Source: Gemmatimonadaceae bacterium (GTDB taxonomy: Bacteria > Gemmatimonadota > Gemmatimonadetes > Gemmatimonadales > Gemmatimonadaceae). From it: a DNA stretch of 64,000 nucleotides. The notes below the pieces were generated by a model. That model worked only from the letters and a program-made list of their open reading frames with translations, was not told the origin of the DNA and did no database searches. Shown here piece after piece: positions 1-64,000 of this stretch. The stretch lies in NCBI GenBank assembly GCA_025934775.1, contig JAICWO010000022.1, positions 1 through 64,000 of the forward strand. Reading direction: 5' to 3'. A program made the position numbers and the translations under genes. Position 1 is the stretch's first letter. Each line of letters begins with the position of its first letter.

Positions 1-2
1 AG

Positions 3-176
3 GTGGCGGCTATGCTCTACCCGGGCACTTACCGAATTCGATTCCCGGCCGCGCCGCCATCCCTCTCGCGCGGCGATGCGCGCCGCGCGCGGCCGCATGC
101 GCTCGCCGCGCGGAGCCTCTTCCCGAACGCCGCCGAGCCGCGGCGGCTCGTCGCCGCCTGCGGCGGCGGCCGTTAG
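3..176 (+). CDS. possible C-terminal end of a gene entering from the left edge
   Basis: A frame open from the left edge of the window ends at TAG 174-176, nine bases before the next start codon. The residues are Arg/Ala/Pro-rich, with a plausible protein-like stretch near the edge (MLYPGTYRIRF). No family is recognised. In DNA this GC-rich such an open frame can occur by chance, so the call rests only on its position and its spacing to the next gene. Confidence 0.25.
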   Translation: MAAMLYPGTYRIRFPAAPPSLSRGDARRARPHALAARSLFPNAAEPRRLVAACGGGR

Positions 177-185
177 AGGCTGCTC

Positions 186-383
186 ATGAGCACTCGTCTT
201 CCGAACATCGGCGACATTGGCGCGCGCCGGCGCCGGACGGGAGGGATCGTGTGGCTGGTGCTTGCGATCGCGGCCGCCGCCGCGCTGATCGTGCTGCACG
301 AGCCGCGCGCATTGCGCGCCGTGCTGGTCATCCCGTTCGCGCTGAGCGCGATCGGATTCCTGCAGGCGCGCGACAAGACGTGA
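186..383 (+). CDS. small membrane protein
   Basis: A 65-residue protein with a basic N-terminus (GARRRRTGG) and two closely spaced hydrophobic segments (about residues 20-38 and 42-58), ending in LQARDKT. It is probably an inner-membrane protein with two short helices. A GAGG sequence lies just upstream of the ATG. It is followed after three bases by another small membrane gene, so the two are likely co-transcribed. No function is recognised. Confidence 0.6.
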   Translation: MSTRLPNIGDIGARRRRTGGIVWLVLAIAAAAALIVLHEPRALRAVLVIPFALSAIGFLQARDKT

Positions 384-386
384 GTG

Positions 387-551
387 ATGCTCGGCACGCT
401 CGGGAAGCGTGAGACCGACGACGGCAAGAGCACGACCGCGCTCACGCCCGAGGAGCGGCCGATCGTCGAGCGCCAGGCTCGTGCCGTGATCGCGAAGTCG
501 GTCGCGGTCGCGATCGTGGCGACGGCGATCATCGTCGCGCTGCCGCTGTAG
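387..551 (+). CDS. small single-pass membrane protein
   Basis: A 54-residue protein starting MLGTLGKRETDDGK. The N-terminal half is hydrophilic and the C-terminal helix (about residues 36-54, AVAIVATAIIVALPL) is hydrophobic and ends at the stop codon, suggesting a tail-anchored protein. GTG at 384 is an alternative start. It directly follows the preceding small membrane gene and is likely in the same transcript. No family is recognised. Confidence 0.5.
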   Translation: MLGTLGKRETDDGKSTTALTPEERPIVERQARAVIAKSVAVAIVATAIIVALPL

Positions 552-581
552 GCGCGGGCCACCCCGAGCGACACAGCGCCT

Positions 582-920
582 GTCATCCCGAGCGAGCCGA
601 AGGCGAGTCGAGGGATCTGGGCTCGTTGCGCGTGATGCCGGCTTGGTGCTCGAGTGCGTTTCGCGGGTCTACTCCATACGCGCGAATCGGCTCGGAATAG
701 AATCGGAAACCGGTGTGACGAATTGAGACGAAATGAACGGAACGTGGGGAATCGTGGTCCGTGCAATTCGTGCGGTCGTTCGTCAAATCGGTTTCTTCAA
801 CCAATTCCAAGCCGATTCGCGCGTACGCAGCCGGCGTGCGCGACGATCCGTGGCGCCGGGCGGGGATCGCGTGCTACGAGCCCAGATCCCTCGACTCGCC
901 TTCGGCTCGCTCGGGATGAC
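582..920. repeat. long palindromic element with 45-bp perfect inverted ends
   Basis: Bases 582-626 are exactly repeated in inverted orientation at 876-920; the outer end reads GTCATCCCGAGCGAGCCGAA. A second, imperfect inverted pair lies inside (about 674-712 against 794-832, sharing ACGCGCGAATCGGCT). The element fills most of the 400-bp gap between two genes and has no convincing gene of its own. It looks like two copies of an extragenic repeat in opposite orientation, or a MITE-like hairpin. Relatives of the end sequence occur near 11008, 15543 and 60134. Confidence 0.85.
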
Positions 921-955
921 AATGGGGGCGCGGCGCGCCGGCGTTCACAATTCTC

Positions 956-1576
956 TCATTCGCCCGGCGACCGCGGCGGCGGACCGGCGCGGCCGCGGTT
1001 GAAGTTTGGCATCGGGAGGCCGCCCGGCTTGCCGCGCTCGGGGATCAGATACTGCGGACCGGGCGGCTCGTTGTAGCCGCGATGGCACGTGGCGCAGTCG
1101 ATCCGCGGCGTGTCGCGCGGATAGAGCTTCGGCAGCGTGGTCCCGTTGATCTCGTTCGTCATCTGCTGCATGAAGCGCGCGCGGCGCTTGTTCGCCGACG
1201 TGTCGCTCGCCCAGTTCCCCTCGTTCGCGAAGCGATGGCAGTTCGTGCAGTTCCAGCTCAGCGCCACCCCATAGTCCTTGTCCATCTTCTCGATCAATTG
1301 ACGCGCGGTGAGGCTCTTGAGCACCTGCACGTTCTTGAAGACCACGGTGTCCGGCTGATCCTCGCGTCCGGCGATCTGCCGCATCACCTGCGCGACGTAC
1401 GTGGCGCGGAGCGCGGCGAGACTGTCGCGCGACGGCGGGAGCCGGCGCGGCGGGACCACCGTCACCTGACCCGGTCCGGGCGACGGCTGTGCGGGCGCTG
1501 GCGTCGCGGCGCTATGAGTGCACGAAAGAATCGTGATGAGACTTCCGAGGACAACTGCAGCATGACGTACGGCCAT
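956..1576 (-). CDS. dihaem c-type cytochrome, photosynthetic reaction-centre cytochrome-subunit family, lipoprotein
   Basis: A 206-residue exported protein. The hydrophobic N-terminus ends in ILSC (Cys at about residue 19), which fits a lipoprotein signal. A Pro/Ala-rich linker follows, then two haem motifs, CTNCH (about 110-114) and CATCH (about 161-165). The region with VQVLKSL, CTNCH, RARFMQQM and CATCHRG is the pattern of the family named after the reaction-centre cytochrome c subunit, which is widespread in non-phototrophic Gemmatimonadota and Acidobacteria. The likely role is periplasmic electron transfer, partner unknown. The ATG at 1576 is preferred over GTG 1579 because of its spacing to a GAGG sequence. 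The C-terminus is Gly/Arg/Pro-rich. Confidence 0.85.
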   Translation of the reverse strand: MAVRHAAVVLGSLITILSCTHSAATPAPAQPSPGPGQVTVVPPRRLPPSRDSLAALRATYVAQVMRQIAGREDQPDTVVFKNVQVLKSLTARQLIEKMDKDYGVALSWNCTNCHRFANEGNWASDTSANKRRARFMQQMTNEINGTTLPKLYPRDTPRIDCATCHRGYNEPPGPQYLIPERGKPGGLPMPNFNRGRAGPPPRSPGE

Positions 1577-1610
1577 CACTACCTCGGTTGAGTGTGAAGA
1601 GTTGCACTGA

Positions 1611-2669
1611 CTACGGTTTCATCGGCTGCGGTGCTGACGGAGCCCACCTGGCGATGCGGCCCCGCGGCCCGGCGGCCCACCCGGCGCTCTTCGACGCGAA
1701 CGCGACGCTATTGTACGCGACGCTGTCGATCATCGACCAGCTCTCGCCGCCGTCGTCGGAGCGCGCCGTGCCGGCAAGTCCCACCGCGACCAGCGTTCGG
1801 CCGCTCGTGCCGGGGACGTACGCGACCGCCGACATGTAACCGCGCGGCAGCGGGCCCTTCGCGAGACGCCAGCTCCGGCCGCCGTCCGTCGTCAGCGCCA
1901 CGTTGTCCGTCGGCGTCTTGGGCTCCGTGTACTCGCCGCCGACCACGACGCCGTGCCGGTCGTCGCTGAAGGCAACCGAGAAGATTCCCGATGCGGAGTT
2001 GCCCGCATGCACCGGCGTGTCGGCCACCGTCCACGTGCGCCCGCGATCCGTCGACCGGAAAACGCGCGCGCGGGCGCCGCCGCCGGTCGCGATGTACGCC
2101 GTCGACGTGCCGCGCACGATGAGACACGTGCCGCTCGCCGCGAACGCGGCTTCGCCCGGGAGCACCGGCGGCGCGCTGTCGGTGGGGATGCGCGTCCACG
2201 TCGCGCCGCCGTCCGACGTGCCGAGCAGAAACAATTGGCCGCCGACCGGGTCGCTCATCGCGATGCCGCTCCGATCATCCCAGAATGCCATCGCGTCGAG
2301 GAACACGCCGCTGTCGCTCGTCGTGAACTGCTGCGTCCAGTGCGTTCCGTCGGTCGTGTGGAAGATCTTGGCCTGACCCTGCTCCGCCGGGCCGGCGCTC
2401 GACGTCCATGCCTGCGTCGCGCTCCGCGCCGCGACCGCGCGCAGGTCGAGCCGCTCGGCGCCCGGCACGGTGTCGATCGTCCACGTCGCGCCGCCGTCCG
2501 TAGTGTGCGCGACGCGGCCGCGCGTGCCGCTCGCCCAGACGATGTTCGGCGAGAGCGCGACGAGCCCGCGGAACTCGGCGTCCGTCCCGCTCGAGAGCGG
2601 CGCCCACTGGGCAAAGACGGGGGTCGCGGCCAAGAGGCAGAGTGCGGCGCACCATGATAGAATTTTCAT
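1611..2669 (-). CDS. secreted Ycf48-like BNR-repeat beta-propeller protein
   Basis: A 352-residue protein with a clear signal peptide (cleavage near VFAQ). It contains repeated Asp-box motifs such as HTTDGGATWT, GTSDGGATWT, RSTDRGRTWT, LTTDGGRSWR and RSDDGGESWS, giving a BNR/Ycf48-type propeller that probably acts in the periplasm. In cyanobacteria Ycf48 helps assemble photosystem II; here that function is not implied. An excellent ribosome-binding site (AAAGGAGT) precedes the ATG. It lies immediately upstream of, and in the same direction as, the dihaem cytochrome, so a role in assembling or supporting a periplasmic redox protein is possible (inference). Confidence 0.85.
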   Translation of the reverse strand: MKILSWCAALCLLAATPVFAQWAPLSSGTDAEFRGLVALSPNIVWASGTRGRVAHTTDGGATWTIDTVPGAERLDLRAVAARSATQAWTSSAGPAEQGQAKIFHTTDGTHWTQQFTTSDSGVFLDAMAFWDDRSGIAMSDPVGGQLFLLGTSDGGATWTRIPTDSAPPVLPGEAAFAASGTCLIVRGTSTAYIATGGGARARVFRSTDRGRTWTVADTPVHAGNSASGIFSVAFSDDRHGVVVGGEYTEPKTPTDNVALTTDGGRSWRLAKGPLPRGYMSAVAYVPGTSGRTLVAVGLAGTARSDDGGESWSMIDSVAYNSVAFASKSAGWAAGPRGRIARWAPSAPQPMKP

Positions 2670-2703
2670 ATTACTCCTTTAGCATCGTAGACTTCGGCGC
2701 GCC

Positions 2704-2820
2704 GGTCGCTGTCGTGGTGCGTCATCCGTTCTGCGTTATCCGTCGTTCCGTCCAACAACACCGAAGAGCCGAACGGAAAAGCGGACAACGGAAGACGGAA
2801 GACGCAAAACGACAGCGACC
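2704..2820. repeat. imperfect long palindrome in an intergenic gap
   Basis: GGTCGCTGTCG (2704-2714) is matched by its exact complement at 2810-2820. Inside, both arms carry related TGCGTC and repeated TCCGT units, so most of the 117 bp could fold into an imperfect hairpin. It lies between the stop of the membrane gene at 2847 and the start of the propeller gene at 2669, both on the minus strand. It could serve as a terminator or be a mobile extragenic repeat. Confidence 0.6.
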
Positions 2821-2846
2821 ACCACCCGAACCCCCGCGGTTTCGCT

Positions 2847-3080
2847 TTACCAGGGCCCGTCGCGCCCGATCTCGTCGATCGACGACAGCCACGAATCCTC
2901 GCCCCGCGAGAACGCCCACCGCAGAAATAGTATCGAAACGGCCATTAATACCAGCGACTCGCCCCAGTAGCGCCGCCAGTTCGCGTACGCGAACCAGATC
3001 GCCATCGGCACGAACAGGATCGCGAACATCACCAGGGCCGAGCGGACGACGCAACCCGGACGCGGAAGTTGGCGCGACAC
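2847..3080 (-). CDS. small inner-membrane protein coupled to the Ca2+/H+ antiporter
   Basis: A 77-residue protein with two predicted membrane helices (about 14-32 and 38-55) and an acidic C-terminus (SSIDEIGRDGPW). The GTG start abuts the TGA stop of the upstream antiporter gene (TGAGTG), which suggests translational coupling and a shared transcript. No family is recognised. It might be an accessory subunit, but only position supports that. Confidence 0.6.
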   Translation of the reverse strand: MSRQLPRPGCVVRSALVMFAILFVPMAIWFAYANWRRYWGESLVLMAVSILFLRWAFSRGEDSWLSSIDEIGRDGPW

Positions 3081-4148
3081 TCAGCCCCACCAGAACGCGG
3101 CCGCGATGATGCCGTACAGCCCGATCAACGCCACGCCCTCCAGCCAGATCGTCTCGCCGTCGTTGACGATGATCGCCGTGGTGAGCGTCGTGATCAATAA
3201 CGCCGCGATCAGCAGCGGCCGGAGCACGAGCGTCAACACCGGTCCGCCGAGCACGAACGAGAGCAGCACCAGGACGGGGCCCACCGCCAACGCGATCAGC
3301 AGCGAGCTGTTGAGAATCACGCTGATCGCATAGTCCGGCCGATTCTTGGCCGCCAGGCGGATCCCCGCCACGTTCTCGACCGCGTTCCCCGCCAGCGCGA
3401 CGATCACGAGTCCGGCGAATTCCTCCGAGACGTGCAACGCGGTGATCGCCGGCTCGAGCACGCTCACGAACCATTCCGACACCAGCCCCGCGCCGACCGA
3501 CGCGACTACGAGGACCGCGACCGCGACTCGCAGCGGCCACGCGTCCGCCTCCACATCGGCGCGCTCGGCGTGCCGGACCGACCGCTCCGGGTCGCTGTTG
3601 AGCGAGAAGGGAATGCTCGCGACGAACACCGCGAGCAGCACGATCGCGCTCGCCGCGCTCAGCGCGCGCTCGTGCGCCGCCGCCGGCGTATGCAATTCGG
3701 CGGCGAGCGTCGGCATCGCGAGCGCCGCGACCGCGAGCATCATGAGCGACGCGATCATCCGCGGCGCCTCGGCGTCGAAGTGCATGCGGCCGTGCTTGAT
3801 CCCGCCCACGAGGATGGCGAGGCCCAGCACGAGCAGCGAGTTGCCGAGGATGGATCCGATCAGCGCCGCTTGCACCACGTGCACGAGCCCCGCGCGCAGG
3901 CTGAACGAGCAGACGAGCAGCTCGGGCAGATTGCCGAGCGCCGCCTGCATCACGCCCGTCGCGCGCGGGTTGAGGTGGGCGCCGACTTGCTCCGTGCCGC
4001 TCGACACCTGCATCGCCAGCAGCGACAGTGCCGCCGCATCGATCACGAATTGCAGCACATCGTTCGCGCCCATGAAGTGCAGCACGGCCGCGAGGATCAC
4101 CGCGAGCGCGGCGAGCGAGAAGGCGACGTGATGTTGGCGTTTGAGCAC
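3081..4148 (-). CDS. calcium/proton antiporter of the CaCA superfamily (Cax type)
   Basis: A 355-residue integral membrane protein with about eleven hydrophobic segments. It carries two related alpha-repeat motifs, GNLPELLV (about residue 72) and GNAVENVAG (about residue 247), whose acidic residue is the expected cation site in Cax/ChaA exchangers. The two-fold inverted repeat layout and length match the family. The likely role is Ca2+ efflux driven by proton influx across the inner membrane. It is divergent from the threonine dehydratase gene across a 53-bp gap and leads a two-gene operon with the small membrane protein downstream. Confidence 0.85.
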   Translation of the reverse strand: MLKRQHHVAFSLAALAVILAAVLHFMGANDVLQFVIDAAALSLLAMQVSSGTEQVGAHLNPRATGVMQAALGNLPELLVCSFSLRAGLVHVVQAALIGSILGNSLLVLGLAILVGGIKHGRMHFDAEAPRMIASLMMLAVAALAMPTLAAELHTPAAAHERALSAASAIVLLAVFVASIPFSLNSDPERSVRHAERADVEADAWPLRVAVAVLVVASVGAGLVSEWFVSVLEPAITALHVSEEFAGLVIVALAGNAVENVAGIRLAAKNRPDYAISVILNSSLLIALAVGPVLVLLSFVLGGPVLTLVLRPLLIAALLITTLTTAIIVNDGETIWLEGVALIGLYGIIAAAFWWG

Positions 4149-4201
4149 GGCGCGAATCTAATCGCCCACGAGGCGCCAAGTTACTGTTAGACTCATACGC
4201 T

Positions 4202-5161
4202 ATGATCTCGCTCCAGGACATCGAACAGGCCCGCGGCCGCATTCGCGATTCGGTGCACGTCACACCGGTGATGACTGCCGCACGGCTCGGCCAACGCGCC
4301 GGCGTGGAGCTCTATCTCAAGTGCGAGAATTTTCAGAAGACCGGCTCATTCAAGGTACGCGGTGTCCTGAACAAGCTCGCGCAGCTCGATCCCTCGTCGC
4401 GCGCTCGCGGCGTCGTGACCGTGTCCGCCGGAAATCACGCTCAGGCGCTGGCGTGGGCCGCGCGGGCGGCCGGCGTGCATGCGACGGTGGTGATGTCGAC
4501 GACCGCGTCGCGGACCAAAGTGGACGCGAGCCGGGGCTACGGGGCCGAGGTGGTGCTCCACGGCGCGACGAACATCGAGGCGTTCGCCAAAGCGCGGGAG
4601 CTGGAACACGAACGCGGGCTGATCTTCGTCCACCCATTCGATGATGACGCGGTGATCGCCGGCGCGGGGACGGTGGCGCTCGAGATGCTCGAGCAGGCGC
4701 CCGCGCCGGACGTCGTCGTCGTTCCCGTTGGCGGGGGCGGATTGATCGCCGGCATGCTCGTCGCGCTCAAAGCAAAGCTCCCCCACGCGAAGGTGTACGG
4801 CGTCGAGCCGGCCGGCGCACCAGGGATGCGGCGGAGCCTGGACGAGGGCCACGCGGTGCATCTCGAGTCGACCAAGACCATCGCCGACGGGCTCGGCGCG
4901 CCGATGGCCGGTGAGCGCAATTATGAAATTGTGAAGGAGCTCGCGGACGACGTCGTGCTGCTCGACGACAGTGCGATCGCGGACGCCACGCGCGATCTCC
5001 TGCTGAGCGCGAAGCTGGTCGCCGAACCGGCGGGTGCCGCTGCCGCCGCGGCCGTGCTCACTCGCGCGGTCCCGCTGCGCGATGGCGAGCGGGTGATGGC
5101 GGTCGTGAGCGGCGGCAACGTCGATGCCGACCGGCTCGCGACGATTCTGCACGACCGATAG
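4202..5161 (+). CDS. threonine ammonia-lyase / serine-threonine dehydratase, PLP-dependent
   Basis: A 319-residue fold-type II PLP enzyme that deaminates L-threonine to 2-oxobutanoate (and often serine to pyruvate). The PLP lysine lies in TGSFKVRG (about residue 51), the substrate loop is SAGNHAQA and the phosphate-binding loop is VGGGGLIAGM. The protein stops after the catalytic domain with no ACT regulatory domain, so it is of the short catabolic type and not the allosteric biosynthetic IlvA. A serine racemase activity cannot be excluded from sequence. No strong ribosome-binding site is seen before the ATG. Confidence 0.88.
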   Translation: MISLQDIEQARGRIRDSVHVTPVMTAARLGQRAGVELYLKCENFQKTGSFKVRGVLNKLAQLDPSSRARGVVTVSAGNHAQALAWAARAAGVHATVVMSTTASRTKVDASRGYGAEVVLHGATNIEAFAKARELEHERGLIFVHPFDDDAVIAGAGTVALEMLEQAPAPDVVVVPVGGGGLIAGMLVALKAKLPHAKVYGVEPAGAPGMRRSLDEGHAVHLESTKTIADGLGAPMAGERNYEIVKELADDVVLLDDSAIADATRDLLLSAKLVAEPAGAAAAAAVLTRAVPLRDGERVMAVVSGGNVDADRLATILHDR

Positions 5162-5170
5162 CCGCGCCGG

Positions 5171-5842
5171 CTACTCGCGGAACGCGTACAGCGTCGCGCC
5201 CAGCCACACGAGACCGATCAGCATTCCGGCCAGGACGTCGGACGGCCAATGCACGCCCAGGTACAGGCGCGAGTAGAGACTCGCGCACATGATCGGGAGA
5301 AGCACCCAATACGGCCACGTCCATCCTTTCACGCGATGCAGAATGAACGCGAGCGTGATCAGTACGCTGATGCTGGCGATCGCGTGTCCGCTGGGGAACG
5401 AGCTCCAGCCGTACCAGCCCCGTCGCGGGAAAAGGTCCGGCCGATCGCGATCGAACATCGCCTTGAGCGTTGGATTGAGCAGATAGCTGCCGATCTGCAC
5501 GACCGCGAGCTGCACCGCGAACCGACGCTCGCGACATCGCATCCACAGCCACGTGACGACGAGCGCGACCGCGGGAATCAGCGAGATGTTCGTGCCGAAC
5601 CACGGGAAGACGAGCATCAGCGAGTCCAGCACGTGCGGCAGCGGCGTGTGAATGCGCACGAGCAGACCGCGCTCCCAAGCGAGCCCATGATCCCAATCGC
5701 CGGCGTGCCGGAAGTATTCGGCGCACGCGATGCCGACCAGCGACGCGAGCACATAGCCGGCGATGAGAGTTCCCCAACGCTGTCTCCACCACCGCGCGCC
5801 CTCGGCCGCGGCGATCGTCGTTTCGTTGATCGCGGTCGTCAT
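5171..5842 (-). CDS. PAP2-family membrane phosphatase
   Basis: A 223-residue multi-helix membrane protein with the three PAP2 signature motifs in order: KAMFDRDRP, FPSGH and SRLYLGVHWPSD. These form the histidine phosphatase site. Family members dephosphorylate undecaprenyl pyrophosphate or phosphatidate at the outer face of the inner membrane; the substrate here is undetermined. ATG 5842 is chosen because a GAGAG sequence lies seven bases upstream, while GTG 5848 is closer. It converges on the threonine dehydratase gene with a nine-base gap. Confidence 0.87.
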   Translation of the reverse strand: MTTAINETTIAAAEGARWWRQRWGTLIAGYVLASLVGIACAEYFRHAGDWDHGLAWERGLLVRIHTPLPHVLDSLMLVFPWFGTNISLIPAVALVVTWLWMRCRERRFAVQLAVVQIGSYLLNPTLKAMFDRDRPDLFPRRGWYGWSSFPSGHAIASISVLITLAFILHRVKGWTWPYWVLLPIMCASLYSRLYLGVHWPSDVLAGMLIGLVWLGATLYAFRE

Positions 5843-5903
5843 CAGCACGCTCTCGAGGCACGTACCCTGCCACCGATCACACCTGAATCTTCACGAGGCG
5901 AGC

Positions 5904-6110
5904 ATGGCGAACGAGCGTGACCGCAAGGACCAGCGTGCCAAAGACGACGACGTGATGCACGGCCGCGATCTGGCCGGCGCCGAGTACGGTGCCAACGAGC
6001 GCGAGCAAACGATCGAGCGTCAGCGCGCCGGCCACGATCACACCGACGAGGCCGGCGAAAGTATGGTGACTGACGCCGAGCTCGAGGCGCGCGAAGAAGA
6101 GAACGATTAG
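5904..6110 (+). CDS. small acidic, highly charged protein
   Basis: A 68-residue protein with almost no hydrophobic residues, rich in Asp, Glu, Arg and His, and predicted to be disordered or helical. A GAGGCG sequence lies a few bases before the ATG. Its stop codon overlaps the stop of the convergent thioesterase gene. No family is recognised; small hydrophilic proteins like this are often stress-related, but nothing in the sequence proves that. Confidence 0.5.
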   Translation: MANERDRKDQRAKDDDVMHGRDLAGAEYGANEREQTIERQRAGHDHTDEAGESMVTDAELEAREEEND

Positions 6111-6559
6111 TCGGCGATTCCGCGGTCGCGCACGGTCATCATCGTCGCGACCATCGTCGCCACGGTGCGCTCGCGATCACCGTCGTGGGCGATGACCTCG
6201 CCCCAGCACACGGTGATTGTCTTGCCGGCGCGAATCACGCGTCCGCGCGCCAGCACGCGGTCGCCGGCGGCGGGTGCCAGCATGTTGATCTTGAACTCGA
6301 TGCTGAGCACCGCCGCGCCCGGCGGCATGAGGCTGAGCGCTGCATACCCGCAGGCGCTGTCCGCGATCGATGCGAGCGCGCCCGCGTGGAGAAAGCCGTG
6401 CTGCTGCGTGAGTGCCTCACGCGTGCGCAGCTCGATGTCGACCTCGCCTGGCGCGACTCGCGCGAGCGTCGCGCCGAGCGTCGTCATGAATTGCTGACGA
6501 TCGAAGCTGCGCCGAACGCGCGATTCGAACTCGGGATCCTGCGCCTCGTGCGCGCTCAC
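6107..6559 (-). CDS. PaaI-type hotdog-fold thioesterase
   Basis: A 150-residue protein of the PaaI/YigI hotdog family that hydrolyses acyl- or aryl-CoA thioesters. The HGFLHAGALASIADSACG segment contains the family pattern (HGG.....DxA), and IEFKINMLAPA forms the following strand. The GTG start at 6559 overlaps the TGA of the upstream zinc-ribbon gene (GTGA), showing coupling. A longer reading upstream would lie inside that gene and encodes an Arg-rich shadow. The stop overlaps the convergent small acidic gene. Confidence 0.83.
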   Translation of the reverse strand: MSAHEAQDPEFESRVRRSFDRQQFMTTLGATLARVAPGEVDIELRTREALTQQHGFLHAGALASIADSACGYAALSLMPPGAAVLSIEFKINMLAPAAGDRVLARGRVIRAGKTITVCWGEVIAHDGDRERTVATMVATMMTVRDRGIAD

Positions 6560-6768
6560 GCGCCGGCCTGCCGGCACGCGACGCACACCGGCTCGCCGCC
6601 AAAGTCGACGACCAGCCGGCGCAGCCACGACCCGTGGAGATGCGCGCCGCACAGAATCTTGCGGCAGCGCACGCACGCGCCGCCGGCGATCAGATCGAAC
6701 CGGTACCCGCACACATCGCACTCCGTTCTCAGGTCGGTGCGCGCGAACAGGTGCAGGCGCCAGCTCAT
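6556..6768 (-). CDS. small double zinc-ribbon protein
   Basis: A 70-residue protein with three CxxC pairs (CDVC, CVRC, CVAC) and an extra Cys/His pair (CGAHLHG) between them, a typical treble or tandem zinc-binding arrangement. It starts MSWRLHLFART five bases after the stop of the preceding carboxypeptidase-regulatory gene, and its stop overlaps the GTG of the thioesterase gene. Zinc binding is a safe inference; the role is unknown. Confidence 0.65.
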   Translation of the reverse strand: MSWRLHLFARTDLRTECDVCGYRFDLIAGGACVRCRKILCGAHLHGSWLRRLVVDFGGEPVCVACRQAGA

Positions 6769-6773
6769 ATCGG

Positions 6774-8264
6774 TCAGGGCTTTTTCTTGTCTTTCGACAC
6801 CGGATGCGCCTTCGCGATCGTCCACACCACGACGGTGGCGCAGCTGCTCTGGCCGGCTTTCACGAATTGCGGCGGCGTGTCCGAGCCATGGTACACCTCG
6901 ACCGCGACGACCTCGGACGGCTTCACGAAATCATCAATGTCGCCCGGGTTGATCTCCGTCCACGGGAACCCGTCGACGTAGAAGTTCACGCATCCGTTCT
7001 GCGGGTTGCGCGAATCCGTGATCACGTAGCTGTGCCCATCGCCGAGCGGCGTGACCTGGAGACCCGGCGAGACGCGCATGACGTCGCTGAACACGAGCGC
7101 GTCCTTGTTGATCATGTTGCCGTCCATGTAGTAGCCCATCCCCATCTTCTTGCGGGAGAGGTACCCAACGTCGGAGAGCTCCTTGTCCTGCGTCGCCTCC
7201 ACGCGCATGGCCGCGAGTGTCTGCACGTAGTCGTTCATCGTGACGTTCGCGTGCGCGACGGTGGCGACCGACAGCTCGACCGGAACTTCCGTGGCGCCGT
7301 AGCCGAGCTTGCGCACCTCGAGCGACTGCGTGCCCGACGGCAAGCTGTCGAGCTCGAACTCGCCGTTGGGCTTCGTGATCGCGGGCATCCCGCCGCCGGC
7401 GAGCATCACGCGCGCGCCGACGAGCGGCCGGCCCGACTTGTCGGTCACCTTGCCGACGACCTTCGCCGAACCGACGTACACTTTCTTCATCTTGCCGCTG
7501 TCCCCCCGAATTTCGGCGACGGCCTGATGCTGCGTCACGATGCTGAACGCACGGAGCGCGACGAAGCCGTCGGTCGATTGCACCGGCACTTCACCCGAGC
7601 TCACGCCGTTGCGGAAGACCTGCACCTTGCCACTCATGTCCTGCGGCAAGCCGCAGATCCGGTAGAGTCCCGTCGAATCGACCGGCGACTCGCGGACCAC
7701 CGGCGTCTTGCGACCGACGATGTCGACCTGATCGTACACGAGTGACACTCGCGCGCCGGTGGCTGGCGCTTTCGTGTCCGGATCGCGCACGAAGCCGAGC
7801 AGCGCGCCCGGGCCGCGCACGCGAAGCGGCGACGTCGAGCAGAGCGTCGCCGCGAGGCGCGAACCACCCGGGATCACCAGATCGAGCTCGTTCGAGTCGC
7901 TCGCCGCCATCTGGTACTCGGGCGTCCGAATCTGCACGCCGATCGTGTCGAGCAACGGGTGCAGCACGAGCACGCGATGCATTCCGGCGGGAATGCTGTC
8001 GATGCGGTAACGACCGTCGGCGTCGGTCGTGCCGTGGCGGCCGGTGCCCTCGACCATCACGAGGGCGCTCGCGAGCGGCACGTTGTGAATGCTGTCGGTG
8101 ACGAACCCGCGAAGCGTGAAGAAGCCGCCGGTCGCCGCTGGAGCTGGCGTGGTGGCCGGATTCTGCGCCGAGAGCGCTGGGGGAGCAGGGAGGAGCGCCA
8201 AGCCGGCCAGTGCAATAGCCGCGAGCCAGCGCGGGGAGCGCGAGCTGGTTGGGGTCGCTTTCAT
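6774..8264 (-). CDS. secreted carboxypeptidase-regulatory-like / TonB-plug-like protein
   Basis: A 496-residue protein with a signal peptide (cleavage near ALSAQ). It has several CarboxypepD_reg beta-sandwich repeats (about residues 48-130, 150-215 and 268-345, the last with PLVGARVMLAGG) and a C-terminal domain resembling a TonB-receptor plug (SDVMRVSPGLQVTP, followed by VAVEVYHG). It lacks the beta-barrel of a true receptor. Such proteins are abundant in Gemmatimonadota and Bacteroidota and are thought to sit at the outer membrane. It heads a coupled run of three genes. Confidence 0.75.
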   Translation of the reverse strand: MKATPTSSRSPRWLAAIALAGLALLPAPPALSAQNPATTPAPAATGGFFTLRGFVTDSIHNVPLASALVMVEGTGRHGTTDADGRYRIDSIPAGMHRVLVLHPLLDTIGVQIRTPEYQMAASDSNELDLVIPGGSRLAATLCSTSPLRVRGPGALLGFVRDPDTKAPATGARVSLVYDQVDIVGRKTPVVRESPVDSTGLYRICGLPQDMSGKVQVFRNGVSSGEVPVQSTDGFVALRAFSIVTQHQAVAEIRGDSGKMKKVYVGSAKVVGKVTDKSGRPLVGARVMLAGGGMPAITKPNGEFELDSLPSGTQSLEVRKLGYGATEVPVELSVATVAHANVTMNDYVQTLAAMRVEATQDKELSDVGYLSRKKMGMGYYMDGNMINKDALVFSDVMRVSPGLQVTPLGDGHSYVITDSRNPQNGCVNFYVDGFPWTEINPGDIDDFVKPSEVVAVEVYHGSDTPPQFVKAGQSSCATVVVWTIAKAHPVSKDKKKP

Positions 8265-8342
8265 GGTGTCTACTACGGTTGAGGGGGCCGAGCTTCTGGA
8301 AGTTATGAACAGGGCCGCGGAGCTTCTACCCCCGAAAACGCA

Positions 8343-8382
8343 AACGGCGCCCAGGCCGGTCAGCTCCAGCCTGGACGCCGTT
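8343..8382 (-). terminator. intrinsic-type terminator after the lipoprotein gene
   Basis: Read on the minus strand, a 14-base arm AACGGCGTCCAGGC pairs, with one mismatch, with GCCTGGGCGCCGTT, and is followed by TTTGCGTTTT. It lies about 20 bases past the stop of the lipoprotein gene at 8403, where a terminator is expected. Confidence 0.7.
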
Positions 8383-8402
8383 CCGCTCCGTCAACCGCCG
8401 GA

Positions 8403-8804
8403 TCAGTGAACCACGATCGCGTGGCTCATGTCCAACGCCGGCTCGATCGTGAACTTGATCTTGTCGCCCTTGCCGGCAGCGATCGGCCCCGCGAGAGCGC
8501 GGCCGCGCCCGTCCGGCGGAATCCCCACGATGTACAGGTTCGCCGTCGGAAAGATGGTCGGATCGAGCAGAATCGCCGTCGTATCGTTCGGGCCGACCGA
8601 CCCGATGAACCGTGACTGGCCGAGCGAGATCGCCCGAAGCTCGAGCGACTGATTGCTCAGATTCCGCACCTGCAGCACGGCGGTGTTCGCCGCGTCCGCG
8701 GGCGAGATCACGTTACCGCCCGCCGTTCCTTGGTTGTATCCCGCGCAGCCTGCCGCGAGGATCATTCCGGTCGCGATCGCCAACCCCGTTCGAGTAAGTC
8801 CCAT
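8403..8804 (-). CDS. small lipoprotein of unknown function
   Basis: A 133-residue protein with a lipoprotein signal (ILAAGC, Cys at about residue 20) and a compact beta-rich domain (VLQVRNLSNQSLEL, GSVGPNDTTAILL). A strong GGAGGAGGTGA ribosome-binding site precedes ATG 8804 and decides the start. It is followed by a good terminator and is probably monocistronic. The function is not recognised. Confidence 0.75.
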   Translation of the reverse strand: MGLTRTGLAIATGMILAAGCAGYNQGTAGGNVISPADAANTAVLQVRNLSNQSLELRAISLGQSRFIGSVGPNDTTAILLDPTIFPTANLYIVGIPPDGRGRALAGPIAAGKGDKIKFTIEPALDMSHAIVVH

Positions 8805-8866
8805 CGTCACCTCCTCCCTTCCCACGGTGCGGATGAAAGGCAGGATCGGTGCCGAGCAGCCCGCGG

Positions 8867-9460
8867 TCAGGCGTGTTCGAGCGCGTTCAACGTATCGAAC
8901 TCATCGAGTTTTACAAAACTGTAGGGACCGCACTGCGTGAGTCCCGCTCGGCGAAAGAGTCGCCGATACTCGGCCGCGGTTCGCTCGCGCCACTCGTCGC
9001 GATCGCCGACCATGGCGTCCTCGGTCGCGAATGCTTCGATGTAGGCAACACCGCCGAGGAGCGCGCGAATCGCTCGCAGCCCGCGCTCGACGTCGCGCGT
9101 CTCGACGTACTGCAGCACGTCCGCGCACACGACGAGGTCGAACCGCCGCCCGAGGCGCAGCGTACCGAGACCGCCAAACGTGCCGCGCCGAATGTTGCGC
9201 GCCTTCCCAAAGCGCGCGAGCACGTATTCACTCGAGTCCACGCCGGTGTAGCGGATCGCGGGACGCATGCGCTTGAGCACCGGGAACCACGGCGGTTCGC
9301 CGCAGCCGACGTCCAACACCGTCTGAATCGGTCTGCCGAGGAGAAACTCGGCAAGGGAGACGGCCATGCGTACCTTCCGCGCGAGCGCGTCGCGCGTCGA
9401 CACGCGGTCGCGCGGATCGCGGTACCATCGCTCGAAGTAGCTTCGGTCGTAGATTTTCAT
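8867..9460 (-). CDS. class I SAM-dependent methyltransferase
   Basis: A 197-residue protein with the Rossmann methyltransferase motif I (VLDVGCGEPPW), motif II acidic residue (YTGVDSSEYVL) and motif IV region (FDLVVCADVLQYV). It resembles small-molecule methyltransferases of the Methyltransf_11/25 type; the substrate cannot be told. It starts at ATG 9460 (MKIYDRSYFERWY), a typical opening for this family. It is divergent from the ROK kinase gene across 56 bp. Confidence 0.8.
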   Translation of the reverse strand: MKIYDRSYFERWYRDPRDRVSTRDALARKVRMAVSLAEFLLGRPIQTVLDVGCGEPPWFPVLKRMRPAIRYTGVDSSEYVLARFGKARNIRRGTFGGLGTLRLGRRFDLVVCADVLQYVETRDVERGLRAIRALLGGVAYIEAFATEDAMVGDRDEWRERTAAEYRRLFRRAGLTQCGPYSFVKLDEFDTLNALEHA

Positions 9461-9516
9461 AGTGTGATGATCACCCGCCGCCGAGCGCGGCACAAACCTT
9501 GTCTCCAGCGCGACAG

Positions 9517-10212
9517 ATGACCAGCACGCTCTCGGTCGACATCGGCGGCACGCACGTGAAGGCATCGGTGCTCGACGCGCGCGGGCGCATGGTGCACGAC
9601 CGCGTGAAGGTGGACACGCCGGACGACCTCACGCCGCGCGCGCTCGTGCGCATCATCGCCGCGCTCGCGGCGCAGCTCCCGCGCTTCGATCGCGTCTCCG
9701 CTGGATTTCCGGGCGTCGTGCGCCGGGGCGTGGTGCGCACCGCACCCAACCTCGGCACGAAGAAATTCGCCGGCTTCGATCTCGCGCGCGCACTCGAGCG
9801 GAAGCTCGGCGCGCCGACGCATGTGATCAACGATGCGGACATGCAAGGGTACGGCGCGATCCGCGGCCGCGGCGTCGAGATGGTGATCACGCTCGGAACG
9901 GGCTTTGGATCCGCGATCTTCGAGGATGGCCGGCTCGGGCCGCACCTGGAGCTCGCGCATCACATCTTCCACGGCAAGGCGACGTACGAGGACGAGCTGG
10001 GCGACGCCGCGATGAAGCGAGGCAAGCGAAGCTGGAACCGAGAGCTCGCGCGGGCGATCGAGTCGCTACGCACCCTCACCACGTTCGATCACCTGTTCAT
10101 TGGCGGCGGGAACTCGCGCAACGTGAAGCTCGCGCTGCCCGACGACGTCACGCTGGTCGACAACACGGCCGGGATTCTCGGCGGCGTGCGGCTCTGGGAT
10201 TTCGAACGCTGA
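9517..10212 (+). CDS. ROK-family sugar kinase, polyphosphate-glucokinase-like
   Basis: A 231-residue kinase with the ROK ATP site (VDIGGTHVKASV), catalytic aspartate (NDADMQGYG) and second phosphate loop (LGTGFGSAIF). The pattern LAHH...YEDELGD...KRGKRSW after it is close to polyphosphate-glucose phosphotransferases, and the CxCGxxGC zinc motif of typical ROK repressors and kinases is absent. It probably phosphorylates glucose with polyphosphate or ATP. ATG 9517 is preferred over the upstream TTG 9499. Confidence 0.75.
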   Translation: MTSTLSVDIGGTHVKASVLDARGRMVHDRVKVDTPDDLTPRALVRIIAALAAQLPRFDRVSAGFPGVVRRGVVRTAPNLGTKKFAGFDLARALERKLGAPTHVINDADMQGYGAIRGRGVEMVITLGTGFGSAIFEDGRLGPHLELAHHIFHGKATYEDELGDAAMKRGKRSWNRELARAIESLRTLTTFDHLFIGGGNSRNVKLALPDDVTLVDNTAGILGGVRLWDFER

Positions 10213-10230
10213 CAGGCACGCGGTCCGGGA

Positions 10231-10680
10231 TCAGCCGGCGCGCACGAATTGGATGAAGTCGGTGTACGGCGGATCGAAGCCCGCCAGACGCAGGTGCCGC
10301 GCGATCTGGCCGCGGTGGTAGCTCCCGTGCATCACGACGTGCCCGATGATATCCTCTACAGAATTCTCGTATTCGCTTCCCTTGCTGTTGCGATAACGCA
10401 CGACGCGCGAGAGCTCCGCGGACGTCGCGAGGAGCTGCGCGAAGTGGTCGGCCTCGGTCGCCGTGACGTCGCGCGCTTCGAGAATCGTCAGCGCGGGCCA
10501 CACCGATAGCCGCGGCGTCTCGCCCCGAATGCGGGCGTACCACAGATGCTCCGCGGCGGCGATGTGCGCGAACAAGCGCAGCGAGTCGGGCTGCGGCGGG
10601 TCGTGGCGGAGCAGCGTTTCGGCGACGATGTCGTCGGCCCACCGCATGTGGGCGACGAGTCGCTCGAGAAGATTTGGCAT
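10231..10680 (-). CDS. DinB-family metal-binding four-helix protein
   Basis: A 149-residue DinB/YfiT-like protein. The predicted metal ligands are in HIAAAEHLW and HGSYHRGQIARHL, which give the three-histidine pattern of the family. DinB proteins often act as thiol-dependent transferases; no substrate can be assigned. It starts MPNLLERLVAHMRWAD at ATG 10680 and converges on the ROK kinase gene. Confidence 0.82.
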   Translation of the reverse strand: MPNLLERLVAHMRWADDIVAETLLRHDPPQPDSLRLFAHIAAAEHLWYARIRGETPRLSVWPALTILEARDVTATEADHFAQLLATSAELSRVVRYRNSKGSEYENSVEDIIGHVVMHGSYHRGQIARHLRLAGFDPPYTDFIQFVRAG

Positions 10681-10727
10681 GGCGGATTGCTCTGGCGTTG
10701 GTGATCGTGACGGTATACTAGTGGGAC

Positions 10728-10928
10728 ATGGATATCGCCGCGCGTCCCAACGATCCTGACGTCGAAGAGATGGCGCGCTCGATCTACGCGCTCTTCCCTC
10801 GCTGCATGCGCTGCGGCGAACCGATCGCGTCGTACGAGGATGCCGACGTGCGGATCCTGAGCCATCGCGTGGTGCACCGCGGCCGTTGCGCGGCGGAGGA
10901 GGTGGCGGAGGGGCGGGGACGGCTGTGA
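10728..10928 (+). CDS. small hypothetical protein with a CxxC motif
   Basis: A 66-residue protein with CMRC near residue 27 and a second Cys (HRGRCAAEE) near 54, so metal binding or redox activity is possible. It is divergent from DinB. No strong ribosome-binding site is present and no family is recognised. It is supported mainly by a sensible composition and by the hairpin that follows it. Confidence 0.45.
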   Translation: MDIAARPNDPDVEEMARSIYALFPRCMRCGEPIASYEDADVRILSHRVVHRGRCAAEEVAEGRGRL

Positions 10929-10942
10929 CTTGGTCTTTTGAG

Positions 10943-10987
10943 AACACCCTCGGGGAGCGCCGCGCACCGAGGCGGCTCGAGGGTGTT
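10943..10987. terminator. hairpin after the small CxxC gene
   Basis: AACACCCTCG (10943-10952) is perfectly complementary to CGAGGGTGTT (10978-10987), and the flanking bases extend the match imperfectly. It lies 14 bases past the stop of the gene ending at 10928. There is no clear T-run, so it may be a weak terminator or part of a repeat. Confidence 0.5.
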
Positions 10988-11007
10988 GATCAAAGAGTCA
11001 CACGCCG

Positions 11008-11034
11008 GTCATTCCGAGCGGAGCGACGAATCTT
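11008..11034. repeat. dispersed GTCATTCCGAGCG extragenic repeat
   Basis: The unit GTCATTCCGAGCGGAGCGA followed by CGAATCTT belongs to the same family as the ends of the 582-920 element and the copies at 15543 and 60134. The rest of the gap 10929-11069 holds only this and the preceding hairpin. Confidence 0.65.
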
Positions 11035-11069
11035 CTTTCGTCCGCGGCACCGCCGTTGCCGCCGCGCCC

Positions 11070-11237
11070 TCACGACGGCGGCGTTTCCACCGGAATCCCC
11101 GGCGACGGCTGATTCGGCGGCAGCTCGATGATCGTCACCGGAGTCTCGTCGGGATTGGCGGGTGCCGGCTCGGTCGGCTGCGGCTCTGGAAACGGCTCCG
11201 GAACGGTGGGTCGTCTATCGGGACTCGGTGCGGTCAT
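11070..11237 (-). CDS. possible short proline-rich protein
   Basis: A 55-residue reading starting MTAPSPDRRPTVPEP, more than a quarter proline, with the pattern PEPFPEPQPTEPAPANP. It has no signal peptide or helix. A purine-rich GAGAG lies before the ATG. It is divergent from the VPS10/BNR gene. Composition is unlike the Arg-rich shadow frames of the region, which gives it some support, but it remains uncertain. Confidence 0.35.
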   Translation of the reverse strand: MTAPSPDRRPTVPEPFPEPQPTEPAPANPDETPVTIIELPPNQPSPGIPVETPPS

Positions 11238-11368
11238 GCGATCTCTCGGTTGAACCCGCCACGCGCCACTGCACAATCCGCGCGCAGCGGCTTGCCGAGG
11301 CTGGTTCAGCACGTGAGAATGTGAAGTCGGCTTCGGTCGATCGACTCTCACCAATTCACGGGGCCTTC

Positions 11369-14300
11369 GTGATCTCGTCGCGATCTCTGCTCGTACTCGC
11401 CGCGCTCGGCGCCGGCGTTGCCATGCCGCTCACCTCCGCGTACGCACAGCGGATCGATTCGCGCATGTACTCCGAGATGCGTTGGCGCATGATCGGGCCC
11501 CACCGTGCCAGCCGCACCAAGGCCGCGGTCGGAATTCCCGACCAACCGAACGTGTTCTACATCGGCGCGGTCGACGGCGGGGTGTGGAAGACGAACGACT
11601 ACGGTCGCACCTGGACGCCGATCTTCGACGACGAGCCAACCGGCTCGATCGGGGCGATCGCGATCGCGCCGTCGAACTCGGACGTCGTCTACGTCGGGAG
11701 CGGCGAAGGGCTCCAGCGTCCCGACCTCTCGACCGGCGACGGGATCTACAAATCGACTGATGCCGGCAAGACCTGGACGCACCTCGGCCTGCGCGACGGC
11801 CAGCAGATTCCGCAGATCGTCGTCGACCCGCACGATCCGAACCGGCTCTTCGTCGCCGTGATGGGCCATCCCTACGGCCCGAACGAGGAGCGGGGGCTGT
11901 TCCGTTCGACCGACGGGGGCGCGACGTTTCAAAAAGTGTTATACAAGAACGAGAATACCGGCGCGATCGACGTGGTCATGGACCCGGCCGACCCGAACAC
12001 CATCTACTGCGCGCTCTGGGAATCGCGGCAGGGCCCGTGGGAGAATGGGCAGTTTCAGGGGCCGAACAGCGGGTTGTTCAAGTCCACCGACGGTGGCAAC
12101 ACCTGGCGCCAGATCGGCAAGGGCCTGCCCACGTTCGCCGACGACGGCCTCGGCCGCATCGGCATCACCGTGGCGCCGAGCATGCCGAACCGCATGTTCG
12201 TCACCGTGGATGCGCGCCGGAACGGCGGACTGTATCGCTCGGATGATGCCGGCGAAAACTTTCACCTCGCCACGACCGACGACCGCGTCTCGACGCGCGC
12301 CTCGGACTTTGCCGAAGTGAAGGTCGATCCCAAGAACCCCGACGTCGTGTATACGGCGAGCGTGGTGACGTGGAAGTCGACCGACGGCGGAAAGACGTTC
12401 CGCGCGCTCCGCGGCGCGCCGGGCGGCGACGATTATCACAGAATTTGGATCAACCCGATCAACCCGAACATCATCCTGATCGCGAGCGATCAGGGCGCGA
12501 TCGTGACGGTGAACGGCGGCGAGACGTGGAGCTCGTGGCTCAACCAGCCGACCGCCGCGATGTACCATGTCACGGCGGACAACGCGTTTCCGTACCGCGT
12601 GTGCAGCGGCCAGCAGGAATCCGGGTCGGTCTGCATCCGGAGCCGGGGCGACGACGGGCGCATCATGCCGTCGGACTGGCATCCGGTCGGCGTCGAGGAG
12701 TACGGCTACGTCGCGCCCGATCCGCTCGATCCCGACATCGTGTTCGGCGGCAAGGTGACGAAGTACGACCGCCGCACGGGCGAGGTCGAGGACGTCGGGC
12801 CGCGCGTCGGGCCGATCAACGGCACCGATTACCGCACGCTGCGAACGGCTCCGCTGGTGTTCTCCAGCGTCGACCCGCACCTGCTGCTCTTCGCGTCGAA
12901 CGTCGTTTGGAAAACGCTCAACGGCGGCCAGACGTGGACGCGCATCAGCCCCGACCTCACGCGCCGGGACTCCATCGTGCCGCCGAGCGTCGGCACCTAC
13001 GCCAGCGAGCCGCAGGCGCGCGCGCATCACGGCGGGGTCGTGTACACCGTCGCACCGTCGTACGTCGACACGTACCGCATCTGGGCCGGGACGGACGACG
13101 GGTTGATCCAGATGACCGCCGACGGCGGGAAGACGTGGACCGACGTCACGCCGGCGCAGATCCGGAGCAAGCCGTGGAGCAAGATCTCGATCATCGACGC
13201 GGGCCACTTCGATACGCAGGCTGCGTATGCCGCGGTGAACACCTTCCGGCTCGACGACCTGTCGCCGCACATCTACCGGACGCACGACGGCGGCAAGACG
13301 TGGACGGAGATCGTGAACGGCATCCCCAAAGGCGCCGCGGTGAACGTCGTGCGCGAGGATCCCAAGCGCAAAGGTCTGCTCTTCGCCGGCACGGAGGATC
13401 AGGTCTGGGTCTCGTTCGACGACGGCGACCACTGGTCGTCGCTGCGGCTCAACATGCCGGCCACGTCGATTCGCGATCTGATAATAAAGAATGATGATAT
13501 CGCGATTGGCACGCACGGCCGCTCGTTCTGGATCCTGGACGACATCGCGCCGCTCCGGCAGCTCACGCCGTCCACGGCCGAGGCGCCCGCGGTGCTGTTC
13601 AAGCCGGCGATGGCGTACCGCTTCCGGTGGAGCAAGTACACCGACACGCCGGTCCCGCCCGACGAGCCGTCCGGACAGAATCCGCCGGACGGCGCGATCC
13701 TCGATTATTTCGTCGGGGCGCACACCACGGGAGATGCGAAACTCGAGATCGTCGAGCCGAGTGGACGCGTGGTGCGGACCTACTCGAGCCGCGACACGTC
13801 GATGGCGCCGATGGACATCGGCAACACGCCCGCGTACTGGATCCGGCCGACGAAGGTGCTCTCCGCCGCGCCGGGCTTTCACCGGTTCGTGTGGGATCTG
13901 CACTACGCGCCACCCGCCGGCACGAGCTCGCGCCCTGGCGAGTATCCGATTTCCGCGACGCCGCACGACACCCCGCGTGAGCCGCGCGGTCCGTGGGCTG
14001 TCCCTGGCGACTACATCGTGCGGCTCACGATTGGCGGCCAGATGTATCAGCAGCCGCTCCTCATCAAGATGGATCCGCGCATCAAGATGCCGGCCGCTGA
14101 GATCGCGCGCATGCACACGACGGCGCTCGAGCTCTACGACGACATCGCGAAGGATTCCGCCGCGGCGGCGAGCGCGCGCACTCTCCGCGACCGCGTGACG
14201 GCGGCCGGCGGGCAGGTGAGCGATGGATCGGCGAAATCAGCGCTCGCGTCGTTCGGCGAGCAGCTCGACGCGCTGCTCGGAGCAAACGGCGGCGGTCGAC

Positions 14301-14554
14301 GGCGTGGCGGGCGCGGCGCGGCCGGCGCGGCGCAGCCGTCGCTGGGCTCGATGAGCGGTGAGCTGCTCACGATGATGCAGGCGATCGAGCAGTCCGACAT
14401 GGCGCCGACCTCGCAGACGATGCTGGCCGTGGCGCGCACGCAGCAGTCGTTCGCGTCGTTGATGTCGCGATGGACGGCGCTGCGCACGACGGAGCTCGCG
14501 GCGCTGAACGCGAAGCTCGAGGCGGCGGGTGCGCCGCCCGTCGCGGCGCCATGA
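11369..14554 (+). CDS. large secreted VPS10/BNR-repeat beta-propeller protein (sortilin-like)
   Basis: A protein of about 1,061 residues with a signal peptide (LLVLAALGAGVAMPLTSAYAQ). At least ten Asp-box repeats run through the first 750 residues (KTNDYGRTWTPI, KSTDAGKTWTHL, RSTDGGATFQKV, KSTDGGNTWRQI, RTHDGGKTWTEI and others), forming one or two large propellers of the VPS10/sortilin N-terminal type; database names often say 'glycosyl hydrolase'. The C-terminal part has a beta-sandwich followed by a helical region with a Gly/Arg-rich loop (GGGRRRGGRGAAGAA). GTG 11369 is chosen because it directly precedes the signal peptide. It probably binds or processes peptides outside the cell; no catalytic residues are identified. 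Confidence 0.82.
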   Translation: MISSRSLLVLAALGAGVAMPLTSAYAQRIDSRMYSEMRWRMIGPHRASRTKAAVGIPDQPNVFYIGAVDGGVWKTNDYGRTWTPIFDDEPTGSIGAIAIAPSNSDVVYVGSGEGLQRPDLSTGDGIYKSTDAGKTWTHLGLRDGQQIPQIVVDPHDPNRLFVAVMGHPYGPNEERGLFRSTDGGATFQKVLYKNENTGAIDVVMDPADPNTIYCALWESRQGPWENGQFQGPNSGLFKSTDGGNTWRQIGKGLPTFADDGLGRIGITVAPSMPNRMFVTVDARRNGGLYRSDDAGENFHLATTDDRVSTRASDFAEVKVDPKNPDVVYTASVVTWKSTDGGKTFRALRGAPGGDDYHRIWINPINPNIILIASDQGAIVTVNGGETWSSWLNQPTAAMYHVTADNAFPYRVCSGQQESGSVCIRSRGDDGRIMPSDWHPVGVEEYGYVAPDPLDPDIVFGGKVTKYDRRTGEVEDVGPRVGPINGTDYRTLRTAPLVFSSVDPHLLLFASNVVWKTLNGGQTWTRISPDLTRRDSIVPPSVGTYASEPQARAHHGGVVYTVAPSYVDTYRIWAGTDDGLIQMTADGGKTWTDVTPAQIRSKPWSKISIIDAGHFDTQAAYAAVNTFRLDDLSPHIYRTHDGGKTWTEIVNGIPKGAAVNVVREDPKRKGLLFAGTEDQVWVSFDDGDHWSSLRLNMPATSIRDLIIKNDDIAIGTHGRSFWILDDIAPLRQLTPSTAEAPAVLFKPAMAYRFRWSKYTDTPVPPDEPSGQNPPDGAILDYFVGAHTTGDAKLEIVEPSGRVVRTYSSRDTSMAPMDIGNTPAYWIRPTKVLSAAPGFHRFVWDLHYAPPAGTSSRPGEYPISATPHDTPREPRGPWAVPGDYIVRLTIGGQMYQQPLLIKMDPRIKMPAAEIARMHTTALELYDDIAKDSAAAASARTLRDRVTAAGGQVSDGSAKSALASFGEQLDALLGANGGGRRRGGRGAAGAAQPSLGSMSGELLTMMQAIEQSDMAPTSQTMLAVARTQQSFASLMSRWTALRTTELAALNAKLEAAGAPPVAAP

Positions 14555-14991
14555 TTCGCGTCCAGGCCCGTCATGCGCCGGCGATCGCCGGCGGGCTCAC
14601 GGGGGCGGCGATCGGGCTGCTGCTGCTCGTTGCCGCGCCGGAGCTCCGCCGCTTTGATACGAATTATCTCATTCCCACCTACTGGAAGCTCGTGGTCGCG
14701 GCTTCGATGATCGCGAGCGGCGCCGGCGCGTTCGTGCTCGGCCGAGGTTGGCTCCGCTGGTCGGCCGCGCTGGCGGCCGGCGTCGTTCTCGCGTATGTGA
14801 TACGCGTCGCGATCGACGTGGATCGCGACCGGACGACGCACAACCTGCTCCCGCTCGAGATCGTGTTCGACTATCTCGTGACGTTCGTCGGCGCGGCGGT
14901 CGGCGCTTTGATTGGGTGGAACGCGCGTCGGCTCGCGGACAAGCCGACGGAGCAAGGACCATATGCACCCGGCTGGAAGAAACCCCGCTGA
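14551..14991 (+). CDS. four-helix inner-membrane protein
   Basis: A 146-residue protein with four hydrophobic segments (about 10-30, 42-62, 66-85 and 108-128) and a polar tail. Its ATG overlaps the stop of the VPS10/BNR gene (ATGA), so the two are translationally coupled. No family is recognised; a role supporting the secreted partner is only positional. Confidence 0.6.
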   Translation: MIRVQARHAPAIAGGLTGAAIGLLLLVAAPELRRFDTNYLIPTYWKLVVAASMIASGAGAFVLGRGWLRWSAALAAGVVLAYVIRVAIDVDRDRTTHNLLPLEIVFDYLVTFVGAAVGALIGWNARRLADKPTEQGPYAPGWKKPR

Positions 14992-15062
14992 CGGGGCGGC
15001 GTTTCGAGTGACCGCACACATTGCCGCGCGGTTACGCTGATCAGAGGCTTCGAGGAGCGCCG

Positions 15063-15536
15063 GTGAAGTATCGCGTGCCAACCGCCGTGCTGGCGGTGTT
15101 CCTGTTGACGGGCTGTGACTGGATCACGGGCGCGCAGAATCAGGTGCGTGCGACGATCGCCGTGGATCGCACCACGGTAACGCACGATTCATCCGTGGCC
15201 ATCACGATCTACCTGATCAACGACGGCCCCGACACCGTCATGGCCGCGAGCCCGAACAGCTACGGCTGCATCGGCGCGTTCGTCGCAACGGATTCCACGG
15301 GTCAGCGCGTCGGGCCGGCGCCGCGCCTCTGCACGTTGCAAGGTTACGTCGAGATCAAGCTCGCTCCGCACGACAGCGTGGTCGTGCACGACCGCTGGGC
15401 GCCGGTAACCGTGATCGGCGGGGACGCCGTGATGGTGGTTCCCCCCGGGCGTTATGCACTCACGGCGCAAGTTTCAGCCGACGGGCGCACCGTGCGCAGC
15501 CGCGCCGTTGGGGTCGAGGTCGTGGAGCAGCCGTAA
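15063..15536 (+). CDS. lipoprotein with an intracellular proteinase-inhibitor/BsuPI-like beta domain
   Basis: A 157-residue protein starting at GTG 15063 with GAGGAG upstream. The lipobox is LLTGC (Cys at about 17). The mature part is one immunoglobulin-like beta-sandwich (VRATIAVDRTTVTHDSSVAI, VVVPPGRYALTAQVSADG) similar to BsuPI-type or other Ig-like domains. It is probably anchored in the periplasm; its role is unknown. Confidence 0.65.
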   Translation: MKYRVPTAVLAVFLLTGCDWITGAQNQVRATIAVDRTTVTHDSSVAITIYLINDGPDTVMAASPNSYGCIGAFVATDSTGQRVGPAPRLCTLQGYVEIKLAPHDSVVVHDRWAPVTVIGGDAVMVVPPGRYALTAQVSADGRTVRSRAVGVEVVEQP

Positions 15537-15542
15537 CGGGTT

Positions 15543-15634
15543 GTCATTCCGAGCGAAGCGAGGAATCTCGCGTCACGGTCGAGATCTCCGAATCGTCCGA
15601 AGATCCCTCTGTCGCGTTGCGCCCTGGGGATGAC
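15543..15634. repeat. pair of dispersed extragenic repeat units in inverted orientation
   Basis: GTCATTCCGAGCGAAGCGAG at 15543 and AGATCCCTCTGTCG...GGGATGAC ending at 15634 are divergent copies of the same unit pointing at each other, so the stretch could form a hairpin. It fills the gap between the convergent lipoprotein and lgt genes and may act as a two-way terminator. Confidence 0.65.
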
Positions 15635-15675
15635 GCGGAGCTGCACGACATCGGCGCGCGAACCGCGTCAGCCGC

Positions 15676-16572
15676 TCACCGGCGGGTGATACAGGCGCTC
15701 GCGAGTAGTATCACGATACTCGGCACCGCGAGGATCGCCGGCTTTCGTGGACCCGTCCGGCGGCGCGCGATCATCACCACTGCGCCGACGGCGACGATCG
15801 CGATCGCGACGAGCTGTGCTGTGCTGAGGCCCAATGCCCATCCGAACCGATCATCCTTGGCGCGGAAGAACTCGATGGCGAACCGCTCCGCGCCGGCGAG
15901 CACTGCCCATACCCCGAACAGCCACCCCTCGGCGTGCTCGTGATCTCGCATTCGCCAGAGAATCGCGAACATGACGAAGCCGAACAACACTTCCATGAGC
16001 TGTGTCGGATAGACAGACAGCAGTGCATCTGGCGAAACGCCTGGCGGAATCGCGACGTGAAAGTTCTGGAACATCGAGCCCGCCGTCGACGGCGGCGAGC
16101 CGTTGGGAAACGCCACGGCGAACGGCCCGGTGAACGGCTTGCCGTAGTCGTCGCCGATCGCCCAACAGCCGGTGCGTCCAATCGAATAGCCTGCCGCGAG
16201 CGCGATACCGCCAACGTCCGCGAAGCGCCAGAACGAGAGGTGCTTGCGTCGAATCGTCAGCCAACAGAGCAGCAGCGCTCCAATGAAGCCGCCCCAGAAC
16301 ACGAATCCGCTGCGGTTCCACAAGTCCGCGACGCGATGGGTGATTACGAGCACGTAGTACAGCTTTCCGCCGATCATCGTCCCGAGGAGCGCGGCGAGAA
16401 TGAGATCGGATATCGCGGCTGCCTCGCGGTCGTGGCCGCGGCGGGCGAGTTCTCGCTCCGAGACGATCTGCGCGATCACGAACGCGAGCAGGACCGCGAG
16501 TCCGAAGCCGGTGAGTGTCAGCGGCCCGACATCGAACGTGAATGGGTGATGAATGATCGGCGCGTGTGTCAT
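15676..16572 (-). CDS. lgt: prolipoprotein diacylglyceryl transferase
   Basis: A 298-residue inner-membrane enzyme that moves diacylglycerol from phosphatidylglycerol to the lipobox cysteine of prolipoproteins. It has seven predicted helices. The Lgt signature region is GRTGCWAIGDDYG (about residues 138-150), a recognised variant of GRxGNFxNGE, with YPTQLMEVLFGF and GAERFAIEFFR further on. The start ATG 16572 shares one base with the stop of the DUF4105 gene. Several lipoproteins in the window would be its substrates. Confidence 0.87.
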   Translation of the reverse strand: MTHAPIIHHPFTFDVGPLTLTGFGLAVLLAFVIAQIVSERELARRGHDREAAAISDLILAALLGTMIGGKLYYVLVITHRVADLWNRSGFVFWGGFIGALLLCWLTIRRKHLSFWRFADVGGIALAAGYSIGRTGCWAIGDDYGKPFTGPFAVAFPNGSPPSTAGSMFQNFHVAIPPGVSPDALLSVYPTQLMEVLFGFVMFAILWRMRDHEHAEGWLFGVWAVLAGAERFAIEFFRAKDDRFGWALGLSTAQLVAIAIVAVGAVVMIARRRTGPRKPAILAVPSIVILLASACITRR

Positions 16573-17849
16573 CAGAACGCATGCCCCCGCTTCGACACCG
16601 CCCATGCGATCGCCAGCGCCGGCGGCAAGTCCAGCCCGAGCACCGGCAGGTTCACCTGCCGCGAGATCCCGACGTGCGCGAGCAGCGCGAGCACGCCCAG
16701 CGCCGCGAGCCCGTACGCGAAGATCCGCGTCACCGCCGCGGCGCGTCCGCTCCACAAGTGAATGAGCAGCAGCACGCCCAGGATCAGCCAGAGCGGATTG
16801 AAGATCAACAGATTCTCATTCCTATATGCGAATCGATGATCGGTGATCGTCCACAGGAGCGTGAGCAGCGTGCCCAGGATCCCGGCCGCGAACGCCCACA
16901 GCCCGAGCACGATCGCCGCCGCGATCTGGCCGCCGCGGCTTCCGCGCGCCGCCATGAAGCCCAGCCACAGGAAGATGATCGCGACCACGATGCCGATCGC
17001 GGTCAGCCACTTCCCCAACGGCGGTGGCTGCGTCGGTTCCGGCGCGCGTCCTTCCGCGGCATAGAGGACGGTCTGGCGCCGCACGAGCGGGTGTAGCGCG
17101 CCGGTCGAGTCCGGGACGGACAGCTTTGCCACGAAATCGTGCAGCGCCTTGGGCAGGAACATCGTCTGCCAGACGGTGATCGGCTTGTCCGACGGCTCGC
17201 CGAGGCCGATGTCGACGCCCACGTCGAGCGGGAAATTGCTCTGCATCAGCCGCAGCGTCTGCCAGCGATACGACGTCTGCGTGACCGTCTGCGAATGCGC
17301 CTTGATCGCGCCGCCCAGCACGCGATCCAGAATGTCCCGCGGCCGCGTCGCGCAGTTGTCGACGAAATAGTCGTAACGGTAGGTGACGTTCTCAGGCTGC
17401 GCGTTGACCCGGATGATGCTGAGCAGCGAATCCTTTTGCGGCGCGGTGAGATCGAGCTGTTGCGACGTGACCGTACGATTGAAGTACCGGTACGCCATCA
17501 GCACCTGATCGAGCGTCTCGCCGCCCATCTGATACAACATCAAGCCCTCGAGAAAATGAGGGATGAAATGCGGCGCGCTGCGGTCGAATACGCCCCAGTT
17601 GAAGACCGAGTCGCGGCCGGTGGCGTTGTCGTGAATCCAGATCGCGGCATGCCCGAACAGCTCCCACACCTCGTCGCCGTCGCCCATCGTCAGCAGCGAG
17701 ATGGTGACGTTCCGTCCCGACTCGTGCAGCGGGTCGGGCGGGACCATCGTCGGCGCCTGCGTGGGGGGCGCCGGCACCTTGGTCACTTGCCCGTGGAGCG
17801 TCGACGCGAGCGCAAGACACAGCGCGGCTGCCTGGAAGAGTCGATTCAT
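16572..17849 (-). CDS. DUF4105 (Lnb N-terminal-like) membrane protein
   Basis: A 425-residue protein with a signal peptide, a periplasmic DUF4105 domain (about residues 45-250; VWELFGHAAIWIHDN, YDYFVDNCATRPRD with the conserved His and Cys), and about five membrane helices in the C-terminal half. The Cys/His pair resembles a papain/NlpC-like site, and related proteins are predicted hydrolases. It is coupled to lgt, and may therefore act in envelope lipoprotein or lipid handling (inference). Confidence 0.78.
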   Translation of the reverse strand: MNRLFQAAALCLALASTLHGQVTKVPAPPTQAPTMVPPDPLHESGRNVTISLLTMGDGDEVWELFGHAAIWIHDNATGRDSVFNWGVFDRSAPHFIPHFLEGLMLYQMGGETLDQVLMAYRYFNRTVTSQQLDLTAPQKDSLLSIIRVNAQPENVTYRYDYFVDNCATRPRDILDRVLGGAIKAHSQTVTQTSYRWQTLRLMQSNFPLDVGVDIGLGEPSDKPITVWQTMFLPKALHDFVAKLSVPDSTGALHPLVRRQTVLYAAEGRAPEPTQPPPLGKWLTAIGIVVAIIFLWLGFMAARGSRGGQIAAAIVLGLWAFAAGILGTLLTLLWTITDHRFAYRNENLLIFNPLWLILGVLLLIHLWSGRAAAVTRIFAYGLAALGVLALLAHVGISRQVNLPVLGLDLPPALAIAWAVSKRGHAF

Positions 17850-17969
17850 TTCCGTAGAAGCTATAGGCTAGGATGATCGCCGCCAAAACCGGCCGGCCGC
17901 GGCCCCCGATGCGCCGCGCCGGCTCGCCTTCAACTTGCAGGTGTCGCCTTCGACCGGAGGAGGCGACCC

Positions 17970-19325
17970 ATGCCATGGAGAAGCAGCCGCTCAGGCTACG
18001 GAGAAGGCGACGAACGGAGCGAGGCGCTCGGCCGCGAGCTCAAGAAGATCGCGCTGCCGCTGGAGCACGCCGACGATCTGGATCCGCTCATCGAGCGCAT
18101 CGGGGACGCGCGGTTCGTGCTGCTCGGCGAGGCGTCGCACGGCACGTCGGAGTTCTACACGTGGCGTGCCGAGCTGTCGAAGCGGCTCTTCGAGGAGAAG
18201 AACTTCTCGTTCATCGCGGTCGAGGGAGATTGGCCCGATTGTTATCGCGTCAATCGTTACGTGAAGCATCTGCCCGATGCCGGCCACAACGCACACGAGG
18301 TGCTGCACGCGTTCGAGCGCTGGCCCACGTGGATGTGGGCCAACCGGGAAGTGGTCGAGCTGACCGAGTGGATGCGTGACTTCAATCGTGGGCGCGCGAG
18401 TGAAGCGCAGGCCGGTTTCTTCGGGCTCGACGTGTACTCGCTCTGGGATTCGATGCGCGCGGTGAACGCATACCTCGAGCGCATCGATCCGCGGCTCGCG
18501 GCTCAGGCGCGCCGCGCCTACAACTGCTTCGAGCCGTACGCAGAGGACGTGCAGGAATACGCGCGCGCGACGGCGATCGTGCCCACGTCGTGCGAGGACG
18601 AGGCGGTCTCCGTGCTGCGCGACCTTCGCGCCAACGCACCGCAGTACCGCGAGGATGGACGCGAGGGATACTTCAACGCCGAGCAGAACGCGCTCGTCGC
18701 GAAGAACGCCGAGCTGTACTATCGCACGATGGTGCGCGGCGGGCCCGACTCGTGGAACGTGCGCGACAATCACATGGTCGAGACGCTCGAGCGCCTGATG
18801 CAGCACCACGGTCCGAATGCACGCGCGATCGTCTGGGAGCACAATACGCACATTGGCGATGCGCGCTTCACGGACATGGCCCGCGCCGGCATGGTGAACG
18901 TCGGCCAGCTCGTGCGACAGGCGCACGGACGCGAGGGCGTGATGCTCGCGGGATTCGCCAGCCATCGCGGGACGGTCATTGCCGCCGAGGAGTGGGGCGC
19001 GCCGATGCAGCGGATGCGCGTGCCGATCGCCCGGCCCGCCAGCTTCGAGAGCGCGATGCACGATGGCGTTGGCGGCGACGCGCTGCTGCTGTTCGACGGA
19101 CGCGACAACGGCGGCGTGCACGGTCTCGACGAACCGATGGGTCATCGCGCGATCGGCGTGGTCTACGATCCGAATCACGAGCGGTGGGGGAACTACGTGC
19201 CGACGATCGTTCCCCGCCGCTACGACGCGATCCTGTACATCGACGAATCGCGCGCGGTGGACCCGCTGCACATGCCGGTGTTGGTGGATGGGGAGGTGCC
19301 GGAGACGTATCCGTCGGGGGTGTGA
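17970..19325 (+). CDS. erythromycin-esterase-family protein
   Basis: A 451-residue protein of the EreA/EreB-like family. Conserved segments are LLGEASHGTSEFY (the catalytic histidine region), VEGDWPD, and ENQNALVAKNAELYYR-type helices followed by IVWEHNTHIGDARF and YDPNHERWGNYVPT. Characterised members hydrolyse the macrolide lactone, but most chromosomal members have unknown substrates. GGAGG lies a few bases before ATG 17970. It is divergent from the DUF4105 gene. Confidence 0.85.
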   Translation: MPWRSSRSGYGEGDERSEALGRELKKIALPLEHADDLDPLIERIGDARFVLLGEASHGTSEFYTWRAELSKRLFEEKNFSFIAVEGDWPDCYRVNRYVKHLPDAGHNAHEVLHAFERWPTWMWANREVVELTEWMRDFNRGRASEAQAGFFGLDVYSLWDSMRAVNAYLERIDPRLAAQARRAYNCFEPYAEDVQEYARATAIVPTSCEDEAVSVLRDLRANAPQYREDGREGYFNAEQNALVAKNAELYYRTMVRGGPDSWNVRDNHMVETLERLMQHHGPNARAIVWEHNTHIGDARFTDMARAGMVNVGQLVRQAHGREGVMLAGFASHRGTVIAAEEWGAPMQRMRVPIARPASFESAMHDGVGGDALLLFDGRDNGGVHGLDEPMGHRAIGVVYDPNHERWGNYVPTIVPRRYDAILYIDESRAVDPLHMPVLVDGEVPETYPSGV

Positions 19326-19338
19326 GTATCCCGAGGGC

Positions 19339-19422
19339 GGGGCTGAGGGCTGACGGCGGGGCTGAGGGCTGACGGCGGGGCTGAGGGCTGACGGCGGGGC
19401 TGAGGGCTGACGGCGGGGCTGA
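19339..19422. repeat. 19-bp perfect tandem repeat, about 4.4 copies
   Basis: The unit GGGGCTGAGGGCTGACGGC is repeated four times without change from 19339 to 19414, then a partial fifth copy. It begins 14 bases past the erythromycin-esterase stop. Each unit contains a GGGCTGA...GCTGACGG doublet. Such perfect repeats usually vary in copy number between strains. Confidence 0.92.
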
Positions 19423-19432
19423 CAGCCGCAGA

Positions 19433-19674
19433 TCCCAGCTCGGCTATTCGCTATCAGCGACAGCTATCAGAGGGATTTGGAAGTGTGAGATGGGATCGGT
19501 GGTCGGCTTGCGGCGGCGGCCTATGCCGGTCGGAGCACGACGGCAAGCTGACAGCTCTGTCATCATTGAGTGCATGCGCGAACGAGCGCGCCGGCCCAGC
19601 CCCGCGCTCCCATTCAACGCTTCGTTCCACATTCCTCGGATAGCTGTCGCTGATAGCCAATAGCCGAGCTGGGA
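19433..19674. repeat. MITE-like element with 36-bp terminal inverted repeats
   Basis: Bases 19433-19468 and 19639-19674 are inverted copies with a single mismatch (outer end TCCCAGCTCGGCTATT). The 170 bp between them hold no convincing gene. Further GCTGACAGC/GCTGTCAGC complementarity extends outward on both sides (about 19418-19426 and 19685-19693). The size and ends fit a small non-autonomous element or a large structured hairpin; no transposase is nearby. Confidence 0.85.
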
Positions 19675-19697
19675 ACTGATTGCTCGCTGTCAGCCCG

Positions 19698-20228
19698 TCA
19701 GCGCACAGCAATCGGTAATGACTGCGGATATCGATACAACACCGATTCCGCTCCGAAAAATTCCACCGTCTCCCCCGGCACCGCGCCGAGCGCTGTCGCG
19801 ACGCGGATCGATGCGGTGTTCGCGGGCCGAATGATGCTCGTGATCTCGCGCTGCTTCAGCACCTCGCGCGCGAACGTCAGCGCGGCCGCGGCACCTTCAC
19901 GCGCGTAGCCGCGGCCCCACGCCCATGGGCCCAGCGTGTATGCGATCTCGAATGCGGGAAATCCTTCCTGATTCATGCAGCCGATGCGGCCGAGAAATCG
20001 CCCGGTCGCGGATTCCTCCACGGCCCAGACGCCGTAGCCGCGGAGCACCCAGTGGCCCATCAGCATCGCCATCTGCCGCCATGCGTCGGCGCGCGAGAGC
20101 GGCACGCCGGCGCCGAGGAAGCGGACGACGTCCGGATTCGCCATCATCTCGGCGTACGGCTCGACATCGTCCGGCCTGAAGCAGCGGAGGAGGAGCCGCT
20201 CGGTGCGGAGCTCGGGAATGTTGAGCAT
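19698..20228 (-). CDS. GNAT acetyltransferase, RimJ/RimL type
   Basis: A 176-residue protein beginning with the usual LRTERLLLRCFRPDD of RimJ/RimL-like N-acetyltransferases, with the acetyl-CoA loop in WGRGYAREGAAAAL and the NxxSxR motif NTASIRVATALG. It could acetylate a protein N-terminus or a small amine. It is last in a run of same-strand genes that begins at 21949. Confidence 0.83.
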   Translation of the reverse strand: MLNIPELRTERLLLRCFRPDDVEPYAEMMANPDVVRFLGAGVPLSRADAWRQMAMLMGHWVLRGYGVWAVEESATGRFLGRIGCMNQEGFPAFEIAYTLGPWAWGRGYAREGAAAALTFAREVLKQREITSIIRPANTASIRVATALGAVPGETVEFFGAESVLYRYPQSLPIAVR

Positions 20229-20237
20229 TGCCAGACG

Positions 20238-20675
20238 CTACCTGAGCCGCTTTCTGAACTGCACGACGCGATCGGTTTCCTCGTATCCCGCGTTGGTGTG
20301 CACCGCGTGGCTGGCGTCGTTGTCGAGCAGCGCATCCGATGCGATCTCGCTCCGGCCGCGGGAGAGGCCCCACGCCTCGGCCGCCGCGAGCAGCGACCGT
20401 GCGATGCCGCGACGGCGCATGTCCGGATCGACGTAGAGCGCCTCGATGTACGCGACCGGCGTCGACTCGCATCCGTCGGCGTACGAGCGCTCGCCGACTT
20501 CGACGAAGCCGCACAGCGTGCCGTCCTCGCGCTCGGCCACGAAGACTTCTGCGTCCTCGCGCGCATGATGGGCGCGCATCCCGGCGGCCACCTCGTCCGG
20601 CGGATACGGGAAGAGGGCAACGCTCATGCGAAGCCAATCGTTCCAATCAGCATCCTGATATACTCTAATTGTCAT
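20238..20675 (-). CDS. AAC(6')-type aminoglycoside acetyltransferase-like GNAT
   Basis: A 145-residue GNAT protein. The stretch CESTPVAYIEALYVDPDMRR, then GIARSLLAAAEAW, EIASDALLDNDASHAVH and ETDRVVQFRKRL matches, nearly position by position, the conserved core and C-terminus of chromosomal AAC(6')-I enzymes, which transfer acetyl from acetyl-CoA to the 6'-amino group of aminoglycosides. Length also fits. Whether it acts on a drug cannot be told from sequence. ATG 20675 lies one base after the stop of the NUDIX gene. Confidence 0.8.
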   Translation of the reverse strand: MTIRVYQDADWNDWLRMSVALFPYPPDEVAAGMRAHHAREDAEVFVAEREDGTLCGFVEVGERSYADGCESTPVAYIEALYVDPDMRRRGIARSLLAAAEAWGLSRGRSEIASDALLDNDASHAVHTNAGYEETDRVVQFRKRLR

Positions 20676-20676
20676 G

Positions 20677-21111
20677 TCATTCGCCTGGCGCTGGCGACGG
20701 GTCCGCGAGCGCGGTTGCGCTGGAAAGTTGAACGAGGGACTCAACGAAGATCCGATCGCTCGGCGCGAGCGGAAGGGCGAGCAGCTCACGCGGCGTCGCC
20801 CACGCGAGCTGTGAGTGCTCGAGACATCGCGGCTCGCCGCAAATCTGGACCGGCACGAACGCGATCACGAATGGGGCGCCGTCGTCGCCGAGTTCCGCGA
20901 CCGCGGGCGCCGCGCGCGCCAGCTCGACGTCGAGCTCCTCGCGCAGCTCGCGGCGCGCGGCGGCTTCGTCGATCTCACCCGCCTCGGTCTTGCCGCCTGG
21001 GAATTCCCACAGGCCGCCGTGCCGTTTGTGCGCCGGCCGTTGACAGACGAGATAGCGATCGCCGTCGCGAATCACGCACGCGATCACGCGGCGCGGGCTC
21101 GCGGCCGGCAT
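20677..21111 (-). CDS. NUDIX hydrolase, MutT-like
   Basis: A protein of about 144 residues with a complete NUDIX box (GGKTEAGE...ARRELREELDVE) preceded by GGLWEFPGG, as in MutT-type (deoxy)nucleoside triphosphate pyrophosphatases that remove oxidised nucleotides such as 8-oxo-dGTP. ATG 21111 (or GTG 21114) overlaps the stop of the upstream VOC gene (GTGATG). The sequence ends in a Pro/Ala-rich tail. Confidence 0.83.
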   Translation of the reverse strand: MPAASPRRVIACVIRDGDRYLVCQRPAHKRHGGLWEFPGGKTEAGEIDEAAARRELREELDVELARAAPAVAELGDDGAPFVIAFVPVQICGEPRCLEHSQLAWATPRELLALPLAPSDRIFVESLVQLSSATALADPSPAPGE

Positions 21112-21521
21112 CACGCGCCCGGCGACGAGAAGGTGAATCGAAAGCCATCGGGATCCTGCAGCCGGAAAAACCGCATCCCCCAGGCCGCCGCCGGCTCCGA
21201 CTCGAGCGTGCCGCCGCGGGTCTTGATGGCCGCCGCGAGCGCGTCGATGTCCTGCTCCGTCGTGAGTCGAAGCGAGAACCCCTCGCCCTTGACGCGGTCG
21301 GCGCCCTTCGCGCCCGTCTCCTGCGTGATGAGAATTCGCGCGCTCCCCGCGCGTAGTGAGACCGCGAACAGCCGCTCGTCACGCCTGAACTCTCGGGCGA
21401 CGGCAAAGCCAAGTACGTCGCGATACCATCGCAGGCTCGCGTCGAGATCGTTGACCGTCAAGGATGCGTCGAGGCCGATCGCATCGAGCGGCGTACCCTT
21501 CACGGGATCGTCTCGGCTCAT
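21111..21521 (-). CDS. VOC-superfamily (glyoxalase/bleomycin-resistance fold) protein
   Basis: A 136-residue protein with the two beta-alpha-beta-beta-beta modules of the VOC fold: LDASLTVNDLDASLRWYRDV at the start and FFRLQDPDGFRFTF at the end. Members are metal-dependent lyases, dioxygenases or drug-binding proteins; the substrate is unknown. Its ATG overlaps the stop of the upstream gene (ATGA) and its own stop overlaps the NUDIX start. Confidence 0.82.
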   Translation of the reverse strand: MSRDDPVKGTPLDAIGLDASLTVNDLDASLRWYRDVLGFAVAREFRRDERLFAVSLRAGSARILITQETGAKGADRVKGEGFSLRLTTEQDIDALAAAIKTRGGTLESEPAAAWGMRFFRLQDPDGFRFTFSSPGA

Positions 21522-21949
21522 TCGGACCGCTCGAATCGCTCGAGCTCCTGGGGCGAGAGTAGTTTGCTTGCCACCCAGTGGCTGAACGAGTCCGGCGTCG
21601 GTTCGATGGAGGGCACGTCGCCGCGGAGCACGCGCTCGGCGAAATCGCGGACGAGCGCAGCCTTCGCGGCGTGCCACACGCCGATCGCCACCATGCGCGC
21701 CGTTCGCGCATCGCGCTCCATCTCGCCCGCGTCTCGCTTGAGGGCGAGGAGATACTCGGCGAGGTTCACCTCCGTCGCGTCCGCGTCGACCATGCCGATC
21801 ATCGTATTGGCATGCTCGTCGAGGTAAGCCTCATCGGCCTCGTCGAGCCGCTGGAGGTAGTGCGCGAGAATGCGGCGGACGGTCCGGTTCGCCGGCTCAC
21901 CGCGATCCACCCAGTTGCTCGCCTTCTTGGAGATGATCGTCGGCTTCAT
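21518..21949 (-). CDS. conserved-looking helical protein of unknown function
   Basis: A 143-residue soluble protein, mostly helical and charged, with no cysteine or signal peptide. It starts MKPTIISKKASNWVDRGEPA at ATG 21949. I do not recognise a family. It heads the ATGA/TGATG-overlapped run helical protein - VOC - NUDIX - AAC(6')-like - GNAT, so it is probably expressed as part of a small stress or detoxification operon (inference from context). Confidence 0.6.
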   Translation of the reverse strand: MKPTIISKKASNWVDRGEPANRTVRRILAHYLQRLDEADEAYLDEHANTMIGMVDADATEVNLAEYLLALKRDAGEMERDARTARMVAIGVWHAAKAALVRDFAERVLRGDVPSIEPTPDSFSHWVASKLLSPQELERFERSE

Positions 21950-21968
21950 AGTCCCTGAATGATACACC

Positions 21969-22001
21969 GCGGGGCACACGCGCAACGACCGTGTGCCCCG
22001 C
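21969..22001. terminator. perfect 12-bp hairpin between same-strand genes
   Basis: GCGGGGCACACG (21969-21980) is exactly complementary to CGTGTGCCCCGC (21990-22001) around a nine-base loop. It lies just past the end of the S10 peptidase gene (minus strand) and before the operon starting at 21949. There is no T-run. Confidence 0.6.
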
Positions 22002-22006
22002 TTTCA

Positions 22007-22034
22007 ACTCTCTACTCTCTACTCTCTACTCTCT
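22007..22034. repeat. heptamer microsatellite ACTCTCT x4
   Basis: Four perfect copies of the seven-base unit ACTCTCT run from 22007 to 22034, five bases beyond the stop codon of the S10 peptidase gene. Its polypyrimidine character contrasts with the surrounding DNA. Confidence 0.9.
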
Positions 22035-22038
22035 GATC

Positions 22039-23628
22039 TTATGGCACCTGATTCGCCGGATGCTGGTTCGCCTCGATGAAGCTCACGATGTCGTTCTTGA
22101 GCTGCTTCGCCGACGACTGGTTCAGGTACGCCATGTGGCCGCTTTCGTAGTACTTGAACTGCACGCGATCCTTGTACGTCCGGTCGTAGCCGAGGTGGTC
22201 GAACGTGTACTCGGCGTTCGCGAACGGCGTGGCCATGTCGTAGTAGCCGGCGCCCACCATCACGTGCAGGTACGGGTTCTTGGCCATCGCGGTGCGGAGC
22301 ATGTCTGACGTGCTGGGATAGCCGCTGCCGAGATTGCCCGCGCCCGTGAGACCGGTGTAGTCCCACCGGCCCGCGTGACCGCCGGTGTAGTACTGCAGGT
22401 CGGTCTTGTAATCGAGATCGTTCTTGAGGAAACGCATATACGCCGACATGAACGCGCCCGACGGCGCGACGTCGGAGGGATCGTAGTCCTGCCGCTGGCT
22501 CGACGCATTGCCGTTGAGGCCGATCATCCGGCTGTCGTAGCGCCCGACCGTCTCGCGCTGGTCGCGAAGCAGCTCGGTGCGGAACACGCCCGGGTCGATG
22601 CGAAGATTGGTATTCGCGATGTATTGTGCCGAGACGCCCGTGAGCCGCGCGAGCTGCTGCGCCGCGGCGGTCTTCTGCGATTCCGTGAGCGTGTTGCCCT
22701 TGGCGAGCGCGTTCGCGTAGTCGCCGAACGCGAACGTGCGCGCCTGCTGCACCACCTGCGCCAACGAGAGCTTCTGCAGATCGGCGGGCAGCTTCTTGTG
22801 ATACCACGCGGTCGCCGTGTACGTCGGCAGGAAGCACTCGTACGGCAGATCGTTCGACGCACCCGGCTGGATGTTGCCAAGATCGAGCACGGTGCCGAGG
22901 AGCATGATGCCATTCAGCTCGATGCCTTCCTGGCTCTCCAGCGTCGACGCGAGGCCGGCCGAGCGGAACGTGCCGTAGCTCTCGCCGAACAGATACTTTG
23001 GCGACTGCCAGCGGTTGTATTTGTCGAGGTACTCGCGAATGAACGACGAGAACATCTTGAGGTCGTTGCTCGCGCCGGTGAAGTCCGAGGTCTTCGAGCC
23101 GGGCGCCGGCCGAGAGTAGCCGGTCATCATCGCGTCGATCTGGACGAGATCCGTCGCCTCGAGCGGCGAGTACGGATTGTCGACGAGGTTGTACGGCGGT
23201 GCGGGCTCCGAGCCGTTCGGTCCCATCTCGGGATGCCGCGGGCTCATCAGACCCATGCTCAGCCAGATCGACGCCGAGCCGGGGCCACCGTTGAAGAAGA
23301 ACGTCACCGGCCGCGTCGACGGCTCGGCCTGATCCTTCGTGTACGAGACGTAGAACACCGTCGCCTCGCCCTTCCCATCGCCGTCGCGGATCACCATGGT
23401 GCCGGCGTTCGCGGTGTACGGAATGGTCTTGCCGTCGATGGTGACGGTGTGATGCGTGGTCGAGACCTTCTCGACCGCGGGAACGCCTTCCTCGGGCGCG
23501 GGTGCGGCGCCGTTCGGGCCACCGCCGCGGCCGCCGCGTCCTCCCGGCCCACCCGGCTGCTGCGCCGTGGCGGTCCCGAAGGTGAGGCACGAAGCAGCAG
23601 CGCCGAGCAGGCACATGCGTCTCAGCAT
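22039..23628 (-). CDS. secreted S10-family serine carboxypeptidase
   Basis: A 529-residue exported peptidase. The start ATG 23628 has AGGAGAG seven bases upstream and opens a signal peptide ending TATAQQ; a Gly/Arg/Pro-rich stretch (GGPGGRGGRGGGPNG) follows. The S10 hallmarks are FFNGGPGSASIW, the nucleophile in GESYGTFR, the Asp in GAGYYDMATP and the His in ESGHMAY. It would remove C-terminal residues from peptides in the periplasm or medium. It is followed by a hairpin and a heptamer repeat. Confidence 0.88.
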   Translation of the reverse strand: MLRRMCLLGAAASCLTFGTATAQQPGGPGGRGGRGGGPNGAAPAPEEGVPAVEKVSTTHHTVTIDGKTIPYTANAGTMVIRDGDGKGEATVFYVSYTKDQAEPSTRPVTFFFNGGPGSASIWLSMGLMSPRHPEMGPNGSEPAPPYNLVDNPYSPLEATDLVQIDAMMTGYSRPAPGSKTSDFTGASNDLKMFSSFIREYLDKYNRWQSPKYLFGESYGTFRSAGLASTLESQEGIELNGIMLLGTVLDLGNIQPGASNDLPYECFLPTYTATAWYHKKLPADLQKLSLAQVVQQARTFAFGDYANALAKGNTLTESQKTAAAQQLARLTGVSAQYIANTNLRIDPGVFRTELLRDQRETVGRYDSRMIGLNGNASSQRQDYDPSDVAPSGAFMSAYMRFLKNDLDYKTDLQYYTGGHAGRWDYTGLTGAGNLGSGYPSTSDMLRTAMAKNPYLHVMVGAGYYDMATPFANAEYTFDHLGYDRTYKDRVQFKYYESGHMAYLNQSSAKQLKNDIVSFIEANQHPANQVP

Positions 23629-23767
23629 GACGAAACTCTCCTGGATGCGAATGGGATGGATCAGGTGGGACAATGAATTATCGCATCAGGGAGCCCAAGT
23701 GTTGAGGGGCTGCTCGAGATGAGCTCGGGATTGTGGGATTTATTGGCGCTCGCTCAATTCTGCCGCC

Positions 23768-25261
23768 ATGCACCTCACTCAGCTCTTCGATCTCTCCCTC
23801 CGCGGCCGCGCCGAGCGGATGGGTCTCGAATACACCGCCGACGACGGCTCGCTCGCGACGCTCACCTTCGGCGACGTGGACGCGCGGGCGAACCGCATGG
23901 CGAACGAGCTCGCGGCACGCGGACTCCGGCGCGGCGATCGGCTCTGCCTGCACCTCGCGAACCGCATCGAGTTCATCGACATCTTCCTCGCCTGCGCCCG
24001 GCTCGGCGTCATCCTGGTGCCGATCAACATTCTCTATCGCGAGCGCGAGTTGCGGCACATCATCGCCGACTCGGATCCCGTGGCGACGATCGTGGCCCGC
24101 GGCTCGGACGCCGCGTATCCGGATCAAGCCTCCATCTGGCTGCTCGACGAAGTCGCCGCCGGCGCGGCGTCGCGCCCGTCGACCCGGCCGGAGGTCGCGC
24201 TCGACGGCGACGATCCGGCGCTGATCATCTACACCTCGGGCACGACCGGCGTCGCCAAGGGCGCCGTGCTCACGCACAACAATCTCGCCGCGAATGCGGT
24301 CACGCTCACGGCGATCTGGAAGATCACGGAGGCCGATCGCTACATCGCGATGCTCCCGCTCTTCCACGTGCACGGCCTGGGCAACGGACTTCACAGTTGG
24401 CTCATTAGCGGATGCACAATGCGCCTGCTCGAGCGATTCGATCAGCGCACCACGCCCGCGGTGCTGGCCGGGTTCAGACCGACGCTGATTTTTGGCGTGC
24501 CGACGATCTACGTGCGCCTGCTCGATCCGGCGTGCACCTCCGACGCGCAGGCGCGCGAGATCTCGCGCGACGCCCGGCTCTTCGTCTCCGGCTCGGCGCC
24601 GCTGCCGGCGCACGTGCACGATGCGTTTCGCGCGCGCTACGGCCACACCATTCTCGAGCGCTACGGCATGAGCGAGGCGCTGATGATCCTGAGCAACCCG
24701 TACGAGGGGGAGCGGCGCCCCGGAGCGGTGGGCTTTCCGCTGCCCGGCGTCTCGGCGCGCATCATGGGCGACGACGGCCAGGTCGTTGGCGCTGACGCGG
24801 TCGGTGAAGTCGAGATCAAGTCGCCGCATCTCTTCGCCGGCTACTGGAAGCGGCCCGAGGCGACCGCCGCGGCGTTTCACGACGGCTGGTTTCGCACCGG
24901 CGATCTCGCGGTCCGCTCGCCCGACGGCTATTACACGCTCCGCGGGCGGCGCGGTGATCTCATCATCAGCGCGGGATTCAACATCTATCCGCGCGAGATC
25001 GAGGAGCTGCTGCTCGAGGACCGCCGCGTGCGCGAGGCGGCGGTGGTTGGAATGCACGATGACGCGCGCGGCGAGGTGCCCATCGCCTACGTCTGCGCGG
25101 ACGATGCACTCGACTTCACGGAGCTCGAATCCACATGCCGGACACAGCTCGCGTCGTTCAAGATCCCTCGCGCCTTCATCCGCATGGAGACGCTGCCGCG
25201 GACGGCGCTGGGCAAGATCCAGAAGCATCTCCTGCCCGCGCCGGACACAAAACACCACTGA
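23768..25261 (+). CDS. AMP-forming acyl-CoA synthetase, malonyl-CoA synthetase (MatB)-like
   Basis: A 497-residue ANL-superfamily enzyme. The ATP loop is YTSGTTGVAKGAVLTH; LPLFHVHGLGNGLHSW, IFGVPTIYVRLL, FVSGSAPLPAHV, ERYGMSEALMILSNPYEGER and RPGAVGFPLPGV closely follow MatB. The adenylation hinge is TGDLAVRSPDGYYTLRGR and the catalytic lysine lies in RTALGKIQK. MatB makes malonyl- or methylmalonyl-CoA from the free diacid. Specificity is inferred from similarity; a fatty-acid ligase is the alternative. The next gene, an MFS transporter, overlaps its stop. Confidence 0.82.
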   Translation: MHLTQLFDLSLRGRAERMGLEYTADDGSLATLTFGDVDARANRMANELAARGLRRGDRLCLHLANRIEFIDIFLACARLGVILVPINILYRERELRHIIADSDPVATIVARGSDAAYPDQASIWLLDEVAAGAASRPSTRPEVALDGDDPALIIYTSGTTGVAKGAVLTHNNLAANAVTLTAIWKITEADRYIAMLPLFHVHGLGNGLHSWLISGCTMRLLERFDQRTTPAVLAGFRPTLIFGVPTIYVRLLDPACTSDAQAREISRDARLFVSGSAPLPAHVHDAFRARYGHTILERYGMSEALMILSNPYEGERRPGAVGFPLPGVSARIMGDDGQVVGADAVGEVEIKSPHLFAGYWKRPEATAAAFHDGWFRTGDLAVRSPDGYYTLRGRRGDLIISAGFNIYPREIEELLLEDRRVREAAVVGMHDDARGEVPIAYVCADDALDFTELESTCRTQLASFKIPRAFIRMETLPRTALGKIQKHLLPAPDTKHH

Positions 25262-26508
25262 ACCGGCAGCAGATCGCCGGGTTCTGGGCCGCCTGGACCG
25301 GATGGCTCCTCGACGGCATGGACTCGGTGATCTACGCGCTCGTCCTCGCGCCGGCGCTCGCCGAGCTGCTGCCGCGCTCGGGGATGAGCGCCTCCCCGAC
25401 CAACATCGGATTCGTCGGCTCGATCCTCTTCGCGGTCTTTCTCGCGGGCTGGGGCTCGTCGTTCATCTGGGGACCGATCGCCGACAAATTCGGGCGCACC
25501 CGCGCGCTCGCGGCGACCATCGTCGTCTACGCGGTGTTCACCGGGCTCTCCGCCTTCGCGATGAACGTCTGGCAGCTCGGCGTGTTCCGCTTTCTCGCCG
25601 GCCTTGGCGTGGGCGGCGAGTGGTCGATGGCGGGGACGTACGTGGCCGAGGCGTGGCCGGAGGATCGGCGGAAGATGGGCGCCGGCTATCTGCAGACCGG
25701 CTACTACTTCGGCTTCTTCGTCGCCGCGGCGCTCAACTACACGATCGGCGCGCGCTTCGGCTGGCGCGCGATGTTCGCCTGCGGCTTCGTGCCCGTAGCA
25801 GTTTCGATATATATGTTATATAAAGTCCGCGAGCCGGCGCGCTGGACCCGGCACGCCGGAGAGGCGCGGCGCGCGCATCCGCTCGCCGAGATCTTCAGCC
25901 CCGAGTACCGCAGGCGCACGATCGTGAACTCGATCCTGCTCACCGTCGCGATCATCGGACTCTGGGCCGGCGCGGTCTACGAGCCGACGGCCATCGTCAC
26001 GCTCGCGAAGAAGGCGGGCATGTCGGCCGCGCAATCCGCCAAGATGGTCTCGCTCGGCACGGGCGTCCTCTCGGTCGGCACGATCTTTGGCTGCGTCATG
26101 CTGCCGGTCTTCGCCGAGCGATGGGGCCGGAAGGTGACGCTCGCATTCTACTATTTCGGAATGATGATCACGATCCCGCTCGCCTTCGGCTGGGCGTTCT
26201 ACATGGACATCGGGCTCGCGACGTTCATCGCCATTCTCTTCTTCATGGGCTTCGCGGGCGGCAACTTCGCGGCGTTCAGCCTCTGGCTCCCCGAGCAGTA
26301 CGACACGCGGGTGCGCGCGACCGCGTTCGCGTTCACGACGTCCGTGGGCCGCTTCGTGGGGGCGGGAGTGAACTTCGTGCTCGCCGGTCTCGTGCTGCGC
26401 ATGGGAACACTCGGCACGCCGGTGGCGCTCACGGGGCTCGTGTTCGGGCTCGGAATTCTGGTGATTCCATTCGCAATCGAGACCACCGGGCGCGCGCTTC
26501 CGGAGTAG
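25258..26508 (+). CDS. MFS transporter, aromatic-acid/sialate-type, possible CTG start
   Basis: A twelve-helix major-facilitator protein of about 416 residues. The first helix needs the segment NRQQIAGFWAAWTGWLLDGM, with the conserved Asp of acid:H+ symporters; the loop 2-3 motif is GPIADKFGRTRA and helix 5 has GGEWSMAGTYVAE. An ATG at 25318 would cut the first helix in half, and the only upstream ATG (25135) lies 127 bp inside the synthetase gene. The best-placed start is CTG 25258, overlapping the synthetase TGA as CTGA. Coupling to the MatB-like gene suggests uptake of the acid that is then activated. Confidence 0.78.
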   Translation: MNRQQIAGFWAAWTGWLLDGMDSVIYALVLAPALAELLPRSGMSASPTNIGFVGSILFAVFLAGWGSSFIWGPIADKFGRTRALAATIVVYAVFTGLSAFAMNVWQLGVFRFLAGLGVGGEWSMAGTYVAEAWPEDRRKMGAGYLQTGYYFGFFVAAALNYTIGARFGWRAMFACGFVPVAVSIYMLYKVREPARWTRHAGEARRAHPLAEIFSPEYRRRTIVNSILLTVAIIGLWAGAVYEPTAIVTLAKKAGMSAAQSAKMVSLGTGVLSVGTIFGCVMLPVFAERWGRKVTLAFYYFGMMITIPLAFGWAFYMDIGLATFIAILFFMGFAGGNFAAFSLWLPEQYDTRVRATAFAFTTSVGRFVGAGVNFVLAGLVLRMGTLGTPVALTGLVFGLGILVIPFAIETTGRALPE

Positions 26509-26520
26509 CACGGCGCGCGA

Positions 26521-27114
26521 TCAGAACACCCGCCGCGCCACCACGAAGTACGCGACGAACCAGTCGCCGCCGGCGTTGAGATCCGTATAGCCGACGCCGC
26601 CGTTCGACGACGACGAATGGATGATCCGCCCGTTCCCCGCGTAGATGGCCACGTGCGAGATCGCCTGCCCCGGCTCGGCGAACATCATCAGGTCGCCCGG
26701 GCGCAGCGAGCGGAAATCGGCCGGAATCGCCTCGCCCACGCGCGCCTGCTCGCGCGACGTGCGCGGGAGCGTGATTCGATACTTCGCGAATATGAATTTC
26801 GTGAAGCCCGAGCAGTCGAAGCCCTGTTGCGGCGTGTTGCCGCCCCACACGTACGGCACGCCGATGTACTGCTCGGCGGTGCGCAGCACGCTCGCCGCTT
26901 CGGCCGACGCCGGCGGTGACGACGGAATACGCCGGCGCGTGGGCGCCCGCGTCGTGGTGGTGGTGCTCGATGACACCGTCGCGGGGAGATTCGCGATGAC
27001 GGTGGCGAGAACGTCCTGGGGCGATACGCCGAGTGTCGCCGGCGCACAGCCGGTGAGCGTGAGGAGAGATGCTGCGGCGATCGCGCCGACTCGGGAGAGC
27101 GGAGGCGTGATCAT
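26521..27114 (-). CDS. NlpC/P60 (C40) peptidoglycan endopeptidase, lipoprotein
   Basis: A 197-residue protein with lipobox LTLTGC, a Thr/Pro-rich linker (about residues 48-70) and a C-terminal NlpC/P60 domain. The catalytic Cys is in QGFDCSGF and the His in ISHVAIYAG; GRIIHSSSS supplies the third polar residue. It would cut peptide cross-bridges of peptidoglycan from an outer- or inner-membrane anchor. It converges on the MFS gene. The following 178 bp (27115-27293) hold nothing recognisable. Confidence 0.87.
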   Translation of the reverse strand: MITPPLSRVGAIAAASLLTLTGCAPATLGVSPQDVLATVIANLPATVSSSTTTTTRAPTRRRIPSSPPASAEAASVLRTAEQYIGVPYVWGGNTPQQGFDCSGFTKFIFAKYRITLPRTSREQARVGEAIPADFRSLRPGDLMMFAEPGQAISHVAIYAGNGRIIHSSSSNGGVGYTDLNAGGDWFVAYFVVARRVF

Positions 27115-27293
27115 GCCCGGCCCCGAAGCAGAGTAGAGGCCGCCGCGTCGCGCGAGCTCAAGCGGCGCTCGTGCAAGACGTTACGCGATCGCGGTCCGAT
27201 GTTCGGGGCGCCGGACCGTCCGCGGCTGGCGACAGAGCCTGCTCGCCGCCGAGGACACTCGCCGGCGCCGAGCTCGCTACGCTCGCATCACGT

Positions 27294-27680
27294 TCATTGA
27301 CCCGCGGGTGGCTGCCACAACTCGATCTTGTTTCCCTCGGGATCGATCACCCACCCAAAAACGCCGTAGTCGGATTCATCGATCTTGTCGAGAACGTTGC
27401 ACCCTTCGGCTTTGAGCGCGGCAACCAACGCGCGAAGGTCGTCGACGCGGTAGTTCACCATGAACGAAGCGTTGCTCGGCGCGAACTGCTGACTCGACTC
27501 CGGGGTGATGGACCACGCGGTCGTGCCGCCCGCGGGCTGGCCGCTTGCGTCGGTCCAGTCGAACGCCGCGCCGCCCCACGGCTGCACGTCGATGCCGAGG
27601 TGTCGCTTGTACCACGCCTGCAGCGCGTGCGCATCCTTCGCCTTGAAGAACACCCCGCCGATGCCCGTCACTCGCTTCAT
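27294..27680 (-). CDS. VOC-superfamily glyoxalase-like protein
   Basis: A 128-residue protein with the VOC pattern: GIGGVFFKAKDAHALQAWYK at the start, a central QFAPSNASFMVNYRVDDL, and VFGWVIDPEGNKIELWQP at the end with the usual metal-ligand glutamate. It is a stand-alone glyoxalase-like enzyme with unknown substrate, set just downstream of the OPT transporter on the same strand. Confidence 0.84.
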   Translation of the reverse strand: MKRVTGIGGVFFKAKDAHALQAWYKRHLGIDVQPWGGAAFDWTDASGQPAGGTTAWSITPESSQQFAPSNASFMVNYRVDDLRALVAALKAEGCNVLDKIDESDYGVFGWVIDPEGNKIELWQPPAGQ

Positions 27681-27707
27681 GTGGTCTCCGTGTTGTCCAT
27701 GTACCGG

Positions 27708-29657
27708 CTACATCTTCGCCGCGCGCTTCAGCATCCATCCGTACAGCCACACGATGATCGCGACGAAGAGAATCACGCCGAGCCACGGCGCCGCCGCGAA
27801 AGCCGCCGGTACGAGGGCGATCGGCGCGTCCTTCGACAGTCCAACGATCAGCCCAGCGTTGATCACGCCCCACACGCTCTCGCCGACGATCAGCCCTGAC
27901 GCCACCAGCGTGCCGAGTCGCTCGGCGCGCTGCGGGTCTGGCATCGTGCGCACGCGGCGGTCGTACCACCACGACAGGATCGCGCCGATCACGACGGCGA
28001 ACGTCGCGGACATGGGGAGATAGATGCCGATGCCGACGGCGAGCGGCGGGATTCGCAGCTTGTGCATGACGCCGAGCGTTTCATCGAGCACGATGAGCGC
28101 GACGCCGACCAGCGCGCCGACGCCGATCATCGTCCAATTGAGGTTGCCGCCGATCACGCCCTTGGCCAGCGCGGAGATGAGCGTCGCTTGCGGCGCCGGC
28201 AGCGGATTCGGCGCGAGCACGCCGACGTTCGCCGCGCCCGCGAAGCCGTAGGCTTTCGCGAGGAGGTTGAGCACGAACGGGATGACGGACGCACCGGCCG
28301 CGACGCCAACGATGAGCGCGATCTGCTGCCGCATGGGCGAGGCGCCGACGAGCTGGCCCGTCTTGAGATCCTGCAAATTGTCATTCGAGATCGTGGCACA
28401 GGCGAACACGATCGCGGTGATGAACAGTGAGAACGCGACCAGCGCGGCCTGCGACGGCGCCGCGGGATGGATCACCGCCACCAGGATCGACGCGCAGAGC
28501 ACGATCGACAGAATGCCCACGCCGGAGATCGGGCTGTTCGACGCTCCGATGAGGCCGGCCATGTAGCCGCAGATGCCGGCGATGATGAAGCCGGCGACGA
28601 TCACGAACGGGATCGCGAAGATCGTCAGCACCACCGCGTGGCCGGCGAGCACCGTTGAATGAGCAAACGTATACGCCAGGTATCCGGTGATCACCGCGCA
28701 CAGGGCGGCGATCAGCAGAATCCACGCCGGCGACAGGTCGCGATCGCTGTCGTCGCCCGTGGTCGTGGCCTTCGACGCCGCCAGCGTGCTCACGAGACCC
28801 GCCAACACGGGCTTCGCGAGCCGGGCGAGCGTGTAGATCGCCGAGATGCCGATCGCGCCCGCGCCGATGAAGCGGACCTGCGTGCTCCAGATGTGCGCCG
28901 TATTCGCCGCGAGCGAGACACCCGCCGCGGCCGGCGTCATCGACGTGAGGATCGGCACCGCGATCGCCCACGAGATGATCAGACCCGTCAGCATCGCCAT
29001 GCCGACGGACAAACCAACGAGATGTCCCGCGCCGAGCAGCGCCAGCGACCATGCGAAATCGTAGCCGGTCGACGCCGACGCGCCGACGGGGAAATAGCCG
29101 CTGAGCTCCCCGAGCGCGATCTGCGTCGCCGTGATGATCGCCAGCCCGGCCGAGGCGATGGCACCGAGGATCACCGCCACGAGCCCTTCGCGCGCTTCGC
29201 CCGTTTCGTCCTTGGTCTCGCCGCGCGTGCCGGAGCCAACCTTCAACACCTCGGCGGCCGCGACGCCTTCCGGGTACGGCAGATCCGACGTCGTGACGAG
29301 CGCGCGCCGTAACGGAATCGTGAACAGCACACCGAGCGTGCCGCCGCTCAGGCAGATGAGAAACGACTCCCAGAACGGAAACCCCGTCCACCATCCCACG
29401 ATCACGAGCCCGGGTAGCACGAAGATGATCGCCGAGAGCGTGCCCGCCGCCGAGGCCACGGTTTGCACGATGTTGTTCTCGAGAATAGACGAGTCCTTCA
29501 CCGCGCTCAACACCGCCATCGAGATCACCGCGGCGGGAATCGACGACGCGAACGTGAGCCCGACCTTGAGCCCGAGATAGACATTCGCGGCGGTGAACAA
29601 CGTCGTGATCAGCACGCCGAGAATGAGGCCGCGCAGGGTGAGTTCTTTGGGTTTCAT
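27708..29657 (-). CDS. OPT-family oligopeptide transporter
   Basis: A 649-residue protein with about fifteen membrane helices and the OPT family pattern (ELTLRGLILGVLIT at the N-terminus, NIVQTVASAAGTLSAIIFVLP, SNSPISGVGILS). OPT members import oligopeptides or metal-chelates with protons. It lacks a soluble domain and starts MKPKELTLRG at 29657. It is divergent from the SET-domain gene. Confidence 0.88.
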   Translation of the reverse strand: MKPKELTLRGLILGVLITTLFTAANVYLGLKVGLTFASSIPAAVISMAVLSAVKDSSILENNIVQTVASAAGTLSAIIFVLPGLVIVGWWTGFPFWESFLICLSGGTLGVLFTIPLRRALVTTSDLPYPEGVAAAEVLKVGSGTRGETKDETGEAREGLVAVILGAIASAGLAIITATQIALGELSGYFPVGASASTGYDFAWSLALLGAGHLVGLSVGMAMLTGLIISWAIAVPILTSMTPAAAGVSLAANTAHIWSTQVRFIGAGAIGISAIYTLARLAKPVLAGLVSTLAASKATTTGDDSDRDLSPAWILLIAALCAVITGYLAYTFAHSTVLAGHAVVLTIFAIPFVIVAGFIIAGICGYMAGLIGASNSPISGVGILSIVLCASILVAVIHPAAPSQAALVAFSLFITAIVFACATISNDNLQDLKTGQLVGASPMRQQIALIVGVAAGASVIPFVLNLLAKAYGFAGAANVGVLAPNPLPAPQATLISALAKGVIGGNLNWTMIGVGALVGVALIVLDETLGVMHKLRIPPLAVGIGIYLPMSATFAVVIGAILSWWYDRRVRTMPDPQRAERLGTLVASGLIVGESVWGVINAGLIVGLSKDAPIALVPAAFAAAPWLGVILFVAIIVWLYGWMLKRAAKM

Positions 29658-29749
29658 TGCGCCAATGATACAGCGCTTCGGGAATTGCCACGAGTCGGAG
29701 ATCGCTCGGGGGTGCGCGCATCCGCGGCGCGGACGTTACACTCCTTGCG

Positions 29750-30307
29750 ATGCAGAATCGGAATGGTTCACCCCTGGGCGCGTCCGCGGAGCGCAACGTG
29801 GTGGTCGGCCGGGCGCGAATCGGGCAGGGGTTGTTCGCCAAGCGCGCGTTTCGCGCGGGCCAAACGATCATCCAGATCCGCGGCCGCGTGGTGCACTGGA
29901 AGCTCCTGTGGGAGATCGGCGGCGACTTTCAAGCGAATTGCATTCGCTTCGGCCCCGAGACGTATCTCGATCCGAGCGCGAGTCCCGGGCGCTGGATCAA
30001 CCACTCCTGCGAACCCAACGCCGCGATCGGGAAGGTGAACAACCAACTCTTCCTGTTCGCCGCGGCGCCGATTCGCGCCGGCGCCGAGATCACCTTCGAC
30101 TACTCGACCACGATCGGCGACGACGACGTCTGGACGATGCGCTGCAAGTGCGGCGGTGCCGCGTGCCGCAAACGGATCCGGAACTTCGGCGCACTGACGC
30201 CCGCGCTGCGCGAGTCGTACGTCGAGCGCGGCATGGTGCCGACGTTCATACTCGCGACGCTCGAACCTGGCCTCGTCGCCACCAGAGCACGTACACCGCG
30301 ACGTTGA
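29750..30307 (+). CDS. SET-domain protein (lysine methyltransferase fold)
   Basis: A 185-residue protein in which the SET core is complete: GQGLFAKRAFRAGQ opens the domain, RWINHSCEPNA forms the pseudoknot strand, and ITFDYS follows, then a post-SET cysteine cluster (CKCGGAACRKRI) that would bind zinc with the upstream Cys. SET enzymes methylate protein lysines using SAM. Bacterial copies are scattered and some are from eukaryotes. Its last 62 bp overlap the convergent DUF2784 gene. Confidence 0.85.
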   Translation: MQNRNGSPLGASAERNVVVGRARIGQGLFAKRAFRAGQTIIQIRGRVVHWKLLWEIGGDFQANCIRFGPETYLDPSASPGRWINHSCEPNAAIGKVNNQLFLFAAAPIRAGAEITFDYSTTIGDDDVWTMRCKCGGAACRKRIRNFGALTPALRESYVERGMVPTFILATLEPGLVATRARTPRR

Positions 30308-30623
30308 TCGCCAGCACGAGCGCGCCGAGCTCGTACTGAATGCCGCGCGTGAGACCGTTCGGATAGAGCAGACGCGTGATGTAGTGCGCGACGAAGCCGC
30401 CGCGGTATCCGAGCTCGCCGCCGCGCTGACGCAGTGAGTTCTCGAGCGGCGTGAGCGGGCACACGAACCCGACGAACTCGATCAATGCCCCGTACAGCGC
30501 GACGGGGATGTGAATCCAGGCGATTCGTCGCCAGCGCAGGGCAACTAACCCGCCGAGCACGACGAACGCCACGAACGCGAAGTGAATCAGCAGGACAGCG
30601 TCAGCGGCGCGTCGGTACCACAT
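30246..30623 (-). CDS. DUF2784 inner-membrane protein
   Basis: A 125-residue protein with four membrane helices and the DUF2784 pattern (LLIHFAFVAFVVLGGL, FVCPLTPLENSLRQ, GGFVAHYITRLLYP). The function of the family is unknown. Its 3' end overlaps the end of the SET-domain gene on the other strand by 62 bp. Confidence 0.8.
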   Translation of the reverse strand: MWYRRAADAVLLIHFAFVAFVVLGGLVALRWRRIAWIHIPVALYGALIEFVGFVCPLTPLENSLRQRGGELGYRGGFVAHYITRLLYPNGLTRGIQYELGALVLAINVAVYVLWWRRGQVRASRV

Positions 30624-30633
30624 CGGCGCGCTG

Positions 30634-31197
30634 CTACTGCGGCGATCGCTTCAGATACTCCGCCGGAATCGGTTTGTCGGGGCGAGCATTGTCCCACAGC
30701 ACGCCGACGACCCACCAGCGGGTGCCGTCGTTGAAGAGTTGAATGCTGTTGATGCCGCGCGCGGGATGGGTATCGACGGAGTCGCGATGCGTCTCGTACG
30801 TGCTGAACACCTGCATGATGTTCCCGAACGCCTGGCTCGTGCGGGCGATCTCGCGCTCGCTGAATCCTCCGCGGGGCGGGCCGCTCGATGCGCCGCGGAC
30901 GTAAACGTCCACCGTTTCCATACGAATCACCGCGCTTCCGGTCGGTGGCTTGAACGTCGGCATGAGACGCGCGCCGGGCACGAACAACGAGCGGAAGCGA
31001 TCGGCGCCGATCTTCCGGTCGACCATGTTCGTGTTGGCGTCGTACAGCGCGGCGATGATCGCGTCAGCCGAGGCGACGTCCTTCGGATCGGCTGCAACCG
31101 TCGCGGCGCCGGTCGCACTCTGGACGGACTGCGGCGCCATGCGCGACGCGGGGAACAGGAGCAGCGCGAGCACTACAGTGCGTGACCACTGGCTCAT
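30634..31197 (-). CDS. secreted NTF2/SnoaL-like protein
   Basis: A 187-residue protein with a short signal peptide and a single NTF2-like domain (ASADAIIAALYDANTNMVD, RFRSLFVPGARLMPT, WWVVGVLWDN). SnoaL-like/DUF4440 proteins are small cone-shaped pockets with binding or isomerase roles. It lies just upstream of the DUF2784 gene in the same direction. Confidence 0.72.
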   Translation of the reverse strand: MSQWSRTVVLALLLFPASRMAPQSVQSATGAATVAADPKDVASADAIIAALYDANTNMVDRKIGADRFRSLFVPGARLMPTFKPPTGSAVIRMETVDVYVRGASSGPPRGGFSEREIARTSQAFGNIMQVFSTYETHRDSVDTHPARGINSIQLFNDGTRWWVVGVLWDNARPDKPIPAEYLKRSPQ

Positions 31198-31230
31198 CTC
31201 ACACCTCCGCCGACTGAGTGGAAGAATGCT

Positions 31231-32139
31231 TCACATCTCTTCGTGGTGGCCGAGGAGCATCGAGACGTACGTCGACATCCGTTCCTTGCCGCGCACCGTG
31301 CGCGCGCTCGCCATGAAGCCGGCGTAGATCGCATCCCACTGGGCGGCGGCGCGCTGTGCGGCGCGATCCCATCGCGCCGCGTCGTGTGCGGACGCGGCGG
31401 CGCGGAATTCGGGGACGAGCGCGCGAATCGAGTCGCGGCGCGCGGCGAGCATGGGCGCGACGTCTGGCCGCTGCGCGACTTGCCGGAAGATCGACGCGCT
31501 GTCCACCAACTCGGCGAGCGCGAGGCTCGCGCGACGTACGCGATCGCTGAACGCGGGATCGTGCATGCGCGCCGAATCAGGCGCTGGGAGGCCGGCCGCC
31601 CAGAAGGGGAGGTTCGGGTTGGTTCCCGCAAATGGACCGTCGGGCGAGGGCACGAACCACACGTGAAGCATGATCAGCCGCATGCCCGGTGGCGCGAGAT
31701 CGGGATGCTCGTGCCACGGCGGATTGCCGTCGAACAGCTTTGGCGGCAGCGAATCGTCCGCCGGCGCGATGTACGCGAACGCTGCGCCGACGAGCGAATC
31801 CTTCCCGGCGATCCTGGAGAACATCAGGTTGCTCGGCGCGGTGCGATCGCTCTGCTTCTCCTTCGACATGCGGTCGAGCGCCACCCAGTGTTCACCCATC
31901 GTCGGAATCCAACCGAACTTTGGACGATATCCGGCGGCGGTGGCCGCCGCGGTCGTCGCGAGCGGACGTGCCGCGGTCGCGACGCTGTCGATCTGCGCTC
32001 GCGCGGCCGCCGTGAGCGCGGGCATCGTCATGCCGTGCATGCCCGCCATGGCACCGTGGTCGTGCTGTTGGGCGCCGAGCGGAGCCGCGGCGAGGATCGC
32101 CGCGAGGCACGCCACGCGAGACGTGTGTATGATTTTCAT
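31231..32139 (-). CDS. secreted protein with a His/Met-rich N-terminus, unknown function
   Basis: A 302-residue exported protein (signal peptide ending PLGAQ). The mature N-terminus, HDHGAMAGMHGMTMP, is rich in His and Met, which often bind copper. The middle domain has PPWHEHPDLAPPGMRLIMLH and DGPFAGTNPNLPFW, and the C-terminal third is helical and Ala/Arg-rich. I do not recognise a named family. Copper or metal handling is a possible but unproved role. Confidence 0.65.
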   Translation of the reverse strand: MKIIHTSRVACLAAILAAAPLGAQQHDHGAMAGMHGMTMPALTAAARAQIDSVATAARPLATTAAATAAGYRPKFGWIPTMGEHWVALDRMSKEKQSDRTAPSNLMFSRIAGKDSLVGAAFAYIAPADDSLPPKLFDGNPPWHEHPDLAPPGMRLIMLHVWFVPSPDGPFAGTNPNLPFWAAGLPAPDSARMHDPAFSDRVRRASLALAELVDSASIFRQVAQRPDVAPMLAARRDSIRALVPEFRAAASAHDAARWDRAAQRAAAQWDAIYAGFMASARTVRGKERMSTYVSMLLGHHEEM

Positions 32140-32151
32140 AATAACGATTCT

Positions 32152-32919
32152 CTAACGTTCGTATAGGTCATCGAGCTTCACCGCCGCCAGCTCGCCGAGA
32201 AAGCCGGCGATCCGCTCCACCGCCGCCCCGACGTACGCGGCGCCCTTTTCCGCGGTCGCCTTGGATGGATTTCCGATGCCCGTGTCGGCGGTGACCTTCG
32301 TCCACTGCCGCGGCGCCCACGCCCAGCCTTCGCGAACGCCGCGCAGCTTGGACGGCCGCGCGCGGCCGGGCCCGGCATCGCTCAAAGGACCGCACAGCTC
32401 GGGGGCCAGGTGGAGCATCGCGCTCGTCTCCGCCTCGCCCGCATGGTCCCCCGCCTCCTCGATGAATTGCTTCACGTCCACGCACGACCACCAGTTGATC
32501 AACGTCAGCAGCACCCGTGTCCGCGGCTGCAGCTCGCGGATCATCTGCTTGAAGTCGTTCCCGCCATGCGAGTTCACGATCAGGAGCTTGAGTATTCCTT
32601 GATGCTCGAGCGACGACACGACGTCGCCGAGCACCGCGGCCTGCGTGCCCGGGTTCATGTTGATCGTGAGCTTGATGTCCATCTGCGTCGTGTTCACGCC
32701 GAAGGGTACCGGAGGGAGTACCACCACCTTGGCACCGGCGTTCCACGCCCGCTCAGCGGCCAGAGCGGCGACGCGTTCCGCTTGGACGATGTCCGAGCCG
32801 TAGGGCAGGTGAAAATTGTGCGCTTCCGTCGCGCCCCACGGCAGGATCGCCACGTCGTACGGCGTCGGGTCGACGGTCTTCCAGGTGCTTTCGGACAGGA
32901 TGAACGGACGTGACGGCAT
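32152..32919 (-). CDS. creatininase-family amidohydrolase
   Basis: A 255-residue metal-dependent hydrolase of the creatininase/FapB/ArfB family. The metal ligands are in GATEAHNFHLPYGSD (Glu, His, Asp) , IVNSHGGNDFKQ (His) and GEAETSAMLH (Glu). It starts MPSRPFILSEST at 32919. The actual amide substrate is unknown; family members act in creatinine, flavin and PQQ/mycofactocin pathways. It is divergent from the zinc-ribbon gene. Confidence 0.84.
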   Translation of the reverse strand: MPSRPFILSESTWKTVDPTPYDVAILPWGATEAHNFHLPYGSDIVQAERVAALAAERAWNAGAKVVVLPPVPFGVNTTQMDIKLTINMNPGTQAAVLGDVVSSLEHQGILKLLIVNSHGGNDFKQMIRELQPRTRVLLTLINWWSCVDVKQFIEEAGDHAGEAETSAMLHLAPELCGPLSDAGPGRARPSKLRGVREGWAWAPRQWTKVTADTGIGNPSKATAEKGAAYVGAAVERIAGFLGELAAVKLDDLYER

Positions 32920-33033
32920 CGATCTCGTGGCGAATGTCGCGTCGAACTTAGTGTCGGCGGTTGCGCCGAGCCATGGCGCGCGTGGCGATATTTTCTCGAG
33001 GGAGACGCGGACCACGTTCGGCGCGGAGAGAAC

Positions 33034-33528
33034 ATGCCCAACCCAGAAGACGGACTGCGACGGTTCGAGGCCGCGCTCGGCGCCATCTCCAAGATGACGG
33101 GGGAGGGGCAGGATCGCGGCTTGGATGAGGCGCGCTGCCCAAAGTGCGGGGGATCGACCTTCGTCGCCGCCGCCGATCTGTATTCAGAAGCGATGCTCCG
33201 TCTCGAGGAGCCGAGTGCCGCGAAAGAAGGGCCGCTCGCACCCGGCTTCACGGATGCGCAGATCATCGCCAAGTTCAAACCGCCGCGCCGCAACTCGGCG
33301 ATCGGTCGCACGCTGCTCTTCGCCGTCCCGCTCGCGGCCGCCGCGTATTACGTGTTCCGGCGCTACGGCTCCATGCTGGGGCAGCTCACGGCGATGGCGG
33401 CGACGGTGCTCACGATCGTGGTGCTGATGACCACGCTGCGCCGCAACAGCGACGACTACTACGATCGCCGGCAGCGCTGGCGCAAGCTGTTCGTCTGCCG
33501 CGACTGCGGGCAGATCATTTCGGCGTGA
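33034..33528 (+). CDS. zinc-ribbon membrane protein
   Basis: A 164-residue protein with an N-terminal CPKCGGSTF zinc knuckle (about residue 35), two membrane helices (about 92-108 and 115-133) and a C-terminal CRDCGQIIS knuckle. The two CxxC pairs could form one zinc ribbon on the same side of the membrane. GGAGAG precedes the ATG. Function unknown. Confidence 0.65.
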   Translation: MPNPEDGLRRFEAALGAISKMTGEGQDRGLDEARCPKCGGSTFVAAADLYSEAMLRLEEPSAAKEGPLAPGFTDAQIIAKFKPPRRNSAIGRTLLFAVPLAAAAYYVFRRYGSMLGQLTAMAATVLTIVVLMTTLRRNSDDYYDRRQRWRKLFVCRDCGQIISA

Positions 33529-33529
33529 A

Positions 33530-33982
33530 TCAGTCCGCGGCCGCGGAGGCCGCGGACATCCCGTGCTCGATCGCGCGTGCACGCCGCCGCGCGAGCAGCG
33601 CGTCGATGCTCCAGTCGCCCCCGCCGGCGAAGACGAGATACAAGAACACGAAACAGAACAGCACGACGTTCTCGCCGCGATTCTCGATCGGGTAGATCGA
33701 CCGGTGGATGTGCACCTGGAAATATGCGACGGCCATCTCGCCCGAGAGCAGGAACGCGATCGGACGTGTGAGCAGCCCGAGGATCATGGCGAATCCGCCA
33801 AACGTCTCGAGGAGGCCGGCGAGTCCCATCTGCGAGATCAGCACATAGGGCGGATGCGGCCCGCTGCCGGGTGGAAAGCCAAACATCTTCTGGAGCCCGT
33901 GCTCGAAGAAGAGCAGTCCGGCGACGATCCGAAGCACGCTCAACATTCGGCTCGCCCACGTCGCGTCTCCCGGCTCCCGCAT
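33530..33982 (-). CDS. DoxX-family membrane protein
   Basis: A protein of about 150 residues with four helices and the DoxX pattern (LRIVAGLLFFEHGLQKMFG, GLAGLLETFGGFAMILGL, RPIAFLLSGEMAVAYFQVH). DoxX proteins are thought to be quinone-linked redox membrane proteins. ATG 33982 is preferred because GGAG is six bases upstream; ATG 33988 abuts it. It converges on the zinc-ribbon gene with one base between stops. Confidence 0.83.
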   Translation of the reverse strand: MREPGDATWASRMLSVLRIVAGLLFFEHGLQKMFGFPPGSGPHPPYVLISQMGLAGLLETFGGFAMILGLLTRPIAFLLSGEMAVAYFQVHIHRSIYPIENRGENVVLFCFVFLYLVFAGGGDWSIDALLARRRARAIEHGMSAASAAAD

Positions 33983-34122
33983 CGACATCTCCGTTAACTC
34001 CTCGCCTCGGCTTCATTGTGAATCCCGCGAACGCTCCGCGGATTCCGAAGCATAACAAGCCCGACGCTGTGTGCGGCACGCGCCGTGCGACGAGCTCGAC
34101 GCATCCCGATCAGGAGTCGCGC

Positions 34123-34338
34123 ATGGCCGATGAGAATCGCAAGGACGAGAACGGCAAGGACCTCGAGGATTCACGCCTGAAGGCGAGTCCGCGCGAGGAC
34201 AACAACGAGTGGCTGCAGGGCCAGATGGGCGAAGATCACAACCTGAGCGGCGCGAGCACGTATCGCACGCTGCCGGATCAGCCTGACAAGAGCGCCGACG
34301 AGAGCGAGTCCGGCGACCAAGGCGGACAGAAGAGCTAG
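34123..34338 (+). CDS. small hydrophilic disordered protein
   Basis: A 71-residue protein rich in Asp, Glu, Lys, Gln, Ser and Asn, with no hydrophobic core (MADENRKDENGKDLED at the start). CAGGAG lies seven bases upstream of ATG 34123. It resembles small stress or desiccation proteins only in composition. Its stop overlaps the stop of the convergent outer-membrane gene. Confidence 0.55.
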   Translation: MADENRKDENGKDLEDSRLKASPREDNNEWLQGQMGEDHNLSGASTYRTLPDQPDKSADESESGDQGGQKS

Positions 34339-35006
34339 TGCCCGCCGTGCACGTTCCAGAGCGCCGACAACCGAAGCTCGTGGAAGTTGAGGTGGCGGTT
34401 GCAGAGCGGATCGGTTGACGGGCTCTGGTTCGTGCACGCCTGGAAGGCGCCCGTCTGGTGGTACGCGTACGCGCCCTCGAACGTGAGCGGCAGCCTCCAC
34501 TGCGGATGCATCCACACGCCCGCCATGTAGACGAGGCCGACCGCGGAGCTCGTGATCCGCGGTGAATAGATGCTGTCCGTGCTCGTCCTGATCTCGTTGG
34601 TGACGTTCACGTAGGCGGGACCGAGGCCGCCCTCGAACCCGAATCCTTTGCCCGTGAAGTGCTTGCGTACCATGAGCAGGGCGTCGAGTTGAGGAAAGTG
34701 TGAACGGCTCGAGAGCTGAAGCGTGCCGGAGCAGACGACCGGCTCGCCAGTGCCCGGGTGGCAGTTCGGGACGAGCCGGTGCTCGAGCGTCCAGTAGTAG
34801 CCCGCCGAGGCGTGGATGCCGATCCAATCATGGAAGAGCAGCGTGCCGGCGAGGCCGCCGCCCAACGGCCGCCGGACGTCGCGAATGCCCCCCACGCCGC
34901 CGCCGACGTACGGGCCGAGCTCCTGTGCGTGGAGCGTTGGTGCGATGATGCTGACGAATGTGGCCGCGAGGAACACCAAACGATTGAAGGCGCATGAACG
35001 TGGCAT
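34335..35006 (-). CDS. outer-membrane beta-barrel protein
   Basis: A 223-residue exported protein (signal ending TLHAQ) with Gly-rich alternating beta strands (GPYVGGGVGGIRDVRRP, GIHASAGYYWTLE, FGFEGGLGPAYV) and a final strand FHELRLSALWNVHG near the C-terminus. This fits an eight- to ten-strand outer-membrane barrel. Function unknown. It is divergent from the ferredoxin-NrfD gene. Confidence 0.65.
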   Translation of the reverse strand: MPRSCAFNRLVFLAATFVSIIAPTLHAQELGPYVGGGVGGIRDVRRPLGGGLAGTLLFHDWIGIHASAGYYWTLEHRLVPNCHPGTGEPVVCSGTLQLSSRSHFPQLDALLMVRKHFTGKGFGFEGGLGPAYVNVTNEIRTSTDSIYSPRITSSAVGLVYMAGVWMHPQWRLPLTFEGAYAYHQTGAFQACTNQSPSTDPLCNRHLNFHELRLSALWNVHGGH

Positions 35007-35106
35007 GCGCGGCCGAGGATCAACTTGGGTGCCAGCCGGGTAGCCGTCTCGCGCCGAATCGTGCATACTCCCCGGCCGTGAGGCCAAACATCATCAATCC
35101 CGCCGT

Positions 35107-36612
35107 ATGACGCGCTGGGCCTGGGTCATCGACCAGACGCGGTGCATCGGCTGTCACGCGTGCACCACCGCGTGTAAATCGGAAAACGAAGTTCCCGTCG
35201 GCGTCTTTCGGACGTGGGTGAAGAACGTCGAAGTCGGCACGTATCCCGCCGTCAAGCGACACTTCGCCGTGCTCCGCTGCAATCACTGCGAGGAGCCCCC
35301 GTGCGTCGACGTGTGTCCGGTGACCGCGATGTACCAGCGGCCCGACGGCCTGGTCGATTTCGATCACGACGCGTGCATCGGCTGCAAGGCGTGCATGCAG
35401 GCGTGCCCGTATGACGCGATCTACATGGATCCGGAGTCGCACACCGCGGCGAAGTGCAACTTCTGCTCGCATCGCGTGGACGAAGGGTTGCTGCCGGCCT
35501 GCGTGGTGGTCTGTCCCGAGGAAGCGCTCCTGTTCGGCGATCTCGACGATCCCACCAGCAAGGTGCGCCGCGCGCTGGGCGACCACGCGACCACGGTGCG
35601 GCGTCCGGAGCAGGGTACCCGGCCGCAGGCGTACTACATCGGCGCGCATTCGGCGACGCTCGACCCGCTCGCGGCCCGACACGATGCCGCGTACATGTGG
35701 TCGGAGCGCGGCGCCGACGACCACCGCGACCTCGTCTCGCTCGCACGGCGCGCCGCCGCACAGGAACCGGCGCGAGTGGCGTATGATGTTCCGCGCCGTC
35801 GCGTGTGGGACTGGCCGGTCTCGAGTTACATCTGGACGAAGGGCGTCGCCGCCGGCCTGGGCATGCTCGCCGGACTGTCGCGCGCTCTCGATTTCGGCGC
35901 GGACCGCGCGACGGAGATTGTCGCGCCGTGGCTCGCGCTCGCGTTTCTCGCGTTCACCGGCGCGCTGCTCGTGGGTGATCTCAAGCGGCCGGAACGCTTC
36001 TGGACGATCCTCACGCGGCCGCAGTGGAAGAGCTGGTTGGCGCGCGGCGCGGTTCTGATCTCGGCGTACGGCGCGGCGCTCGTCGCGTGGATCATTCTGG
36101 AGATCGCGCGCGCGCGCGGGGCGCTCACGGTGCTCGCGCCAATCGCTGTGGTGCTCGCCGCGCTCACCGCGGTGTACACGGCGTGGCTGCTTGGCCAATG
36201 CGAAGGCCGCGACCTCTGGCAATCGCGGCTGCTCGTGCCGCACTTGCTGCTGCATGCACTCGGCGCGGGCGCGGCGGTGCTGATGCTGGTCGTGGCCGTG
36301 CGCGGCGGCACGATCACCACCGCGCTCCGCGTCGCGTTCCTCGCCGGTGTGGTCGGCACCGGGCTGCTCGCGCTCGCGGATGTGTATCGGCGGCACCACA
36401 CCGCGAACGGCGCGGCGGCGGCGCGAGCGCTCGCGCGCGGCTCGCAGGCGCGCCTCTTCTGGGCGGCGCTCGCGATCGGCGTGCTGCTGCCGATCGTGCT
36501 CGTGTTCGCGGGGACCGTCGGCGGGGTCGCGGCGGCGGTGCTCGCGCTCGCGGGGTGGTGGCTGCACGGCCACGCGTTCATCCTCGCCGGCCAGGGGCCG
36601 CCGATCTCATGA
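35107..36612 (+). CDS. fused four-cluster ferredoxin and NrfD/PsrC-type membrane anchor
   Basis: A 501-residue protein that joins two subunits usually separate. Residues 1-200 carry sixteen cysteines in four clusters (13-23, 58-70, 90-100, 117-136) typical of NrfC/PsrB/DmsB iron-sulphur subunits. Residues about 230-500 are eight helices of an NrfD/PsrC quinone-binding anchor (VWDWPVSSYIWTKG, GDLKRPERFWTIL). There is no signal peptide, so the clusters should face the cytoplasm. It would carry electrons between quinone and the molybdenum subunit encoded next. Confidence 0.85.
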   Translation: MTRWAWVIDQTRCIGCHACTTACKSENEVPVGVFRTWVKNVEVGTYPAVKRHFAVLRCNHCEEPPCVDVCPVTAMYQRPDGLVDFDHDACIGCKACMQACPYDAIYMDPESHTAAKCNFCSHRVDEGLLPACVVVCPEEALLFGDLDDPTSKVRRALGDHATTVRRPEQGTRPQAYYIGAHSATLDPLAARHDAAYMWSERGADDHRDLVSLARRAAAQEPARVAYDVPRRRVWDWPVSSYIWTKGVAAGLGMLAGLSRALDFGADRATEIVAPWLALAFLAFTGALLVGDLKRPERFWTILTRPQWKSWLARGAVLISAYGAALVAWIILEIARARGALTVLAPIAVVLAALTAVYTAWLLGQCEGRDLWQSRLLVPHLLLHALGAGAAVLMLVVAVRGGTITTALRVAFLAGVVGTGLLALADVYRRHHTANGAAAARALARGSQARLFWAALAIGVLLPIVLVFAGTVGGVAAAVLALAGWWLHGHAFILAGQGPPIS

Positions 36613-36626
36613 GCATTGTCGAATGA
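36609..36626 (+). other. five-codon mini-cistron bridging two subunit genes
   Basis: ATGAGCATTGTCGAATGA encodes MSIVE. Its ATG overlaps the stop of the upstream gene (ATGA), and its own TGA overlaps the ATG of the molybdenum subunit at 36623 (ATGA again). It may help ribosomes step from one subunit gene to the next. It may also be chance. Confidence 0.35.
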
Positions 36627-39463
36627 GCAAACAGAGTCTCCACCCGGCAGACGACGGCCAGATGCAGCAGGGCTTCGCGGCCTTCCCGCCCGCCGATCGC
36701 TGGGACGATTGGACCGAACGCGGCCGGCACTACCGTCTGGTGCCCACGACGTGCTTCAACTGCGAGGCGGCGTGCGGCCTGCTCGCCTACGTCGACAAGG
36801 AGACGGGCGACGTCCGCAAGTTCGAGGGCAATCCGTACCATCCCGGCAGCCGCGGACGGAATTGCGCCAAGGGTCCGGCAACGCTCAACCAGGTGCTCGA
36901 TCCCGAGCGGATTTTGTACCCCATGCGGCGCGTCGGCGCGCGCGGAGAAGGCGGTTGGGAGCGCGTGACGTGGGACGAGGCGCTCGACGATCTCGCCGGC
37001 CGCATTCGCGCCGACATCCAGCGCGGCGAGCCGAACAAGGTGATGTACCACGTCGGCCGGCCGGGTGAGGACGGCTATACCGAACGCGTGCTCGCCGCGT
37101 GGGGCGTGGACGGCCACAACAGCCATACCAACATCTGCTCCGCGGGCGCGCGCGCCGGGTACGCGTTCTGGATGGGCATGGACCGCCCGTCGCCGGATTA
37201 CGCGAATGCTGATTGCATTCTACTCATATCCGCGCATCTCGAGAGCGGGCACTACTTCAATCCGCACGCGCAGCGAATCATCGAGGCCAAGAAGCGGGGC
37301 GCCACGATCATCGTGATGGATCCGCGGCTCTCGAACACGGCGACGCACGCGGACCACTGGCTCCCGACGCATCCCGGCACCGAACCGACCGTGCTGCTCG
37401 CGATCGCGAACGTGCTGATTCGCGAGGGCGCCTACGACCGCGAGTTCGTGCGGCGCTGGGTGAACTGGGAGGAGTACCTCCGCGCCGCGCGTCCGGGCGA
37501 GCCGGTCACATTCGAGCGATTCGCCGCGGAGCTCGAGCGGCTGTACGCCGACTTCACGCCGGAGCGTGCCGAGCGCGAGACGGGCGTCGCGGCAGCGACG
37601 CTGCTCGACGTGGCGCACGCGATCGCGCGCGCGGGGTCCAGATTCAGCGCGCACAACTGGCGCGCCGCCGCGGCGGGGAACCTGGGCGGCTGGATGACGG
37701 CCCGCTGCCTGTTCTTCCTCAACGTGCTCACCGGAAGCGTGGGCACCGAGGGCGGGACGGTGCCGAACACGTGGACCAAGTTCGTCCCGGCGCCGCACGC
37801 GCGGCCGCCGCACCCCAAGACGTGGAACGAGCTCACCTGGCCGGCGGAGTATCCGCTCGCCTTCTACGAGATGAGCTTTTTGTTACCACACTTCTTGAAA
37901 GAGGGCCGCGGGACCGTCGACGTGTACTTCACGCGGGTGTACAATCCCGTGTGGACCAACCCGGACGGCTTCTCGTGGATCGAGGTGCTGCGCGACGAGT
38001 CGCTGATCGGGCGGCACGCGGCGCTCACGCCGGTATGGAGCGAGACCGCCTGGTTCGCCGACTACGTGCTCCCCGTTGGCCTCGGAAGCGAGCGCCACGA
38101 CCTCGCCAGCTTCGAGACGCACGCCGGGAGCTGGATCGGCTTTCGCCAGCCCGTGAACCGCGTCGCCGCCGAGCGCGCCGGCGAGTCGATCGCCGACACG
38201 CGCGAGACGAACCCGGGCGAGGTGTGGGAGGAGAACGAGTTCTGGATCGAGCTGTCGTGGCGCATCGACCCGGACGGATCGATGGGCATTCGCAAACACT
38301 TCGAATCGCCGTACCGCCCCGGCGAGAAGCTGCGCATCGACGAGTACTATCGCTGGATCTTCGAGAACTCCGTGCCCGGACTCCCCGAAGCCGCCGGCGC
38401 GGAGGGACTCACGCCGTTCGAGTACATGCGGAAGTACGGCTCGTTCGCGCTGCCGGTCGGCGCGTACGAGCGGCACGAGACGGAAGTGACCGCCGAGGAG
38501 ATGGCGCGCGCCGCCGTCGATGCGGCGACGCAGCGCGTCTACACCGCGAGCCCCGCGCCGCCCTCGACGAACATCGCGCCGCTGCCGGCGATCGCGCCCG
38601 ACGCCGAAGGACGCCGGGCCGCCGGCATCATGGTCGACGGCGTCGCCCGACGGGGCTTTCCCACGCCGTCGGGTAAGCTCGAGTTCTACTCATCGACGCT
38701 CGCCGACTGGGGCTGGCCCGAGCTCGCGATCCCGGCCACGATCGAGAGCCACGTTGCGCCGGCCGCCCTCGACGCCGCGTCGGGCGAGATGGTGCTCATC
38801 CCCACGTTCCGCCTTCCGGTCCTGGTGCATACAAGAACTGGAAATGCGAAATGGCTGAACGAGATCGCGCACTCCAATCCGCTGTGGATCCACACGTCCG
38901 ACGCGGCGCGGCTTGGCGTCGAGCTGGGCGATCTGATGCGGGTGAACACGGAGATCGGCTACTTCGTGCTGCGGGCCTGGGTCACCGAAGGGATTCGTCC
39001 CGGCGTCGTCGCGTGCTCGCACCACATGGGACGCTGGCGCCTCGACGACGGCAAAGGCATGGACCGCTGGAGCTCGGCGCTCGTGAAGCTCGAGCAGCAG
39101 AATGGCCGCTGGCGCATGCGCCGCGTCAAAGGCGTGGAGCCGTTCTCGAGCCGCGACTCCGATTCGGGGCGCGTCTGGTGGCACAGCGCCGGCGTCCACC
39201 AGAACCTGGCGTTCGGCGTGCACCCCGATCCGATCAGCGGCGCGCACGCGTGGCATCAGAAAGTTCACATTACAAAAGCAGAAACGGACGATCGCGACGG
39301 CGACATCGAAGTCGACACCGCGAAGAGCCACGAGGTGTACAAGCAGTGGCTCGCCATGGCGCGGCCAGCGCCCGGACCGGGCGGCCTGCGGCGGCCGCAC
39401 TGGCTGCTGCGGCCGCTCCGCCCCTCGGCGGATGCGTACCGGATGGGCGGCGAGACGCGGTGA
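36623..39463 (+). CDS. molybdopterin oxidoreductase catalytic subunit, PsrA/PhsA-like
   Basis: A 946-residue DMSO-reductase-superfamily enzyme. An N-terminal [4Fe-4S] site is formed by Cys 44, 47, 51 and 81 (TCFNCEAACG, RNCAKG). Cys 172 in SHTNICSAGARAGY is the likely molybdenum ligand. The two pterin regions follow (IIVMDPRLSNTATHADHWLP; HSNPLWIHTSDAARLGVELG). It resembles polysulfide/thiosulfate-reductase-type subunits, but the substrate is not assignable. No twin-arginine signal is present, unlike most Psr/Phs/Ttr enzymes, so it should be cytoplasmic. It is coupled to the ferredoxin-anchor gene. Confidence 0.83.
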   Translation: MSKQSLHPADDGQMQQGFAAFPPADRWDDWTERGRHYRLVPTTCFNCEAACGLLAYVDKETGDVRKFEGNPYHPGSRGRNCAKGPATLNQVLDPERILYPMRRVGARGEGGWERVTWDEALDDLAGRIRADIQRGEPNKVMYHVGRPGEDGYTERVLAAWGVDGHNSHTNICSAGARAGYAFWMGMDRPSPDYANADCILLISAHLESGHYFNPHAQRIIEAKKRGATIIVMDPRLSNTATHADHWLPTHPGTEPTVLLAIANVLIREGAYDREFVRRWVNWEEYLRAARPGEPVTFERFAAELERLYADFTPERAERETGVAAATLLDVAHAIARAGSRFSAHNWRAAAAGNLGGWMTARCLFFLNVLTGSVGTEGGTVPNTWTKFVPAPHARPPHPKTWNELTWPAEYPLAFYEMSFLLPHFLKEGRGTVDVYFTRVYNPVWTNPDGFSWIEVLRDESLIGRHAALTPVWSETAWFADYVLPVGLGSERHDLASFETHAGSWIGFRQPVNRVAAERAGESIADTRETNPGEVWEENEFWIELSWRIDPDGSMGIRKHFESPYRPGEKLRIDEYYRWIFENSVPGLPEAAGAEGLTPFEYMRKYGSFALPVGAYERHETEVTAEEMARAAVDAATQRVYTASPAPPSTNIAPLPAIAPDAEGRRAAGIMVDGVARRGFPTPSGKLEFYSSTLADWGWPELAIPATIESHVAPAALDAASGEMVLIPTFRLPVLVHTRTGNAKWLNEIAHSNPLWIHTSDAARLGVELGDLMRVNTEIGYFVLRAWVTEGIRPGVVACSHHMGRWRLDDGKGMDRWSSALVKLEQQNGRWRMRRVKGVEPFSSRDSDSGRVWWHSAGVHQNLAFGVHPDPISGAHAWHQKVHITKAETDDRDGDIEVDTAKSHEVYKQWLAMARPAPGPGGLRRPHWLLRPLRPSADAYRMGGETR

Positions 39464-39483
39464 CGCGCGCCTCGCCGGCGCCA

Positions 39484-42174
39484 TCACTCGACGCGCAACG
39501 CCGCGTTCGGATCCACGCGTCCCGCGCGTCGCGCGGGTAGCACGCTGGCGATCACCGCCGCGGCGCCGGTCACGACGACCACGCTCGCGAACGTGACTGG
39601 GTCGGTCGGCGTCACGCCGTGAAGCATGCTCGCGAGCGCGCGCGTCAGCGCGAGCGCCGCGAGAATTCCGATCAGCAGTCCCGCGCCCGCCTGCCGCAGG
39701 CCCGTGCCCAGCCCGAGGCGCGTGAGCTGGCCGGGCGTCGCGCCGAGAGCGGCGCGAATGCCCAGCTCGTGCATGCGCGATGCGACCATCTGCGACACGA
39801 TGCCGAAGATGCCGATCGCCGACAGCACCAGAGCGACGATCGCGAACACCGCGAGCGTTTGCATGGCGAACCGCTGCCCGCCGATCGCGGCGTTCACGAT
39901 GTCGCGCATCGTCCGCACGTCCGACACGGCGAGCCGGGGATCGATCGCGCGCACCGCGGATCGGACCGGCGCGACGAGTGCGGCGGGATCGCCGGTGGTG
40001 CGCACCACGAGGCTCATCGTGCGCCGCGTATTGCCCGGCGCGACCGCGAACTGCGCGAGGGTGACGTAGAACTGCGGCTTCACCACGCCAATGAGTGTAT
40101 TGTGATGGACGTCGTCCACCACGCCGACGATGGTGTACACGTGCGTGGTGTCGCGGCCGCCGATGCGCACGCGTCCGCCGAGCGCGGGGCGGCCGGCGAA
40201 GTACTGCGTCTCGAACGCGCGGTTCACGACCATGGACAGCGGACCGTGCATGTCGTCGCCGCGGCCGAGCGCGCGCCCCTCGCGCAGGTGCAGCCCCATC
40301 GTCTCGAAGTAGCCGGGCGTCACGATCTGCCAGTCGCCGGGCGTGCCCTGGTTCGGCGGCGGCGTGTACCCCTCGATGCGCAGTCCCCAATCGCCCATCT
40401 CGGACGCGAGCGGTAGAAGCCGAACCGCGCCGACCCCCGCCACGTGCGGCAGCGCGGCGACGCGCCGCTGCACGTCGTCCCAGAACGCGGCGACGCGGAT
40501 CGAGTCACTATACCACAGCGACGGCGTCGAGATGCGCATCGTCAGCACGCCGTCGGAACGGAAACCGGGATCGATCGTGAGCAGGCTGCGCACGGTGCGG
40601 ATCATCAGTCCCGCGCCGGCCACGAGCACCACGGCGAGCGCGATCTCCGCCGTGACGAGCGTCTGCCGCCACCGCAGGCGCGCGCGGCCGGTCGTCGCGC
40701 CGCGGCCGCCCTCGCGCAGCTCGTCGCTCAAGCCGAGATGATTCGCCTGTGCCAGAGGAAGCATCCCGGTGAGCACCGCCGTGAGCGCGGACGCGCCCAG
40801 CGCGAACGCGACTACCGTCCAGTCGAGCGACGTTTCGGCGACGCGCGGCAGGCCGCCCGGCGCGTTCGCGCGCAGAAGCCGCACGGCGACCCACGCGAGC
40901 GCGATGCCGGCCGCCCCGCCGGCGACGGCGAGCAATGTACTTTCTGTAATGAGTAAACGGGCAAGCCTCGCCGGGCCGGCGCCGAGCGCGACGCGGACCG
41001 CGAGCTCGCGGCGGCGCGTCTCGGCGCGCACGAGGAGGAGCCCGGCGACGTTGGCGCAGGCGATCAGCAGCACGAGCAGCACGGCTCCGAACACGACGAG
41101 CAGCACTGGCCGTTCACGCCCGGTGATCTGCTGCTCCACCGGCACGACGAACGCGTGGAAATTCACGTTCGCCATGTAGCCCTCGCGCGTGATCTGTTCG
41201 ACGAGGTTGCTCAGCTCGGCGTTCGCGGCGGCGGCCGTCGCACCGGGGGCGAGCCGCGCGACCGCGTAGAAGCCGTGGCTCGCGCCGCTCGCGGGAAACG
41301 CCGGGCCAGGGAGCGCACCCTCGTTCTTCGCGTCCGTCGCGAGCGGAAACCAGACGTCCGCGCGGTCTCCATCGGAAAAGTCGAGCGGGAGCCGGAACCG
41401 CGGCGGCATCACGCCGACGATCGTCGTCGCGTTACCCGAGATCTGCACCTGCTTGCCGACGATCGACGGATCCGCGCCGTACCGCCGCTCCCAGATTTCG
41501 TGACTCAGCATGGCGACGCGCGGTCCGCCCGGCCGGTCTTCCTCGGCGGTGAAGTCGCGTCCCCGCTCGGGCGCCACGCCGAGGATCGGGAAGACGCTGC
41601 GCTGCACCTGCTCGGCGCGTACCCGTTCCGGCGCGTCGCCGTCGAGTGTCGCCGAGCCATCGGAGTAGAGACCGATGTCGGCGAACGCGGGAATGCGCGC
41701 GCGCCAACCTTCCCACTCGTCGTACGACAACCACGTTTGATCGAAGCCCTTCCACGCGCTCCACACCGTGACGACGCCCTGGGGCCGCGCGTAGGGGAGT
41801 GGTGACAGGAGCACGCGCTTCACGACGCCGAAGACGGCACTCGTGGCACCGATGCCGAGGGAGAGCGTGAGCAGCGCGGCAACGGCGAGGCCCGGGCGGT
41901 GACGCAGCGACCGCGCGGCGATGCGCACATCGCTCCACGCATCGAACCACCAGCCCGCGCCGCGTTCATCACGCACGGCGTCTTTGTGCCGATCGACGCC
42001 GCCGAAGTCCCGACGCGCGCGCTGCCGCGCCGCCTCGAGCGACATCCCCGCGTCGACGTGGCGCCGCGTCTCCATCTCGAGGTGGAAGCGCATCTCCTCG
42101 TCCAGCTCCGCGTCGTCGCGGCGGCGGCGGAAGAGCGATGCGATCGATGATGCGAGCTCGTGATACCAGGCCAT
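39484..42174 (-). CDS. ABC permease of the ADOP type (MacB-like duplicated permease)
   Basis: An 896-residue protein. The N-terminal cytoplasmic segment (RRRRDDAELDEEMRFHLE) is the mark of 'acidobacterial duplicated orphan permeases'. Two FtsX/MacB units follow, each with a periplasmic domain and a four-helix group (first about residues 85-445, second about 500-896; RELAVRVALGAGP and HELGIRAALGATP are the paired coupling loops). No ATPase gene is adjacent. It lies one base after the PadR gene and should be controlled by it. Confidence 0.87.
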   Translation of the reverse strand: MAWYHELASSIASLFRRRRDDAELDEEMRFHLEMETRRHVDAGMSLEAARQRARRDFGGVDRHKDAVRDERGAGWWFDAWSDVRIAARSLRHRPGLAVAALLTLSLGIGATSAVFGVVKRVLLSPLPYARPQGVVTVWSAWKGFDQTWLSYDEWEGWRARIPAFADIGLYSDGSATLDGDAPERVRAEQVQRSVFPILGVAPERGRDFTAEEDRPGGPRVAMLSHEIWERRYGADPSIVGKQVQISGNATTIVGVMPPRFRLPLDFSDGDRADVWFPLATDAKNEGALPGPAFPASGASHGFYAVARLAPGATAAAANAELSNLVEQITREGYMANVNFHAFVVPVEQQITGRERPVLLVVFGAVLLVLLIACANVAGLLLVRAETRRRELAVRVALGAGPARLARLLITESTLLAVAGGAAGIALAWVAVRLLRANAPGGLPRVAETSLDWTVVAFALGASALTAVLTGMLPLAQANHLGLSDELREGGRGATTGRARLRWRQTLVTAEIALAVVLVAGAGLMIRTVRSLLTIDPGFRSDGVLTMRISTPSLWYSDSIRVAAFWDDVQRRVAALPHVAGVGAVRLLPLASEMGDWGLRIEGYTPPPNQGTPGDWQIVTPGYFETMGLHLREGRALGRGDDMHGPLSMVVNRAFETQYFAGRPALGGRVRIGGRDTTHVYTIVGVVDDVHHNTLIGVVKPQFYVTLAQFAVAPGNTRRTMSLVVRTTGDPAALVAPVRSAVRAIDPRLAVSDVRTMRDIVNAAIGGQRFAMQTLAVFAIVALVLSAIGIFGIVSQMVASRMHELGIRAALGATPGQLTRLGLGTGLRQAGAGLLIGILAALALTRALASMLHGVTPTDPVTFASVVVVTGAAAVIASVLPARRAGRVDPNAALRVE

Positions 42175-42175
42175 G

Positions 42176-42526
42176 TCAGGCTCCCTGAAAGGCGTAGCGG
42201 AGGACGCGGTTGACCGCCGAGGAGGCGCGTTCCCACTCGACGATCTCGGCGCGGAGCTGCTTGCGGCCTTCGGCGGTGATGATGTAGTAGCGCGCGCGGC
42301 GGTTGTTCTCGCTCGCGCGCCATTCGGCGCGGATCCAGCCGCGGCGCAGCATCGCTTGGAGGGCGGGGTAGAGCGATCCCTGGTTGACGTCGAACACGTC
42401 GCGCGAGATCTCGCGGAGCTTGAGCGACAGTCCCCAGCCGTGCATCGGCTCACCGCTCACCAGCTTGAGCGCCAGCATCTCGAGAGTGCCGCGGAGGACT
42501 TCGGACCGGTCGTCGGTGGGTGGCAT
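42176..42526 (-). CDS. PadR-family transcriptional regulator
   Basis: A 116-residue winged-helix repressor with PadR hallmarks: GTLEMLALKLVSGEPMHGWGL, then VNQGSLYPALQAMLRRGWI as recognition helix and wing, and YYIITAEGRKQL. The TGA is one base from the ATG of the ADOP permease, the standard pairing. Two direct repeats just upstream of the gene (42537-42582) are the likely operator. Confidence 0.88.
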   Translation of the reverse strand: MPPTDDRSEVLRGTLEMLALKLVSGEPMHGWGLSLKLREISRDVFDVNQGSLYPALQAMLRRGWIRAEWRASENNRRARYYIITAEGRKQLRAEIVEWERASSAVNRVLRYAFQGA

Positions 42527-42536
42527 GCGATTCTTT

Positions 42537-42582
42537 TAGGTAACCAACAGGAAGACTTCTAGGTTGCCAACAGGAGTAGACA
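42537..42582 (-). promoter_or_regulatory. probable PadR operator: two 23-bp-spaced direct repeats
   Basis: TAGGTAACCAACAGGA (from 42537) and TAGGTTGCCAACAGGA (from 42560) are direct repeats exactly 23 bp apart, matching at 14 of 16 positions. Each holds a partial palindrome (GTTGGCAAC on the minus strand). They begin 11 bases from the padR start codon, where a self-regulating repressor would bind. The exact promoter is not defined. Confidence 0.55.
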
Positions 42583-42616
42583 ACGGGCGCGGCCAAGGGG
42601 TTTGAACGGTGGCTCG

Positions 42617-45838
<3,222 letters not shown>

Positions 45839-45916
45839 CGTCGGCGCGAGTCCACAGAGGAGAGTCGCGCAAAGCTACGACCGAGTGCGTCACGAGGCCA
45901 GCTATGGCCGCGCGGA

Positions 45917-46927
45917 TCAGTGGGCGGATGCCACCGTCGTCATTGCCGCGTGCGATCGTTGCGCCAGGCCAAGCGCGTACTGCGGCCACCAAGTGCCGGC
46001 GCTCGGGCCGCCATTGCACGTGCCGTCCGATTCGCCAGGCTGTTTGATCCAGAGCAGTGCGTCGACGAGCGTGTTGCCGGTATGCGTTGTCGGCGCGGCG
46101 CCGAGCGCCTGACCGGCGGGGTTGCACCACTGTCCGTTTGCCGAGGCGGCGCCGTTGCGGCTCGTGTCGATCACGAAGTGCTTTCCACCCAACAGGCGCG
46201 AGAGTGACACGCCGAACGTCGTGTTGTCGCTCGTCGAGAAATAGTTTGACACGTTGAGCGAGAATCCGTCCGCCTGATCGATGCCCGCTTGGCGCAGGCG
46301 CGACGCCATCTCGCTCGCGCTCACCCAGTGCGCGTTGCCCGCGTCGAGGTAGACGTGCGCGCCGGCGTGCGCGAGCGTTGCCACCGCGCCGCGGAGCATG
46401 CTGAAGCGCTCGCTCTGCGCGCTCGGCGAGAGACAACTGCTCCCCGCGATCGCATCGGGCTCGAGGATGACCACGGCCGGTCGACCGCGCAGACCGTCGG
46501 CCATGCCCTGAATCCAGCGCGCGTAGCTCTGCGCGTCCTTTGCTCCACCCGCGGAGTAGCTCCCGCAATCGCGATTTGGAATGTCGTACGCGACGAGCAC
46601 GGGAATCGTGCCGGTGCGCGCGGCGTCGCTCGTCAATCGGTCGACATCGCCGCGAATGTCCGTGTTCCAGTCGCCGAACCACGTGGCCGTGGGCTGCGCG
46701 GCGATGTAGTCCATGAACGCCGCGTCGGCGGGACGGCTCTTGCGCCACTGATCGGCCTGACGTGCCGCGGGCGACGAGGGGTTCACGTACAGGCGCATCG
46801 ACAGCGGCGAAGGCGTCGCGGCGTGCGCTGCGCCGGCGAAGAGCATGGTAGAGGCGACCGCGATCGCGGCCACAACGGCATGAGCGTTCGCACTGAGTGT
46901 GCGAGCGCAAAGAGCATATGCTTTCAA
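45917..46927 (-). CDS. GH6-family cellulase (endoglucanase), secreted
   Basis: A 336-residue enzyme that cuts beta-1,4-glucan by inversion. The signal peptide ends AGAAHAA. GH6 hallmarks are WFGDWNTDI, YDIPNRDCG (acid Asp about 120), VILEPDAI (Asp about 158), and WIKQPGESDG near residue 290. The start is TTG 46927, with GGAGG four bases upstream; the in-phase alternatives are worse. A GEMM-class riboswitch covers the leader and its ribosome-binding site, so its output should depend on a cyclic dinucleotide. A second GH6 gene is at 54397. Confidence 0.9.
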   Translation of the reverse strand: MKAYALCARTLSANAHAVVAAIAVASTMLFAGAAHAATPSPLSMRLYVNPSSPAARQADQWRKSRPADAAFMDYIAAQPTATWFGDWNTDIRGDVDRLTSDAARTGTIPVLVAYDIPNRDCGSYSAGGAKDAQSYARWIQGMADGLRGRPAVVILEPDAIAGSSCLSPSAQSERFSMLRGAVATLAHAGAHVYLDAGNAHWVSASEMASRLRQAGIDQADGFSLNVSNYFSTSDNTTFGVSLSRLLGGKHFVIDTSRNGAASANGQWCNPAGQALGAAPTTHTGNTLVDALLWIKQPGESDGTCNGGPSAGTWWPQYALGLAQRSHAAMTTVASAH

Positions 46928-47038
46928 AATTCCTCCGGCAGTCCGGCTGGCGTAGCCATCTCGGCTGTAACCGAGATAGCGTTAGCCCCGCGACTTTGCG
47001 TGGCGGCCTTTCAGCCGCGTTGCCCTTGGTCGGGAATT
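46928..47038 (-). promoter_or_regulatory. GEMM-type (cyclic di-GMP-I class) riboswitch leader of the GH6 gene
   Basis: On the minus strand the leader reads AAGGGCAACGCGGCUGAAAG, then GCCGCCACGCAAAGUCGCGG and GGCUAACGCU. The GGGCAA, a GAAA tetraloop closing a 5-bp stem, the invariant ACGCAAAG, the CUAA tetraloop-receptor and a second stem (AUCUCGG/CCGAGAU) then GCCAGCCGG agree with the GEMM-I aptamer. The 3' end contains GGAGGAAUU, and its GGAAUU can pair with AAUUCC at the 5' end (47033-47038), masking the ribosome-binding site. c-di-GMP and cGAMP cannot be told apart here. Confidence 0.82.
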
Positions 47039-47070
47039 GACGTGCGCTTTGCTTGCCTGGTACGCTATGA

Positions 47071-47099
47071 AATATAGCCGACGCGCAGTGGCGCGTCAA
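47071..47099 (-). promoter_or_regulatory. sigma70-type promoter of the riboswitch-GH6 gene
   Basis: Read on the minus strand, TTGACG (47094-47099) is followed after exactly 17 bases by TATATT (47071-47076). Transcription should start near 47064, giving a leader of about 137 bases that contains the riboswitch. It is one of the cleanest promoters in the window. Confidence 0.75.
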
Positions 47100-47100
47100 T

Positions 47101-47127
47101 ATAACTCTTTGATATTAAAAGAGTTAT
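47101..47127. terminator. AT-rich perfect hairpin upstream of the GH6 promoter
   Basis: ATAACTCTTT (47101-47110) and AAAGAGTTAT (47118-47127) form a 10-bp stem around a seven-base loop, right against the -35 box. It sits 26 bases past the DUF3131 stop. It may end DUF3131 transcription, or be the operator of a regulator acting on the GH6 promoter. The A/T content is striking in this DNA. Confidence 0.6.
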
Positions 47128-47152
47128 CGAGCTTAGCGGTATGCGGCGAGCG

Positions 47153-48448
47153 CTACGGTGCGACGGTCGCGCTGTCGATCAACGGCCGGCCGCCGCGCAG
47201 CTCGTAGAAGGCGACCTCGAGCAGCACCGACGCGCTGTTCACGTCGAACGTCTTCGTCGACGCGCGCGTGTCTTCCATTACACCAGTCGCCCAGCCGCGG
47301 TTCGGATCATGAGCGTTGGCGACGTACTGGACCGCGGCGCGCGTGTAGTCGTTGGGAAGAATCGCGTTCCAGCCGAACGCGGCTTTGGTGCTCACCCAAC
47401 GCGGCCGTGACACCTGAGCGCCGGACGACGCGTTCTCCACCACGAAGGCTTTGCCGGAGCAGTAGACGCAGTAGTAATAGAAATAATCCGGCGGTACGGC
47501 GACGGCGTCTTCCGAGACCATCGTCATCTTCCCGTCGGACTTGTAGCGCGCTTCCTCGAGCGCGAGCACGTTCTTCGCGAGCGATTCGACGTCGGCGGGC
47601 ATGCCGAGCTCGATGCCGTAGAGAATGAACGGCTCGCTCAGCAATCGATCCTGCTGCCGCTTGTCAGCGAGGATCGGGACGCCCATCACGGTGACGGGCT
47701 CCGCGTTCTTGTGTACGTCGAGCGCGTTTCGAACATCGGCGCCCCAGCGCGCGAAGCCTTGGGCCGCGTACTGCTCGTAGCCAATGCGGCCTTCCTGATA
47801 CGTCCACGGCTTGCCGTTCGAGCCGAGGAGCTGGCCTTGGAGATAACCGTCCTTCACAATTTGTGAATAGTCCATTCGCTTCGCGATACGCGCCAGCTGA
47901 TCCGCGTACTGCGGCTCGCGCGCGGCGAGGATCTTGAGGGCGACGAGAAAGCGCCCGAGGTCGGTGGCCGACCATCCTGGCCGTCCCTCGCTGCTGATCG
48001 CGCCGGTACGCGTGGAATACAGCTTCGCGAACGCCGTGTTCTGATACAGCGGCATGCGCTCGAGCGTCGCCAGCGTCTTGCGCGTGCGAGCGTCGTAGTC
48101 GCCGGCGGTGATCAAGCCGAGCTCTTTCGCCGCGTGAAAGCCGAGCAGCTCGGCGCCGATGTCCCACATGGTGGTGTTGTACCAATCGGGCGTCGCGCTC
48201 ACGAGGCCGGTGTTCGGCTGCCAGTTGGCGGTGAGATAGCCGAGCGACTGCTTGGCCATTTCACGATAGAGGGCCTTCTCCTCTGGGGAGAGCGGCGGTC
48301 GCGCAGGCGTCGAAGCGATCGCGGCCGCGGACGCGACCGAGGTCGTATTCGGAGCCGCGCGTGCGTACGCCGGCGCCGCGTCGTGAGACGACCCGCACGC
48401 CGTCAGCACGGCGAACACCAACCCGAGAATGCAGCCGCCCATGTTCAT
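47153..48448 (-). CDS. DUF3131-family lipoprotein
   Basis: A 431-residue protein with lipobox VLTACG (Cys at about 18) and a DUF3131 domain (about 60-420), an (alpha/alpha)6-barrel-like fold related to glycan-active glucoamylase-like enzymes. Typical segments are TGLVSATPDWYNTTMWDIG, LGRFLVALKILAAREP, DGYLQGQ and TKAAFGWNAILPNDYT. It is divergent from the cellulose-synthase-like gene and upstream of GH6, so a role in making or trimming the same polysaccharide is likely. Confidence 0.8.
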   Translation of the reverse strand: MNMGGCILGLVFAVLTACGSSHDAAPAYARAAPNTTSVASAAAIASTPARPPLSPEEKALYREMAKQSLGYLTANWQPNTGLVSATPDWYNTTMWDIGAELLGFHAAKELGLITAGDYDARTRKTLATLERMPLYQNTAFAKLYSTRTGAISSEGRPGWSATDLGRFLVALKILAAREPQYADQLARIAKRMDYSQIVKDGYLQGQLLGSNGKPWTYQEGRIGYEQYAAQGFARWGADVRNALDVHKNAEPVTVMGVPILADKRQQDRLLSEPFILYGIELGMPADVESLAKNVLALEEARYKSDGKMTMVSEDAVAVPPDYFYYYCVYCSGKAFVVENASSGAQVSRPRWVSTKAAFGWNAILPNDYTRAAVQYVANAHDPNRGWATGVMEDTRASTKTFDVNSASVLLEVAFYELRGGRPLIDSATVAP

Positions 48449-48557
48449 GTGTGCCAGAGTTCGATGAGCGCGCCTCGTGCAAACCGCGGGCCTTTTGTTG
48501 TCTCACTCGCCAGGCGACGATCATCACAGTACCGGGCATAGAACTCGCTAAACGCAT

Positions 48558-48573
48558 GGTGACTTGTGTCACC
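48558..48573. promoter_or_regulatory. palindromic CRP/FNR-type operator candidate
   Basis: GGTGACTTGTGTCACC is a perfect inverted repeat (GGTGAC/GTCACC) that fits the GTGA-N6-TCAC core bound by CRP/CLP-type regulators. It lies in the divergent gap between the DUF3131 gene and the cellulose-synthase-like gene, where it could control both. Confidence 0.45.
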
Positions 48574-48627
48574 GTTCGCCGTGGCGTCGCGAGGCAGAGA
48601 CGCCGGCCACCGTAGCCAAAACGAAGC

Positions 48628-50982
48628 ATGCAGCTGGAAGGACAGGGAGCGGCGGGCGCCCCCGCGAGCTCGACCGACATCACCGCAGTTGAGACCTCCG
48701 CCGCACACGCCGCGGCGGATCGGCGCGAGAGACCAGTCCGGTGGGTTCAGGCATTCGCCATCCTCGCGCTCGCTTATGCGACGTACTGGATCGGCTGGCG
48801 CTGGACACACACCATCAACACCGATCCGAAAGCTTTCGTCCCATCCATGATTCTGCTGCTCGCGGAGACGTGGGCCTACATCAACATGTGCTTGTTCGTG
48901 ATGTTGACGTGGCGCCTCACCGACCGCGAGCCTGGCCCCGCCCCAGATGGCCGCACCGTCGACGTCTTCATCACCGTGTACGACGAGCCGCTCGAGATCG
49001 TGCGGCGCACGGCAGTCGGCGCGCGAGAGATCCGCTACCCGCACCGCACGTACATCCTCGACGACGGCAAGCGCGACGAGCTGCTCGCGATGACGCGCGA
49101 GCTCGGCATCGGGTACATCCGCCGGGTGGGCAACGCCCACGCGAAATCAGGAAACTTGAATTACGCGATCAGCGTGACCCGCGGCGAGTTCATCCTTCAG
49201 CTCGACGCCGACCACGTGCCGATGCCAAGCATCCTCGATCGGCTGCTCGGCTACTTCAACGATCCGCGGATGGCCCTGGTTCAGTCGCCGCAGGACTTCT
49301 ACAACGTCGACTCGTTCACGCACGTGCGGAACGACGAAGGCCGGCGGCTGTGGGAGGAGAATCGGATCTTCTACTCGTTGATCCAGCCAGGCCGCGACCA
49401 CTGGAACGCGTCGTTCTTCTGCGGGAGCTGCGGCGTCATCCGCCGCTCGGCGCTCGAGGAGATCGGCGGCTTCGCGTCGCAGACGATCATCGAGGACATG
49501 GAGACGACGATGCAGCTCCATGCCCACGGCTACAAGTCTGCGTATCATCGGGAGACGCTCGCGTACGGTCTCGCGCCGGGCGCGGCGGGCGCGTACCACG
49601 TGCAGCGGCTGCGCTGGGGGCAGGGCGCGATGCAGATCCTGCGGAAGCTGAAGCCGCTCACGATGCGCGGGCTCACGCTTCAGCAGCGACTCGCGTACTT
49701 CGCGGGCACGGCGTGCTATTTCGAAGGCTGGCAGAAGTGCGTGTTCTATCTGATGCCGCTCTTCTATTTCTTCACCGGCATTCTGCCGGTGGGCGGCGAT
49801 CAGCACGCGTTTCTGATCCGGCTCATTCCGTACATCCTGATCTCGATCGCCGCGTTCGAGCTGCTGTCGCGCGGGACCGGGTATCTGTTCCTGAGCGAGC
49901 GGTTCACGATGGTGCGCGTGTGGACGTACATGATGGCCGCTCTCGCCGTCTTCACGCGCAAGCCGCTCAAGTTCAACGTCACGCCCAAGGGCCATGCGGC
50001 GGTCCCGCGCATGGCGTACATGCCGCAGCTCACGCTGCTCCTGCTGTCGGTGGCCGCGCCGGTCTGGGCGACGGTGGCCTATCGCGCGCACTGGATTGAC
50101 TATACCGCGCACGGCTGGGGCTCGTGGGCGTTCTGGATGAACGGCGTGTGGGCGCTCTGGAACTGCTGCTTCGCGTACTACGTGGTGCGCCACAGTCTCA
50201 CCATGCGGCAGCGGCGCGACGATCATCGCTTCGAAGAGCAGATGGTGATCGACGTGCAGATCGCGGGCGAAGGCGAGACCATTCTCGTTCCCGCGATGAC
50301 GTTCGATCTCAACTCGGCCGGTCTGGGCTTCCGCGCCACGCAGCCGGTTCCGGTGGGGACGAAGGTCAGCATCGCGCTGCCGCTCGGCGAGAAGACCATT
50401 CCGACAACGGGCGAGGTGCGGCATGTCGCACCCGTGCGCTCGCATCTCGGCGCCGTGTACTCGCACGGCGTCGACTTCACCGCGCTGCCGATCGAGGCGC
50501 GGGACACGATCGAGCTGTTCTGCACCAATCACTCGATGGCCGTGTGGCGCATGCGCTACCGCCAGTCGATCGACATCGTGCAGCTCGCCGGCGAGCGCAT
50601 TCGCAACCTGCGCGCGGGGCGCCGTCGTCTCGTCGGCCTTCCGGCGATGGTGCGCGCGCACGCCGCCGAACCCGACGGTGGCGCGGCGCTGACGCACTCC
50701 CTCGTCCTCGAGGAGCTCGGCGAGCGAGGCGCGCGCCTCATTGGCAACATGGCGTTCGCGCCGGGGACGCAGGTCACGTTCGAGGTGCCGGGCTCCACGA
50801 TCCACGGCACCGGCGTCGTGCGCCACGTGCAGACGCATCGCACGTCGATGGCGGTGCTGTTCAGCCTCGGCGTCGAGTTCAGCGACGGGACGCGCCGGCC
50901 GTCGCGATGGCTGCCGGCGTCCATCACGTCGCTCCTCCCCGGCGGCGGCGAATCCCACGAACCGACGGCGCGGGCATCATGA
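48628..50982 (+). CDS. cellulose-synthase-like GT2 with two C-terminal PilZ domains
   Basis: A 784-residue membrane glycosyltransferase. The processive GT2 motifs are DDG (145-147), DADH (193-196), FCGS (264-267), IIEDMET (287-293) and QRLRW (326-330), with helices before and after as in BcsA. A first PilZ domain (about 525-635) has the c-di-GMP motif RDDHR (530-534) and DLNSAGLG (560-567). A second PilZ-like domain (about 663-770) lacks the full RxxxR motif. It should make a beta-linked glucan under c-di-GMP control. The BcsB, BcsC and GH8 partners are absent nearby. Confidence 0.87.
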   Translation: MQLEGQGAAGAPASSTDITAVETSAAHAAADRRERPVRWVQAFAILALAYATYWIGWRWTHTINTDPKAFVPSMILLLAETWAYINMCLFVMLTWRLTDREPGPAPDGRTVDVFITVYDEPLEIVRRTAVGAREIRYPHRTYILDDGKRDELLAMTRELGIGYIRRVGNAHAKSGNLNYAISVTRGEFILQLDADHVPMPSILDRLLGYFNDPRMALVQSPQDFYNVDSFTHVRNDEGRRLWEENRIFYSLIQPGRDHWNASFFCGSCGVIRRSALEEIGGFASQTIIEDMETTMQLHAHGYKSAYHRETLAYGLAPGAAGAYHVQRLRWGQGAMQILRKLKPLTMRGLTLQQRLAYFAGTACYFEGWQKCVFYLMPLFYFFTGILPVGGDQHAFLIRLIPYILISIAAFELLSRGTGYLFLSERFTMVRVWTYMMAALAVFTRKPLKFNVTPKGHAAVPRMAYMPQLTLLLLSVAAPVWATVAYRAHWIDYTAHGWGSWAFWMNGVWALWNCCFAYYVVRHSLTMRQRRDDHRFEEQMVIDVQIAGEGETILVPAMTFDLNSAGLGFRATQPVPVGTKVSIALPLGEKTIPTTGEVRHVAPVRSHLGAVYSHGVDFTALPIEARDTIELFCTNHSMAVWRMRYRQSIDIVQLAGERIRNLRAGRRRLVGLPAMVRAHAAEPDGGAALTHSLVLEELGERGARLIGNMAFAPGTQVTFEVPGSTIHGTGVVRHVQTHRTSMAVLFSLGVEFSDGTRRPSRWLPASITSLLPGGGESHEPTARAS

Positions 50983-52637
50983 GCATTCCTGAATTAGAGC
51001 CGCTCGATCAGGCCGCGGAGCCGATCGTCATTCACGTGCCGCCATTCGACGACGCGGCGCCGGCCGCCGGCGTGGCGATCGTTCCGGATACGCCGAGCAC
51101 GCCGAAGCGCGGGCCGAAGCGCAAACGCAAACGCGGACCGACGCCGAGCGCGCCGCCCGCATCGCTGCCCGCGCTCGCCACCGTGCCGCTCGCGCTTCCG
51201 AAGACGTCGACGGCCGATGCGCCGGCGCCGACCGTCGACGTGGAGCCCAAGCGGGCATCCAGCCTCGATGCGCTGCGCGGGCTCTTCCTCGTGAGCATGA
51301 CGTTCGGCTTCACGATCGCGAGCGACCACCTCCCGCTCTGGATGTATCACCGGCAGTTCCCGCCCTCGGCGGGCGACGTGCCGGCGAACGTGGCGGGCAT
51401 CAGTTGGCGCGACCTCACGTACGTCTCGTTCCTGTTCACGATGGCGACCGCGCTGCCGCTCACGCTCTCGCGGCGCATCGATCGCGGCGAGCCCGAGCTG
51501 GGCATCGTCTTCGCGGCGGTCAAACGCTACTGGATGCTGTTCGTGTACGGGCTCCTGCTGGCGCACGCCAATACCTACTTCATCGGCTATACACAGACAG
51601 GACGCGTGTTGTCGCTCGTCGGCTTCGGCATCATGGCGCTCGTGTTCACGCGTCGCCGCAAGGATTGGGACGCGGAGCGTTTTGCCGTCGCCCGGAGAGT
51701 GGGGTGGGGCGCGCTCGTGCTGTTCCTGGCGCTCTCGCCGCTCGCGTACGGCAAGACGTTCACGATCGGGCGCATGGACGACGTGATCGCCGATCTGGCG
51801 TTCGCGTCGTGCGTCGGATCGCTGCTGTGGTACTTCACGCGCGAACGCACGGAGCTGCGGCTGGCGGCGCTCGCGGGTGTGGTCGCGCTCTACTTTGGCG
51901 CGCACGGCGACGGCTGGATTCAGAGCTGGTGGTACGCATCGCCGTTCCCGTCGGTGTTCACACCGAGCCAGCTCGATCTGCTCGTCGTGGTGATTCCGGG
52001 GACGATCGCGGGCGATCTCGTGCGGCGATGGATGAATGCGCCCGAAGAGCCCGGATCTGCCGCGGCGGCGTGGACGCCGGCGCGGCTGCGCGCGATCGCC
52101 GTGCTCTCGGCGATCATCACACCGATCTTCACCGTGGGCATGTACACGCGCGCGGTGCAGGGAACGACGGAGGTCGTGCTCGCGCTGCTGGCGGTCGGCA
52201 TCGGGCTGACGTGGAAGCCGCGGACCTCGCTCGATCGCCTCGTGCGCTCGGTATTCCTGTGGGGCGCGCTCTGGCTCACGATCGGCCTCTTCCTCGAGCC
52301 GGCCGAAGGCGGCATCCGCAAGGTGCCGGAAACGCTCTCGTACTTCTTCAGCGTCACGGGCACGACGTCGCTGCTGCTCGTCACCATGACCGTCGTCATC
52401 GAAGGGTTGCGCAAGCGCCGCTGGGTGCACGCGCTCATCGACGTCGGGCAGAACCCGTTGCTCGGGTACGTGGTCTTCACGCTGCTGCTCAATCCGCTGC
52501 TCGAGCTCGTGCCGCCATTTCGCGGAGTGCTGCAATCATCGCCCGGGCTGTCGATCGTGCGCAGCCTGATCGAGGCCGGCCTCGTGGTGTTGGCTGTTCG
52601 GTACGTCACGCACAAACGCGTCTTCTGGCGCACGTGA
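50979..52637 (+). CDS. DUF5009/HGSNAT-like multi-pass membrane acyltransferase
   Basis: A 552-residue protein. The first 85 residues are polar and Lys/Arg/Pro-rich (RGPKRKRKRGP) and probably cytoplasmic. Then comes a membrane domain of about eleven helices opened by RASSLDALRGLFLVSMTFGF, the signature of DUF5009 and heparan-alpha-glucosaminide acetyltransferase relatives, with a conserved His in SDHLPLWMYH. Relatives pass acetyl groups across the membrane to a sugar. Its ATG overlaps the stop of the synthase (ATGA), so it probably modifies that polysaccharide. Confidence 0.78.
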   Translation: MSIPELEPLDQAAEPIVIHVPPFDDAAPAAGVAIVPDTPSTPKRGPKRKRKRGPTPSAPPASLPALATVPLALPKTSTADAPAPTVDVEPKRASSLDALRGLFLVSMTFGFTIASDHLPLWMYHRQFPPSAGDVPANVAGISWRDLTYVSFLFTMATALPLTLSRRIDRGEPELGIVFAAVKRYWMLFVYGLLLAHANTYFIGYTQTGRVLSLVGFGIMALVFTRRRKDWDAERFAVARRVGWGALVLFLALSPLAYGKTFTIGRMDDVIADLAFASCVGSLLWYFTRERTELRLAALAGVVALYFGAHGDGWIQSWWYASPFPSVFTPSQLDLLVVVIPGTIAGDLVRRWMNAPEEPGSAAAAWTPARLRAIAVLSAIITPIFTVGMYTRAVQGTTEVVLALLAVGIGLTWKPRTSLDRLVRSVFLWGALWLTIGLFLEPAEGGIRKVPETLSYFFSVTGTTSLLLVTMTVVIEGLRKRRWVHALIDVGQNPLLGYVVFTLLLNPLLELVPPFRGVLQSSPGLSIVRSLIEAGLVVLAVRYVTHKRVFWRT

Positions 52638-52686
52638 CGTGTGGGTTCATCTGCACGTTCGCAACACGATTGCAAGGAGCAGAACG

Positions 52687-53400
52687 ATGAACGGTACGAC
52701 CCATCGATGGAGCATTTTCGCACTCGGCCTGCTGCTGTCCGTCGGTGTCGCGCGACCCGCCCTGGCCCAGTGGACCTCCACGGCGTACGGCGTGGCGCAG
52801 TACGACACGAAGCAGACAGGCCTGTTGCTCGCCGGCGTGACGGCGAGCCCCAAGACGATGGGCATCGTCCCGGTGCTCGGCCTCCAGGCGTACTGGCTCG
52901 GCTTCGACAACGGTCCCGGACGCACCAACGCGTACACGATTCGACCGGGCGTCGGCCTTGGCTACAACTACGCCGGCGGCCAGGTGGTGGGCACCGTCGG
53001 ATACGCGTTCTCTAATGAGAGAAACAACATCGGCGGCCCGGTGGTCGCGACCACCCGCGGCCGCGGCGTTGACGTGGACGGCGAGTGGGACCACTGGGGC
53101 ACCGGCGCGGGGCTCGGGTATCAGGCGCTGGCGAGCTACAACTTCGGGAGCCAGTCGTTCTGGGGGCGCGGCCGCGTCACGACGCGCATCTCGCAGAGCG
53201 GCGCATCATCCACGCGCCTCGGCGGCGAAGTCGCATACCTGTCGGGCCCCGGCTACAACGCGTGGCAGCCCGGCGGCGTGATCGAGTTCCACATGCCCGG
53301 CGGCCAGATCCTCGGCCTCGGTGCGGGCGTCACCCTGCCGAATGCCGGCGGGAATGCCGTGTACTTCAAAGTGGAAGGCGTACTTCCCCTCGTTCGTTGA
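52687..53400 (+). CDS. secreted outer-membrane beta-barrel-like protein
   Basis: A 237-residue protein with a signal peptide ending PALAQ and Gly/Tyr-rich alternating strands (LGYNYAGGQVVGTVGYAF, ASYNFGSQSFWGRGR, LGLGAGVTL). It ends in a hydrophobic strand, VLPLVR. AAGGAG seven bases before ATG 52687 fixes the start. Lying between the acyltransferase and the deacetylase, it may be an outer-membrane channel or binding protein for the polysaccharide (positional inference). Confidence 0.68.
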   Translation: MNGTTHRWSIFALGLLLSVGVARPALAQWTSTAYGVAQYDTKQTGLLLAGVTASPKTMGIVPVLGLQAYWLGFDNGPGRTNAYTIRPGVGLGYNYAGGQVVGTVGYAFSNERNNIGGPVVATTRGRGVDVDGEWDHWGTGAGLGYQALASYNFGSQSFWGRGRVTTRISQSGASSTRLGGEVAYLSGPGYNAWQPGGVIEFHMPGGQILGLGAGVTLPNAGGNAVYFKVEGVLPLVR

Positions 53401-53428
53401 GCTGTCTCGTAGCGGAGCGATGTCGTAG

Positions 53429-54361
53429 ATGCAGCCGGTGCAGTCGCCGCTGACCGCCGCGGCACAATGGGTTCGGAACCGCCGCGGCGATCGGCGGCGC
53501 GTCCCGCGGCGGGATGTCGCGAACAAAGTGCTCGACGAGCTGCTGGCGCAGGTGGCCGCGGGCGGCACGGAGAAGCGAGTGGTCGTGATGGTCGCGCATC
53601 CCGACGACGAAGCGATCGGCGCCGGGGCGTTGCTGCGCGGCATCCCCGGCGCGGTGGTGGTGCACCTCACCGACGGCGCGCCCGCCGCCGACGAATATGC
53701 GCAGCTCAAAGGCTTCGTGTCGCGTGCCGACTATGCAGCGGCGCGGCGACGCGAGGTCGTGACCGCGCTCCAAGTGATGGGCATTCCGGAGGAGAGCGTG
53801 CGCGGCCTCGGGTTCGTGGACGGCGAGCTCGCGTGGAACCTCGTGGCGGTCTGCCACGCGGTGATGGGCGTGATCGACGAGCTCAAGCCCGATGTGATTC
53901 TCACTCACCCGTACGAAGGCGGCCATTCCGATCACGACTCGGTCGCGTTCGCGGTGCACATGGCCTCGGGCATTCTGCAGTGCGAGGGCGCCGCGGCGCC
54001 GGTGGTCCTCGAGCTCACGTCGTATCACAACTACAACGGGCGCCGCCGCGTGTTCGACTTTCTGCCGCTCGGCGGCGAGGTGGCGCGCACGTATCGGCTG
54101 ACCACCGAGCTCCGCTGGCTCAAACGGCGGATGTACTCACAGTTCACGAGTCAGCAGGCGGTCCTCGAGACGTTCCCGATCGCCGTGGAACGCTTCCGCT
54201 GCGCACCGCGGTACCTGTTCACCGTGCCGCCGCACGACGGCCAGCTCGACTACGAGCTCAGGTGTCGAAAAATTTCCGGCGCGCAGTGGCGCGATCAGGC
54301 GGAAAGTGCGCTCCGCGCGCTCCGCTCACGGCGGCAGTTCTCAGTCGGCAAGTCGGCGTAG
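53429..54361 (+). CDS. PIG-L (LmbE-like) N-acetylglucosaminyl deacetylase family protein
   Basis: A 310-residue zinc hydrolase. The PIG-L zinc motif is MVAHPDDEAIGAG (about residue 54) and the third ligand lies in THPYEGGHSDHDSVA. The family removes N-acetyl groups from GlcNAc-containing substrates. It has no signal peptide, so action on a cytoplasmic or lipid-linked sugar is more likely than on exported polymer. It is the last gene of the synthase run. Confidence 0.83.
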   Translation: MQPVQSPLTAAAQWVRNRRGDRRRVPRRDVANKVLDELLAQVAAGGTEKRVVVMVAHPDDEAIGAGALLRGIPGAVVVHLTDGAPAADEYAQLKGFVSRADYAAARRREVVTALQVMGIPEESVRGLGFVDGELAWNLVAVCHAVMGVIDELKPDVILTHPYEGGHSDHDSVAFAVHMASGILQCEGAAAPVVLELTSYHNYNGRRRVFDFLPLGGEVARTYRLTTELRWLKRRMYSQFTSQQAVLETFPIAVERFRCAPRYLFTVPPHDGQLDYELRCRKISGAQWRDQAESALRALRSRRQFSVGKSA

Positions 54362-54368
54362 AGCGACA

Positions 54369-54394
54369 CCGGCGAACGCCGGCGAGCGCCGGCG
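54369..54394. terminator. GC-rich hairpin between convergent genes
   Basis: CCGGCGAACGCCGG followed by GAGCGCCGGCG can fold in two alternative ways using the repeated CGCCGG unit. It lies in the 35-bp gap between the ends of the PIG-L and second GH6 genes and could stop transcription in both directions. Confidence 0.5.
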
Positions 54395-54396
54395 GA

Positions 54397-55452
54397 TCAG
54401 TACGCCGCGCGCTGCGCGAGGCCGAGTGCGTAGTCGGGCCACCAGACACCCGCGTCCGGACCGCCGTTGCACGCGCCGTCCGACTCGCCAGGCGGTTTGA
54501 TCCAGAGAAACGCATCGAGGCCGTCCACGCCGGTGTGCGTCGTCGGACGCGTGCCGAGCGCGCGGCCGGCCGGATTGCACCACTGCGCGTCGGCCGTCGC
54601 TCCGACGCCGTTGCGCCCGGAGTCGATGATGAAATGCTTATTGCCGACGAGCGCGCTCACCGCCTGGCCGTACCCGATGTTGTCGGCGTCGGCGATGAAG
54701 TTGGAGACGTTGAGCGAGAAGCCGGCGGCGTCGGCGATGTCGGCCGCGGCAAGACGCGCCGCCATCGTCGCCGGCGATTGCCATCCCGGATGACCCGCAT
54801 CAAGATAGACCGCGACATTTCCAACGGCGTGGAAGGCACGCACGGCGTACGCGATGAGCGCGAGCCGCGTCTGCTGGCCGGACGCCGAGAGGCAGTCCAT
54901 TCCGGCGAGCGCGTCAGGCTCGAGCACGACGGCCGCCGGCCGGCCGCCGAGTCCGGCGGCGAAGCCATCGATCCATCGCTGGTAACCGGCGGCGTCGACC
55001 GCGTTGCCGCCGGAGAGCCCGCCGCAGTCCCGCTGCGGAATGTTGTAGGCGACGAACACCGGCGTGGCGCCAGCGGCCGTGATCGTTCGCGACGCGGCTG
55101 CGACGTCGGAAGCAATGTCAGTATTCCAATCGCCGAACCAGATGGCCTGCGGCTGCGCGGCGATCTTGTCGAGCTGCGCGGCGTCCGCCGGCCGTGTGGC
55201 GCGCCACGAATTCGCCGTCGCGCGCGCGGTCGACGACGGGTCGATCCACAGTGTCGCCCCGGCGAGCACGCTCGGCGGCGATACGCTTGGCGTACCCAGA
55301 GGGGCAGCAGGTGTCGTGTCGCCGGTTGAAACGGGCGCGGTGTTTCTCACGGGTGCGGTCGTAGCATCGGAGCACGCAGAAGCAGCGAGCGCCAAGACGA
55401 GCAAGAAGCCGGCAAGCGCGCGCAACCGGATCTGCGCGGCGGGGAGCAGCAT
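54397..55452 (-). CDS. GH6-family cellulase, lipoprotein form
   Basis: A 351-residue GH6 enzyme, clearly paralogous to the one at 45917 (shared WFGDWNTDI, IPQRDCG, VVLEPDAL and IKPPGESDG, with YLDAGHPGW and WWPDYALGLAQR). A lipobox (LAASAC, Cys at about 22) and a Thr/Pro-rich linker replace the plain signal peptide, so this copy is membrane-anchored. No riboswitch was found upstream. ATG 55452 lacks a good ribosome-binding site. It is divergent from the multicopper oxidase. Confidence 0.89.
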   Translation of the reverse strand: MLLPAAQIRLRALAGFLLVLALAASACSDATTAPVRNTAPVSTGDTTPAAPLGTPSVSPPSVLAGATLWIDPSSTARATANSWRATRPADAAQLDKIAAQPQAIWFGDWNTDIASDVAAASRTITAAGATPVFVAYNIPQRDCGGLSGGNAVDAAGYQRWIDGFAAGLGGRPAAVVLEPDALAGMDCLSASGQQTRLALIAYAVRAFHAVGNVAVYLDAGHPGWQSPATMAARLAAADIADAAGFSLNVSNFIADADNIGYGQAVSALVGNKHFIIDSGRNGVGATADAQWCNPAGRALGTRPTTHTGVDGLDAFLWIKPPGESDGACNGGPDAGVWWPDYALGLAQRAAY

Positions 55453-55656
55453 GGGAGGGGAGTCGAAAACGGTGAAGCGGTGCGACCAGGGGAGACGATG
55501 ACATACACCATCGAGAAACGCGGTGTTCGGATGAGCTCGGCCGCTTCCGGCGAGGTGTTGATGACGCATTGTCGAGGCCGCCGAGGCCTGTTGATCACGT
55601 GCGCGCCGGAGATAAGTTCCGCCCGTCGCATACCTGGTGATGCACCGGAGGGTTGC

Positions 55657-57603
55657 ATGCGGTTGCATTCCGCGCTGTCGCTGCTGGCGATCATGGCACT
55701 CTCGCGCGGCGGCACGCCGACGGTGAGAGGGCGCCCGGCGATCCCGGTCGTGCAGTCGAACGCCAACGTCGAGCGCGCCGGTGTGCTCCGAGACAGCGTG
55801 CTCTCCGTGACGCTCGAGGCGACGGAGAGCCGGTGGTATGCGAATGGTACCGCGCGAGCCCCCATGAGCATTCCCGCATTCAGCGTAGCGGGAGAGCCGC
55901 CGCGCCTTCCGGGGCCGCTTGTGCGCGCGCCGGCGGGGAGGGCCATTCGGTTCTCGATTCGAAACACGCTTTCCAAGCCGCTCATCTTCCTCGTGCCTGC
56001 CGTGGCGCCCGGCGGCACGGGATCGACCCCCGCGGTGGACTCGACCATCATCGCGCCAGGCACGGTCGGCACGCTCACGGTGCACTATGGCGTCGCGGGG
56101 AACTACCTCTATCGCGCGCGGATCCCCGGCCGGAGCGGCGCGTTCTTCGGCTTTTCCGGACTGCTCGCCGGGGCGCTCGTGATCGATTCCGCTGGACCGC
56201 CGCCTCGCGCGCGCGACCGCGTGTTCGTGATCATGCAGACGCCGGACTCCGCGTTCGCCGCCTGCGCCGATACCGCGGCGCGCAATCCGGCGCGAGAATG
56301 CTCGGACACGCGCGACGTGTTCACCATCAACGGGCGCTCCTGGCCGTCAACGGAGCGCGTGCACGCGAACGTCGGCGATTCGCTCCATTGGAGAATTCTG
56401 AACGCGACGCACGACGTGCATCCGATGCACCTGCACGGGTTCTACTACCGCGTCGACCGGTTCCAGACGTTGCGCCGCGCCTCGGAGCAGCCGCCCGCGC
56501 CGGGACAGATGGTCGTGACGCAGTTGATGTCGCCGTTCTCGACGATGTCGATGACGTGGTCGCCCGATCGTCCAGGCGACTGGCTCTTTCACTGCCATTT
56601 TGCGATTCACCTGCAGCCCGATTCCCTCTCGGCGGCCGCGGACGACGCGTATCTGCGCGACATGTCGGGGCTGGTCATCGGGACGATCGTCAACGGGCGC
56701 CAGGGCGTCGTCGCGGCGGGTGAGCCCGCATCGAGGCATCTTCGCCTCGTCGCCGAAGCCGATGGTCCTTCACGCGAGGAGCGCGGTCGTCTCGAGTCGC
56801 CGGATTCCGTGCCCGCGATGCACTTCGTGCTCGAGGAGAACGGGCGTCGCGTCGAGGGCGGCGGGGATTTCAGCCCGGAGCTCGATCTCGTGCGCGGCGA
56901 GCCAGTCGCCATCACGATCGTCAACCATCTCGCGCTGCCGACGAGCATTCACTGGCACGGGATCGAAGTGGAAGACAGCTACATGGACGGCGTGCCAGGC
57001 TTCAGCGGTTCGGGCACGCGCCTGACGCCCGCGATCGCGCCAGGCGATTCGTTCGTCGCGCGATTCGCACCGCCGCGCGCGGGGAGCTTCATGTACCACG
57101 CGCACGTGGATGATGCGCGCGAGCAGGTGGCGGGGCTCGAAGGGGCGCTCATCGTGCGTGCGGCCGGCGCACCGCGCTCCGTGGACGATCACGTCGTCTT
57201 TCTCAAAGGCTATCAGGGAATGAGGCGTCACCCGGTCGAGATCAATGGGCGCGCGGATCCCGACACGATCGTCCTGCACGCCGGCCGGCCGGCCCGCTTC
57301 CGCATCATGAATCTTTCGACCGTCAACCCGTCGCCGCAGGTGTGGCTCACCGCGCGGCGGGACAGCGCCACGGTATTATCCGCCGACTCCCTGCTCGTAT
57401 CCTGGCGGCTGATTGCGAAGGACGGATTCGATGCCGCCGACGCCCTGCGCATGCCGCAGCGCGCGATGCGCGTGGTCGCTGACGGTGAGACTTACGATTT
57501 CGAATACACTCCACAGCATCCGGGCGCGTTGCGGCTAGAGTTTCGCTCCAACAACCCACAACACGTGTTGGTGATTCGGGTGCCTCTGCGCGTGGATCCT
57601 TAG
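55657..57603 (+). CDS. multicopper oxidase with permuted copper-binding motifs
   Basis: A 648-residue exported oxidase made of about four cupredoxin domains. The copper motifs come in unusual order: HPMHLHG (255-261) and HCHFAIHL (312-319), then HWHG (432-435) and HAH (481-483). In laccases and CueO-like enzymes HWHG and HxH come first. The first and last domains look degenerate, so the trinuclear site should form between inner domains. Cys 313 is the type-1 ligand. GGAGG precedes ATG 55657. Substrate unknown; it neighbours two cellulases and a synthase. Confidence 0.82.
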   Translation: MRLHSALSLLAIMALSRGGTPTVRGRPAIPVVQSNANVERAGVLRDSVLSVTLEATESRWYANGTARAPMSIPAFSVAGEPPRLPGPLVRAPAGRAIRFSIRNTLSKPLIFLVPAVAPGGTGSTPAVDSTIIAPGTVGTLTVHYGVAGNYLYRARIPGRSGAFFGFSGLLAGALVIDSAGPPPRARDRVFVIMQTPDSAFAACADTAARNPARECSDTRDVFTINGRSWPSTERVHANVGDSLHWRILNATHDVHPMHLHGFYYRVDRFQTLRRASEQPPAPGQMVVTQLMSPFSTMSMTWSPDRPGDWLFHCHFAIHLQPDSLSAAADDAYLRDMSGLVIGTIVNGRQGVVAAGEPASRHLRLVAEADGPSREERGRLESPDSVPAMHFVLEENGRRVEGGGDFSPELDLVRGEPVAITIVNHLALPTSIHWHGIEVEDSYMDGVPGFSGSGTRLTPAIAPGDSFVARFAPPRAGSFMYHAHVDDAREQVAGLEGALIVRAAGAPRSVDDHVVFLKGYQGMRRHPVEINGRADPDTIVLHAGRPARFRIMNLSTVNPSPQVWLTARRDSATVLSADSLLVSWRLIAKDGFDAADALRMPQRAMRVVADGETYDFEYTPQHPGALRLEFRSNNPQHVLVIRVPLRVDP

Positions 57604-58013
57604 TAGCCGCTCAGCCCGCGATTCACGAGCATCGGACCGATCTCGGGATCGTGGCCCGTGAAATCGCGGAACATCTTCGCGAGATCTTCCGTGTTGCCGC
57701 GCGAGAGCACCATGTCGCGGAAGCGATCGCCGTTCGCGCGCGTGAGCCCGCCGTGCGCGTCGAACCAGGCGGCCGCGTCATCCGCCAACATCTCCGTCCA
57801 GAGATACGCGTAATACCCCGCCGCGTACCCGTTCGCCCAGATGTGCAGGAAATAGCTCGGCTCGTAGTCGGCGTCGTGAATCTTGTCGAATGGCGGCGCC
57901 TGAAAGGGGAGCGTGCTCTTCGCGAGCAGCGGATTCTGGCGCGTCTGTGCCGCGGCGGTCGAGGCGAGCAGCAGTGCGGCGCACGGCGGGAGCAGTCGAC
58001 GAAAACGAATCAT
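57600..58013 (-). pseudogene. internally deleted M3-family (Dcp-like) peptidase remnant
   Basis: A 137-residue in-frame reading. It has a signal peptide (LLLASTAAAQ), then the N-terminal start of secreted M3 dipeptidyl carboxypeptidases (NPLLAKSTLPFQAPPFDKI), and then jumps within a few residues into the extreme C-terminus of that family (YFLHIWANGYAAGYYAYLW...MFRDFTGHDPEIGP). About 500 residues with the HExxH zinc site are missing. It is translated in principle but cannot be a peptidase. The ATG overlaps the stop of the M1 gene and the stop overlaps the oxidase stop. Confidence 0.8.
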
Positions 58014-60010
58014 CAGCGCTTTACCCAGTGATTGTTCGAGCGATCGACATCGGGGAACACGTTCTCCGGATCGATGTCGATCGAGGCGACGGTGGCCGGG
58101 TTGTCGCGTGAGAATGCATACGTCGACGCCCCGGTGAGCCACACGTCCACTGGAACAATGTATCGCTCGGTCGCGCCGCTCGTTCGCTTCACCGCCAGCC
58201 GAACCGGCATCGGCGCGAGTCCGCGATTCTCGATCGTCACCACGAGCCTGTCGCCGACGGTCGTCACCGGCCCGATCGCCTGATCGAGGGTCCACGTCTC
58301 GTACCACCACGTTCGGAAGAACCAGGACAGGTTCTGCCCGCTCAGGCTCGAGAAGGTATTGAAGAAATCGTACGGCGTCGGATGCTTGTCGAGCCAGCGC
58401 AGTCCGTAGGTGTGATAGATGTTGATGAAGTTCTCATCCCCGAGCAGCGCCCGCAGCGACATCATGTTGGTCGCCATCTTGTCGTACGTCGCGATGCTGT
58501 ACGCCGCGGTGCCGACCGGGAACTGGTCGGCGGGGCGCATGAGCGGGACCTCGCCGCCGCCGAGGGCGAAGTCGAGGTACGACTTCCGGGCGATGCTCTC
58601 GCGATCGTAGCCCTTGAAGAACGCCTGCATGCCCTCGGCCTGATTGAATCGAGTGAGTCCCTCGTCCTGCCACGCGTACCGGCGTTCGTCCGAGCCGACC
58701 TGCATCGGGAACCACATGTGCCCGGTCTCGTGGACGAGGACGGAGTAGAGGGCGAGCGTGTCGCGCGGGCCGCCGACGCACGTGAGCATCGGGTACTCCA
58801 TGCCGCTGCACGACGACGGCCCTTCGATCGCGGTCATCTGCGGCCACGGATACGGCCACAGGTAGTGTGATAGAAATTCAATTGAGGATTGCTCATATCC
58901 GGCGGATCGGTCCCACGCCCATCGCCGCGCCTCCGGGCGATAGAACGTGTAGATCGCCGTGGTGTCGGGCCGGCCGCGATTCGTGCGGTCGCCGGCGATC
59001 GCGCGCGTCGCGTCCCAGAGCCACGTCCGCGACGCGCCCCAGTCGAAGTCGCGCACGTTGTCCGCATGGAAGCGCCACGTGACCGCGCCGTCGAACCCGG
59101 TGTTCGTCGCCTTCGTGGGACCGGCGCCCCGATCGCGGTCCGTGACGACGTGCACGGTGGCCGTGCCGCGCCGCGCCTGCGCGAGGCGGTCGCGCGTCTG
59201 GCGCGAGAGCACTTGATCGGCGTTCGTCAGCTCGCCGGTCGCGCCGACGAGCCAACCCTGCGGCAGCGTGATGTTCACGTCGTAGTCGGCGTAGTCCATG
59301 TAGAACTCGCCGGTGCCGAGGTACGGGTCCGTGTGCCATCCGTCGACGTCGTCGTACACGGCGAGCTGCGGATACCAGTACGCGACCATGAACGTGTCGC
59401 CCGTCGAGCCTTCGCGCGGCGCACCGTCGGGCGGCACCTGGAAGTCCCACGCGATGTCCAGATCGAGCGAATCGCGGGGCGCGAGCGGGCGTGGGAGCCG
59501 GATCTGCATGCGCGTCCCGTCGATCGAGTAGCCGGCGCCCGTGTCGCGCTTCGCGAGCGCGTCGCCCCACGCCGAGATGCGGAGGATCTCGGTCCCGCTC
59601 GTGACCGGCACGAGCACGGTGCGCGGCGACGACGGCGCGAAGAGGTTCTGATTCAGATACACCCACACCGCGCGAAGCGTGTCGGGCGAATGGTTGAAGT
59701 ACCGAACCGTCTCGCGGCCGTTGATCTGACTCGTCGCCGTCACCAGCTCGGCGTCGATGTGATAGCGCGCGAACTGCTGCCAGTACCTCGGCCCAGGCGC
59801 CCCGGTGCGAGTGCGCGTGCCGTTCGCGACCGCGCGCGCAAAGCCGCGCGATTCGGTGATCGGGTAGGGAATCGGATTGCGCGGCGCGGCGGCCGGCGGC
59901 GGAGTCGCCGGTTTGGGAGCAGCGCGCAGATTGGCGATCGTCGCACACGAGGCGACGAGCGACAGTGCGGCGAACGCGGAGAGGCGCAGACGGATCGCGG
60001 AGCGGATCAC
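58013..60010 (-). CDS. M1-family metallopeptidase, lipoprotein
   Basis: A 665-residue zinc aminopeptidase-like enzyme. The N-terminus has a lipobox (LSLVASC) after a GTG start. An M1 beta-domain precedes the catalytic domain with SCSGMEYP (variant of GAMEN), HETGHMWFP as zinc site and WQDEGLTRF supplying the distal Glu. The C-terminal domain is short compared with PepN. It would trim peptides in the periplasm. Its stop overlaps the start of the M3 remnant, so both are in one transcript. Confidence 0.86.
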   Translation of the reverse strand: MIRSAIRLRLSAFAALSLVASCATIANLRAAPKPATPPPAAAPRNPIPYPITESRGFARAVANGTRTRTGAPGPRYWQQFARYHIDAELVTATSQINGRETVRYFNHSPDTLRAVWVYLNQNLFAPSSPRTVLVPVTSGTEILRISAWGDALAKRDTGAGYSIDGTRMQIRLPRPLAPRDSLDLDIAWDFQVPPDGAPREGSTGDTFMVAYWYPQLAVYDDVDGWHTDPYLGTGEFYMDYADYDVNITLPQGWLVGATGELTNADQVLSRQTRDRLAQARRGTATVHVVTDRDRGAGPTKATNTGFDGAVTWRFHADNVRDFDWGASRTWLWDATRAIAGDRTNRGRPDTTAIYTFYRPEARRWAWDRSAGYEQSSIEFLSHYLWPYPWPQMTAIEGPSSCSGMEYPMLTCVGGPRDTLALYSVLVHETGHMWFPMQVGSDERRYAWQDEGLTRFNQAEGMQAFFKGYDRESIARKSYLDFALGGGEVPLMRPADQFPVGTAAYSIATYDKMATNMMSLRALLGDENFINIYHTYGLRWLDKHPTPYDFFNTFSSLSGQNLSWFFRTWWYETWTLDQAIGPVTTVGDRLVVTIENRGLAPMPVRLAVKRTSGATERYIVPVDVWLTGASTYAFSRDNPATVASIDIDPENVFPDVDRSNNHWVKR

Positions 60011-60133
60011 GAGACGAATCGAGAGGTTGAGGAGAACTTACCGCGGTGCGGTGCGTCTTGAACTGCAATGCTGCGGAGAACGGCCGGATGTTGCGGAACC
60101 GCGCGGAGACCGCGGGAACGGTCGTGACGACTG

Positions 60134-60160
60134 GTCATCGCGAGCGGAGCGAGGGATCTG
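60134..60160. repeat. dispersed GTCATCGCGAGCG extragenic repeat
   Basis: GTCATCGCGAGCGGAGCGAG followed by GGATCTG is another member of the repeat family seen at 582, 11008 and 15543. It lies in the 270-bp gap between the divergent M1 and S9 peptidase genes; the remainder of that gap shows nothing else recognisable. Confidence 0.6.
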
Positions 60161-60282
60161 GTGTCGGGGTCGCGGAACATGGGACTTCGCGTCTCGTCCG
60201 TGGCGTCCGGCGCGCCTCGCGAGAGCGCTTCCTCCGCACCGCACGTATATTCGGCAACCGTTCGTCACCCGCTGGAGATCAC

Positions 60283-63144
60283 ATGCCCCCCACCACTTCC
60301 GTCGCACGTCGCGCGATCGCCGCGTTCGGGCTGATCGCGCTGCTTCCCGCCGTCAGCGTCGCGCAGAACAACGGCTCCGGACCCGCGCAGCAGGGTGCCG
60401 CCAAATCGGATCCGGGCACGAAGAAAGTCCTCGGCCTCGCCGACATTGGCCGCTGGAGCCGGATCGCCAACGCCGAGCTCTCGAGCGACGGCAAATGGAT
60501 GGCCTACGTCCAGACCCCGAACGAAGGCGACGGCACGCTGCACCTCCTGGAGCTCGACGGCTCGAAGACATTCACCGTGCCGGTTGGCTCGGCGCCGGAG
60601 CTTTCCGAGGACGGGAAATTCGTCGGATACTACGTGAGCCCGCCCGAGCGCGCGGGACGCGGTGGTCGCGGCGCGGCCGGCGGCGGCCGTGGTGGGCGCG
60701 GCGGCGCTGGTGCCGCGACGGCGCCAGGCGCTCCGGCGCGCAAGTTCGAGCTCCGCGAGCTCGCGACCGGGGCGTCGTGGGACGTGCCGACGGCGCAGTC
60801 GTTCAAATTCTCTAAAGACTCGCGTTGGATCGCGGTGCGGACGAACAAGGCCGATCCCGCCGCGAAGCACAGCGGCGCGGATCTCGTGCTCCGCGAGCTC
60901 GCGAGCGGCATCGTGCAGAACATCGGCAACGTCAATCTGTACGACTTCGATCGGACCGGTCACCTGTTCGCGTACACCGTCGACGCCGCCGAGGGCACCG
61001 GGAACGGCATCTACGTCGTGGATCTCGCCACGAACCAATCGCGCGTGCTGAGCTCCGCGCCGGCGATCTACGACCAGCTCGCGTGGGCCGACTCGAGCAA
61101 CGGACTCGCGGTGCTCCAGGGCGACACGCTCAAAGGCAAGGTGCAGCGCGTGAACGCGCTCCTCGTCTGGCGCGACGCGTCACGCGCCGATGCGCCGGTC
61201 GTCTACGATCCGCGCAAGGACGCGAGCTTCCCGAGCGGCTTCGTGCTCAGCGAGTTCGCGGCGCCGCGCTGGTCGCGTGACGGCTCGCGCCTGATCGTCG
61301 GAATCAAGGAACAGGAGGACGCGCGTCCGAAATCCGACGAGCCGCAAGCGAACGTCGACGTCTGGCATTGGAAGGACGACGAAGTGCAGTCGGTGCAGAT
61401 GGTCCGCATCGCGCAGGAGCGGCGCGCCACGCTGCCGGCGGTATTCGAGCTCTCGAATGACAAGCTCGTACGGGTGGGCGACAGCGCGATGAGCGTCGTG
61501 ACGCCGACGGCGGATCCCCGCTGGGCCATCGGCCGCATCGACACCACGTATCGCGGCGAGGTGGCGTGGGGTGGCAGCCACGGCGACTACTATCGCGTGA
61601 ACACCGCGACCGGTGAGCGGACGCTCATCGACACGAAGCTGATGCGCACGATGGGCAGCTCGCCCAACGGGCGCTGGTTCCTCTATCTCAAGAACGGCCA
61701 GGTGATCGCGTACGATCTCGAGGCCAACAAGCATGTGGCCATCGGCGGCGGCATCAACTGGGTCGACGTCACGGACGATCATCCCTACGAGAAGCCGATC
61801 TACGGCGTCGCGGGCTGGTCGAAGGACGGCAAGTACGTGCTGCTGAATCATCGCTTCGATCTCTACGCGGTGCCGCTCGACGGCGGCAAGCCGGTGAATC
61901 TCACCGCCGGCGTGGGCGACGCGCAGCAGATTCAGTTCCGTCTCGTGCGCCTCGATCGCGCGAGTGCGGGCGGTCGCGGTGGACGCGGCGGGTTTGGATT
62001 CGCGGCGCAGCAGGAGGACGATCCCGGCGTGGATCTCACCAAGCCGCTGCTTCTCTCGGCGTACGGCGAATGGACGAAGAAGTCCGGCTATTACACCGTG
62101 TCGATGGGCGGCAAGCCGGCGCCGCTCATCTATGACGACGAGGACATCGGGCAGGCGGTGAAGGCGAAGAACGCCGATCGCGTGGTCTTCACGCGGCAGG
62201 ACTTCGCCGAGGCGCCGGACTACTGGGCGACGACGACGAGCTTCGCGTCGCCGAAGAAGGTGACCGATGCCGATCCGATCATCGGTGAATACCGTTGGGG
62301 CAAGCGGATGCTCGTGGACTACACCAACAGCAAGGGCGTGAAGCTCCAGGGCATTCTCACGCTGCCGGCGAACTACGAGCCGGGCAAGAAGTACCCGACA
62401 CTCGTATACTTCTACGAGCGGCTGTCGAACACGCTGCACCAGTTCCCGATGCCCGTCTTCGACGACCGTCCGCACTTCGCGGAGTACGCGAGCGACGGCT
62501 ACGTCGTCTTCGAGCCGGACATCGCGTATGAGACGGGGAAGCCGGGCAGCTCGGCGCTCGACTGCGTGACGAGCGGCGTGAAGAAGGTGATCGAGCTCGG
62601 ATACGCCGACCCCGCGCACATCGGCATTCAGGGGCACAGCTGGGGCGGATATGAGACTTCGTTTATTCTCACACACTCACACATGTTCGCCGCGGTCGTG
62701 ACCGGCGCGCCGCCGACGGACCTCATCAGCTTCTACGACGAGACGTATCCCGGTTCCGGGACGCTGCAGCAGGGAATCGTCGAGGTCGGGCAGGTGCGGA
62801 TGGGCGGCAATCCGTGGGACGACAAACAGGAGTTCGAGGACCAGTCCGCGGTCTTCAACGTGCGGAACATCACCGCGCCGTTCCTGATCCTGCAGGGCAC
62901 TGCCGACAACGCGGTCGACTGGCATCAGGGACTCGAGCTGTACGGTGCGGCGCGGCGGTGGGGGAAGAAGGTGATCTTCCTCTCGTACCCGGGCGAGCCG
63001 CACCACCTGGCGAAGAAGGAGAACCAGAAGGACTTCCAGCAGCGGATGAAGCAGTTCTTCGATCACTACCTGAAGGGCGCGCCGGAGCCGAAGTGGATGG
63101 CCGACGGCGTCCCGCAGACGCGGAAGGGCGGCCCTGTAGAGTGA
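60283..63144 (+). CDS. secreted S9-family prolyl-oligopeptidase-like peptidase
   Basis: A 953-residue exported serine peptidase. A signal peptide (ALLPAVSVAQ) is followed by a beta-propeller interrupted by a Gly/Arg-rich loop (RGGRGAAGGGRGGRGGAG, about residues 125-142; a second near 565). The alpha/beta-hydrolase domain has the nucleophile in GHSWGGYE, Asp in GTADNAVDW and His in GEPHHLAKK. GGAG lies before ATG 60283. It resembles the dipeptidyl-peptidase group common in this phylum. Its 3' 275 bp are overlapped antisense by the amidase reading. Confidence 0.88.
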   Translation: MPPTTSVARRAIAAFGLIALLPAVSVAQNNGSGPAQQGAAKSDPGTKKVLGLADIGRWSRIANAELSSDGKWMAYVQTPNEGDGTLHLLELDGSKTFTVPVGSAPELSEDGKFVGYYVSPPERAGRGGRGAAGGGRGGRGGAGAATAPGAPARKFELRELATGASWDVPTAQSFKFSKDSRWIAVRTNKADPAAKHSGADLVLRELASGIVQNIGNVNLYDFDRTGHLFAYTVDAAEGTGNGIYVVDLATNQSRVLSSAPAIYDQLAWADSSNGLAVLQGDTLKGKVQRVNALLVWRDASRADAPVVYDPRKDASFPSGFVLSEFAAPRWSRDGSRLIVGIKEQEDARPKSDEPQANVDVWHWKDDEVQSVQMVRIAQERRATLPAVFELSNDKLVRVGDSAMSVVTPTADPRWAIGRIDTTYRGEVAWGGSHGDYYRVNTATGERTLIDTKLMRTMGSSPNGRWFLYLKNGQVIAYDLEANKHVAIGGGINWVDVTDDHPYEKPIYGVAGWSKDGKYVLLNHRFDLYAVPLDGGKPVNLTAGVGDAQQIQFRLVRLDRASAGGRGGRGGFGFAAQQEDDPGVDLTKPLLLSAYGEWTKKSGYYTVSMGGKPAPLIYDDEDIGQAVKAKNADRVVFTRQDFAEAPDYWATTTSFASPKKVTDADPIIGEYRWGKRMLVDYTNSKGVKLQGILTLPANYEPGKKYPTLVYFYERLSNTLHQFPMPVFDDRPHFAEYASDGYVVFEPDIAYETGKPGSSALDCVTSGVKKVIELGYADPAHIGIQGHSWGGYETSFILTHSHMFAAVVTGAPPTDLISFYDETYPGSGTLQQGIVEVGQVRMGGNPWDDKQEFEDQSAVFNVRNITAPFLILQGTADNAVDWHQGLELYGAARRWGKKVIFLSYPGEPHHLAKKENQKDFQQRMKQFFDHYLKGAPEPKWMADGVPQTRKGGPVE

Positions 63145-64000
63145 CCGTCCGCGCAAAGGTCGGCTTCCGGCGCGCCGGCGCGGCTTGCTCGAACGCATAT
63201 GCCAGTTTCAGCAACGTCGGCTCGCTCCACGCCCCGCCAACGAACGAGATGCCGACCGGAAGTCCGCGCACCTGGCCCATGGGGACGGTGATGTGTGCGT
63301 AGCCTGAGACGGCCGCGGGCGCGGTGAAGGATCCGCCGCCGCCCGCGTCGCCGTTCACCAGATCGATGAGCGACGCCGGCCCCTGCGTCGGCGCGACGAT
63401 CGCCTGCAGTCTGTGCTTCGCGATCGTCGCGTCGATCCCCTGCGCGCCCATGAGGCGCCGGTTCTTCGCCAGCTCGTCGAGATACTTCTTCTCGGTGAGC
63501 GGGCCCTTCTTCTGCGCCATCTCCATGATCTCCTGCCCGAAGTAGCGCAGCTCGCGCGACGCGTTCGCCGTGTTGAACGCGATCACGTCGGCGAGCGAGC
63601 GCACGCGCACGTTCGGCGGCGTCTGGCTCAGGTACTTGTTCAGATCCGTCTTGAACTCGTACAACAGGAGATCGAACTCGGAGTCGTCGGTCTGGCCCGC
63701 GGTGGCGATGTCGGCGGGATCCACGACCACTGCGCCATGATGCTTCATCAGGTCCAGCGCGGACTCGAAGACCTTGTCCGTGTCCGGGCTGTAGCCCGTG
63801 TAATGCTTGCGCGCGACGCCGATGCGCGCGCCTTTGAGCCCGTTCGCGTCGAGGAATTTCGTGTAATCGGTGAACGCGTGGCCTACGCTCGCCCTCGTGG
63901 CCACGTCGCGCGGATCGACGCCCGTGAGCGCCCCAAGGAGGATGGCGGCGTCACGCACGGTGCGGCACATCGGACCGGCCGTGTCCTGGCTGTGCGCGAT
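62870..64000 (-). CDS. amidase-signature family enzyme, N-terminus beyond the window, extended C-terminus
   Basis: A partial gene running off the right edge. It includes the amidase-signature end AHSQDTAGPMCRTVRDAA next to the edge, so the nucleophile-bearing core lies outside the window. The C-terminal half matches the family to LKLAYAFEQAAPARRKPTF, where members normally end. No stop follows; the frame continues about 95 codons, antisense to the S9 gene, to TGA at 62870, in Arg/Ser/Pro-rich residues. The true end is uncertain. Confidence 0.72.
   Translation of the reverse strand: MAHSQDTAGPMCRTVRDAAILLGALTGVDPRDVATRASVGHAFTDYTKFLDANGLKGARIGVARKHYTGYSPDTDKVFESALDLMKHHGAVVVDPADIATAGQTDDSEFDLLLYEFKTDLNKYLSQTPPNVRVRSLADVIAFNTANASRELRYFGQEIMEMAQKKGPLTEKKYLDELAKNRRLMGAQGIDATIAKHRLQAIVAPTQGPASLIDLVNGDAGGGGSFTAPAAVSGYAHITVPMGQVRGLPVGISFVGGAWSEPTLLKLAYAFEQAAPARRKPTFARTVTLQGRPSASAGRRRPSTSAPARPSGSDRRTASSAAGSPSGSPSSPGGAARPGTRGRSPSSPTAAPHRTARVPDASRPRCRQCPAGSGTAR

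Follow-up and report, generated by a model that had tools for sequence, protein, structure and literature searches.

A c-di-GMP-I riboswitch leader with the Shine-Dalgarno sequence inside its predicted P1 helix precedes a GH6 endoglucanase gene in Gemmatimonadaceae

The 64 kb stretch of Gemmatimonadaceae DNA analyzed here (the window) contains a GH6 endoglucanase gene, which is preceded on the minus strand by a promoter-like sequence, a riboswitch aptamer and a Shine-Dalgarno (SD) sequence (Table 1). The 336 aa product starts at a TTG codon and has a signal-peptide-like N-terminus. Its PF01341 match exceeds the curated cut-off, and the nearest solved structures, 1uoz/1up0 and endoglucanase E-2, are Cel6 endoglucanases. 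D120 and D158, presumably catalytic as in Cel6 enzymes, are invariant across alignment A1. Judged by its sequence, the target of the riboswitch is an intact GH6 endoglucanase, as expected from the original prediction that a GH6 cellulase is the controlled gene. The enzyme shares its family and the invariant Asp-bearing motifs with other GH6 endoglucanases (Cel6, E-2 and the putative cellulase Cel6/CelA1), but its gene differs from theirs in lying under a riboswitch and beside a BcsA-PilZ gene.

The upstream neighbor on the same strand encodes a DUF3131 protein, and a GT2 gene with a PilZ domain diverges from GH6; the Pfam match confirms the PilZ synthase that had been proposed at this position. 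Homology of the synthase to BcsA extends across about 560 aa, most of the length of BcsA (structure matches 7lby, E 2.5e-81, and 4p00, E 6.3e-65), but its score falls below the equivalog cut-off of TIGR03030 (405.9 versus 699.1 bits), and we therefore call it BcsA-like only. The module also includes a DUF5009 membrane protein, and a BcsS-like protein is encoded next to it. A second GH6 gene in the window, lipoprotein-like and with a start that is not fixed, falls into a clade with riboswitch-bearing members in other genera, yet it lacks a riboswitch.

Table 1. Features of the GH6 locus in the window, and RF01051 arrays of a sister family
Feature	Position	Strand	Evidence or remark
GH6 endoglucanase	45917-46927	-	PF01341, E 7.6e-65
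Outer P1, 3′ strand GGAAUU	46928-46933	-	sequence, predicted pairing; overlaps SD, reaches start codon
SD, GGAGG	46932-46936	-	sequence
c-di-GMP-I (GEMM-I) aptamer	46934-47034	-	RF01051, 62.6 bits, E 7.2e-10, full model 1-87
C92 equivalent	46938	-	RF01051 alignment
ACGCAAAG	about 46994-47001	-	sequence
A47 equivalent	46997	-	RF01051 alignment
GAAA tetraloop of P2	47009-47012	-	sequence, RF01051 alignment
GGGC	47022-47025	-	sequence
G20 equivalent, ligand-selecting base	47024	-	RF01051 alignment
Outer P1, 5′ strand AAUUCC	47033-47038	-	sequence, predicted pairing
Possible outer helix, 5′ arm	47043-47052	-	pairs with coding bases 46907-46916; inverted repeat I6, 90%; MFE fold
Sigma-70-like promoter TTGACG-17-TATATT	47071-47099	-	10/12 matches
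Perfect 10-bp inverted repeat ATAACTCTTT-7-AAAGAGTTAT	47101-47127		adjoins the -35 of the GH6 promoter on its upstream side
DUF3131 protein	47153-48448	-	PF11329, E 2.5e-94
BcsA-like GT2 with PilZ domain	48628-50982	+	Pfam; BcsA structures
DUF5009 membrane protein	50931-52637	+	PF16401, E 6.2e-35
BcsS-like protein	52639-53400	+	PF17036, E 4.4e-6
Second GH6 gene	54397-55550	-	without riboswitch
RF01051 arrays in family f2	G035:C36:1983-2385; G035:C3:4761-5163; G052:C246:724-995; G052:C176:43639-43909; G050:C17:53449-53698		tandem or triple copies

The Rfam scan of the whole window by cmscan gave the RF01051 aptamer as its sole match, full-length on the minus strand and far above the curated cut-off of 35 bits, and this is also the single copy matched in the 4.88 Mb genome. 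The family model R1, whose training set includes this aptamer, scores it at 70.5 bits. Every GEMM-I part that had been claimed from the letters was found on this strand: P2 with a GNRA tetraloop, P3 with the receptor and the conserved junction are all present in the alignments to RF01051 and to the family. Two-sided, pair-keeping changes occur in 16 of 20 pairs of the family alignment, and at the P3 column pair 42-93 C-G is replaced by U-A on both sides in the window copy only. Like the RF01051 class as a whole, the leader has a full-length match, the conserved junction, the tetraloop with its receptor and G20, A47 and C92; it differs in its GH6 endoglucanase target and in its P3, which an extended hairpin makes longer than that of the model. 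The contact bases and helices are intact. By alignment and covariation, this is a genuine and well-formed c-di-GMP-I riboswitch, a known class and not a new one. The span first assigned to the element (46928-47127) was slightly wide, as it takes in a separate inverted repeat beyond the aptamer.

The presumptive equivalents of G20, A47 and C92 follow Vc2 numbering, which was worked out by hand. As the three contact bases are kept, c-di-GMP is the expected ligand. G20 favors c-di-GMP, and A20 is the mark of cGAMP-type variants. Thus, the broader earlier assignment to a cyclic-dinucleotide sensor holds for the class and narrows to c-di-GMP, given the G at position 20. It is very improbable that cGAMP or some other cyclic dinucleotide takes the place of c-di-GMP as natural ligand: A20 aptamers do exist in the family, and position 20 contributes to selectivity without being a strict filter (PMC9262584), but the window copy has G20 and the genome encodes 13 GGDEF domains. 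The A20 aptamers of Gemmatimonadaceae (L021, L026 and L271) may sense cGAMP, and L265 has a C at this position. In another aptamer (L018:1501-1590), the near-invariant G21-C46 junction pair beside the binding pocket is swapped to C-G on both sides (GCC...ACGG).

The sequence TTGACG-17-TATATT is present upstream of the aptamer as first read, and one site of this type was found where shuffled versions of the region would give 0.2, which makes it a plausible promoter. The inner 9-bp arms of the inverted repeat upstream of it recur exactly nowhere else in the genome; the repeat may be an operator or the terminator of the DUF3131 gene. Open reading frames crossing the leader, e.g. 45741-47099 and 46289-47077, appear to be shadow frames of GH6.

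The pairing of AAUUCC with GGAAUU, which had been proposed to mask GGAGG before the TTG start, does overlap the SD. Together with the further P1 pairs of C47028 and C47029 with G46936 and G46935, it places four of the five SD bases in a helix, and the predicted pairing of the SD inside P1 is 0.79. Only 4 nt separate the SD from the start codon, and this spacing, together with the TTG start, counts against the proposed switch. A random 13-mer of the window offers six Watson-Crick pairs to the P1/SD stretch in 0.5% of cases. Shuffling gave values as low in 13/500 (5′ flank only), 68/500 (both flanks) and 123/500 (short arms) cases, and these are weak tests of pairing strength. The possible outer helix would extend P1 past the start codon; it was not clearly above chance when both flanks were shuffled.

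In folding calculations without ligand, P1 forms at about 0.75-0.8. The cost of opening the SD, ~3-4 kcal/mol, is alike in the free and ligand-like states, and the thermodynamic search for a two-state switch revealed no ON state, P1 being predicted either way. Because P1 is predicted even without ligand, folding shows SD masking but not switching. The leader could instead be a functional c-di-GMP-I riboswitch that acts as an ON switch, in which the bound P1 blocks another inhibitory fold and the cellulase rises, aiding cellulose export like BcsZ. Cellulose synthase operons usually hold an endoglucanase that aids synthesis, and for the free RNA a different fold of the aptamer core is calculated to be 1.8 kcal/mol more stable than the native fold. 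We nevertheless consider an ON switch unlikely: the SD is paired in both folds, the P1 strand that the ligand should stabilize contains the SD, and the stretch from the aptamer to the start codon is too short to hold an anti-SD hairpin of its own. The chance is slim that the leader binds c-di-GMP with P1 always formed, so that translation of GH6 is low at all times and the riboswitch weak or decayed. This would fit the level of P1 without ligand, the TTG start and the score of 62.6 bits, which lies below the 70-82 bits of many relatives, but the contact bases and helices are intact, including the two-sided U-A for C-G at 42-93. Moreover, equilibrium calculations take no account of co-transcriptional folding, which controls several members of the c-di-GMP-I class (PMC9262584).

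We infer that the leader is probably a c-di-GMP-I riboswitch working as a translational OFF switch on the secreted GH6 endoglucanase. Transcription would start a few nucleotides downstream of the TATATT box, the aptamer would fold, and c-di-GMP bound at the junction (G20, A47 and C92) would lock P1. Ribosomes could then not load because the 3′ strand of the locked P1 holds the SD and the bases up to TTG, and falling c-di-GMP would open P1 and allow the cellulase to be made. That the ligand stabilizes P1 in this leader is taken from the class. Since P1 is predicted in the free RNA too, the ligand may slow the opening of P1 or steer co-transcriptional folding, or the leader may be mostly shut. 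The c-di-GMP-I member Vc2 of Vibrio cholerae has been described as a translational OFF switch acting through P1 (PMC9262584). The window leader is similar in that switching probably runs through P1, by which the ribosome-binding site becomes masked. In contrast, its SD is part of P1 itself, whereas the title of the Vc2 study names a site distant from the aptamer (PMC9262584), and its target gene is unrelated.

The distance of the SD from the end of the aptamer was compared among 72 Gemmatimonadaceae leaders with a recognizable SD. The offsets are -3, 0, 0 and +2 in the four GH6 leaders, whereas they are +4 or more in 62 of the 68 non-GH6 leaders (range of these 62, +4 to +44). The six exceptions, all at +1, are L281 and five regulator leaders (L005, L231, L232, L233 and L260). 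The difference between GH6 and other leaders gives a Fisher p of 2e-4, a value that ignores relatedness and belongs to a comparison picked after seeing the data. The predicted pairing of the SD in P1 (short arms) averages 0.73 for GH6, 0.79 for the GGDEF regulators and 0.21 for the other 63 leaders. The P1 counterparts in the other three GH6 leaders (G067, G090 and G154) are built differently, from CCUUCG with CGAAGAGG or CGCAAAGG, and likewise take in the SD; in G154, the automatically chosen SD pairs at only 0.33 and the adjoining AAGG is paired. The four GH6 leaders found all place their SD at the foot of P1, and this comparison lends support to the OFF reading.

Among 70 proteins encoded downstream of the aptamers, 40 have Big_2 Ig-like domains, four are GH6 and one has GH44, and the domain tally counts exactly five with receiver and five with GGDEF domains. 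Because the sequence starts are near-identical and the numbers agree, we infer that both domains fall in the same five genes, those of the regulator leaders. These genes of genus g5 (L005:554-1489 on the minus strand and its four counterparts), apparently encoding receiver-GGDEF proteins, stand behind a riboswitch with the SD inside P1, a candidate for RNA-level negative feedback on a diguanylate cyclase. The leaders of Ig-like surface lipoproteins, the majority of GEMM leaders in the family, share the aptamer family with the window leader, but their SD is rarely in P1 (mean 0.21) and typically lies 9-14 nt past the aptamer (range 4-44). In several of them (L004, L010, L012, L014, L020 and others), the aptamer is immediately preceded by a CGGCAGGATCG-like stretch and a short hairpin, whose C-rich arm could pair with the SD. 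Classification of the lipoprotein leaders as ON switches from their predicted folds gave no clear split, and no direction is therefore claimed for them. In the sister family f2, RF01051 occurs in tandem or triple copies about 156-182 nt apart (Table 1); tandem c-di-GMP-I arrays are already known as a kind (PMC9481103).

RF01051 is common in Gemmatimonadaceae (105/148 genomes), with up to nine copies per genome within the order, and GH6 is rare (8/148 genomes in the family and 12/395 in the phylum). The aptamer lies directly before GH6 in four Gemmatimonadaceae genomes from three genera: that of the window, G067, G090 and G154. G067, which represents another genus, has two GH6 genes in tandem behind the riboswitch and keeps the BcsA-PilZ, DUF5009, DUF3131 and GH6 genes together with it. 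Strong homologues of the window DUF3131 protein occur in only four of 59 genomes (G000, G067, G018 and G015), all of which carry GH6; the GH6 genes of G018 and G015 have no riboswitch, a point against the proposed reading. In the GH6 tree, where the G090 row is a partial protein cut by the contig end, three riboswitch-bearing genes and the riboswitch-free second GH6 gene of the window fall into one Gemmatimonadaceae clade (99/95), with the riboswitch-bearing window gene outside, and the riboswitch label needs at least three changes. As the riboswitch-bearing genes do not form one clade, the tree points to either repeated recruitment or repeated loss of the leader. No riboswitch was found at about 90 GH6 loci from other families of the phylum and other bacteria or at 80 GH6 loci from viral contigs; one 15-bit match at a GH6 locus (L048) was at chance level. 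GH6 relatives are encoded by 151 stretches in IMG/VR viral contigs (L139-L218), many of these contigs being tens of kb long. The close GH6 relatives L061 (Gemmatimonadetes bacterium) and L062 (Gemmatimonadaceae bacterium) are near-identical to GH6 genes of genomes from the family of the window, and this assigns the window genome to Gemmatimonadaceae (phylum Gemmatimonadota).

In the open-licence literature on c-di-GMP riboswitches with cellulases, glycoside hydrolases, chitinases, cellulose or Gemmatimonadetes, we found the riboswitch-cellulase link nowhere described, and no paper in the open literature brought together Gemmatimonas, c-di-GMP and riboswitch. The riboswitch-GH6 pair is a known class in an informative wiring, with a clear recurrent target and an OFF geometry. 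The enzyme may have a role like that of BcsZ (GH8) beside the cellulose synthase in the bcs operon, but belongs to a different GH family. We expect c-di-GMP to activate the BcsA-PilZ synthase; with the synthase switched on and the cellulase switched off by the same molecule, glucan synthesis and cleavage would therefore be opposed at one locus. At high c-di-GMP, the synthase would be on via PilZ and the cellulase off, and at low c-di-GMP the cellulase would be made and could release cells from the matrix that they produced or break down cellulose of foreign origin. As a wider proposal, which we offer tentatively and find somewhat doubtful as a whole, two platforms may be used on one aptamer family according to target: the SD in P1 for repression of GH6 and for negative feedback on GGDEF regulators, and a distal SD, possibly with opposite switching, for adhesin-like lipoproteins, with the GH6 link having arisen more than once and a PilZ-activated synthase and an RNA-repressed hydrolase sharing one locus. 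Gemmatimonadota is a phylum with almost no work on c-di-GMP, and its ~70 leaders with two platform geometries form a convenient set in which to compare the evolution of OFF and other platforms on a single aptamer. If the OFF switch is true, one messenger would oppose a synthase, through a protein domain, and the matching hydrolase, through an RNA, in a compact make-or-break switch for the matrix.
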